The translations under genes were made by a program, and so were the position numbers. From Lachnospiraceae bacterium (GTDB lineage Bacteria > Bacillota > Clostridia > Lachnospirales > Lachnospiraceae), in contig JALFHZ010000040.1 in assembly GCA_022776445.1 (NCBI GenBank), positions 1 to 39,317 on the forward strand: a stretch of DNA of 39,317 nucleotides, read 5' to 3'. Shown in pieces: positions 1-39,317 of this stretch. The stretch's first letter is position 1. Each line of letters opens with the position of its first letter. Below the pieces are notes generated by a model, which was given only the letters and a program-made list of their open reading frames with translations, was not told the origin of the DNA and made no database searches.

Positions 1-53
1 TAGTGGCTATAAATATTCACAAATATAACCATTATATATAGTACACTATGCCA

Positions 54-82
54 ATAAAAAGAAGCCCCAACGGGACTTCCTT
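54..82 (-). terminator. Possible intrinsic terminator, minus strand
   Basis: GAAGCCCC (61-68) pairs with GGGACTTC (72-79) with one internal mismatch and a 3-nt loop. Read on the minus strand it is followed by CTTCTTTTT, a good U-tract. The plus-strand side has no T-run. No minus-strand gene lies between it and position 500, so its client is unknown. The rest of positions 1-140 is A/T-rich, with no gene I can support. Confidence 0.4.
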
Positions 83-145
83 AAAAATCAGATATGAATC
101 AACTGTGAATAGTAACTACTATTTCATTATTTTTGAATACATCTC

Positions 146-174
146 TTGACAAAGTCTCCCCAATGCGCTATAAT
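146..174 (+). promoter_or_regulatory. Consensus sigma-A promoter of the trp operon
   Basis: TTGACA (146-151), a 17-bp spacer and TATAAT (169-174) match the sigma-70/sigma-A consensus at all 12 positions. Transcription should start near 181, which gives a leader of about 300 nt that contains the T-box. Confidence 0.9.
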
Positions 175-204
175 CCTATCAATTTAATAGTTTCAACAAT
201 TTAA

Positions 205-482
205 ACCGTTGAAGCGGAGATAACGGTGATTATGCTTCCACAGAGAGCCCGTGGTGCTGAGAGTCGGGTGAAAATACAGATCATCAAATGGACCGCTGAG
301 GGTGCAGTCAAATGCGTGAACTTCACGCAAAGTATTCTGCAACGTAGAGGAATACGTCAGTTGCCGGGGATATGTTGGTATCCTGCTAAGCGCACGGTAT
401 CCGGCCGTGAATTCAAGGTGGCACCGCGGATAAAGTTTATTCGTCCTTGACAGAATCTATCATTCTGTCAGGGACTTTTTTG
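205..482 (+). promoter_or_regulatory. Tryptophan-specific T-box leader
   Basis: The strictly conserved T-box sequence AAGGTGGCACCGCGG is at 415-429, directly before a terminator hairpin. Upstream, the Stem I landmarks are visible: an AGAGAG element near 242 and a GGTGCTGAGAGTCGGGTG-like arm at about 252-269. A TGG triplet at 289-291 is followed by ACCGCTGAG and sits where the specifier codon is expected. TGG reads tryptophan, which agrees with the operon downstream. In this family, uncharged tRNA pairs with the specifier and with the T-box bulge and stabilises the antiterminator. Uncharged tRNA-Trp should therefore switch the trp genes on. The specifier call rests on position and context, not on a computed fold. 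Confidence 0.93.
443..481 (+). terminator. T-box regulated terminator
   Basis: GTCCTTGACAGAAT (443-456) pairs with ATTCTGTCAGGGAC (462-475) around a 5-nt loop and is followed by TTTTTT (476-481). This is the expression platform of the T-box. It lies 36 bp before the first trp gene. Confidence 0.92.
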
Positions 483-516
483 TTTCATACACACAGACAA
501 TCGCAAGGAGGAAAAT

Positions 517-1986
517 ATGATGAACGTTGTACCGTCCATAGAAGAAGTCAGAAAAATTGCAGAAAGCGGTCAATACAAGGTACTGCCGGTCAGCTGCGAA
601 ATGCTTTCCGATATCTGCACTCCCATCGAGGCCATGAAAATCCTGAAAAATGTATCCACACACTGCTACATGCTGGAATCGGTTGCCGGCAAAGAAAAAT
701 GGGGACGCTACACCTTCCTGGGATTTGATCCCAAACTGGAGATCACCTGCCGGGACGGCAATATGCAGGCAGGTAACATCCGTTTCCAGACCGATCACCC
801 ATCCGCATACCTCCGCCAGATTCTCAGCGATTACAAGAGTCCCAGGTTTGACTACCTGCCTTCCTTTACCGGAGGCCTGGTCGGGTATTTCTCCTACGAC
901 TATCTCGGCTACAGTGAACCGGCCGTCCGCACTCAGGTACAGGACAGTGAAGCATTTAAGGATGTGGACCTGATGCTTTTTGACAAGGTGATTGTATTTG
1001 ACAATCTCCGTCAGAAAATCATTCTGATCGTCAATATGCCGCTCTCCGATCCGGAAACCGGCTACAACAAAGCAGTGCTGGAGCTCAGACAGCTCCGCGA
1101 ACTGCTCCGCACCGGAGATCGCAAAAAAGAACCGGCCGGACATCTGACCGGAGAGGTAACTCCTCTGTTTGATAAAGAAACCTACTGCCATATGGTAGAA
1201 AGAGCCAAGCATCACATCCGGGAAGGAGATATCTTCCAGATCGTGCTTTCCAACCGGCTCAGCGCTCCTTTTGAAGGCAGCCTTTTGAATACCTATCGAA
1301 TCCTGCGCACCATCAATCCGTCACCGTATATGTTCTATTTTTCCGGAACGGATGTGGAAGTAGCCGGTGCTTCACCGGAAACACTTGTCAAGCTGGAAAA
1401 CGGCGTGCTTCACACATTTCCGCTTGCCGGAACAAGACCGAGAGGAAAAACCGAAGAGGAAGACAACGCACTGGAGGCGGAACTGCTGGCCGATGAAAAA
1501 GAACTGGCCGAACATAACATGCTGGTGGATCTCGGAAGAAATGATCTCGGAAAAATCAGCCGCTTTGGCACAGTTCAGGTAGAAAACCTGCATTCCATTG
1601 AACGCTATTCTCACGTGATGCACATCGGATCCACCGTGCGGGGAGAAATCCGGGAAGACTTCGACGCACTGGACGCAATTGAAGCCGTGCTTCCGGCCGG
1701 AACCCTTTCCGGTGCTCCGAAGATCCGCGCCTGTCAGCTGATCGGAGAATTGGAGGATAACAAACGCGGTATCTACGGCGGCGCCATCGGATATATCGAT
1801 TTCACCGGCAACATGGATACCTGCATTGCCATCCGGATTGCATACAAAAAGAACGGTCAGGTATTTGTCAGAAGCGGTGCCGGTATCGTAGCCGATTCCG
1901 TTCCGGAAAAAGAATTTGAAGAATGCATCAACAAAGCAAAGGCCGTGATCAACGCACTGAAACTTGCAGAGGAGGCAGACTTATGA
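517..1986 (+). CDS. trpE: Anthranilate synthase component I
   Basis: Anthranilate synthase large subunit, which makes anthranilate from chorismate using ammonia passed on by TrpG. At 489 residues it has the normal length. An N-terminal regulatory-type domain carries MLES near residue 51, matching the LLES tryptophan-binding element of the family. It is followed by a chorismate-binding domain with [15 protein letters not shown] and [21 protein letters not shown] at 505-511 precedes two adjacent ATGs (517 and 520); the second has the more usual spacing, so the true start could be either. The stop codon overlaps the trpG start (ATGA). First gene of trpEGDCFBA, expressed through the T-box leader and probably also feedback-inhibited by tryptophan. 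Confidence 0.97.
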
Positions 1987-2552
1987 TTTTACTCATCGAT
2001 AACTACGACAGCTTTTCCTATAACCTCTACCAGCTGATCGGCGAACTCGAGCCGGATATCCGGGTGATCCGCAATGATGAGCTGACCGTGGAACAGATCC
2101 GTGAACTGCATCCCGACCGCATCATCCTCTCTCCCGGACCCGGCAGGCCGGAAGATGCCGGCATCATCATCGAAGCTGCGCAAACACTGGGCAGGGAAAT
2201 CCCGCTTCTCGGTGTCTGCCTCGGCCATCAGGCCATCTGTGCCGCATTCGGAGCCACAGTCACCTATGCAAAGGAGTTGATGCACGGCAAACAGTCCGAG
2301 GTACAGTTTGATAAGACCTGTCCTCTGTTTCAGGGATGTCCGGAGACTGCTCCGGTCGCCCGGTATCACTCCCTGGCGGCTGATCCCAATACCATTCCGG
2401 AGTGCTTAAAGATCACCGCCGTTACCGAAGACGGCGAGGTCATGGCTGTACAGCACACGGAATATCCGATTTTCGGTGTTCAGTTTCACCCGGAATCCAT
2501 TATGACCCCTGACGGAAAAACCATGCTGAACAATTTCATCCATCTGAGATAA
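1983..2552 (+). CDS. trpG: Anthranilate synthase component II (glutamine amidotransferase)
   Basis: Class I glutamine amidotransferase subunit that releases ammonia from glutamine for TrpE. The 189-residue protein starts at the ATG overlapping the trpE stop, because the family N-terminus ([10 protein letters not shown]) begins there. An upstream in-frame ATG at 1923 would lie wholly inside trpE. The catalytic triad is visible as Cys79 in GVCLGHQ and His169/Glu171 in HPES. The oxyanion loop is SPGPGRP. It is a stand-alone TrpG, not fused to TrpD. The 4-nt ATGA overlap suggests translational coupling, which would give equal amounts of the two subunits. Such subunits sometimes also serve p-aminobenzoate synthase; the sequence does not show whether that happens here. 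Confidence 0.96.
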
Positions 2553-2565
2553 GGAGATATGCACT

Positions 2566-3597
2566 ATGATTAAAGAAGCCATCGTAAAAATCGTAAACAA
2601 ACAGGATCTTACCTACGAAGAAGCTTACACCGTTATGAATGAAATCATGAGCGGAGAAACCACCCCCACCCAGAACGCCGCATTTCTCGCAGCACTCTCC
2701 ACCAAGAGCACGAAAGCAGAAACCATTGTGGAAATCGCAGGCTGCGCCGCTGCCATGCGTGATCACGTAACAAAGGTTGAGACGGATATGGATCTGTTTG
2801 AAATCGTCGGCACCGGAGGTGACGGAGCACACAGCTTCAATATTTCCACCACTTCCGCACTCGTTGCTGCCGCAGGCGGTATGAAAGTTGCCAAGCACGG
2901 CAACCGTGCCGCTTCCTCCCGGTGTGGAACTGCTGACTGTCTGGAAGCACTCGGCGTCAATATCCAGCAGGATCCGGAAACCTGTGTAAGGCGTCAGAAA
3001 GAAGCCGGAATGTGCTTCTTCTTTGCCCAGAAATATCACTCTTCCATGAAATACGTGGGTGCAATCCGAAAAGAGCTTGGTTTCCGTACCGTTTTCAACA
3101 TCCTCGGTCCGCTGACCAATCCGGGAAGTCCGAAACAGCAGCTTCTGGGGGTCTATGACGAATATCTGGTAGAACCGCTGGCACAGGTATTGATCAGCCT
3201 CGGAGTCGAACGCGGCATGGTTGTTTACGGACAGGACAAACTGGATGAGATTTCCATGAGCGCTCCAACCACTGTCTGCGAATTCAAAGACGGCTGGTTC
3301 AAATCCTACACCATCGCTCCGGAAGATTTTGGCTTTGAACGCTGCAGCAAGGCTGATCTGGTCGGCGGCACTCCGGAAGAAAACGCCGGCATCACGCTGG
3401 CCATCCTGAATGGAGAACAAGGACCGAAGCGCAGCGCCGTACTGATGAACGCCGGTGCAGCGCTTTACATCGGAGGCAAGGCAGCAACCATGAAAGACGG
3501 CATCGCTCTGGCAGCAGAACTGATTGACTCCGGAAAAGCACTTGAGACTCTGCACAAACTGATTGAAGTCAGCAACCGAACGGAGGAATCCGCATGA
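2566..3597 (+). CDS. trpD: Anthranilate phosphoribosyltransferase
   Basis: Transfers phosphoribose from PRPP to anthranilate, the second step of tryptophan synthesis. At 343 residues it has the usual length. The glycine-rich PRPP loop [14 protein letters not shown] lies near residues 82-95, and [15 protein letters not shown] follows about 24 residues later, both family signatures. AAGGAGA at 2551-2557 gives good spacing to the ATG at 2566, 13 bp after the trpG stop. The end of the gene overlaps trpC by 4 nt (ATGA). No domain is missing and nothing unusual is seen. Confidence 0.97.
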
Positions 3598-4376
3598 CGA
3601 TACTGGATCAGCTTGCCGATTACGCAAAAATGCGCACAGAGCAGGCAAAAAAAGAGATTCCTGCCGAAACCATCCGCCAGATGGCCATGGCACTGCCCCG
3701 AGGAACCTTCCCGTTCGAACAGGCTCTGAAAAAACCGGGCATCTCCTTTATCTGCGAATGCAAAAAGGCATCCCCCTCCAAAGGCCTGATTGCACCGGAG
3801 TTCCCGTACCTTCAGATTGCCCGGGAATACGAAGCGGCAGGTGCCGACTGCATTTCCGTTCTGACCGAACCAAAATGGTTCCTCGGACAGAACAGCTACT
3901 TAAAAGAAATCACGGATGCGGTTTCCATTCCGTGCCTGCGCAAGGATTTCACCGTCGATGAATATATGATTTACGAAGCCAGACTTCTGGGTGCCTCCGC
4001 CGTCCTTCTGATCTGTTCCATCCTGACACAGGAACAACTGAGCGCCTTCCTCGAAATCTGTGATACACTTGGATTATCTGCCCTGGTGGAAGCACATGAC
4101 GAAAACGAAGTACAGATGGCACTGAAAGCCGGGGCCTGCATCATCGGCGTCAATAACCGGAATCTCAAGGATTTCTCCGTTGATACGGACAACAGCCGCA
4201 GACTCCGGCAACGAATCCCGCCGGAAGTCCTCTTTGTATCCGAAAGCGGAGTCCGCAGTGCCGAAGACATAAAACTTCTTCAGGAAATCGGCGCCGACGC
4301 AGTACTGATCGGAGAAACCCTGATGCGGGCACCGGACAAAACGGCCCGGCTCGCCGAACTGCGGAGGCTGCTATGA
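3594..4376 (+). CDS. trpC: Indole-3-glycerol phosphate synthase
   Basis: Closes the indole ring: CdRP is converted to indole-3-glycerol phosphate with loss of CO2 and water. It is a 260-residue single-domain TIM barrel. [13 protein letters not shown] (near residue 51) carries the conserved lysines, followed by [18 protein letters not shown] and SESGV in the expected order. Unlike E. coli, TrpC is not fused to TrpF. Start and stop both form ATGA overlaps with neighbours. GGAGG precedes the start within the end of trpD. Confidence 0.97.
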
Positions 4377-4990
4377 CAAAAATCAAACTGTGCGGCCTTA
4401 CCTGTCCCTGTGATATCGAAGCCGTCAACACGCTGATGCCGGAATATATCGGCTTTGTATTTGCCTCCAAAAGCAGGCGCTTCATCACACCGGAGGCAGC
4501 TGCGGCCCTGAAACGGCAGCTGCACCCCGATATCGCCGCCACAGGAGTATTTGTAAGAGAACGTCCGGACACCGTAGCTGCACTTTTAAACCAGAACATC
4601 ATTGACCTTGCGCAGCTCCATGGCGGAGAATCTGAAAGCTATATCCGACAGCTGAGAGCTCTCACGGATAAGCCGCTGATTCAGGCGTTTCGGATTGACA
4701 CTCCGGAAGATATCCGTGCAGCGCAGAACAGCTCCGCTGACTTTGTTCTGCTGGACTCCGGAACCGGGGGTACGGGAACCACGTTTGACTGGAACCTGAT
4801 CCGCAGCCTGAACCGGCCGTTTTTTCTCGCAGGCGGACTTGGGCTGCACAATATCCAGGCTGCACTTGCAGCAGTCCATCCCTATGCGGTCGATGTCAGC
4901 TCCGGAATCGAAACAGACGGACGGAAAGATCCAACAAAAATGAAAGCATTTGTTCACGCTGTCCGCAGCGTGAAAAGAAAGGAAGAATAA
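4373..4990 (+). CDS. trpF: Phosphoribosylanthranilate isomerase
   Basis: Amadori isomerisation of phosphoribosylanthranilate to CdRP. The 205-residue TIM barrel has the general-base cysteine (Cys7 in KLCGL) and the acid aspartate in [10 protein letters not shown], followed by FFLAGGL and VDVSSGIE, the phosphate-binding end. All match the family. It overlaps trpC by 4 nt and lies 2 bp before trpB. Gene order puts isomerase after synthase, so pathway order is not followed strictly. Confidence 0.96.
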
Positions 4991-4992
4991 CC

Positions 4993-6183
4993 ATGACCAA
5001 TCCAAACGGACGCTTCGGCATTCACGGCGGACAGTATATCCCGGAAACGCTGATGAATGCGGTGATCGAGCTGGAAGCAGCATACAATCACTATAAAAAT
5101 GACCCGGAATTCAATCGGGAACTCACCGCTCTGCTCAATGATTATGCCGGAAGACCTTCCAGACTTTATTATGCAGAAAAGATGACCAAAGACCTCGGCG
5201 GCGCAAAAATCTACCTCAAGCGGGAAGATTTAAACCACACCGGTGCCCACAAGATCAACAATGTACTCGGGCAGGCACTCCTGGCCAAAAAAATGGGCAA
5301 AACCCGCCTAATCGCTGAGACCGGAGCCGGTCAGCACGGCGTGGCTACTGCCACTGCCGCCGCTCTGATGGGTATGGAATGTGTCGTATTTATGGGCGAG
5401 GAAGACACGATCCGGCAAGCACTCAACGTATACCGGATGCGCCTGCTCGGCGCCGAGGTCATTCCGGTCAAATCCGGCACCGGCACCTTAAAGGATGCTG
5501 TATCCGAAGCCATGCGCGAATGGACCAGCCGCATCTCCGACACCCATTACTGCCTTGGCTCCGTCATGGGACCGCACCCGTTCCCGACAATCGTGCGTGA
5601 TTTTCAGGCAGTCATCTCCAAAGAGATCAAGGAGCAGATCATGGAAAAGGAAGGTCGGCTTCCGGATGCCGTACTTGCCTGCGTAGGCGGCGGCTCCAAC
5701 GCCATCGGCAGCTTCTATCATTTCATCGAAGATCCATCCGTAAAGCTGATCGGCTGTGAGGCCGCCGGAAGAGGCATTGACACCTTTGACACCGCCGCCA
5801 CCATCAACACCGGCCGGCTTGGCATCTTCCACGGCATGAAATCGTACTTCTGCCAGGATCAGTATGGCCAGATTGCTCCGGTCTACTCCATTTCCGCAGG
5901 ACTGGATTATCCGGGCATCGGTCCGGAACATGCACATCTCTATGATATCGGACGCGCAGAATACGTTCCGGTTACCGATGATGAGGCTGTATGTGCATTC
6001 GAATATCTGGCAAAAACCGAGGGCATCATTCCTGCCATTGAATCCGCACACGCCGTTGCACATGCCATGAAGATTGCACCGGCCATGCGCCCGGATCAGA
6101 TCGTTGTCATCACCATATCCGGCAGAGGCGACAAAGACTGCGCCGCCATTGCCCGCTACAGAGGGGAGGATATCCATGAGTAA
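4993..6183 (+). CDS. trpB: Tryptophan synthase beta subunit
   Basis: PLP enzyme that condenses indole with serine to give tryptophan, in an alpha2beta2 complex with TrpA. At 396 residues it is normal (TrpB1 type). The PLP lysine is Lys87 in HTGAHKINN. The phosphate-binding GGGSNAIG loop and the ETGAGQHG segment are present. An AAGGAA ribosome binding site lies about 8 nt before the ATG. The 3' end overlaps trpA by 8 nt, the usual coupling that keeps the two subunits in balance. Confidence 0.97.
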
Positions 6184-6943
6184 CATCAAATCTGCTTTTG
6201 AACACGGAAAGGCTTTCATTGCCTTTATCACCTGCGGTGATCCGGATCTGGAAACGACCGCTGCCGCGATACGGGCCGCTGTGGAAAACGGCGCCAGCCT
6301 GATTGAACTGGGGATCCCGTTTTCAGATCCGACCGCAGAAGGACCGGTCATCCAGGGAGCCAACCTGCGCGCTTTAAACGGCGGTGTCACCACAGATAAA
6401 ATCTTTGCTTTTGTACGGGAACTGCGCCGGGATGTAACCGTTCCGATGGTATTTATGACCTATGCCAACGTTGTATTTTCCTATGATTCCGAACGTTTTA
6501 TCTCCACCTGCAGAGATATCGGCATCGACGGCCTGATTCTTCCTGATCTGCCTTATGAAGAAAAAGAAGAATTCCTTCCGCTCTGTCACAAATATGGCGT
6601 AGATCTGATTTCCCTGATTGCACCGACATCCGAGAACCGGATCGCCATGATCGCAAAAGAAGCGGAAGGCTTCCTGTACATCGTCTCCAGCCTTGGCGTC
6701 ACAGGAACAAGAAGCGAAATCAAAACTGATCTGGCATCCATCGTAGACGTGGTACGTCAGAATACCGATATCCCATGCGCGATCGGCTTCGGTATCTCCA
6801 CACCGGACCAGGCACACCAAATGGCGGCAATCTCCGACGGTGCGATCGTCGGTTCCGCTATTATCAAAATTCTGGAAAAATACGGAAAAGATGCTCCGAA
6901 GTACGTGGGAGAATATGTAAAAAATATGACAGAAAAGCTTTGA
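6176..6943 (+). CDS. trpA: Tryptophan synthase alpha subunit
   Basis: Cleaves indole-3-glycerol phosphate to indole and glyceraldehyde-3-phosphate; indole is then channelled to TrpB. The start at 6176 is chosen because GGGGAGGA lies just before it and the family N-terminus ([16 protein letters not shown]) begins there; an upstream in-frame ATG at 6074 lies deep inside trpB. 255 residues. The catalytic Glu is Glu44 in ELGIPFSDP. The position matching Asp60 of the Salmonella enzyme (DPLADGP) is Glu55 here (DPTAEGP). The phosphate loop SSLGVTG is intact. Last gene of the operon, converging on hydG. Confidence 0.96.
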
Positions 6944-6970
6944 CAGTACACAAAAAATTAATATTTGTGA

Positions 6971-7002
6971 TCAAAAATGGCGGCAGATAAAACCTGCCGC
7001 CA
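6971..7002 (-). terminator. Intrinsic terminator between trpA and hydG
   Basis: TGGCGGCAG (6978-6986) pairs perfectly with CTGCCGCCA (6994-7002) around a 7-nt loop. The minus-strand side continues into TTTTTGA, so it clearly serves hydG, which ends 21 bp away. The plus side lacks a T-run, so it may stop the trp transcript only weakly. Confidence 0.85.
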
Positions 7003-7022
7003 AAGTCCTGCTATTTCCTATC

Positions 7023-8462
7023 CTAGAACCGGAAATCCCGGATTCCCTGCTCAATTTTCTGCAGATGATCCTTCGCGATCTCGCGAACCCGCTCCTTCGG
7101 TATGTTGTTCAGTTCTGCCTGAATCAACGCCTCGCCTACTGCCCGTGTCTCCGGACCTGCGTAATCCATCAGGTATTCCTTCAGCGTCATCAGCGCATTC
7201 GGATGACAGCAGTTCTGAATCTGACCATTCTTGCACAGGCTCATAAAGCGATCTCCCGTTCTTCCCTCCCGGTAACATGCGGTACAGAAAGACGGAATAT
7301 AACCGGAATCCATCAGCCACCGAACCACTTCTTCCAGAGTTCTCTGATCCGACACATCAAACTGCTCCGTATCGGTCGGACGCTCTTCCTCGCAGTAGCC
7401 GCCAACCGAAGTCCGGGATGCACCGGAAATCTGTGACACACCAAGACGGATCACCTTTTCCCGCACTTCCTGACTCTCGCGGGTGGAAATAATCATGCCC
7501 GTATACGGTACTGCAATTCGGATCAACGCACAGATCTTTGCAAAGATGTCATCGCTGATGCCGTTATCAAATACCGTAGGATCGATATCATCGGCGCGCT
7601 TGATTCTCGGTACACTGATGGTATGCGGTCCCACGCCATGCACTGCCTCCAGATGCTCCGCGTGCATCAGAAGTCCTGCAAATTCATACTTATAAAGCTC
7701 CAGGCCAAACAATACACCCAGACCTACATCGTCAATGCCGCCTTCCATTGCACGATCCATTGCTTCGGTATGATAATTGTAATCATGCTTCGGTCCGGTC
7801 GGATGCAGCTGCAGATAGCTTTCCTTATGGTAAGTCTCCTGGAACAGAATGTAAGTTCCAATGCCAGCTTCCTTTAACATCCGGTACTCTTCCACCGTTG
7901 TTGCTGCAATGTTCACATTCACACGGCGGATTGCACCGTTTTTATGCTTGATCGAATAAATGGTCTTAATGCATTCCAGAATATACTCGATCGGATTATT
8001 CTTCGGATCCTCTCCCGCTTCAATCGCAAGCCGCTTGTGACCCATATCCTGCAGCGCGATTACCTCACGGCGAACTTCCTCCTGCGTCAGTTTCTTGCGC
8101 GGAATATGCTTATTCTTCGCATGGTACGGGCAGTACACACATCCGTTGATGCAGTAATTGGACAGATACAGCGGCGCAAACATGACGATCCGGTTGCCGT
8201 AATACGCCAGCTTGATCTCCTCCGCCAGATCATACATCTGCTTGAGCACTTCCGGATCTTCGCAGGCCAGAAGCACCGACGCTTCCCTGTGGTTCAGACC
8301 GGCACAGACGGTCCCTTCTGCCGTTTTTCTCGGTTTGGCCTTCTCCAGAATCTCCTGAATCAGTTCCCTGTTGTTTTTGTTCTTCTCCGCATACTCCAGC
8401 GTGTCCAGAATTTCCTCATGACTGATAAACTCATCCGCACAAAGCGATTTCGGGTTGTACAT
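7023..8462 (-). CDS. hydG: [FeFe]-hydrogenase maturase HydG (radical SAM tyrosine lyase)
   Basis: Radical SAM enzyme that splits tyrosine to supply CO and CN- ligands for the hydrogenase H-cluster. The radical SAM motif CX3CX2C is at Cys104, Cys108 and Cys111 (CINGCVYC). The C-terminal CX2CX22C cluster site is at Cys393, Cys396 and Cys419. This second site separates HydG from the related ThiH. The start at 8462 is supported by AGGAGG 8 nt upstream; a longer frame exists to 8501 but lacks such a site. 479 residues, full length. The partners hydE and hydF and the hydrogenase itself are not next to it. It appears to be a single-gene transcript ending at the hairpin at 6978-7002. Confidence 0.95.
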   Translation of the reverse strand: MYNPKSLCADEFISHEEILDTLEYAEKNKNNRELIQEILEKAKPRKTAEGTVCAGLNHREASVLLACEDPEVLKQMYDLAEEIKLAYYGNRIVMFAPLYLSNYCINGCVYCPYHAKNKHIPRKKLTQEEVRREVIALQDMGHKRLAIEAGEDPKNNPIEYILECIKTIYSIKHKNGAIRRVNVNIAATTVEEYRMLKEAGIGTYILFQETYHKESYLQLHPTGPKHDYNYHTEAMDRAMEGGIDDVGLGVLFGLELYKYEFAGLLMHAEHLEAVHGVGPHTISVPRIKRADDIDPTVFDNGISDDIFAKICALIRIAVPYTGMIISTRESQEVREKVIRLGVSQISGASRTSVGGYCEEERPTDTEQFDVSDQRTLEEVVRWLMDSGYIPSFCTACYREGRTGDRFMSLCKNGQIQNCCHPNALMTLKEYLMDYAGPETRAVGEALIQAELNNIPKERVREIAKDHLQKIEQGIRDFRF

Positions 8463-8679
8463 AAAACGTTCCTCCTGTGTAAAATATGTCAGCAACGTCA
8501 AACGCAGAAATGCTGCCGGCAGAATCTGCCTTTCGTGATCTCAATGGTACACAAAAAACAGGCAGTCCTACCCGCAGCATCCATATGCGCCTTGTACATG
8601 GTATCGCAGCTTCCATCTCAGAATATATGCAGGAGCATACGCTTCTTTGTGTCAGTACCATTATCAAATCAAGCAGATT
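8463..8679 (-). other. Untranslated gap/leader upstream of hydG
   Basis: A 217-bp gap with no convincing gene on either strand. On the minus strand it contains two small hairpins just before the hydG ribosome binding site (GGCAG-ATT-CTGCC and GCAG/CTGC). It also has a TTTTTT run after GACTGCCTG, which may mark the end of the alpha-galactosidase transcript. I could not place a promoter with confidence. Confidence 0.35.
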
Positions 8680-10890
8680 TCAATACCATTTTTCCGATTG
8701 CTCTCTATGACTCTCTCTGACAAAATGAAACGTAAATACATGAAAATCTTCCTTTATCAGGGGAACACTGACTCCGATTTCCATCAGTTCATCACCACCG
8801 TATATTTTTCCACTGAACGTTTCCAGATAATCACATTCCGGATTCAGGCCATTCAGACAAAACCGGCCATGAGCGTACAGCGGATTAAAGAATTTCTGAA
8901 AAATCAACACAAGACACTCTTCCTTATCCTTTCCGGTGGATAACCAGCTCACATAGTTTTCATTTGGTGTTTCATTCCGGTAAAATTCCGCCTTTTGCAG
9001 CCAGCTTCTCTCTTTTTTATGCTCTGCAATCTGCCCGGCAATCTCGCTTCGCTCCTCTTCAGTACATTTGGTCAAATCCAGTTCATAGCCCAGGTTAAAA
9101 AGTCTTGACACCTGATATCTTGTATTTAAGGATGTGCTTCTTCCCGTCTGGTGATTTGGCGTAATGCTCACATGGGAACCTATAGCGATCGGAGGATAAA
9201 TCAGGCTAAAGCCTGACTGAATCTGCACCCGATCAAATGCATCTGTATTATCACTTGCCCAGTTTTGTGCCACATAGTACAACATCCCCGGATCAAATCT
9301 GGCTCCGCCGCTGGAACATCCTTCAATCAACACCTGTGGATATTTCCTGGTCATCCGTTCCAGAATCTCATACAGTCCCAGAACATACCGGTGGCTGATT
9401 TCTCCTTTTTTCTCCCGCACAAGGCTCATAGAATTCACATCGGTCAGCGGACGGTTCATGTCCCATTTTACATAATCGATGGTTCCATCCTTCAGGTAAA
9501 AATCCAGTACAGATAACAGGTACTCTCTCACCTCCTGTCTGGATAAATCCAGCAGATATTCATGACGTCCCTCTGTCATCTGATATCCCGGAACCTGAAG
9601 GGCCCAGTCCGGATGTTGCTGATATAGCTCGCTGCTTTTGCAGATCGCCTCCGGTTCAAACCACAGTCCAAACTGCAGTCCTTTTCCATGAATCAGTTCT
9701 GCCGCTTTTTGAATCCCGCCCGGAAGCTTTTTCTCATTGCACTTCCAGTCTCCCATGGAAGTCCGGCTGGTGTTATCTGCCCGGAACCAACCATCATCAA
9801 GGACGAACAATTCCACACCCAGCTTTTTGGCCAGTTCCGCCTGCTCCTCCAGTTTTTCCAGGTTCACGTCATAGTACATGGCTTCCCATGAGTTCAAAAG
9901 AATGGGACGGTTTCTGCCCTGAAATCTGTCCGGCATCAAATGATACTGATACAGCCAGTGAAAATTCCTGCTCATTCCGTTCAGTCCCTGCGAACTGTAG
10001 TTCAATATCGCTTCCGGAGTATCAAACACCTCGCCCGGAGCCAGTCTCCAGCAGAATGTATCCGGATGAATCCCGATCTGTGCACGTACATTGCCGAACT
10101 GGTCTGCTTCCGCCTGCGCCAGAAAATTTCCGCTGTAGATGAAATGAATACCATAAACCTCCCCCGAGTTTTCTGTGGTCTGAGGCTGCATCAGCGCAAA
10201 GAATGGCTGATGCTGGGGGCTGCTGCTTCCCCTTACGCTTTCGATTCTCTGAATCCCGTGATGGATGGAGAAACGGCTGATATTTCCCTCCTTTGCATGG
10301 GTTCCGTACAGAGACAGGAAATCATAATCTCTGGCAGGCAATTCAAGCGAAAGACTCTGAACATTTTGAAGAGAAACGATCTGATTCCCTGTATTTTCCA
10401 CTCTCTGATGACGGGCTATGATTCCCTTTTCTTCGAAAACAGAGTAATAGAGGTATACCCGGATTCCGGCAGCAGGATCTTCACAAATAATCTCCAGCGT
10501 CTCCGCTTCCGCTTTTCCTGCAAAAGTTGCAGGCAGCTTAGGAATCTCCGGTTTCCCTTTCAAAACCTTCCATGACCGGAACGAAAGCTCTGTAAACTCT
10601 ACCCCTGATTCCTGGGTGACGGCGAATGCCGGAATCCGGAAATCGCCGTTCCCCCTTATCGGATACTCAAACGGAAAATCATCAAAAGATACATTCGGAA
10701 TGCTGCAATCATGTTCCGTATTGTAACCCCGCTTAAAATAATGAGGTTCTCCGCATCCACGATATGCACGGATCGCTTTTCCGAAATACCGGTGAACCAG
10801 ATATTTTCCATCCACTACTTCCATTACATAGCTGACAGATGCGTTTCTGATATGTACTGTCTTTTGATCTTCTGAAAAAAGAATGCTCAT
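8680..10890 (-). CDS. Alpha-galactosidase, GH36
   Basis: Family GH36 enzyme that removes alpha-1,6-linked galactose from sugars such as raffinose and melibiose. At 736 residues it has the usual length for bacterial GH36, with an N-terminal beta-sandwich, the central barrel and a C-terminal domain. The catalytic nucleophile lies in YVKWDMNR and the acid/base in WASDNTD. FVLDDGWF and GLWFEPE are further family signatures. No signal peptide, so it acts in the cytoplasm. The ATG at 10890 has GGAGA 7 nt upstream; a TTG two codons earlier is less likely. It begins 2 bp after the PTS gene and is the last gene of the cluster. Confidence 0.95.
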   Translation of the reverse strand: MSILFSEDQKTVHIRNASVSYVMEVVDGKYLVHRYFGKAIRAYRGCGEPHYFKRGYNTEHDCSIPNVSFDDFPFEYPIRGNGDFRIPAFAVTQESGVEFTELSFRSWKVLKGKPEIPKLPATFAGKAEAETLEIICEDPAAGIRVYLYYSVFEEKGIIARHQRVENTGNQIVSLQNVQSLSLELPARDYDFLSLYGTHAKEGNISRFSIHHGIQRIESVRGSSSPQHQPFFALMQPQTTENSGEVYGIHFIYSGNFLAQAEADQFGNVRAQIGIHPDTFCWRLAPGEVFDTPEAILNYSSQGLNGMSRNFHWLYQYHLMPDRFQGRNRPILLNSWEAMYYDVNLEKLEEQAELAKKLGVELFVLDDGWFRADNTSRTSMGDWKCNEKKLPGGIQKAAELIHGKGLQFGLWFEPEAICKSSELYQQHPDWALQVPGYQMTEGRHEYLLDLSRQEVREYLLSVLDFYLKDGTIDYVKWDMNRPLTDVNSMSLVREKKGEISHRYVLGLYEILERMTRKYPQVLIEGCSSGGARFDPGMLYYVAQNWASDNTDAFDRVQIQSGFSLIYPPIAIGSHVSITPNHQTGRSTSLNTRYQVSRLFNLGYELDLTKCTEEERSEIAGQIAEHKKERSWLQKAEFYRNETPNENYVSWLSTGKDKEECLVLIFQKFFNPLYAHGRFCLNGLNPECDYLETFSGKIYGGDELMEIGVSVPLIKEDFHVFTFHFVRESHREQSEKWY

Positions 10891-10892
10891 GA

Positions 10893-12284
10893 TCAATTCT
10901 CCATATTTTTGTTAAAGCCAAAAAACCATGTCAAAGCGAAAGCAACCGCAAAAGAAATCACATTCACCAGCAGGTAAATCGGAAGCTGCTCATTTAAATA
11001 CAACAGTGTTCCCGGAATTCCGGTGATAGACATTCCGGTTGCACGCAGATGCAGCACGGAAGCCAGGAATCCGCCGACACCGCCGCCAATCATGGACATA
11101 ATGAATGGCTTTACAAATTTCAGATTGACGCCGAATACCGCAGGTTCTGTAATTCCAAGCAGAGCAGACAGACAGGAAGGATATGCCACCTGTTTTGTCT
11201 TATTGGATACCGCCTTCATCGCCACGGCCAGAACTGCACCTGCCTGTGCCACATTACCGCAGGTTCCAATTGGATTTAAATAATTCCAACCATCCTGTGC
11301 CAGCATACTGATTTCCAGGAAATTCAAAATATGGTGAATACCGAAAATTCCAAGGAGCTGACCAAAGCATCCATATAAGAATCCACCAATTCCCATCGGC
11401 AGGAACAACAGATTTTCAACCAGCCATAATACTCCGTTTTCCACATAATGGAGTACCGGGCCAATACCAAACAGTGCAAGAACAATTCCGACCAGCAAGG
11501 TTACAAATGGCGTTACAATCAGATCAATCGCATCCGGAACATGTCTGCGGAGCCATTTTTCAAATTTTGCAGTGATGATTCCTGTCGCAAATGCGGGAAG
11601 CACAGATCCCTGATATCCCGCTACCTTAATCAGTCCAAAGAAAACCAGTGGTTCTGCTTCACCGGCACCTACCGCATAGGCACTGGGCAGGCTGGGGCTT
11701 ACCAGCATCAGCCCCAGTACAATTCCGATCACCGGACTTCCGCCGAAATTACGGAATGTAGACCAGCATACCAGAGCAGGCAGGAAAGCAAATGCTGTGT
11801 CGGTCAGAATCTGTGTAAAAGTCAGAAGTGACTGGGGGATACTGTCCGGTGTCAGCCCAAAGACACTTAAAATTGCTTCCTGTGTCAGCAGGCCTCTGAG
11901 TCCCATAAACAATCCGGTAGCAACCAAAACAGGGATAATGGGCACGAACACATCGGAAAACATACGAATCGCTCTCTGGAAACGATTTCCATACACGACG
12001 GTCTCCTTTTTTCCGCCTTTTTCGCCTGCCTCCGGTTCTCCGGTGATTTTTATCACCTCATCATATACACGGTTTACCAGTCCGGTTCCCAGGATAATCT
12101 GATACTGCCCGGAGTTAAAAAACGATCCCTTCACCTTATCTAATGCTTCTACCTTCTCCGTATCTATTTTTTCCTTATCTGCTACCACAATTCTGAGCCT
12201 TGTAGCGCAGTGTCTCACAGAGACAATATTTTCTTCTCCTCCAACGAGTTCCACAATCTTTATTGCCAGATCCTTTTCACTCAT
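10893..12284 (-). CDS. PTS sugar transporter EIIBC, sucrose/beta-glucoside type
   Basis: Membrane component of the phosphotransferase system, importing and phosphorylating a sugar, most likely sucrose. The N-terminal EIIB domain has the phospho-cysteine Cys26 in RHCATRLR. It is followed by an EIIC domain of about ten hydrophobic segments with the GITEPAVFGVN signature. 463 residues. There is no EIIA domain, so phosphate must come from an EIIA-Glc-like protein encoded elsewhere, as is usual for ScrA. The start at 12284 is chosen over an upstream in-frame codon at 12305 because the family N-terminus (SEKDLAIKIVELVGG) begins there. It overlaps the upstream GH32 gene by 8 nt. Sucrose specificity is inferred from that neighbour. 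Confidence 0.93.
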   Translation of the reverse strand: MSEKDLAIKIVELVGGEENIVSVRHCATRLRIVVADKEKIDTEKVEALDKVKGSFFNSGQYQIILGTGLVNRVYDEVIKITGEPEAGEKGGKKETVVYGNRFQRAIRMFSDVFVPIIPVLVATGLFMGLRGLLTQEAILSVFGLTPDSIPQSLLTFTQILTDTAFAFLPALVCWSTFRNFGGSPVIGIVLGLMLVSPSLPSAYAVGAGEAEPLVFFGLIKVAGYQGSVLPAFATGIITAKFEKWLRRHVPDAIDLIVTPFVTLLVGIVLALFGIGPVLHYVENGVLWLVENLLFLPMGIGGFLYGCFGQLLGIFGIHHILNFLEISMLAQDGWNYLNPIGTCGNVAQAGAVLAVAMKAVSNKTKQVAYPSCLSALLGITEPAVFGVNLKFVKPFIMSMIGGGVGGFLASVLHLRATGMSITGIPGTLLYLNEQLPIYLLVNVISFAVAFALTWFFGFNKNMEN

Positions 12285-13662
12285 GATTTTCTTCCCCCTT
12301 CTCATCTATGCTCACAATTTCTCTGATTTGCATTTTAATATCATCCACGGAACCGCTTACAGCAATTTCCGGCTTTCTGCTCTCCGGAAAAATGCGGGAT
12401 GAAAAAACGGTCTGCCCTCCATCGACAAAAATCTCCATGCTGGAATGGTCTGACCATATCTCGATCTCATTCCAGTCATCCATTGCGACCGACTTTGTTT
12501 CCACAGCACCATCCACCCAGTTTCTCCTGGAAAAAATCAATTCCTTTTCTTCCGGAATATACTCCATTTCCGCCTCCCCCTGATGGAACCGGACATGCAG
12601 CTTCTGCCCCTCACCTGTTCGCTGTATCAGCAGGAAAAAGGTTCGTCTGGCAGGGTTCGCTCTCCACCCGTGTTTCTCACACACCGCCGCAATGTCCTGT
12701 CCCAACAGGCGGTACAATTCTCTGATTGGCTTCTGACACAGCTTATTTCCCCTCAGGGATAATTCCCTCGGCAATGTCATACAATGGATATTCGGCTCCG
12801 CTGCCGAAAAGACTTTCTCCTGCTCAGCTTCCATCCGTGACATCCATGCAAACAGGATTCTTCTTCCATCCGGATTCAAGAACGTCTGCGGAGCATAAAA
12901 ATCAAATCCTGCATCCATTTTTTCATATCCTTTATCCAAATCGGAATCCTGAAAAATACCATTTATTTCATCAAATACCCCCAGCTTATAGGCTGAGAAA
13001 CTGAAAATGGTTTCATCTGCGGTATTGTCACGTTTCTGAGGATTAAACAACAGTACATGTCTTCCATCCAGTTCAAACAAATCCGGACATTCCATCATTT
13101 CATACTGCTCCGACACAGCAAGCGTCCTTTGGTAATTCCAAATCTCTCCATCTTCAGAATGACACAGGGCAATTGCACCTTTTCCATTCTTTTGCTGTCC
13201 TCCGACCACCATATAATAACCAGATTGCTTTCCTGCGAATACCTTCGGGTCACGGAAATGCTCTGTATATCCTTCCGGGGTTTTCAGGACGATTCCCTTC
13301 TTCTGATATCGCCTTCCGTCCTTTGTCGTCACAAGACATTGGCTGCTCTTTCGCTGTCCGCCTTTCTTGTTGTTGCCTGTATAAAACAAATACAACTGAT
13401 CTCCAATCACGTATCCGCTTCCGGAATACACTCCGTCCCGGTCATATTCCTGATCCGGGATGACCGCACTTCCTTCAAATTGCCATTTCAGCAAGTCCTC
13501 AGATGTAAACAGCCCCCATTCTTTATAGGAGTGATCCTTCTCAAAACGGTTCCATTGGAAAAATACATAATATTTACCTTGAAACCAGGATAATCCGTTT
13601 GGATCATTCAGCAGCCCTCTGTCAGGTTCCAAATGGTACTGCTGCCTAATCATTTCTGACAT
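12277..13662 (-). CDS. Sucrose-6-phosphate hydrolase / beta-fructosidase, GH32
   Basis: GH32 invertase. It likely splits sucrose-6-phosphate delivered by the adjacent PTS into glucose-6-phosphate and fructose. The nucleophile is Asp20 in NDPNG, the transition-state residue is in FRDPK and the acid/base Glu is in the ECPD motif. A C-terminal beta-sandwich ends with SMEIFVDGG. 461 residues, no signal peptide, cytoplasmic. AAGGAGA lies 6 nt before the ATG. First gene of the - strand cluster GH32, EIIBC, GH36. Fructan oligomers are an alternative substrate that the sequence cannot exclude. Confidence 0.95.
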   Translation of the reverse strand: MSEMIRQQYHLEPDRGLLNDPNGLSWFQGKYYVFFQWNRFEKDHSYKEWGLFTSEDLLKWQFEGSAVIPDQEYDRDGVYSGSGYVIGDQLYLFYTGNNKKGGQRKSSQCLVTTKDGRRYQKKGIVLKTPEGYTEHFRDPKVFAGKQSGYYMVVGGQQKNGKGAIALCHSEDGEIWNYQRTLAVSEQYEMMECPDLFELDGRHVLLFNPQKRDNTADETIFSFSAYKLGVFDEINGIFQDSDLDKGYEKMDAGFDFYAPQTFLNPDGRRILFAWMSRMEAEQEKVFSAAEPNIHCMTLPRELSLRGNKLCQKPIRELYRLLGQDIAAVCEKHGWRANPARRTFFLLIQRTGEGQKLHVRFHQGEAEMEYIPEEKELIFSRRNWVDGAVETKSVAMDDWNEIEIWSDHSSMEIFVDGGQTVFSSRIFPESRKPEIAVSGSVDDIKMQIREIVSIDEKGEENHE

Positions 13663-13718
13663 CCCATATCTCCTTTCCTTTTTCTGTCCGGCGCCTTATA
13701 ACTATATTAAACACTATT

Positions 13719-13745
13719 CTTATATATTTTCCTATGGCAATTCAA
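13719..13745 (-). promoter_or_regulatory. Candidate promoter of the sucrose/alpha-galactoside cluster
   Basis: On the minus strand TTGAAT (13740-13745) and TATAAG (13719-13724) are separated by 15 bp, shorter than ideal. The whole 129-bp divergent gap is A/T-rich. I could not fix a promoter for the divergent regulator. Confidence 0.35.
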
Positions 13746-13756
13746 AAAGAAAATAT
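13724..13756. promoter_or_regulatory. Inverted repeat, possible operator in the divergent gap
   Basis: ATATTTTC (13724-13731) and GAAAATAT (13749-13756) are perfect 8-bp arms, 17 bp apart. They bracket the candidate -35 of the sucrose cluster. Possible binding site for the divergent AraC-type protein; the sequence is A/T-rich, so chance is a real alternative. Confidence 0.35.
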
Positions 13757-13791
13757 GGAAAAAACTAACCTTTTATATTAAAATAAGGAGT

Positions 13792-14643
13792 ATGAAAGAA
13801 TATAAAGAAACACATCATTCTCTGATGTACAAATCCAACTCAGACTTATCGCTTTACAGTGCAGGCTATGAAAAATGTACCTCCGGATACAGCTATGGAC
13901 CAAAAATCCGGTCCTACCATCTGATTCATTTTGTGCTCTTCGGAAAGGGGGAACTGCATATCAACGAGCATATTTTTCAGCTTTCAGCCGGAGATGCTTT
14001 TCTCATTCCTGCCGGAAAAGTATCTTACTACGAAGCTTCCAGGGACGAGCCCTGGTGTTATGCCTGGATCAGTTTTCTGGGAATCAATTCTCAGATGTAT
14101 CTGTATCAGCTCATGACTTCATCAGACGATGTTTACATCATACATGGTCTGGACACCGTCAAGTACAAGGAACGTATTTTTGATATCATAGCTTTACAGG
14201 ACGCATCCACCAGCAGCTATTTTCAGGCAAATGGCATCTTGTTCCAGATCATGGCAATGTTATTTGACGATATAGACTTTCAGGAGAGCCGTTGGGGAAA
14301 AAACTCCGTTGCTGACGAAGTCAAATACTATCTTGACATCAATTATTCAGAGAAAATAAAGCTTCAGGATGTTGCAAAAATCTTCGGAATACATCCCAAT
14401 TATCTCACCAGAATGTTCCACGAAAAATATGGTATTTCTCCAAAACAGTACCTTCTGGATTTAAAACTAAAAAAAGCCCGCAGACTCTTGACAACCACAG
14501 AATTATCTGTATCTGTAATTGCCAGTTCTTTAGGCTTTGATGACCAGCTCGCTTTTTCTAAAATTTTTAAAAAGGAGTTTTCTGTTCCTCCATCAGAATA
14601 CCGAAAACAAAGTCGGGTTTCTTCTGATTCCCTTCACAAATGA
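13792..14643 (+). CDS. AraC-family transcriptional regulator
   Basis: 283-residue regulator with an N-terminal cupin-like sugar-sensing domain (about residues 30-140; GDAFLIPAGKVSYYEA is typical). The C-terminal tandem helix-turn-helix runs from about 180 to 275 (LQDVAKIFGIHPNYLTRMFHEK, then VIASSLGFDDQLAFSKIFKK). It is divergent from the sucrose/alpha-galactoside cluster, like MsmR/RafR-type activators, so it probably controls that cluster. The ribosome binding site AAGGAG (13785-13790) ends only 1 nt before the ATG at 13792, unusually close. No better in-frame start with a site is visible nearby. Function as activator or repressor cannot be told. Confidence 0.9.
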   Translation: MKEYKETHHSLMYKSNSDLSLYSAGYEKCTSGYSYGPKIRSYHLIHFVLFGKGELHINEHIFQLSAGDAFLIPAGKVSYYEASRDEPWCYAWISFLGINSQMYLYQLMTSSDDVYIIHGLDTVKYKERIFDIIALQDASTSSYFQANGILFQIMAMLFDDIDFQESRWGKNSVADEVKYYLDINYSEKIKLQDVAKIFGIHPNYLTRMFHEKYGISPKQYLLDLKLKKARRLLTTTELSVSVIASSLGFDDQLAFSKIFKKEFSVPPSEYRKQSRVSSDSLHK

Positions 14644-14650
14644 GAATTCT

Positions 14651-14687
14651 CTGTCAGAACCATCCAATCAACAGGTGGTTCTGACAG
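14651..14687. terminator. Hairpin between convergent araC-type gene and nrdD
   Basis: CTGTCAGAACCA (14651-14662) pairs perfectly with TGGTTCTGACAG (14676-14687), a 12-bp stem. Neither side has a good T-run (AAATATTTAGATTT on plus, AGAATTCTC on minus). It probably works as a weak terminator in both directions. Confidence 0.6.
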
Positions 14688-14701
14688 AAATATTTAGATT
14701 T

Positions 14702-16891
14702 CTACAAATGCAGCACCCGATCCCGGATCTCCTGCGTCCGTCCCTGATTCCAGAACTGCGTGCCGATATATCCGCAGGTTCTGCGTGCCACTGACATCTT
14801 GCTCTGATCGCGGTTGCCGCAGTTCGGGCATTCCCAGATCAGTTTGCCGGCTTCATCTTCTATGATCTTGATCTCGCCGTCATAACCGCAGCACTCGCAG
14901 TAATCACTCTTCGTATTCAGCTCTGCATACATGATGTTGTTGTAGATAAACTGCATAACCGCCAGAACTGCCGGAATATTATCCTGCATGTTCGGCACTT
15001 CCACATAGCTGATTGCTCCGCCCGGAGACAGCTTCTGAAATTCCGACTCAAATTTCAGCTTTTCAAACGCATCAATCTTCTCGGTCACATGCACATGATA
15101 GCTGTTGGTGATATAATTCTTATCCGTAACGCCCTCGATAATGCCAAAACGCTTCTGCAGGCACTTTGCGAACTTATAAGTGGTGGACTCCAGCGGGGTT
15201 CCGTATACGGAATAGCTGATATTCTCAGCTGCTTTCCATTCTGCACACTTATCATTCAAACGCTGCATCACAGCCAGCGCAAACGGCTTCGCCTCCGGAT
15301 CGGTGTGCGGCTTGCCCATCATCCGCATACACATCTCATGCAGTCCGGCATACCCCAGAGAAATGGTGGAATAGCCATTGTACAGCAGCTTATCGATGGT
15401 CTCGCCCTTCTTCAGGCGTGCCAGCGCACCGTTCTGCCAGAGAATCGGGGCCACATCGGAGATCGTGCCCAGCAGACGCTCATGACGGCAGCGCAGTGCC
15501 CGATGGCAAAGCTCCAGACGCTCATCCAGAATCTCCCAGAAACGCTCCATATCACCTTCCGAGCTGCATGCAACATCTACCAGATTGATTGTGACTACGC
15601 CCTGGTTAAAGCGCCCATAGAACTTGTGAGTTCCATCCGGATTGCGCTGGGAATCCTCTACGGTCAGGAAGGAACGGCATCCCATGCAGGTGTATACATT
15701 GCCGCGCTTCAGCTCACGCATCATCTTCGCGGAAATATAGTCCGGAACCAGCCGCTTCGCGGTACATTTCGCTGCCAGCTCAGTCAGATGCCAGTAACGG
15801 GAACCCTCGGTGATGTTGTCTTCATCCAGCACATAAATCAGCTTCGGGAACGCCGGGGTGATCCATACGCCCTTTTCATTCTTCACACCCTGCATTCTCT
15901 GAATCAGAACCTCCTCAATGATCATTGCCAGATCATCCCTGGTCTGCCCCTCCGATACTTCATCCAGATACATGAATACCGTAACAAACGGAGCCTGTCC
16001 GTTACAGGTCATCAGCGTTATCAGCTGATACTGGATCGTCTGAATGCCGCTCTTGATCTCTTCACGCAGCCTGCGTGCCACAATCTTGTCAATAATCGCA
16101 TCGTCCATGCTCTCACCGCATGCCTGACGCTCTTCCACCACACTTCTGCGCAGCTTCTGACGGCTGATATCCACAAACGGAGCCAGGTGAGACAGAGTAA
16201 AGGACTGACCGCCGTACTGGTTGCTGGCTACCTGTGCCACAATCTGCGTGGTCACGTTGCAGGCGGTGAAGAAGCTGTGCGGCTTCTCAATCATCGTCTC
16301 ACTGATCACGGTACCGTTCTGCAGCATATCCTCCAGATTGATCAGATCGCAGTTGTGCTCCTTCTGCGCAAAGTAGTCGGAGTCATGGAAGTGAATGATG
16401 CCTTCCTCATGTGCCTGCACAATATCTTCCGGAAGCAGTACACGTCTGGTCAGATCCTTGCTGACTTCGCCCGCCATATAGTCACGCTGTGTGGAGTTGA
16501 TGATCGGGTTCTTGTTGGAATTCTCCTGCTTTACCTCTTCATTGATATGCTCCAGCAGAGAAAGGATTCCGTTGTCCGTCGTATTGGACTTACGGGTCAG
16601 CTCTCGTTTATAGCGATAACGCACGTACTTCTGTGCTACCTCATAGCCGCGCATCTCCATGATGCCGGTCTCTACCATATCCTGAATATCTTCAACATTT
16701 ACCGCATGCCGGTAATCCTTCACTTCTTTCGCAATGGTCTCCGCCACCGCCTGAATCTGATAGTCATTCAGCTGGTGGATCGGATCCACGCTTGCATTGG
16801 CCTTGCGAATCGCATTCACAATCTTTTCCGCGTCAAAGCTTACTTCTTTTCCGTTTCGTTTAATAACATTCGTTCTTACATCTACGGTCAT
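14702..16891 (-). CDS. nrdD: Anaerobic (class III) ribonucleoside-triphosphate reductase
   Basis: Glycyl-radical enzyme that makes deoxyribonucleotides without oxygen. 729 residues, full length. An N-terminal ATP-cone (about residues 1-95) is the allosteric site. The C-terminal zinc site is CECCG...CPNCG, followed by the glycyl-radical motif RRTCGYIG near residue 703. CMGCRSFL is in the active-site half. GGAG lies close before the ATG, with a second AAGGAGG further up. The activating enzyme nrdG, often directly downstream, is not present: the next gene is the convergent AraC-type regulator. Two NrdR-like boxes lie upstream. Confidence 0.97.
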   Translation of the reverse strand: MTVDVRTNVIKRNGKEVSFDAEKIVNAIRKANASVDPIHQLNDYQIQAVAETIAKEVKDYRHAVNVEDIQDMVETGIMEMRGYEVAQKYVRYRYKRELTRKSNTTDNGILSLLEHINEEVKQENSNKNPIINSTQRDYMAGEVSKDLTRRVLLPEDIVQAHEEGIIHFHDSDYFAQKEHNCDLINLEDMLQNGTVISETMIEKPHSFFTACNVTTQIVAQVASNQYGGQSFTLSHLAPFVDISRQKLRRSVVEERQACGESMDDAIIDKIVARRLREEIKSGIQTIQYQLITLMTCNGQAPFVTVFMYLDEVSEGQTRDDLAMIIEEVLIQRMQGVKNEKGVWITPAFPKLIYVLDEDNITEGSRYWHLTELAAKCTAKRLVPDYISAKMMRELKRGNVYTCMGCRSFLTVEDSQRNPDGTHKFYGRFNQGVVTINLVDVACSSEGDMERFWEILDERLELCHRALRCRHERLLGTISDVAPILWQNGALARLKKGETIDKLLYNGYSTISLGYAGLHEMCMRMMGKPHTDPEAKPFALAVMQRLNDKCAEWKAAENISYSVYGTPLESTTYKFAKCLQKRFGIIEGVTDKNYITNSYHVHVTEKIDAFEKLKFESEFQKLSPGGAISYVEVPNMQDNIPAVLAVMQFIYNNIMYAELNTKSDYCECCGYDGEIKIIEDEAGKLIWECPNCGNRDQSKMSVARRTCGYIGTQFWNQGRTQEIRDRVLHL

Positions 16892-16941
16892 ATCTCCTGC
16901 TTCCTCCTTATCCGAATTCCCAATCGGTAGTATACATTTTC

Positions 16942-16957
16942 ACATACAAGATGTAGT
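16942..16957. promoter_or_regulatory. NrdR-like box 1
   Basis: ACATACAAGATGTAGT. It shares the core CAASATGTAGT with a second copy at 16974-16989. The start-to-start distance is 32 bp, about three helical turns, which is the typical spacing of paired NrdR boxes in front of ribonucleotide reductase genes. It lies 50 bp upstream of the nrdD start. Confidence 0.6.
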
Positions 16958-16973
16958 TTTATCCATCATTTTT

Positions 16974-16989
16974 TCTCTCAACATGTAGT
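16974..16989. promoter_or_regulatory. NrdR-like box 2
   Basis: TCTCTCAACATGTAGT; the right half is the same as box 1 (ATGTAGT preceded by CAA and one base). On the minus strand a candidate extended -10 (TATGATAAT) sits just upstream at about 16998-17006. Binding here would block the start of nrdD transcription. Confidence 0.55.
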
Positions 16990-17049
16990 GCATGTATTAT
17001 CATACTACAAAACTTTCCAGAATGAAAGAGGAACTTAAAGAATATTTTC

Positions 17050-17078
17050 TTGAATATTTAATTTGTATGAGGTATGAT
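17050..17078 (+). promoter_or_regulatory. Promoter of the D,D-carboxypeptidase gene
   Basis: TTGAAT (17050-17055), a 17-bp spacer and TATGAT (17073-17078). The expected start near 17085 leaves a short leader of about 36 nt. Confidence 0.6.
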
Positions 17079-17120
17079 TAAATTCATGTAAGTCTGTCCA
17101 AAAACAGGAGGAGTATACCA

Positions 17121-18599
17121 TTGAAGCAAAAGATAAAACAACTGCTGTGTTTCCTGCTGGCCTGCCAGCTGTTTCTGATTCAAGCCTATGCCAGGCCGGA
17201 CTGGCCGTCTGATACGGGGATTCAGGCGGAAGCCGGTATTGTGGTCGATATGGATTCCGGGGCCGTCATCATGGCGCAGAACAGCCATGTGGCTTATCCT
17301 CCGGCCAGCATCACCAAGATTCTGACCGCACTGATCGTACTGGAGCATGCCGGGCTCGACGAGACCGTGACCTTTTCCGATACCTGCGTCAACCGTGTGG
17401 AAGCCGACAGCGGCAACAAGATCAGTATCGTTGCCGGCGACCAGCTTTCCGTGGAAGACTGTCTGTACGCCCTGCTGCTGGTCTCTTCCAATCAGACGGC
17501 CAATGCACTGGCAGAGCATGTGGCAGGAACCATGGAAAATTTTGTGACCATGATGAATGAAAAGCTGGCGGAGCTTGGCTGCACGGAGAGTCATTTTGAC
17601 AACCCATCCGGACTGAACGGCGACACGCAGTATGTCACCGCATACGACATGGCAAAGATCGCCCGCGCCGCCTACAGCAATGAAAAGCTGGTCGAGATTA
17701 ACTCCGCGGTATCCCATAAGATTGCGCCGACCACCAACAATCCCGAAGGCCTGATCCTGCGCAACGAACACCGTCTGATCGTCACGGAAGATGAAACCAG
17801 TCCGTTTTACTATCCCCCTGCCAAAGCAGGCAAGACCGGCTATCTCATCGCCGCAGGCAATACCCTGGTCACCTATGCCGAGCAGGACGGAAGGCGTCTG
17901 GTATCCGTGATTCTGAAAGGCACGCCGCGTCAGTATTTTGTAGACTGCAAAACCCTGCTGGAATTCGGCTTCAGCCGCTTCACCAACGTCACAGTTGCAG
18001 ACTACGAGTCCCGCTACGTGACCGGAGACGGCCCAATTGAACTTGACGGAGTCACCTACAGATCTTCCGACCTGATGATTGACCCTGACAGTGTCATTAC
18101 TCTGCCGAAGAATTCCACCTTTGAGGATGCGGATATCTCACTCGGCCCCGTACCTGCGGATCATCCGGCCGGTGCCGTTGCACAGCTCACGTATACTTAC
18201 AATGACCGTGTGGTTGGAACTGCATTTCTCATGACCAGGGAGATCCCGGAAGAACCGTCTTCCCAGGCAGAATCCGATTCTGCGCCCGCAGATGCTTCTT
18301 CCGAGGCTCCTGATGATTCTCAGGCATCCGCCCCCGATACGCCTGCCGATGCTTCCCCTGCACACAGCAGCAGGTCTGTGGCAGGAACTCTGGCACTGGC
18401 TGCAGTGCTCCTCGCAGTCGCTCTGATCGGTGCCGCGATCGGATGGCTGATCCACAGCCATAGGAAAGAGGCTGAGGCTCTGGCACTTCGGCGGGAACAG
18501 CGCCGTAAACGTCTCCAGGAATCCGGAGAAGAGGAAGAGTTTGAACGGCTTCTGGAAGAATACAGGCAGCGCGAGCGACACGACAACACTTCCCATTGA
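17121..18599 (+). CDS. D-alanyl-D-alanine carboxypeptidase (low-molecular-weight PBP, DacF/S11 type)
   Basis: S11-family peptidase that trims the terminal D-Ala from peptidoglycan stem peptides outside the membrane. The signal peptide (residues 1-25) is followed by the catalytic triad of motifs SITK (Ser63-Lys66), SSN (122-124) and KTG (238-240), all intact. A C-terminal PBP5-like domain comes next. Unlike the usual amphipathic tail anchor, this protein has an Ala/Pro/Ser/Asp-rich linker (about 385-420), a true transmembrane helix (about 422-447) and a charged, Arg/Glu-rich cytoplasmic tail of about 45 residues. The start is TTG at 17121: AGGAGG (17106-17111) fits it, and no in-frame ATG lies upstream of the signal peptide. 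492 residues. Confidence 0.94.
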   Translation: MKQKIKQLLCFLLACQLFLIQAYARPDWPSDTGIQAEAGIVVDMDSGAVIMAQNSHVAYPPASITKILTALIVLEHAGLDETVTFSDTCVNRVEADSGNKISIVAGDQLSVEDCLYALLLVSSNQTANALAEHVAGTMENFVTMMNEKLAELGCTESHFDNPSGLNGDTQYVTAYDMAKIARAAYSNEKLVEINSAVSHKIAPTTNNPEGLILRNEHRLIVTEDETSPFYYPPAKAGKTGYLIAAGNTLVTYAEQDGRRLVSVILKGTPRQYFVDCKTLLEFGFSRFTNVTVADYESRYVTGDGPIELDGVTYRSSDLMIDPDSVITLPKNSTFEDADISLGPVPADHPAGAVAQLTYTYNDRVVGTAFLMTREIPEEPSSQAESDSAPADASSEAPDDSQASAPDTPADASPAHSSRSVAGTLALAAVLLAVALIGAAIGWLIHSHRKEAEALALRREQRRKRLQESGEEEEFERLLEEYRQRERHDNTSH

Positions 18600-18602
18600 T
18601 GC

Positions 18603-18651
18603 AAAAAGGATGGCGAAACGCCTTTCAAAGGCTGCTTCGTCATCCTTTTTT
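18603..18651. terminator. Bidirectional terminator
   Basis: AAAAAGGATG...GCGAA on the left pairs with TTCG...CATCCTTTTT on the right, enclosing CCTTTCAAAGG. A-run and T-run flank it on both sides, so it can end both the carboxypeptidase transcript (+) and the long minus-strand operon that ends at 18670. Confidence 0.85.
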
Positions 18652-18669
18652 GCGGTCTCCGCACGGCTT

Positions 18670-19524
18670 CTAGCACAGCTTTTCCACAACCGCACCGGAG
18701 GTTCTTTTGTTATTCTCACAGCACTGGTCATAATACCGGCGATAATATTCCGTATACATCAGATCAATCAGGAACAGCAGGCTGATCTCAGCCGATGTAG
18801 ATCCCCCCTGCAGTGGTCCCTCATTAGCACCGCATAACAGCGTTATATCCGAATAGGAGGTCAGCGGAGATTTTGCAAAACGGGTCAGGCATATGATCTT
18901 CGCCCCGGCCTTTCTGGCTTCCTCAGCCACATGAATCGTATCCTTCGTGGCTCCGGAATAGGAAAAGCACACCGCGACATCCCGCGAAGTCAGCATGGAT
19001 GCCACCATTGCCTGCATGTGGGAATCCTGCACGCAATATACCTTGGATTCAATCCGAAGGAATTTATTCATTGCCTTCAGCGCCGTCAGGAGGCTGGCGC
19101 CCACTCCGAAGAAGAAAATCCGCTCCGCTTCGTGCAGATAATCAATGGTCCGCATGAATTTCTGTTCATCCAGAAGAGAATAGGTCTCCGTCAGCGCATT
19201 CATATTGATATTCAATACCTTCTTCGCCAGATCCGGAAACTGATCATCCAGACTGATATCGCTGTCCAGCTCCAGGCGGTTCTCCACATCCGCCCGCAGA
19301 CTGAGCGACAGCATCATCTTGAACTCCTGATATCCCTTCAGTTCCATCGTCTTGCAGAAGCGGAATACGCTGGTATCTCCCACCTCGCAGGCTTCGGCCA
19401 GTTCTGTAATCGACATAAACAGAATCTTCTTGGGATTTTGTAAAATATAATCAGCAACTTTTTTCTCGGCTTTTGTAAACTGATTGTAGGTCAGCTTGAT
19501 TCTTGTCAGAAAATCTCCTTCCAT
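18670..19524 (-). CDS. MurR/RpiR-family transcriptional regulator
   Basis: 284-residue regulator with an RpiR-type helix-turn-helix at residues about 5-80 (FTKAEKKVADYIL, TELAEACEVGDTSVFRFCK). A SIS phosphosugar-binding domain follows at about 120-255 (FFGVGAS, CFSYSGATKDT). In this family the SIS domain binds phosphosugars such as MurNAc-6P or ManNAc-6P. Having NanE two genes upstream in the same operon makes an amino-sugar phosphate a reasonable effector (inference). AGGGGAT precedes the ATG, 12 bp after the subtilase stop. Last gene of the eight-gene operon. Confidence 0.92.
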   Translation of the reverse strand: MEGDFLTRIKLTYNQFTKAEKKVADYILQNPKKILFMSITELAEACEVGDTSVFRFCKTMELKGYQEFKMMLSLSLRADVENRLELDSDISLDDQFPDLAKKVLNINMNALTETYSLLDEQKFMRTIDYLHEAERIFFFGVGASLLTALKAMNKFLRIESKVYCVQDSHMQAMVASMLTSRDVAVCFSYSGATKDTIHVAEEARKAGAKIICLTRFAKSPLTSYSDITLLCGANEGPLQGGSTSAEISLLFLIDLMYTEYYRRYYDQCCENNKRTSGAVVEKLC

Positions 19525-19536
19525 ATTGATCCCCTT

Positions 19537-20799
19537 TTATTTTCCATACGTAACAGCCGCATATGCATCCACCATTCCGCCGGACACCAGTCTTCCCTCC
19601 AGTCCCGGCAGTCTGCGCGCCGTATTCATCAGCACCGGTTTGATATCCTGCAGACTGAGGTCCGTCCGAAATGAGTAAAGAAACGCTGCCACTCCGGTCA
19701 CCATCGGCGTCGCCATGGAGGTTCCCGTCATATAGGCATACTTGTTGTTTGGCGTAGTGCTGACAATATACGTTCCCGGTGCCGCAATATCCACATTCTT
19801 CTCACCAAAATTGGAGCTTTTCTCCAGATTGCCGTCAAACATCAGATTCGCGACTGAAATAATATTGTCCAGATCAAATCCCGACGGATAGTCCGGTGCC
19901 CGATCGATATTGATTCCATCACCTTCGATATCTCCATTACCCGCCGATACGATAAACAGCATCTTTGAATCCCGCATCACCTGTTCCAGACGGGGATAAT
20001 AATCCGTCGTACCAAAACTCAGGTTGCAGATTTCAGCGCCGTTATTCTCCGCATACTGAATGGAACGGATTACCGCTTCCTCCTCTCCCAGACCCTCTTT
20101 GCTTCCCAGTGCCTTCACCGGCATAATTTTGACATACTGCCCATCCGCGATCCCGGCAATTCCCTGATGGTTTCGCGCAGCCGCAATGGTACCGGCTCCA
20201 TGTGTTCCGTGATCATCTTCTTCTCCGACAAACACCTGATTATTGTCGCTAAAGAAGTTCCATCCATTCACATCGTCAATATAACCATTGCCATCATTGT
20301 CCATTCCATCCCCCGGGACTTCGTCTTCATTGACCCATATGGAGTCCTGCAGCTCCGGATGCCGGATGTCAATCCCTGTATCAATCACGGCCACAATCAC
20401 CTTGCGCCGTTCGCTCTCCGTGCGGTCATAAAGCTCCCACGCCGGCTGAATATTGATGTCAATGCCTTTTCTGGAAGTAATCGTCTCAATCTCATATGCA
20501 TCCGGTCCTTCAATCGGGGCCTTCTGCCCCAGCTGATTGGCCAGATCGATCTCCTCCGCCAGATCCGGATCACTGCTGCGGAATTTATTCACAATCTCCA
20601 GATACTGCAGTTCTCCATCATTGCGCAGTCCCCACTGATACTGCGCATAGATATCTCCGGACGACAGATTATTGACCCCCGGTCCATATACCCGTGCGGA
20701 AAACCCATAATCCGTCCCAGCCAATGACGTCATCGGTACTGCCAACAAACAAAGACCGGCTACAATCATAGCCAGCCCCCTCTTATATGATAATCTCAT
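19537..20799 (-). CDS. Secreted subtilisin-like serine protease (S8)
   Basis: 420-residue protease with an N-terminal signal peptide (cleavage near Ala27) and a prodomain-like stretch to about residue 125. The S8 catalytic domain has Asp140 (VAVIDTGID), His197 (DDHGTHGAG), oxyanion Asn288 (SAGNGD) and Ser361 (GTSMATP). An acidic DNDGNGYIDD insert (about 167-176) looks like a calcium site common in S8 enzymes. There is no cell-wall anchor, so it is probably released or membrane-associated. AAGGAG inside the end of nanE lies 8 nt before the ATG, and the start overlaps the nanE stop by 4 nt (ATGA). Translational coupling of a secreted protease to a cytoplasmic sugar epimerase is odd. Substrate unknown. 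Confidence 0.94.
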   Translation of the reverse strand: MRLSYKRGLAMIVAGLCLLAVPMTSLAGTDYGFSARVYGPGVNNLSSGDIYAQYQWGLRNDGELQYLEIVNKFRSSDPDLAEEIDLANQLGQKAPIEGPDAYEIETITSRKGIDINIQPAWELYDRTESERRKVIVAVIDTGIDIRHPELQDSIWVNEDEVPGDGMDNDGNGYIDDVNGWNFFSDNNQVFVGEEDDHGTHGAGTIAAARNHQGIAGIADGQYVKIMPVKALGSKEGLGEEEAVIRSIQYAENNGAEICNLSFGTTDYYPRLEQVMRDSKMLFIVSAGNGDIEGDGINIDRAPDYPSGFDLDNIISVANLMFDGNLEKSSNFGEKNVDIAAPGTYIVSTTPNNKYAYMTGTSMATPMVTGVAAFLYSFRTDLSLQDIKPVLMNTARRLPGLEGRLVSGGMVDAYAAVTYGK

Positions 20800-21521
20800 A
20801 CTTCAAACTCCTTCTTTCCAGCTGTAATTGCAGATACAAATCGCTGTGTGATCTGCATTGGTCTCGTAATCGCACCCCCGATTACCGCAGACCATACCCC
20901 CGCATCCATAGCTGCCTTCAGCTGTTCCGGATGCCATATTCCGCCCTCTGCAAACACCGGCTTTCCACATGTCTCGGAAAGCTTTCTCATAAGTTCCAGA
21001 TTCGGAAGCTCTGCACCCCTTGTGTATTCCGTGTAGCCATTCATCGTAGTACCGATGATGTCAAATCCCAGTTCAGCTGCGTGCATTCCCTCCTCATAAC
21101 TGGAACAGTCCGCCATAAACAGCTGTTCCGGATACCGTGCACGTATCTCCCCGAAAAATTCATCCAGGCTCTTTCCGTCCGGTCTCGGGCGTCTGGCCGA
21201 GTCCGTCGCATCCGTTGCGATGATCGCAACGCCGCAGCGCACCAGCGCATCGATCTCCTTTCTGGTCGGTGAGATATACACATCGCTGCCCTCATACACT
21301 TCTTTGATAATCCCAATGATCGGAAGATCCACCCGTTTCCTGATCTCAGTAATATCGGAAACGGTATTCGCCCGTATTCCCACCGCGCCTCCCAGCATTG
21401 CGGCATAAGCCATACGGGACATGATCTCGGAACCGTACAGCGGTTCCCCTTTCAGCGCCTGGCAGGATACAATCAGCCCGCCTTTCATCCGATCCATAAG
21501 CGCCTGATTTGCCTGATTCAT
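20796..21521 (-). CDS. nanE: N-acetylmannosamine-6-phosphate 2-epimerase
   Basis: TIM-barrel epimerase that converts ManNAc-6-P to GlcNAc-6-P, a step of sialic acid or ManNAc use. The family N-terminus GGLIVSCQA, the IIGIIK and IATDATD segments and IIGTTMNGYT/AEGGIW/VIGGAITRP match NanE throughout. 241 residues from the ATG at 21521, which has AAGGTG 9 nt upstream. In-frame TTG and GTG codons further up (to 21554) overlap the preceding stop, so the exact start is open. No nanA or nanK is nearby. The 3' end overlaps the subtilase by 4 nt. Confidence 0.93.
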   Translation of the reverse strand: MNQANQALMDRMKGGLIVSCQALKGEPLYGSEIMSRMAYAAMLGGAVGIRANTVSDITEIRKRVDLPIIGIIKEVYEGSDVYISPTRKEIDALVRCGVAIIATDATDSARRPRPDGKSLDEFFGEIRARYPEQLFMADCSSYEEGMHAAELGFDIIGTTMNGYTEYTRGAELPNLELMRKLSETCGKPVFAEGGIWHPEQLKAAMDAGVWSAVIGGAITRPMQITQRFVSAITAGKKEFEV

Positions 21522-21550
21522 CCCTGTGTTCACCTTCTGATTCTTCACGA

Positions 21551-22036
21551 TCAAAGATAATATGTATGAAAATGAGGTACCCAGTCTTCCCCCATCTCCA
21601 GAATCATATAGGACGGTCTGCGCCCCTCCTGCCTCGGATAGGACAGACTGCCCGGATTCAGAATCGTCACCTGATCTCCGTATTCCAGATACGGCCGATG
21701 CGTATGCCCGTACATGGCGATATCACAGCCGCGCTCGATCGCTTCTTCCCGCAGATAATCCACACCCAGAGACACATTGTAATAATGTCCGTGCGTCAAA
21801 AGAATCCGGTGTGGTCCCAGCTCCAGTTCTATCTCACGCTCCAGCGCGGAGAAAAAATCATTATTGCCCATTACCATCGCCAGTTCACAGCCCTCATTGA
21901 CCCAGCCCGCGATCAGAGGATCACTTCCCTCTGCATCGCCCAGATGGATCAGCATATCCAGCGGAGCCTGCTCCATAATCACATCCCGCAGGTTATCATC
22001 TTTCCGGTGCGTATCACTACATATCAGGATTTTCAT
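21551..22036 (-). CDS. YfcE/MJ0936-family phosphodiesterase
   Basis: 161-residue calcineurin-like metallophosphoesterase. The metal-binding motifs are in order: SDTH (residues 8-11), GDAEG, GNND, LTHGH and GHTHRP, then LNPGS. Proteins of this group hydrolyse phosphodiesters in vitro; the natural substrate is generally unknown. It overlaps rdgB by one base (TGATG), an arrangement seen often with RdgB in Firmicutes. A second member of the same family starts this operon. Confidence 0.93.
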   Translation of the reverse strand: MKILICSDTHRKDDNLRDVIMEQAPLDMLIHLGDAEGSDPLIAGWVNEGCELAMVMGNNDFFSALEREIELELGPHRILLTHGHYYNVSLGVDYLREEAIERGCDIAMYGHTHRPYLEYGDQVTILNPGSLSYPRQEGRRPSYMILEMGEDWVPHFHTYYL

Positions 22037-22644
22037 CAGGATTCCTCCTCCAATGCTTTCTTCAGCACTTCTTTCATAGCCTCCAGCGCTTTGCCCCGGT
22101 GGCTGATCTTATTCTTCTGCTCGATGGTTAATTCTGCAGAAGTTCTGCCAAATTCCGGAATATACAGAATCGGATCATAACCGAATCCTCCGCTGCCCGC
22201 CGGCTGCTCCGCAATCAGACCTTCCATGACAGCCTCCGTATGCAGAACACGGCCATCCGGCAGAACCGCAGCAATGTTGCACTGGAACCGTGCGGAACGC
22301 TCCTGCCCCTGTGCTCCTGCCAGCCGTTCAATAATATTGCGGTTTTTGATCTCATAGGAAGTGTCCTCTCCCATATATCTGGCAGAGTAAATCCCCGGCT
22401 CGCCGCCGATATAATCCACCACAAGACCGGAATCATCCGCCAGCACAATATCCCCGGTACACTTCCAGACCGCGCGCGCCTTGATCTCTGCATTTTCTGC
22501 AAAGCTCTTTCCATCTTCCACAATCTCCGGCTCCGCACCGGCTTCTTTCATAGACACCACTTCACAGCCCAGGTCTCCCAGGATCATGCGAATCTCTCTC
22601 ATTTTCCCGGCATTCCCGGTTGCAAATACGATTCTGTGTTTCAT
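22036..22644 (-). CDS. rdgB: XTP/dITP diphosphatase (non-canonical purine NTPase)
   Basis: House-cleaning enzyme that hydrolyses XTP, ITP and dITP to monophosphates. 202 residues, typical. ATGNAGK at the N-terminus, ENAEIKA, LADDSGL, GGFGYDPI and ISHRGKA are the Ham1/RdgB signatures. It lies 18 bp after the cysteine protease gene and overlaps the phosphodiesterase by 1 nt. Confidence 0.96.
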   Translation of the reverse strand: MKHRIVFATGNAGKMREIRMILGDLGCEVVSMKEAGAEPEIVEDGKSFAENAEIKARAVWKCTGDIVLADDSGLVVDYIGGEPGIYSARYMGEDTSYEIKNRNIIERLAGAQGQERSARFQCNIAAVLPDGRVLHTEAVMEGLIAEQPAGSGGFGYDPILYIPEFGRTSAELTIEQKNKISHRGKALEAMKEVLKKALEEES

Positions 22645-22662
22645 TCTTATTCCTCCATCGGT

Positions 22663-23922
22663 TCATCGGTCACTGGTATACGCTTTCAGACAGACGTTGC
22701 AGCCATACCGCTGTTCCAGTCCTTCCCACTGCCTGCCATCCAGGCTGATATATCCTTCTCCATCCCCCAGATCAATCCTGCATTTCCCGTCCCCGGCATC
22801 ATACTCGACTGCAATCGGGTGTACCGCTCCCGGTGTGGTGATCCGGATTACGACACCAAACCGCTCTCCCGCTTCCAGACGTTCCACCCCGGAAAGCGGG
22901 ACGGTATAATACCCGGCATAATCCAGATGTCCGGATGCCGCCGGTTGCGTCAGTTCCGGCAGCTCCGTCACATGCTCCGGAACCGGATGCACGACATATA
23001 CTTCATAATCGCTGTCCCGGTCAATTGCGTAAAATCCAACCGCATCCAGCGTTTCCTTCCCCCCGGCTGTATATACATTCATCGCCCAGGCACTCTCTTC
23101 CCCATAGCCTACCTGGCCGATCCACCCACACAGATCACTCTGATAGATGGAATCATAATTGTCTGTTTCCTCCACCCGCGTATACGCGGTATTAATCTTT
23201 CCCAGGTTCCTGTCATAGTAGGATACATAAAAAAAGCCGTCCTCGCCAAACCGGGTCCCCCAGCTGTTCTCACAGAGAAACGCCCCGTTCTCCGGCACCT
23301 CGGTCCGGAATGCTTCCTTCGGAAAATCATCATCCCATCCCACAATCACCACGTCATGATTCGGCGCGGTATCATCCGGATAACAATACGCCTTCGTCTC
23401 CGGATTATAATATTCCGAATCACCGCCGCCGTTCTGCAGCGTCGTATAAAGAGAACTCTGTACGCCTCCATACTTCATCACCGCACGCTTGATCATGTCC
23501 GGCTCCTGTGCCGGGAGCACCTGAATCTCCTGCACATGCTTCAGCGGCTCCAGCCCATCCGGTGAGACTCCGTCTCCATAAGGATCCTCGGATGCCGCCA
23601 CCGGCCCCATCCAGGACAGCAGGTATGCCATCGCCATCGTGTATTCCCCGCCATCCTCCTGCTTTAATATAAAGTTCGGATTATGGGACATATGATCTTC
23701 CGAAAAATCCAGGTGTTCATCCGGCAGCAGCGCTGTCTTCAGCGCCAGCAGCGAGGCAAACGCCCAGCAGGTTCCCTGATCACCCTGATCCTTCGCCGGT
23801 GCTGTCCGCCCATACTCCCTGCCGTCATAACGGACCGGAAGAGGCTTTTCCCTGCCACAGCCTGTCCCAAGCAAACAGATCAGCACTGCCGCCCATATCC
23901 AGCTTCTAACATTCTCCCTCAT
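22663..23922 (-). CDS. Papain-like (C1A) cysteine protease, lectin-like C-terminal domain, probable lipoprotein
   Basis: 419-residue extracellular protease. The N-terminal hydrophobic segment ends in LLGTGC with Cys22 as probable lipidation site; Gly rather than Leu at -3 makes the lipobox imperfect. The papain active site is Gln46 (oxyanion) and Cys52 (DQGDQGTCWAF), the catalytic His in NHDVVIVGWD and Asn in CENSWG. No long propeptide is present. The last about 130 residues (AWAMNVY...DAVGFY, VYVVHPVP, FGVVIRI) look like the lectin-like domain found in clostridial C1A proteases. The 5' end overlaps the methyltransferase gene by 17 nt. Target unknown; adhesion, peptide supply and cell-wall protein turnover are all possible. 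Confidence 0.92.
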   Translation of the reverse strand: MRENVRSWIWAAVLICLLGTGCGREKPLPVRYDGREYGRTAPAKDQGDQGTCWAFASLLALKTALLPDEHLDFSEDHMSHNPNFILKQEDGGEYTMAMAYLLSWMGPVAASEDPYGDGVSPDGLEPLKHVQEIQVLPAQEPDMIKRAVMKYGGVQSSLYTTLQNGGGDSEYYNPETKAYCYPDDTAPNHDVVIVGWDDDFPKEAFRTEVPENGAFLCENSWGTRFGEDGFFYVSYYDRNLGKINTAYTRVEETDNYDSIYQSDLCGWIGQVGYGEESAWAMNVYTAGGKETLDAVGFYAIDRDSDYEVYVVHPVPEHVTELPELTQPAASGHLDYAGYYTVPLSGVERLEAGERFGVVIRITTPGAVHPIAVEYDAGDGKCRIDLGDGEGYISLDGRQWEGLEQRYGCNVCLKAYTSDR

Positions 23923-25078
23923 GCTCCACTTTCCGTTTCGGCGGCTTCGGCCCCAGGAACTGATAATAATAAGTCTTCATCATACCATTATAGATCTTCC
24001 GGTTTCTATCTGCTTTGCGTCCCATATACCGCTCCACATCCTCGTACGAGGTAATCACATAAGCCGACCAGGAATCCAGTGCACGGAAACGTTCTCCGAT
24101 CTGTGTATAAAGCGCCGGCAGATTCTTCTTATCCTCGATACGCTCACCGTACGGCGGATTCGTAATCAGGAATCCGTACTTTTTCGGATGGCTCAGTTCA
24201 CTGACCGGCCGCTGCTGAAAATGAATCATGTGAGCGACACCGGCGGCCTCAGCATTGGCACGCGCTGCCTTGATAATATCTCCATCCATATCGTAACCCT
24301 GAATGTCCACGCTGACCGTATCATCCACCAGCTCCGATGCCTCATCCATAGCCTCATACCAGCACTTGCGCGGAATCAGATTCTTCCAGTCTTCCGATAA
24401 AAACGACCGGTTCATACCCGGTGCAATATTCGCCGCGATCATAGCCGCCTCAATCGGAAAAGTACCGCTTCCACAGAACGGATCCACCAGAATCCGATCC
24501 CGGTTCCATGGTGTCAGCATAATCAGTGCCGCTGCCAGTGTTTCCTCAATCGGTGCCTTGCTGGTCAGCCTGCGGTAACCACGCTTATGCAGCGACTCTC
24601 CGGTGGTATCCAGTGCCACTGTCACAAGATCTTTATGAATGGATACACGTACCGGATAGCTGACCCCCGTCTCAGGAATCACCTCCACTCCGTATGCCTG
24701 CTTCATCCGTTCAACCATGGCCTTCTTCATGATCGACTGGATATCCGACGGACTGAACAGCTTGCTTCTGATCGATCCCGCCTTCTTCACCCAGAACTTC
24801 CCGTCCTGCGGAATAAACGTCTCCCATGGAAGCGCCTTTGTACCCTGAAACAGTTCCTCAAACGTCACCGCCCGGAAGCTTCCCACCTTCAAAAGGATCC
24901 TCTCCGTCGTGCGCAGAAAAATATTCGCCCTGCAGATCGCCTCCGCGTCTCCCAGAAACGTCACCTTGCCGTCCTCCACCTGAGAAATTTCATATCCCAG
25001 ATCCAGAATCTCTTTCTTCAGAACCATCTCCAGTCCAAAATGGCAGGGCGCAATCAGTTCATATACTTTCGTCGCCAT
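23906..25078 (-). CDS. THUMP-domain class I SAM RNA methyltransferase (RlmL/YpsC type)
   Basis: 390-residue 23S rRNA methyltransferase-like protein. The N-terminal ferredoxin-like plus THUMP region (to about residue 160) is followed by a Rossmann methyltransferase domain with DPFCGSGT (SAM-binding) and NPPYGER, the N6/N2-guanine-type catalytic motif. It corresponds to the N-terminal half of E. coli RlmL, which modifies G2445 of 23S rRNA. The exact target here is inferred. The ATG at 25078 follows the phosphodiesterase by 14 bp. Confidence 0.94.
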   Translation of the reverse strand: MATKVYELIAPCHFGLEMVLKKEILDLGYEISQVEDGKVTFLGDAEAICRANIFLRTTERILLKVGSFRAVTFEELFQGTKALPWETFIPQDGKFWVKKAGSIRSKLFSPSDIQSIMKKAMVERMKQAYGVEVIPETGVSYPVRVSIHKDLVTVALDTTGESLHKRGYRRLTSKAPIEETLAAALIMLTPWNRDRILVDPFCGSGTFPIEAAMIAANIAPGMNRSFLSEDWKNLIPRKCWYEAMDEASELVDDTVSVDIQGYDMDGDIIKAARANAEAAGVAHMIHFQQRPVSELSHPKKYGFLITNPPYGERIEDKKNLPALYTQIGERFRALDSWSAYVITSYEDVERYMGRKADRNRKIYNGMMKTYYYQFLGPKPPKRKVEHEGEC

Positions 25079-25092
25079 ATTTATCCTTTCTC

Positions 25093-25641
25093 TTATCCAA
25101 GCGCAGCCTCGCGCACCACATTTCCATCAAAATCCAGAATCCGGAACATTTTATCATCCAGAATTGCATAAGTAGAAGGATTGCCGCCCTTCGGAATGGA
25201 AACAGAGCCGGGATTCAGGATATAATGACCCTCAGACTCCTCCGCCTTCAGCAGATGCGTATGCCCGTGCACCAGGATATCTCCTGTTTTCAGCGGCGGC
25301 ATATGTTCCTGATTGAACACATGACCATGTGTCGCGAAAAAGGTCAGCCCGTTCAGCACCAGCACCGCATAATCTGCCAAAACCGGAAACTCCAGCACCA
25401 TCTGATCCACTTCCGCTTCACAATTGCCCCGCACCGCATAAATCTCTTCCTTCCTGTCATTCAGCATGGCAATCACTTCCTTCGGAGCATACTCCTTCGG
25501 AAGATCATTGCGCGGTCCGTGATAAAGCAGGTCTCCCAACAGAATCAGACGATCCGCACCGGATCTGCGATACTCTTCCAGCAGTCTCCGGCACCAGTAT
25601 GCCGATCCGTGGATATCAGAAGCAAACATATATTTCATCAT
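25093..25641 (-). CDS. yfcE: YfcE phosphodiesterase
   Basis: 182-residue metallophosphoesterase with SDIHG, LGDLLYHGPRND, RGNCE, THGH and GHTH followed by LNPGS. The LYHGPRN element is characteristic of YfcE proper. First gene of the eight-gene minus-strand operon. GAGGAG lies 6 nt before the first of two adjacent ATGs. Natural substrate unknown. Confidence 0.93.
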   Translation of the reverse strand: MMKYMFASDIHGSAYWCRRLLEEYRRSGADRLILLGDLLYHGPRNDLPKEYAPKEVIAMLNDRKEEIYAVRGNCEAEVDQMVLEFPVLADYAVLVLNGLTFFATHGHVFNQEHMPPLKTGDILVHGHTHLLKAEESEGHYILNPGSVSIPKGGNPSTYAILDDKMFRILDFDGNVVREAALG

Positions 25642-25667
25642 GAAAATCTCCTCAAATTAATCCGTCT

Positions 25668-25693
25668 ATTCAGGATTTTCCTTCCTCCTGAAT
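25668..25693 (-). other. Leader hairpin containing a second Shine-Dalgarno-like sequence
   Basis: ATTCAGGA (25668-25675) and TCCTGAAT (25686-25693) form an 8-bp stem in the 5' leader of yfcE. The transcribed strand holds an AGGAGGAAGG partly in the stem. No start codon follows this site at a useful distance. It might affect mRNA stability or be chance. Confidence 0.35.
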
Positions 25694-25705
25694 GCATAGT
25701 CTTAT

Positions 25706-25733
25706 TTTATAGCGTTACCCATTAGCTTGTCAA
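25706..25733 (-). promoter_or_regulatory. Promoter of the yfcE-rpiR operon
   Basis: TTGACA (minus strand, 25728-25733), a 16-bp spacer and TATAAA (25706-25711). The -35 overlaps the last codon and stop of the rhodanese gene, so this operon starts inside the end of its neighbour. No terminator is seen between the two. Confidence 0.75.
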
Positions 25734-26047
25734 CGACAGTTTTTTTCTGTCAGGTATTTCCCACGATATGCCTGAATCCCGCCATATACGTCGGCCACCT
25801 GATAGCCCATACGCGCCAGCTGCCTCGCTGCCAGCATACTGCGCGGTCCATGATAGCAATAAAGCACGATCAGCCGGCTCATCGGAAGTTCTTTTGTTCG
25901 TTCCCATAATTCCTCCTCCGGCATATTTACAGCTCCCCGGATATGTCCGCTCCGGAAGCTTTCCCGATCGCGCATATCCACCAGAAATATTTCCCGTTTT
26001 TCATCCAGATACTGCTCCAGCTCCGACGCACTGATCAAATACCACAT
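25730..26047 (-). CDS. Single-domain rhodanese-like protein
   Basis: 105-residue sulfurtransferase-fold protein. The active-site cysteine is Cys64 in YCYHGPRS, with the DMRDRESFRSGHIRGAVNMP substrate-side motif upstream. Stand-alone rhodaneses carry sulfane sulfur; the partner here is unknown. The ribosome binding site is weak (AGGCGG). It sits between the terminator of the Asn-rich protein gene and the operon promoter downstream. A second cysteine lies in the C-terminal NCR. Confidence 0.9.
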   Translation of the reverse strand: MWYLISASELEQYLDEKREIFLVDMRDRESFRSGHIRGAVNMPEEELWERTKELPMSRLIVLYCYHGPRSMLAARQLARMGYQVADVYGGIQAYRGKYLTEKNCR

Positions 26048-26078
26048 TCCGATGCCGCCTGTCTGTCTTCTTTACTCT

Positions 26079-26108
26079 ATTATATGTAAAACGGCCGCCC
26101 CTTGTCCC
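26079..26108 (-). promoter_or_regulatory. Candidate rhodanese promoter inside a terminator
   Basis: TATAAT (minus, 26079-26084) with GGGACA (26103-26108) 18 bp upstream. The -35 falls within the terminator hairpin 26093-26117. The -10 is perfect; the -35 matches 4 of 6. Confidence 0.4.
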
Positions 26109-26117
26109 GGGACGGCC
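26087..26117 (-). terminator. Terminator after the Asn-rich protein gene
   Basis: GGCCGCCCC (26093-26101) pairs with GGGACGGCC (26109-26117) with one mismatch and a 7-nt loop, followed on the minus strand by GTTTTAC. It lies 11 bp past the stop codon at 26128. Confidence 0.7.
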
Positions 26118-26127
26118 ATGCATTCCT

Positions 26128-26310
26128 TTACCGCTGGTTGTTATTCTGGGTATTGTTGCGGCTGTTATTCTGATTATTGTTCTGATTGTTATTGCGGCTG
26201 GTGTTGTTGCGGCTGGAATCCTGACTGCTGTTGCGATTGGAATCCTGGCTGTTGCGACTGCTGTTCTGGCAGTTTCTGTTGTTATCCATATCGTTGTAAT
26301 TGTCTCTCAT
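26128..26310 (-). CDS. Asn/Gln/Ser/Arg-rich low-complexity micro-protein
   Basis: 60 residues, almost wholly Asn, Gln, Ser, Arg and Asp after an N-terminus MRDNYNDMDNN. The second half is made of irregular repeats such as SRNN and NNNQ. There is one cysteine (Cys13), no hydrophobic core and no membrane segment, so it is probably disordered. A strong AGGAGG 8 nt before the ATG at 26310 and its own terminator argue for a real gene. An in-frame start at 26334 lacks a site. I do not recognise the family. Composition recalls small spore-coat-like or prion-like proteins, but that is only a resemblance. Confidence 0.7.
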   Translation of the reverse strand: MRDNYNDMDNNRNCQNSSRNSQDSNRNSSQDSSRNNTSRNNNQNNNQNNSRNNTQNNNQR

Positions 26311-26403
26311 AATGATTACCTCCTGGTTCATCAATTGAATTTGTTACAGGAGTAGTATGGTCGTTTTTCTTTACATTATGCATTTAAATACAAATGAAAT
26401 TGA

Positions 26404-26432
26404 TTGCATTTTCAAATTGTATCCAGTATAAT
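26404..26432 (+). promoter_or_regulatory. Orphan plus-strand promoter driving the putative sRNA
   Basis: TTGCAT (26404-26409), a 17-bp spacer and a perfect TATAAT (26427-26432). No plus-strand gene follows until 30065; a terminator hairpin follows at 26503. Confidence 0.7.
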
Positions 26433-26438
26433 AGAATG

Positions 26439-26540
26439 GAATGAAAATGATTTCCCTTAAAATCGTTTTCTTCAACCTTATTAATTATTTATACTCCCCT
26501 CAGAAAACGCCCGACAGCTCCCCTGTCAGGCGTTTTCCAT
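26439..26540 (+). ncRNA. Putative small regulatory RNA, about 100 nt
   Basis: Between the orphan promoter and a strong hairpin lies a stretch that fits a Gram-positive trans-acting sRNA. Hairpin 1: GAAAATGAT (26443-26451) with ATCGTTTTC (26462-26470), 9 bp with one G-U pair. Its loop carries TTCCCTT. A single-stranded A/U-rich linker (26471-26502) contains CTCCCCT. Hairpin 2 (26503-26517 with 26523-26537; 14 of 15 pairs) has the loop CTCCC and ends in GTTTTCC. All three C-rich motifs are unpaired and complementary to Shine-Dalgarno cores, as in the RsaE/RoxS class. I see no sequence identity to a named sRNA. A 36-codon frame (26441-26551) has no ribosome binding site. Confidence 0.55.
26503..26537 (+). 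terminator. Terminator of the putative sRNA
   Basis: GAAAACGCCCGACAG and CTGTCAGGCGTTTTC form a 15-bp stem with one C-A mismatch and a CTCCC loop. The minus-strand nlpC transcript already has its own terminator at 26565-26591, so this hairpin is not needed for it. Confidence 0.75.
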
Positions 26541-26554
26541 CTTCTACATAATAT

Positions 26555-26591
26555 CAAAACAAAAGACCCCGGCAAACCAACGCCCGGGATC
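26555..26591 (-). terminator. Terminator of the NlpC/P60 gene
   Basis: GACCCCGG (26565-26572) pairs with CCGGGATC (26584-26591). On the minus strand the hairpin is followed by TTTTGTTTTG. Confidence 0.8.
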
Positions 26592-26618
26592 TTCCTTTAT
26601 CCTTTATACCTATGTAAA

Positions 26619-27221
26619 TCAACCCATCATGCTGACAATCTTAACCGGTGAACGATAATTCCACTTGGAAATCTTAATTCCCGTCTTATGGGTAGAAGCA
26701 TGTACAATCTGTCCGTCTCCGATATACATAGCCACATGATTGATTCTGGAACCGTCTCCGTAGAAAATCAGATCCCCTGGCTGCATCTCTTCCGCACTGA
26801 TCTGCCTGCCCTGCGTAGACTGAGACACAGAACTGCGGTTCATGCTGATGCCTGCACCATGCTGCATCACATATTTCACAAATCCGGAACAGTCAGCACC
26901 CGTATGCGGATCATTGCCGCCGGTACGATACTTACCGCCAACAAACTGCAATGCATAATTCACCAGATTCTGACGGGCAGACGCATTCGCAACCCGAGCA
27001 TCCTCGGCAATTCCTTCCAGAATTACATCCAGCGCCATATCTACGGCATCCTTCGCTTCATCATCCGGAAGATCCTCTTCCTCATCGAATGCTTCGATCT
27101 CCAATGCCTCGATCACAGTCTCTCGCTGAATCTCATCCGCCCAGGATACCACCGGAGTCGCAACCATCAAAGTTGCTGCCATCATGGTAACTGCCGCTAT
27201 GTATAATCCGGATTTCTTCAT
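26619..27221 (-). CDS. Secreted NlpC/P60 peptidoglycan endopeptidase
   Basis: 200 residues from the ATG at 27221, which has GGAG 7 nt upstream; an in-frame ATG at 27239 has no site. Signal peptide 1-28 (ending SWA). A very acidic linker of about 45 residues follows (EIEAFDEEEDLPDDEAKD). The C-terminal NlpC/P60 domain has Cys111 (DCSGF), His162 (NHVAMYIG) and His174. These enzymes usually cut gamma-D-Glu-diaminopimelate links in cell-wall stem peptides. No wall-binding domain is present, so the acidic region may handle localisation or inhibition (inference). Own promoter and own terminator. Confidence 0.94.
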   Translation of the reverse strand: MKKSGLYIAAVTMMAATLMVATPVVSWADEIQRETVIEALEIEAFDEEEDLPDDEAKDAVDMALDVILEGIAEDARVANASARQNLVNYALQFVGGKYRTGGNDPHTGADCSGFVKYVMQHGAGISMNRSSVSQSTQGRQISAEEMQPGDLIFYGDGSRINHVAMYIGDGQIVHASTHKTGIKISKWNYRSPVKIVSMMG

Positions 27222-27288
27222 ATCTACGCTCCAATTCATTAATTATGGGTTTCAATTATTACACAAATGTTAACTTTGTTACATGCAC

Positions 27289-27317
27289 ATTATACATTTA
27301 AAACAAATTTTCGTCAA
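27289..27317 (-). promoter_or_regulatory. Promoter of the NlpC/P60 gene
   Basis: TTGACG (minus, 27312-27317), a 17-bp spacer and TATAAT (27289-27294). Just downstream lies a near-palindrome centred on GTTAAC with TGTTAA and TGTTAC half-sites on the plus strand (about 27266-27284), a possible operator. Confidence 0.8.
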
Positions 27318-27350
27318 GATATCTCATACATATTTTACAATTAATTAATA

Positions 27351-27400
27351 AAATGCTCCGAAAATCCCCAACGGACTGTTCAGGGACTTCCGAAGCATTT
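27351..27400 (-). terminator. Terminator of the fbp-DUF1700 transcript
   Basis: AAATGCTCCGAAAATCCCC on the left and the GGGACTTCCGAAGCATTT region on the right form a stem of about 18 pairs, including G-U pairs. On the minus strand TTATT follows. Confidence 0.75.
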
Positions 27401-27423
27401 CATAAAGACTGTATTCATCCCGC

Positions 27424-27948
27424 TTATCGCTGCGGGCCGCGGAAAAACCACATCAAAATCATCATCACCAGGAAAAACGGCAGAAGCGGAATCATAATGG
27501 ACAGGAAACCCCCGATCAGCATCAGAAGCACCATTACAATGAAAATCACAAGTACAACTCCCAGCAGCTTCCAGTACCACTTATTCAGATCATAGTAATG
27601 GATATTGCCGCTCATACGCTGCCGGGACTGCTCATCTTCTTCGCCTCGGCCTGCGGCGTCGCGTCCATCCGATCCGGAATCACCGCCATATCCGCCGCTG
27701 CTGAAACTGCCGAACGAACGGTATTCCTCAAAGCCACCCTCTCCGGCCCCCGGTGTCGTGTCAATAATCGTCCGTGCGATCAGGCGCGGTTCGCCCAGCT
27801 CTTCCATCACCTGTTCTTCCGGCCGTCCCTTCTGAATCTCACTTCTGATGTAATTGTCATAATATCTTAAATTGTCCCGCACTACGGAAGGCGGTACTTC
27901 TCCGGAAAGCGCATTCTGCAGTCCACGAAGAAATTCTTCTCTGTTCAT
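27424..27948 (-). CDS. DUF1700-type membrane protein
   Basis: 174 residues. The N-terminal DUF1700-like domain (1-65: MNREEFLRGLQNAL, VRDNLRYYDNYI, ELGEPRLIARTII) is followed by a Gly/Ser/Asp-rich linker (about 70-110). A hydrophobic C-terminal half with two membrane segments then ends in FFRGPQR. Such proteins often sit beside PadR regulators and are linked to envelope stress, but no PadR gene is here. AAGGAG lies 6 nt before the ATG. It follows fbp by 73 bp without a clear terminator, so the two are probably co-transcribed. Function unknown. Confidence 0.8.
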   Translation of the reverse strand: MNREEFLRGLQNALSGEVPPSVVRDNLRYYDNYIRSEIQKGRPEEQVMEELGEPRLIARTIIDTTPGAGEGGFEEYRSFGSFSSGGYGGDSGSDGRDAAGRGEEDEQSRQRMSGNIHYYDLNKWYWKLLGVVLVIFIVMVLLMLIGGFLSIMIPLLPFFLVMMILMWFFRGPQR

Positions 27949-28021
27949 TCAAATCTCCTTAATTATCTGATTCTTCGCCGCTGCCGGATTCCTGCGCCTG
28001 CCTGTCTCTGCAACAATCAGG

Positions 28022-29959
28022 TCAATCTACCGCTTCTTTAATATCACCGCGACGAAATGCTGCCATCAGTTCCTTCAGATCGTCAATACGATCGTTCAAT
28101 TCACATCCCATATCCGTATCCACAACCATGACACGATTCTTCATTTTCTCGACAATGGAAACCTTCGGCGTATTTTCCTTGCCCGGGTCAAACGGTTTAT
28201 GCTCTGCCAAAGCCAGATGGCGTGAATTGTAGATCAGGGTATAACCTGCGATGCCGGTCTGCTTCTGGTAAGCCTTGGACAAACCTCCGTCGATAATAAA
28301 CAACTTGCCGTTCGCCTTGACCGGAGTCTCTCCATCCTTAATCTTCACCGGCACATGCCCATTGATGATATGACACCCTTCTCCGCCCAGACCGAACTCC
28401 CGCAAAATCTGATCACAGATATCCGTCTTCTGACTCAGCTGATAGTATGGGTTCAGCCGTTCTCTATGTGCTGCCTTATCTGCTACAAAGTAATGCTCAA
28501 ACGTCGTCATCTTGTCCTTGCCGAATACCGGGGATTTGGCTCCGCACCAGAGATACCACATATAATCACGGGCACGCTCCTTGCCCGGCGCACCTTCTGC
28601 AAGGAAATATGCTTTCTGAATCTGGTCACCGATGTAATCCATCAGAGCCTTGCCGGAAAGCATCATGCCCTCGCAGTTCACTTCCTCAAAGGAACCATCG
28701 GTCTTCATCGGAATACATCCGTGATAAAGCAGATTGCCGTTGCAGCACTTGTATAATGCGCCATGCGAATAGAGGAAGCGGATATGCTTGTGAAGCAGAT
28801 CGCTGTGGCGGAAAGACATCACCAGTGTGTGCAGAAGCTCTTCCTCTTCTTCCGAAAGCTTCAGCGGATCCTTCGGATCCACAGTCGGAAACATGGTATC
28901 CAGCAGCGGATGCGTCTTTCCCTCAATGACAACCGTACCCTTTTCAAAATCAATCGTCTCCAGCAGCAGGCGCTTATCCATACCATACTCCGGATGCCGC
29001 TTGATAATCTGCCCTTCCACCTTAAACTGGATGATTGCAATCGCCTTGTGCATCTTTGCTGCCAGTCCCGGATCCACCGCATCATAGATATTCTGATCCA
29101 GAATCTTCGGTGAAAACTGTATGCACGGATCATCCCGATATACTTTGGCTGCAAACATGGACAGCGGACGCAGATTGATGCCATAGCCGTCCTCCAAAAC
29201 GTCAAAACTGTTGTAGCTGATGGCAATACGCAGTACATTGCAGACACACGCCGGATTCCCGGTGGCCGCCCCCATCCAGGAAATATCATGATTACCCCAC
29301 TGGATATCCACATCGTGAAACTGCATCAGTTCATTCATAATAATATCCGCACGCGGACCCCTGTCAAAAATATCCCCGATAATGTGCAGATTGTCAATCA
29401 CCAGATTCTGTATCAGTTCACAGAGCGCAACAATAAACTTATCCGCAATCTGCGTATCAATAATCGTATGGATGATCTCCCCATAGTACACCCGTTTGTT
29501 CTCATCATTATAATCAACATGAAGCAATTCGTCAATCACATACGCAAATTCCTTCGGCATCTTCTTACGCACCTTGGAACGCGTATACTTGGAAGCCACT
29601 TCCTTGCAGATCTGAACCAGACGGTAAATCGTGATCCTCTGCCAGTCCTCCGTATTTCGTCCTTCCTGTGTCAGCCTTGTCAGGTTGCGGGTCGGATAAT
29701 AAATCAGATTAGCCAGTTCAATCTGCTCCCCCTCCGGAATAATGTGGCCAAATGTCTCCTTGATCTTCTCGCGAATGATGCCGGAGGCGCTGCGCAGAAG
29801 ATAAATAAATGCTTCATACTCTCCATGCAGATCACTGAAAAAATATTCTGTCCCCTTCGGCAGGCCGCAGATCGCAGTCAGATTGATAATCTCACTGGAT
29901 GCCGCTTTCACACTCGGATATTCTTTTGCAAGAAGCTTCAGATATGCTAAATCCCTCAT
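28022..29959 (-). CDS. fbp: Fructose-1,6-bisphosphatase, class III
   Basis: Gluconeogenic phosphatase of the Firmicutes class III type, unrelated to class I enzymes. 645 residues, full length. The metallophosphoesterase core shows SDLHGEYEAF (near residue 42), GDIFDRGPRAD and GNHDISWMGA, with INGHVPVK and LTLIYN-type C-terminal segments. AGGAGGAGG precedes the ATG. It should return fructose-1,6-bisphosphate to fructose-6-phosphate. Confidence 0.96.
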   Translation of the reverse strand: MRDLAYLKLLAKEYPSVKAASSEIINLTAICGLPKGTEYFFSDLHGEYEAFIYLLRSASGIIREKIKETFGHIIPEGEQIELANLIYYPTRNLTRLTQEGRNTEDWQRITIYRLVQICKEVASKYTRSKVRKKMPKEFAYVIDELLHVDYNDENKRVYYGEIIHTIIDTQIADKFIVALCELIQNLVIDNLHIIGDIFDRGPRADIIMNELMQFHDVDIQWGNHDISWMGAATGNPACVCNVLRIAISYNSFDVLEDGYGINLRPLSMFAAKVYRDDPCIQFSPKILDQNIYDAVDPGLAAKMHKAIAIIQFKVEGQIIKRHPEYGMDKRLLLETIDFEKGTVVIEGKTHPLLDTMFPTVDPKDPLKLSEEEEELLHTLVMSFRHSDLLHKHIRFLYSHGALYKCCNGNLLYHGCIPMKTDGSFEEVNCEGMMLSGKALMDYIGDQIQKAYFLAEGAPGKERARDYMWYLWCGAKSPVFGKDKMTTFEHYFVADKAAHRERLNPYYQLSQKTDICDQILREFGLGGEGCHIINGHVPVKIKDGETPVKANGKLFIIDGGLSKAYQKQTGIAGYTLIYNSRHLALAEHKPFDPGKENTPKVSIVEKMKNRVMVVDTDMGCELNDRIDDLKELMAAFRRGDIKEAVD

Positions 29960-29992
29960 TTTTCCTCCTCCTGTTGCATTTCTCCTGAAAAT

Positions 29993-30021
29993 ATAGTACC
30001 ATAATTCCGAATAAAATTAAA
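29993..30021 (-). promoter_or_regulatory. Candidate fbp promoter
   Basis: TTTAAT (minus, 30016-30021), a 17-bp spacer and TACTAT (29993-29998), 34 bp before the fbp start. Both boxes are imperfect. Confidence 0.45.
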
Positions 30022-30064
30022 GTTCTAACACCTGTACATTTCTGCACGAAGATAAGGAGAAAGC

Positions 30065-30868
30065 ATGGAACAATTATATGTATTCGGTACCGGCAATGCG
30101 GCGGTTACCCACTATTACAATACCTGTTTTGCCATCCGGAATGAAGACCGCTTCTTCATGGTCGATGCCGGAGGCGGCAACGGAATTTTGAGGATTCTGG
30201 AAGACATGAAGGTCGATTACCCGCAGATTCACGATATTTTTATCACACATGAGCACACAGATCACCTTCTGGGCATCGTATGGATGGTGCGCTTCATCGC
30301 CACACGGATGCTGAATGGCAAATACGATGGAGACCTGAACATCTACTGCCATGAAGACCTGATTGCATCCGTTGACACGATCTGCCGTCTTACCCTTCAG
30401 GGAAAGATGTACCGGATGATCGGCCAGCGCATTCACCTGATTCCCGTACACGATGGAGAAACCGTACACATTATGGATTATGATGTCACATTTTTCGATA
30501 TTCATTCCACCAAAGCCAAACAGTACGGTTTTACCACCACCTTGAAGAACGGCAGAAAACTGACCTGTGCCGGGGATGAACCGTACAATCCGCTCTGTGC
30601 TCCGTATGTGGAGGGAAGTGACTGGCTGCTCCACGAAGCATTCTGTCTCTATGAAGAACGTGATCGCTTTCAACCATACGAAAAACACCACAGCACCGTC
30701 AAGGATGCCTGTGAACTTGCAGAACAGATGAAAATTGCCAATCTTGTCCTCTGGCACACGGAGGACAAGTCCGTCGGACACCGCAAAGAACTTTATACGG
30801 CAGAAGGGCGCCAGTATTACCACGGCAATCTCTATGTACCCGACGATCAGGAGATCCTGGATCTGTAA
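30065..30868 (+). CDS. Metallo-beta-lactamase-fold hydrolase
   Basis: 267 residues with the zinc motif His62-x-His64-x-Asp66-His67 (THEHTDH), further ligands in IHSTKAKQ and AGDEP, and a final His in LVLWHTED. The layout resembles RNase Z and related phosphodiesterases more than beta-lactamases. No signal peptide. AAGGAG precedes the ATG; divergent from fbp. Substrate unknown. Confidence 0.9.
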   Translation: MEQLYVFGTGNAAVTHYYNTCFAIRNEDRFFMVDAGGGNGILRILEDMKVDYPQIHDIFITHEHTDHLLGIVWMVRFIATRMLNGKYDGDLNIYCHEDLIASVDTICRLTLQGKMYRMIGQRIHLIPVHDGETVHIMDYDVTFFDIHSTKAKQYGFTTTLKNGRKLTCAGDEPYNPLCAPYVEGSDWLLHEAFCLYEERDRFQPYEKHHSTVKDACELAEQMKIANLVLWHTEDKSVGHRKELYTAEGRQYYHGNLYVPDDQEILDL

Positions 30869-30915
30869 AGGCACCTGCCATCCCGCAGCGGTACGTATTT
30901 CCGGAATAAATCCCC

Positions 30916-30969
30916 CCTCTCCCCGCATATGCTTCTCTAAACAGAGCACACGACAGGGAGAGGTTTTTT
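30916..30969 (+). terminator. Terminator abutting the M23 start codon
   Basis: CCTCTCCC (30916-30923) pairs with GGGAGAGG (30956-30963), followed by TTTTTT (30964-30969), one C and then the M23 ATG at 30971. The 32-nt apical region holds a smaller hairpin (CTCT/AGAG). The 3' arm is also the only ribosome binding site of the M23 gene. Confidence 0.75.
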
Positions 30970-30970
30970 C

Positions 30971-32095
30971 ATGCACCTTCGAACCTTATTTCATCATAAA
31001 TCCACGTTTCTCATCATACTCCTCCTCGGAATCCTGCTGTATCTGATTCTCAGGCTTCCACATTCCCGGAACAGTTCCTCTCCTTATGCACAGCCCATTG
31101 CTTCCCGGGTACCAAAAGCCAGTTCCTCTGATACCGAAACCTACATTAAATGGGTAGATTTCGACGTAACTGCTGAAGCCATGGGGCTGGCACTTCGTTA
31201 TGATGTAGACAGCTGCCGTGAAAAACTGCACTTCCACTGGATTGAACTGCTTGCTTACCTGGGTGCGCGATACGGAGGCGATTTCTCCCGATTTAAGAAA
31301 AATGACATGGAAGCCCTTGTGAAAAAGCTTCAGGACGGGGCCTCTATGAAAGAATTGACAAAAGACATGAAATACTATTCCTACTATCTGGAAGCCTACA
31401 CAGCCGTACTTGGAGGCATGGTAGGCACATACGAAATCCAGGTCCCTGCGGAAAACGCCGAAACAGGTGCACCGCCTGTCTGGGTTAAAAAATACGGGCT
31501 AAAGGCTTTCTCACCCATTGCCCGGCGTTATCCCTATCAGGACTTTGATGATTTCGGCACCGCCCGCAGTTATGGCTTCAAACGGCAGCATCTGGGACAT
31601 GACATGATGGGACAGGTCGGAACTCCGATTATCTGCGTGGAATCCGGCCGTGTGGAAGCCATCGGCTGGAACCAGTACGGCGGCTGGCGGCTCGGCATCC
31701 GGAGCTTTGATCGGAAGCGCTATTACTACTACGCACATCTCCGCAAAAACTATCCTTATCACAAAAGCCTGAAAGAAGGAAGCATCGTACAGGCCGGGGA
31801 TGTCATCGGCTACCTGGGCCGCACCGGCTACAGCCGAACCGAAAACACCAACAACATCGATGAGCCTCATCTGCATTTCGGTCTCCAGCTGATCTTCGAC
31901 GAATCACAGAAGGAGGGAAATAATGAAATCTGGATCGACTGTTACCAGCTTGTCCGTTTTCTTTCCATGAACCGATCAGAAACCATTAAGAACCAGGAGA
32001 CAAAAGAATATTACCGTGTCTACCAAATGAAAGACCCCGCCATTCCCGGCGGGGCCCAAGAGCAATCCATCGAAACACCTAATGACTGTTCTTAA
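30971..32095 (+). CDS. Membrane-anchored M23 peptidase (LytM-type)
   Basis: 374 residues. An N-terminal signal anchor (about 12-30) is followed by a helical region of unknown role (about 60-180). The M23 metalloendopeptidase domain has His207-x3-Asp211 (HLGHD), His256 (YYAHL) and HLHFG (His300, His302). The zinc ligands are complete, so an active enzyme is likely; spore-formation factors of the SpoIIQ type lack some of these. The ribosome binding site GGGAGAGG lies in a terminator stem. The last 17 nt overlap the convergent wall-binding protein gene, and the last about 20 codons contain that neighbour's terminator. Confidence 0.92.
   Translation: MHLRTLFHHKSTFLIILLLGILLYLILRLPHSRNSSSPYAQPIASRVPKASSSDTETYIKWVDFDVTAEAMGLALRYDVDSCREKLHFHWIELLAYLGARYGGDFSRFKKNDMEALVKKLQDGASMKELTKDMKYYSYYLEAYTAVLGGMVGTYEIQVPAENAETGAPPVWVKKYGLKAFSPIARRYPYQDFDDFGTARSYGFKRQHLGHDMMGQVGTPIICVESGRVEAIGWNQYGGWRLGIRSFDRKRYYYYAHLRKNYPYHKSLKEGSIVQAGDVIGYLGRTGYSRTENTNNIDEPHLHFGLQLIFDESQKEGNNEIWIDCYQLVRFLSMNRSETIKNQETKEYYRVYQMKDPAIPGGAQEQSIETPNDCS
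32033..32056 (-). terminator. Terminator of the wall-binding protein gene, inside the M23 coding end
   Basis: CCCCGCC (32035-32041) pairs with GGCGGGG (32048-32054) around a 6-nt loop; on the minus strand TCTTTCATTT follows. It lies 23 bp past the stop at 32079. Confidence 0.7.
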
Positions 32096-33071
32096 TCGTA
32101 CCATCCTGATCCAGAATATATCCATCCGGAGTGACGGTTCCTTTCAACATCTCTCCGGAGGAATCATCGCAGTAATAACGCTCGCCATTCCAGTCGATCC
32201 ATCCGGTCTTCATATAACCTTCCTCATCAAAGAAATACCACTCTCCTTTGATCTCTTCCCAGTTATTCTTCGTATAACTTCCGTCGCTGTGCTCATACCA
32301 CCACTTGTCATCGGTCAGTTTCCACTCACCGCGCAGCGGCATCTTCGGCGCTGTGCCATTGCGAATCTCATTGGCCATCTCCGCACTCAGAGAAATGCTT
32401 TCCGACTCGGCCCACTCTCCCTTATTATCAGGATTAATCTTATTAACCGGGCGTACTTTCACCTGATAAATTCCAGGTCTTTTCATCATAGAAGTGAAAT
32501 CATAGTGCGTATCGCTGGTTGTCAGAGTTGTGGCCCCCATACCGGTTCCATTGCGATATATGCGAAGCTCATAACTTCCGGCACCACGCACATCATCCCA
32601 GTATGCATAGCCGCCGTTGGTCAGTGTCACTTCCGACTGATCTGCAACTGTCTCTGCCAGAGGCGAAAGCTTGACCGTCAGTTTCAGAGTCTCAGAAGAA
32701 TCCTGCTTACTCGCCTTCACGTAGGTAGCTCCTGACAGCTTCACATCACTTGCCTTCGACAGAGAGAAGTAATATCCTTCATCCGCACTGAGATAGATAA
32801 TAATCTGCGGAACATCATCCTCCATCCACTCAAAGCCGAAATTCTCAATCTCATAATAGTCGAAAGAATACTTGCCGCCTTTCGTCTCCACTTCAATTGT
32901 CTCTTCTCCGAATCGCGTCTCCGGCTGAATATCGGAAGTCACTTTGACATTCACAGAAGTGATCTTCTTTCTGGTGGCAGCAAATGCCGGTACTGCACAC
33001 ACACCAATTGTCATCGCCGTCACAAGCAGAAAACCCATCAGACATCTTCCATATGCTTTCTTGTCTCTCAT
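32079..33071 (-). CDS. Secreted protein with C-terminal cell-wall-binding repeats
   Basis: 330 residues. Signal peptide 1-31 (ending AFA). A region without recognised fold (about 35-145) is followed by a fibronectin-III-like segment (about 150-225; YAYWDDVRGAGSYELRIYRNG, YQVKVRPVN). Three to four choline-binding-type repeats then run from about residue 248 to 325 (WKLTDDKWWYEHSDGSY, GEWYFFDEEGYMKTGW, NGERYYCD). These repeats hold proteins on teichoic acid or other wall polymers. GGGGG 8 nt before the ATG serves as ribosome binding site. Role unknown. Confidence 0.88.
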   Translation of the reverse strand: MRDKKAYGRCLMGFLLVTAMTIGVCAVPAFAATRKKITSVNVKVTSDIQPETRFGEETIEVETKGGKYSFDYYEIENFGFEWMEDDVPQIIIYLSADEGYYFSLSKASDVKLSGATYVKASKQDSSETLKLTVKLSPLAETVADQSEVTLTNGGYAYWDDVRGAGSYELRIYRNGTGMGATTLTTSDTHYDFTSMMKRPGIYQVKVRPVNKINPDNKGEWAESESISLSAEMANEIRNGTAPKMPLRGEWKLTDDKWWYEHSDGSYTKNNWEEIKGEWYFFDEEGYMKTGWIDWNGERYYCDDSSGEMLKGTVTPDGYILDQDGTIKNSH

Positions 33072-33163
33072 CCAGTCATCCCCCTTCTTATCTCAACCAC
33101 TCGCTTGCTGTCTTTCCATTTTACCTTTGCTTTTCATTCATTTTCCATCCATTCTTTGCTTTC

Positions 33164-33192
33164 ACTCTATTACGTTACGTCCTTACTGTCAA
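33164..33192 (-). promoter_or_regulatory. Candidate promoter of the wall-binding protein gene
   Basis: A perfect TTGACA (minus, 33187-33192), a 17-bp spacer and TAGAGT (33164-33169; 4 of 6). The leader to 33071 is purine-rich. Confidence 0.5.
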
Positions 33193-33245
33193 GGGATTTC
33201 CCTAATTCGTAAGTTTCTCTGCGAAATCTTAAGAAGTCAGAGGAC

Positions 33246-33295
33246 AAAAAAGGCCAACTCTATATTTGATCTTCTCAAATATAAAATCAGCCCTT
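33246..33295 (-). terminator. RNase Y terminator
   Basis: TATATTTGA (33261-33269) pairs perfectly with TCAAATATA (33275-33283). An outer AAGG/CCTT pairing extends it, and the minus-strand side continues into TTTTTT. Confidence 0.65.
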
Positions 33296-33320
33296 CTTTC
33301 ATCCTGTTACCACCGAACGA

Positions 33321-34865
33321 TTATTTGGCATAATCAGTCGCCCGAGACTCACGGATCACATTGACCTTGATCTGACCCGGATACTCCAACTCATCTTCGA
33401 TACGCTTGGAAATCTCACGTGCCATCATCACCATGTCATCATCGCTTACCTGCTCCGGTACAACCATGATTCTCACTTCGCGTCCTGCCTGGATCGCAAA
33501 GGATTTGTCCACTCCTTTGAAGGAGTTCGTAATATCTTCCAACTGTTTCAACCTGTTCGTATATGTCTCCAGAGTCTCTCGTCTCGCACCAGGCCTTGCA
33601 GCAGAAATCGTATCTGCCGCCTGCACCAGACAAGCAATCAGGCTCTGTGGTTCAACATCACCATGGTGAGATTCCACAGCATTGATAACAATCGGGGACT
33701 CTTTGTACTTTCTGCAAAGATCTGCCCCCAACTGAACATGGGAACCTTCCATCTCATGGTCAATGGATTTACCAATGTCATGTAATAAACCTGCACGTTT
33801 CGCCATACGGACATCTACACCAACCTCAGCCGCCAGCAATCCGGTTAACTGAGCAACCTCCATAGAGTGTTTCAGCGCATTCTGTCCATAACTGGTTCTG
33901 AACTTCATCTTACCGAGAAGCTTCACTAACTCCGGATGGATGCCATGGATACCAACCTCAAGGGTAGCAGCCTCGCCATCTTCCCGCATATTCACTTCCA
34001 CTTCTCTCTGTGCCTTCTCTACCATCTCTTCGATTCTGGCCGGATGAATACGTCCGTCCACAATCAAACGTTCCAAAGCAATTCTAGCGACTTCACGCCG
34101 AATCGGATCAAATCCGGACAACACTACTGCCTCCGGAGTATCGTCGATAATCAACTCAACGCCCGTCATCGTCTCTAATGTACGAATATTGCGTCCTTCA
34201 CGGCCTATGATACGGCCCTTCATCTCATCGTTTGGAAGCTGTACAACAGATACTGTTGTCTCAGCCACATGGTCCGCTGCACATCTCTGAATGGCAGTAA
34301 CCACATAGTCTTTCGCCTTTTTGTCGGCTTCTTCTTTTGCCTTGTTTTCCAGTTCCTTGATCATCTTGGCAGTGTCATGCTTGACTTCTGCCTCAACAGA
34401 TTTCAGAAGATATTCTTTCGCCTGTTCGGAGGTAAGGCCGGAGATTCTCTCCAATTCCTGTATCCCCTTCTCGTACAATGCCTCAACTTCAGCATTCCGC
34501 TTGTTCAGGGCTTCCTCCCGGGATGCAATACCAGCTTCCCGCTTTTCCATGGTTTCTGCTTTCTTGTCTAAATTCTCTTCTTTGCTCAATACACGCCGCT
34601 CATAGCGCTGAAGCTCAGCTCGTCTCTCTCTGGTCTCTTTATCCAGCTCATTCTTAGTCTTGATGGACTCTTCTTTCGCTTCCAGGAGAGCTTCACGCTT
34701 CTTCGTCTCTGCCGTCTTTAACGCTTCATCTATTATCTCCCGGGCTTTGTCCTCTGCGGTTCCGATCTTCGCTTCATACGCATTCTTCCGATGGGTAATC
34801 GCAGCTCCCCAGGCAATAGGCGCTACAACGATCAGTGTAATTACAACTGCTATTATCGTTGACAC
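33321..34865 (-). CDS. rny: Ribonuclease Y
   Basis: Membrane-bound endoribonuclease that starts mRNA decay in Firmicutes. 514 residues, typical. An N-terminal membrane helix (1-22) and a long charged coiled coil (about 25-190) lead into a KH domain ([13 protein letters not shown]) and an HD domain ([17 protein letters not shown]). The start is GTG at 34865, with AAGGAGG 7 nt upstream. Own promoter; it follows recX. The motif order and length leave little doubt. Confidence 0.97.
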
Positions 34866-34914
34866 AGGAGCACCTCCTTATTTAGTTTTCATTGTACAAC
34901 AATACAACACTACA

Positions 34915-34943
34915 ATTTTAAACTGTTTTATGCATTATGTCAA
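34915..34943 (-). promoter_or_regulatory. RNase Y promoter
   Basis: TTGACA (minus, 34938-34943), a 17-bp spacer and TAAAAT (34915-34920). The 45-nt leader is rich in TTGTA/TTGTACAA repeats. Confidence 0.8.
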
Positions 34944-35000
34944 GTATTTACAATTCGTATTCCGTACTTATTCACAAAGTACCCAAAAAGGAGGTCGTTT

Positions 35001-35459
35001 TTAGTATTCTTCTTCATCCATCCGATCCGTCACACGCCGGATTGCCTCATAAGAAAATCCTTTTCTCGTCAAAGCTCCTGTCAACTTCCGATATGCAGCT
35101 GCTTCCATCCGCTCCCCCGGCTGATACCCTTTCTTCAGCAGCAATGTCCGGATCTGCGCTTCTTCATCCACATCATTCTCAGTCAGCGCCTCATCGATCA
35201 CCGCTCTGGCAACCCCCCTGCGCTCCAGCTCGCACCGGATCTGCCGGATGCTCTTCCTGGTGGAATAAACGCGGGTATACTTTGCCGCATACTCTGCGTC
35301 ATTCACATAACGGTACTCCTTCAGAAAGGCTACAGCCTCGTCGATCGCTTCTGCTTCATATCCTTTCTCGTGAAGCTTCTGGCGAATCTCCTTCTCCGTA
35401 CGATCCGAGCGCTCCAACATCGTCAGAGCGCTCTCTCTGGCCGTCTGATCACACCTCAT
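35001..35459 (-). CDS. recX: RecX regulatory protein
   Basis: 152-residue all-helical protein that binds and modulates RecA filaments. The three-repeat RecX layout is visible: [42 protein letters not shown] and [16 protein letters not shown]. The ATG at 35459 uses a GGAG inside the 3' end of recA; a GTG one codon upstream is also possible. It overlaps recA by 11 nt, so translation is coupled. Confidence 0.94.
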
Positions 35460-36510
35460 CACTCTGCTCCGCTGTATCCAGTTCCGGCTCTTCAGCCACA
35501 GGCATCACAACATCCGCCGGCAGATTGTACTTCTCACGCACTTTGGTCTCTACTTCCACATAAACTTCCGGATGCTGTCTCAAGTAAATCTTCGCATTCT
35601 CGCGTCCCTGACCGATCTTGGCACCGTTGTATGCATACCACGCACCGCTCTTCTCAATGATACCATCTTTGGCTGCCAGATCCAGAATATCTCCTTCTTT
35701 GGAGATTCCCTGGCCGAACATAATATCAAACTCTGCCTCTTTAAACGGCGGGGCAATCTTGTTCTTCACAACTTTCACGCGAACCCGGTTGCCGATCACC
35801 TCTCCGCCCTGCTTCAGAGACTCAATCCGACGCACATCCATGCGGACAGACGCATAGAACTTCAACGCACGTCCGCCTGTGGTAGTCTCCGGATTTCCAA
35901 ACATCACACCTACCTTCTCACGCAGCTGATTGATGAAAATCACGCAGCAGTTAGACTTGCTGATGATACCGGTCAGCTTTCTCAACGCCTGAGACATCAG
36001 TCTCGCCTGCAGTCCCACATGAGAATCCCCCATCTCGCCGTCGATCTCTGCCTTCGGAACCAGCGCCGCCACAGAGTCCACAATCACAATATCCACCGCA
36101 CCGGAACGCACCATGGTCTCTGTAATCTCCAGAGCCTGCTCTCCGTTGTCCGGCTGAGAAATATATAAGTTGTCAATAACCACGCCGATCTTCTTCGCAT
36201 ATACCGGATCCAGCGCATGCTCCGCATCAATAAATCCCGCAATACCGCCGCGCTTCTGAACCTCTGCAACCACATGAAGTGCTACCGTCGTCTTACCACT
36301 GGACTCCGGACCGTAAATCTCCACAACACGCCCCTTCGGGACTCCGCCCAGGCCCAGCGCAATATCCAGGCTGATCGAACCTGTCGGAATCGTCTCAATG
36401 TTCATATTCGCACCGGTATCACCCAGCTTCATGACCGAACCCTTTCCATAAGACTTCTCTATCTGCGTAATCGCTGCATCCAATGCCTTTAACTTCTCAT
36501 CTCTATTCAT
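35449..36510 (-). CDS. recA: Recombinase RecA
   Basis: Strand-exchange ATPase and SOS co-protease. 353 residues from the ATG at 36510, which has GGAGG 5 nt upstream; the TTG four codons earlier lies within that site. Walker A GPESSGKT at 67-74, IVDSVAAL (Walker B), the L2 region [23 protein letters not shown] (positions about 203-225) and an acidic C-terminus ending EQSDEV. A LexA box and strong promoter lie upstream; recX follows in the same transcript. Confidence 0.98.
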
Positions 36511-36524
36511 ATTATCCTCCAAGC

Positions 36525-36536
36525 GAACAAATGTTC
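36525..36536. promoter_or_regulatory. LexA (DinR) SOS box of recA
   Basis: GAACAAATGTTC, a perfect GAAC-N4-GTTC palindrome of the Gram-positive type. It sits just downstream of the predicted transcription start, 15 bp before the recA ATG. Confidence 0.93.
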
Positions 36537-36548
36537 TGATTTGCTCTA

Positions 36549-36577
36549 ATCATAGTATAATTCTTACTAAATGTCAA
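36549..36577 (-). promoter_or_regulatory. recA promoter
   Basis: TTGACA (minus, 36572-36577), a 17-bp spacer and TATGAT (36549-36554). Confidence 0.85.
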
Positions 36578-36974
36578 CTGATATTTGCAAATACGGTATG
36601 AAATACCATATATTCTTTTGCCTTCTCTTCCGTCAAATGATAGTTCTTTCCGTCCATTAAAAACGGATTCCTCTCTGCTGTTCCTGCTTTATACCTCGCT
36701 TCATCCCCCGCTCTCTGCGCTTCTTCACAGCATCCTGCACGTGTCTCTTCCCGTATAATCTTTTCTACCTTTGTCAACGTTCAGCTTTGCTCCTTTCTCA
36801 ATATTTCTGCATAAATCTCATCAATTACCTTATCCACAAATACCATTCATCCGGACATCGCCTCTTTTCGCTGCAACGGATTCCGTATTTTCTGAATCAG
36901 ATTCAATCTGATGACAAATATCCGCCCTCATGAATTCTGCTGCTCAATCTGTCATAGATTTCATTCGTATTCAT
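36574..36974 (-). pseudogene. Chain of short frames, possible decayed gene or small-ORF cluster
   Basis: About 600 bp between recA and the sortase gene has no full-size gene. On the minus strand three short frames follow each other. The first is 23 codons (36974-36903; MNTNEIYDRLSSRIHEGG..., with AAGGTGG just upstream). The second is 21 codons (36846-36781; MVFVDKVIDEIYAEILRKEQS-like). The third is 67 codons from a TTG (36777-36574; MTKVEKIIREETRAGCC..., charged and helical), whose stop falls in the recA -35. The second and third share one frame, separated only by TGA codons, which suggests decay. I do not recognise the family. Confidence 0.3.
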
Positions 36975-37089
36975 CACCACCTTCCATTCTTCCTCAACTG
37001 CCGTTGGAATTCTGCGCAAACCGCGCTTTGAACTTTACCTCAGAAATAAAGAACCCAGAAGGAAAGAAATTCCTTCGAAGATTAATTTC

Positions 37090-37118
37090 AGTATAGAGAA
37101 CGGATCATTCATTGTCAA
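37090..37118 (-). promoter_or_regulatory. Orphan minus-strand promoter before the decayed region
   Basis: TTGACA (minus, 37113-37118), a 17-bp spacer and TATACT (37090-37095). A transcript would start near 37083 and run over the short frames towards recA. A GAAGGAA/TTCCTTC hairpin (37058-37076) lies just after the start. Confidence 0.6.
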
Positions 37119-37167
37119 GAACAAAATCCAAAAGATAAAAAGACAAAATGAGATGAAAAAGAATCCG

Positions 37168-37204
37168 GCAAAACCCCTGGTTAATGTCCATCCATCCAGG
37201 GGTT
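37168..37204 (-). terminator. Terminator of the sortase-pilin operon, wrapped around a stop codon
   Basis: AACCCCTGG (37172-37180) pairs perfectly with CCAGGGGTT (37196-37204), followed on the minus strand by TTTTGCC. The 15-nt loop holds the last codons and the TAA of the sortase gene. Confidence 0.8.
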
Positions 37205-37870
37205 CTCCTCCGGCACCAGCCTGCACCGCACCGTATGCCTTGCGCTTCCGTTATACGTACACGTAAACAGCGTCAGATCCCAGTCCCCGGCTTCCATCTC
37301 CTCCACGCCGTTTGCATCGATCACCTCTGTTCCGGAGACCACATAGGCAAACCGGTTGCCATCCATGTCCGTGAAAATAACCGGATCTCCAATCACCAGT
37401 TTCCGGATATAACGAAAATGATTTTTATAGCTGTGTCCCGATAGGATCAGATCCCTCGTATATGCGGTTCCCACATAGCGGCACGGCGCAATCTTCAGTC
37501 GCTCATCATTCCATTCACTGATCACCGGCAGTTTCAGTGACAACGTGGGGATCTCGACAACCCCGATATACTCCTGGCCATCGATCATCTGTACCGTCAT
37601 TCCCTGCCCGGAAGCCTCCGCAGCCCCTTTCGTTTCCCCGGTCGGCATTTCCTGCTCTGTTTCCTGCTCTTTCGCCTTGTCGTCATCGGTTTCCGGTGAT
37701 TTCGTCTCTGCCGGAATCCTCTGCTCCACCTGCATCAGAGCCGCGCCGGCATTCCTGGCCGCCCGGTATTCCCCCCACAGATTGTATCCCGTAAGGAAAA
37801 GGGCTGCCGCAGTCAGCAACAGCCCAAGTGTCATACATAATTTCCCGCTTCGTTTAGAGTTCTTCCTCAT
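37181..37870 (-). CDS. Sortase with long acidic linker
   Basis: 229-residue transpeptidase. An N-terminal membrane anchor (about 10-35) is followed by a charged Glu/Lys/Thr linker (about 50-92) and a sortase beta-barrel with His146 (LSGHSYK), Cys204 (TLFTC) and an active-site Arg at 211 or 215. The ATG at 37870 has GGAG 8 nt upstream and overlaps the LPXTG gene by 17 nt; a longer frame to 37906 lacks a site. The class is not certain from motifs alone (A/D-like rather than B). As the last gene of the operon, it probably anchors the neighbouring LPQTG protein. Confidence 0.9.
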   Translation of the reverse strand: MRKNSKRSGKLCMTLGLLLTAAALFLTGYNLWGEYRAARNAGAALMQVEQRIPAETKSPETDDDKAKEQETEQEMPTGETKGAAEASGQGMTVQMIDGQEYIGVVEIPTLSLKLPVISEWNDERLKIAPCRYVGTAYTRDLILSGHSYKNHFRYIRKLVIGDPVIFTDMDGNRFAYVVSGTEVIDANGVEEMEAGDWDLTLFTCTYNGSARHTVRCRLVPEENPWMDGH

Positions 37871-38591
37871 TCCCGTTTCTCCGACCTCTGTATAACCCCA
37901 CTGCAAACATCATCACACCTGCAAGCGCCAGAATCGGTACCAGCCACCAGAGCGTACCCGTCTGCGGAAGGGCAGATAACGGAATCTCACCATCGAGAAT
38001 ACCGGTGATGGTCTCTATTGGGCTTAACGGCGGATCTGTCTCCGTAATCACTGTGGTTGGCGTGCCGCCGCCGCCGGATGAAGACCCGCCTCCGGACGAT
38101 GAACCGCCGCCTCCGCCTCTTGTATAGCTGTTATTGAAGGATGCAGAGCCGGACTTGTCATTTACGTTATTGACATAAACAATTGTCGTGGCTTCCAGCC
38201 CACCGTTTTCCGCATTGGTAACAGAAACCGTCATCTTATATATGGTACTATCGTAAGTACCTCTGGAATTACTTCCTTTCTCCTGATGAATCGTATAATG
38301 ATAAATTCCAAGCTTCGGGAAAACAATCCTGCCAAGATTCTGTGTCTTTGCGCCGTTCACGGTCATCGTGTATATCCCGTCCTTACTTCCTTCCGGCATC
38401 GGGCAGTCCGCATCCACTGCCTTCAGAACGACCTTGTAATCTTCTGTCGGCTTATAGCTGGAAGAAATGCCGATGGTCACCGGAACCTCTACCACAGGCA
38501 CTTCATCTGCACATGCTGCCATAGAAAACACCGGCATACTCAGTGCCATAGTCAACAGAATGGAAATTGCCCCCTTAACTATTTTTCTCAT
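37854..38591 (-). CDS. LPXTG-anchored pilin-like protein (Spy0128/FctA-type isopeptide domain)
   Basis: 245 residues. Signal peptide 1-28 (ACA). One immunoglobulin-like domain (about 34-158) resembles the Spy0128/FctA pilin domain: DYKVVLKAVD with a candidate isopeptide Lys near 53-57, FPKLGIYHYTIHQ and the closing FNNSY (152-156) with the partner Asn. A Gly/Ser linker (159-176), a Pro/Thr-rich stalk, LPQTG (208-212), a membrane helix and the tail RGRRNGNEEEL follow. The ATG at 38591 fits AGGAGG better (9 nt) than the ATG at 38597 (3 nt). It lies 13 bp after a class B sortase gene and overlaps the second sortase. A single-domain surface or minor pilin protein is likely. Confidence 0.88.
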   Translation of the reverse strand: MRKIVKGAISILLTMALSMPVFSMAACADEVPVVEVPVTIGISSSYKPTEDYKVVLKAVDADCPMPEGSKDGIYTMTVNGAKTQNLGRIVFPKLGIYHYTIHQEKGSNSRGTYDSTIYKMTVSVTNAENGGLEATTIVYVNNVNDKSGSASFNNSYTRGGGGGSSSGGGSSSGGGGTPTTVITETDPPLSPIETITGILDGEIPLSALPQTGTLWWLVPILALAGVMMFAVGLYRGRRNGNEEEL

Positions 38592-38604
38592 ATTCATTCT
38601 CCTC

Positions 38605-39317
38605 CTATCTGCTGGAACGCGGTTTCATTTCCGTGAGTACAATGGTTCTTGCATCGGTAAACTCAGAAGAACAGGTAGACAAAAGAAGCAGCTGCTTCTC
38701 ACCCTCCGACCGGCTGAGTTCCGACATCTTATCCTCATCATAATGCATTGCATTCTGCTTTGTAAAATCAAGTAATCTATTGATATCAGCCTGATGCTCG
38801 TGCGGCTCAAAGATCATATCCTCCGACGCATTCACGAGAATACAGGCAAAGATTTCGAGGTCATATACCCGGTCCGGCAAAATCAGAAGACCGGTCTTGT
38901 TTTCTTTAAAAAATGCTTCGTCTTTAAATTTATCCAGATCACCGAACATATCTCCCTCATCCATATGATGCCCATAGAGCAGGGAAACGGTGTCATGGAA
39001 ATCCCGGCTGTTTCGCGTGTCGAGGAAAATGCTTCCTGCGAGGGCAAAATTGCCGTATACATCTTTGTTGATATAAGTCAGGTTCGTCTCTCCCTGTAAA
39101 ATCGGGAAATCGATATTGGTATTGTCTACCGTCACCCAGGCGCAGACATCCGGGTTGACTGCCAGAAGTTCCTCAAAGGATGCCCCTGTTTCTCCGGAGT
39201 CTTCGATCACCGGCTTCAGTTTAATCATATCCGCCTGAACATTCTGGGCTGCTGCATAGACCTGGTTGTTATCCCAGAGTGCATAACCGGCATAGGTACC
39301 GGCAACTAACAGGGAAA
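38605..39317 (-). CDS. Class B sortase, 5' end cut by the window edge
   Basis: Partial: the frame stays open to the right edge. The visible part starts with the end of a membrane anchor (SLLVAGTYAGYALWDNN), then the class B-type sortase domain: VNPDVCAWVTVDNTNIDFPI, SIFLDTRNSRDF, the catalytic His in YGHHMDEG, Cys in LLSTCSSEF and Arg in DARTIV. An internal ATG at 39228 would remove the membrane anchor, so it is unlikely to be the start. Class B enzymes anchor specific substrates or build pili in Clostridia. It heads the visible sortase/LPXTG/sortase operon. Confidence 0.93.
   Translation of the reverse strand, partial: SLLVAGTYAGYALWDNNQVYAAAQNVQADMIKLKPVIEDSGETGASFEELLAVNPDVCAWVTVDNTNIDFPILQGETNLTYINKDVYGNFALAGSIFLDTRNSRDFHDTVSLLYGHHMDEGDMFGDLDKFKDEAFFKENKTGLLILPDRVYDLEIFACILVNASEDMIFEPHEHQADINRLLDFTKQNAMHYDEDKMSELSRSEGEKQLLLLSTCSSEFTDARTIVLTEMKPRSSR

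Follow-up and report, generated by a model that had tools for sequence, protein, structure and literature searches.

A candidate C-rich small RNA of the Lachnospirales with a near-invariant unpaired linker

Judging from sequence, positions 26404-26540 of the window, the 39,317-nucleotide stretch of Lachnospiraceae DNA analysed here, very probably contain the gene of a regulatory RNA of about 100 bases. Comparison across relatives shows that this region holds an RNA element on the plus strand, made up of a promoter of sigma-A-like type, a pair of hairpins that change by compensation and a near-invariant unpaired linker. On balance, we favour the reading that the window holds the gene of a trans-acting small RNA (sRNA) of approximately 100 nt, the representative of a new RNA family of Lachnospirales, which would pair with Shine-Dalgarno (SD) sequences and carry a linker read by a protein. 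The observation made in an initial annotation of this DNA is thereby confirmed, and is stronger than was claimed.

Results

Predicted architecture of the element

The plus-strand promoter TTGCAT-17-TATAAT reported in the initial annotation is read directly in the sequence at 26404-26432 (TTGCAT at 26404-26409, TATAAT at 26427-26432), and its position places the predicted start of the sRNA near 26439. Hairpin 1 (26439-26473, plus strand) follows, for which the predicted RNA fold gives 11 + 3 pairs with one bulge and a loop CCCTTA at 26454-26459; a hairpin of 9 bp with TTCCCTT in its loop had been described here, and in the prediction TTCCCTT lies partly in the stem. Next come the unpaired, nearly invariant linker core CCTTATTAATTATTTATACTCCCCTC (26 nt, 26476-26501, plus strand), with the second C-rich motif at its 3' end, and a terminator-like hairpin (26503-26537, plus strand, predicted fold), whose loop CTCCC at 26518-26522 is the third. 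The linker motif CTCCCCT had been recognized before, but the invariant linker had been overlooked, CTCCCC being merely its 3' end. The terminator-like hairpin and its CTCCC loop likewise stand, but the stem, described as 15 bp, forms 14 of 15 pairs in the window, with one C-A mismatch. T-richness of the tail 3' of this stem is only moderate.

The span from promoter to terminator, together with a covariance model match described below, defines a proposed transcript of about 100 nt at 26439-26545 on the plus strand. Transcript letters comprise 11.5% G versus 25.4% C. The predicted folding energy of 26439-26545 is -32.0 kcal/mol compared with -9.0 ± 2.6 kcal/mol in 200 shuffles (z -8.8), with all three C-rich motifs (loop 1, linker and terminator loop) unpaired in the window fold. 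A simple single-sequence scanner listed neither the promoter, because its -35 element has three of the six consensus letters and falls below threshold, nor the terminator, and the case for the sRNA therefore rests on comparison. It had also been claimed that there is no plus-strand gene for 3.5 kb, which agrees with our finding that plus-strand frames of at least 80 aa (26545-30065) all overlap, wholly or partly, Pfam-matched minus-strand genes. No Rfam 15 family covers 26404-26540, with nothing above cut-off at the sRNA locus under gathering or relaxed thresholds, which supports the proposal that the RNA is new.

Distribution among relatives

A BLAST search with 291 bases against 61 genomes gave matches in 27. 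The sRNA region itself was matched in 19 of the 24 genomes of the genus (own genome included) and in seven other genomes, while the 27th matching genome (G029) matched in a neighbouring element only (query 6-30); this recurrence in relatives lifts the element above chance. An exact pattern of 22 linker letters occurs in at least 119 stretches among named genomes. Among the 80 linker matches listed, most bear the label Lachnospiraceae or that of a genus of this family (Mediterraneibacter, Agathobacter, Anaerostipes, Lacrimispora, Lachnotalea, Herbinix), and the matches listed include Lachnotalea glycerini DSM 28816 and Lacrimispora amygdalina; the others are labelled Clostridiales, Eubacteriales or bacteria, with a few Vallitalea, Vallitaleaceae and Petrocella. 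When two mismatches were tolerated, the linker pattern was found in 5 of the 391 genomes searched in the class, and four of these five belong to the own family.

A covariance model of the linker and terminator, R1, was built on 42 rows and recovers the element in its own genome at 26476-26532 with 77.5 bits and an E value of 4.1e-15 (the window contributes one of these rows). R1 was trained on rows gathered by exact linker match, and the BLAST search with the whole region is less biased; carrier counts for R1 in family, order and phylum are lower bounds, as searches of more than 40 genomes used stricter Infernal filters. Matches were obtained in at least 109 of 200 genomes of the family, corresponding to 109 of 199 genera, at E values up to 0.01 (100 of them at 1e-5 or better), and in at least 30 of 196 genomes of the order, 11 in the own family and 15 in one other family, f22. 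Across the phylum, R1 matched in 2 of 199 genomes, namely the own genome and one weak match (E 0.0042) that lacks the linker CTCCCC; this chance-like match gives the chance level for R1. Most carriers have a single copy, with one match in 102 of the 109 in the family, while one genome (G593) has five and four f22 genomes have three each. The element, as traced by sequence, is thus a Lachnospirales RNA of patchy presence, a narrower host range than the gut Firmicutes at large to which the initial annotation had assigned it.

The linker forms 23 neighbouring invariant columns in alignment A1 (25 rows) and is invariant by selection in alignment A2 (42 rows); this invariance is partly by construction, as most relatives were gathered via an exact match to 22 linker letters. 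Copies with changed linkers exist among distant relatives, and in these the 3' part, TTATTTATACTCCCC, is best kept as read by eye. Two weak and divergent R1 matches (L266 and L267, E 0.004 and 0.006) differ in much of their sequence and, by eye, nonetheless have CCCC in loop 1, the linker and the terminator loop. As a separate observation, the promoter region immediately preceding two of the five copies in G593 (L198 and L199) contains GGGGAGTAT or GGGAGTAT, sequences that are the complement of the end of the linker.

Compensatory change in both stems

For structural comparison, 149 non-redundant sequences were gathered, 144 of them complete enough for loop counts. As MAFFT misplaced the hairpins on mixed outgroups, covariation was measured on loop-anchored stems and by half-swaps. 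In A2, which comprises 42 of 72 listed sequences, all chosen for a CTCCC loop and an unchanged linker length, 10 of 10 modelled pairs of the terminator stem have changes on both sides, 94.8% of cells are paired compared with 63.4% in shuffled controls (42 rows), and the covariation score is 0.849 versus 0.259. Similarly, another set of 73 distinct stems of the terminator, selected by their folded YTCCC loop, has 95.7% of its cells paired, versus 65.9% after shuffling. Exchanging stem halves between sequences weakened the predicted terminator from a mean of -20.9 to -8.2 kcal/mol, and every real terminator (143 of 143) lay below the mean of the chimeras. Both the sequence and the length of hairpin 1 vary from group to group; over 136 distinct sequences its real mean is -10.3 kcal/mol compared with -4.6 kcal/mol for half-swapped chimeras, and 123 of the 136 lie below the chimera mean. 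Energies were used here because counts of stem length separate real and shuffled sequences poorly, with 53% and 79% of shuffles also reaching eight pairs. These comparisons indicate that both stems are kept by compensatory change.

The linker motif is present in all relatives by search design. CCC stands in the loop predicted for the terminator in 115 of 144 sequences (29 lack it) and in that predicted for hairpin 1 in 73 of 144 (71 lack it), so that three C-rich loops are not universal. Among close relatives, where loss of these loops had been named as a point against the sRNA, the C-rich terminator loop is seen by eye in 18 of 19 genus rows and is missing from one (L019).

Promoter and gene neighbourhood

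A promoter-like pattern TTG-17/18/19-TATAAT was found in 106 of 145 upstream regions versus 7% of shuffled regions and is absent from 39 of the 145; the spacer is 17 nt in 92 of the 106 promoter-bearing regions. In relatives the promoter is sigma-A-like and reads TTGC(A/T)TTTT-17-TATAAT, its -35 element being mostly TTGC(A/T)TTTT and not TTGACA, and this atypical -35 may mean that an activator is needed. Promoter loss in close relatives was looked for, and the promoter is kept, by eye, in 19 genus rows.

Frames predicted around 145 loci were grouped into clusters, four of which received a name through the Pfam match of a single member. An RlmL-like methyltransferase gene occurs at 73 loci and a rhodanese gene at 39, lying upstream on the opposite strand in 61 and 34 cases, respectively. 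A HAAS gene is present at 38 loci, in 35 cases downstream and convergent, as is an NlpC/P60-like gene, named by likeness to that of the window, at 25 loci. In the window, the Pfam-named rhodanese (25730-26047) and HAAS (27424-27948) genes occupy the upstream and downstream places that they have in relatives, and the Pfam-named NlpC/P60 gene (26619-27239, minus strand) is the next minus-strand gene after the sRNA. It has a terminator-like hairpin of its own at 26565-26591, read by eye, in agreement with the earlier description. The recurrent places of these three genes suggest an old, vertically kept locus.

Several further features were seen around these loci. In three relatives (L020, L023 and L025) a tRNA gene is found no more than about 350 bases from the sRNA. 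The region 26128-26383 of the window contains, on the minus strand, a 60-aa Asn/Gln/Ser-rich small ORF (start at 26310) that matches neither Pfam nor NCBIfam. In front of it stand a CATACTA-N-TCCTG box and a TGNATA-like -35 element, which resemble promoters of forespore sigma-G. Of 140 sRNA loci, 13 have this box in divergent orientation to the sRNA and 16 have a generic pattern of sigma-G type, compared with 0 on the downstream side, which served as control; 17 distinct boxes were found over all sRNA loci examined.

Alternative readings of the locus

GGA is the motif of CsrA sponge RNAs, and the minus strand could in principle be the functional RNA, acting in a CsrA-sponge-like manner through GGA motifs in its loops and linker, which read GGGGAG and GGGAAA on that strand. 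The larger hairpin of the window has no mismatch there, and the minus strand of the element folds slightly better (-34.7 kcal/mol, z -6.3). We nonetheless regard this as highly improbable, as the promoter lies on the plus strand in the 106 of 145 regions described above and 81 distinct stems, anchored at their loops and compared without folding, contain 48 G-U versus 15 A-C cells when read on the plus strand (p 4e-5, without correction for relatedness). The excess of G-U and the kept promoter favour the plus strand as the folding RNA, and T is also richer at the plus-strand end of the stems than at the minus-strand end (3.7 versus 2.5 per 10 nt). That the element encodes a small protein or a dual-function RNA has in its favour a 36-codon ATG frame that spans it in the window, but any ATG frame runs through the linker in only 25 of 144 relatives, and the window's frame in 7 of 144, while the letters of the linker do not vary at any codon position. 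We therefore rejected the small protein because the frame is kept in too few relatives and consider it extremely unlikely; conservation of the 36-codon frame, named in the initial annotation as evidence against an sRNA, was looked for and is not what the relatives show.

It is also very unlikely that the element is untranscribed or passive, such as a bidirectional terminator between genes or a mobile-element repeat. In its favour, the downstream minus-strand gene is convergent and four matches fall in contigs classed as viral; against this stand the promoter and second compensating hairpin upstream, the single match in 102 of 109 carrying genomes and the recurrent gene neighbourhood, and window DNA used as query gave no plasmid match and one 30-base phage match. 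In the viral-classed contigs (L155-L158) the linker copies differ in their surroundings, L157 containing the whole RNA with its promoter and the others having unusual upstream sequence.

Search for mRNA targets

Candidate targets of the sRNA were sought among 664 predicted gene starts in 800 kb of one relative (4.8 Mb genome). Relative to sampled DNA, predicted ribosome-binding sites are enriched 7-fold in GGGGAG, with which CUCCCC would pair, and 36-fold in AGGAGG, a common SD sequence, both enrichments being inflated and partly circular as SD scores were used in choosing the starts. From this difference, the genes addressed by CUCCCC would be a minority (16 of the 664 predicted starts). The AU-rich part of the linker, tried as an antisense to ribosome-binding sites, pairs worse with the 664 starts than do 95 of 100 shuffles and was rejected in that role, which speaks for another role: it probably does something other than pair with ribosome-binding sites, perhaps binding a protein.

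The 13-base complement of the 3' part of the linker, GAGGGGAGTATAA, was found with at most one mismatch at 88 sites across the genus (24 genomes), a count that takes in the sRNA genes, versus 155 for the reversed control pattern. Forty of the 88 sites, picked mainly because the same mismatch recurred, were read and contained no recurrent gene start beyond the genome pairs L274/L275 and L292/L295; an extended antisense target was rejected on these grounds. Only 3 of 24 genomes have a glyA pairing of -16 kcal/mol or better, so that glyA was rejected as a conserved target. A citF site reaches -16.0 kcal/mol or better in 18 of 22 copies (the 23rd, fragment L388, was excluded), but it overlaps the end of the upstream reading frame, and coding constraint explains its conservation equally well; it was therefore set aside as evidence. 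A sequence that reads as a homologue of the citrate lyase alpha chain (L387, in G002) has one in-frame TGA. The target prediction proposed in the initial annotation thus yielded no conserved target with extended complementarity among the sites covered.

Discussion

The idea of a trans-acting translational repressor, put forward when this region was first annotated, divides into two parts. A new, conserved plus-strand sRNA has good support in its conservation, covariation and kept promoter and in its absence from Rfam; pairing with ribosome-binding sites and repression we infer by analogy. The sRNA would be transcribed from its own promoter and end at its own terminator, and its C-rich motifs (loop 1, the linker CUCCCC and the terminator-loop CUCCC) would pair with the G-rich SD sequences of several mRNAs, keeping ribosomes off them as LhrC and IsrR do. 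Because the C-rich plan is shared with those two sRNAs, this one should by analogy block G-rich SD sequences. Our preferred addition is that the AU-rich part of the linker may be read by an RNA-binding protein, KhpA/KhpB being the natural candidate, or by a ribonuclease. Another protein or a ribonuclease is invoked because a search at E 1e-5 gave no Hfq in any family genome (0 of 200), its control giving matches in B. subtilis and E. coli. A KhpA/KhpB-type KH domain (Pfam) is present in 200 of the same 200 genomes. According to part of the account in PMC10117718, KhpB binds sRNAs in enterococci, pneumococci and C. difficile, but is not known to take part in pairing.

The same linker leads to a rather unlikely but different reading, in which the RNA chiefly binds a protein: the invariant linker would titrate or regulate an RNA-binding protein, as 6S RNA and CsrA-type sponges do, and mRNA pairing would be secondary or absent. 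Such a role would fit a linker whose length and constancy exceed the demands of a pairing seed and whose AU part shows no adaptation to ribosome-binding sites, and would also fit the lack of a conserved extended target in the sites that were read. Against it, no binding protein is known, and further C-rich motifs lie in loops beyond the linker, which redundant pairing sites would lead one to expect. A further reading, tentative and rather unlikely, is that the linker could be the dedicated docking site of a protein, KhpA/KhpB or another, that does the work of Hfq in Lachnospiraceae; post-transcriptional control without Hfq would then form a network with this RNA at its centre in one of the main gut bacterial families. 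An RNA whose matches cover over half of the genera sampled in a family without detected Hfq provides a handle on Hfq-free sRNA action, and its near-invariant linker eases detection, deletion and pull-down, the question being what reads 26 unpaired nucleotides so strictly.

Clostridium phytofermentans is a member of the Lachnospiraceae, a main family of gut bacteria. The nearest work is its transcription-start map, which reports non-coding RNAs and used libraries with a 200-bp size threshold (PMC5171806); this map and a structured-RNA list (PMC8040213) may each include the element. In the literature searched, the linker letters were found in no paper and there was no dedicated study of Lachnospiraceae sRNAs.

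Rfam also has an LhrC family, and cmscan gave no match to it at E up to 10 in the window region or E up to 5 in 13 relatives. From the available text of PMC4132741, three UCCC sites of LhrC from Listeria monocytogenes bind the lapB leader redundantly, and an architecture of C-rich loop, linker and terminator loop blocks an SD sequence. The element resembles LhrC, as far as that text goes, in placing three UCCC motifs in loop A, linker and terminator loop (PMC4132741), loop 1 of the window being CCCUUA and thus containing UCCC only when the last stem letter is counted. Unlike LhrC, which has five copies, it gives one model match in 102 of 109 carriers, and it has a long invariant AU-rich linker, hosts of another bacterial order and a host family in which, as sampled, Hfq was not found. 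IsrR of staphylococci, in the part of PMC9410917 available, likewise down-regulates translation through three C-rich regions and is Hfq-independent, and the three unpaired C-rich regions are a shared feature (PMC9410917); however, IsrR is Fur-controlled and has three stem-loops and a terminator, compared with two hairpins here.

CsfG (RF00516, ylbH) of Bacillaceae has CU-rich stretches in terminal loops and between helices, according to a portion of PMC3574147, in which it is similar. Its consensus nevertheless has a different linker and it is sigma-F/G controlled (PMC9147052, in part), the promoter here looking sigma-A-like in 106 of 145 regions; RF00516 gave eight weak matches in the own genome, none at the sRNA locus and none over the cut-off, and CsfG was rejected as a homologue on model score and consensus. 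RsaE was absent from the Rfam matches listed for the window region, and FsrA scored 17.3 bits, where the cut-off is 80, in a match (26507-26593) that extends over the next hairpin. RsaE/RoxS and FsrA share C-rich motifs with the element, and in RsaE and FsrA these pair with SD sequences, as partial texts of PMC4132741 and PMC9410917 have it. Taken together, the sequence comparisons point to a new RNA family of a known kind, the C-rich trans-acting sRNAs of Firmicutes, where kind denotes a shared plan and not a family by homology.
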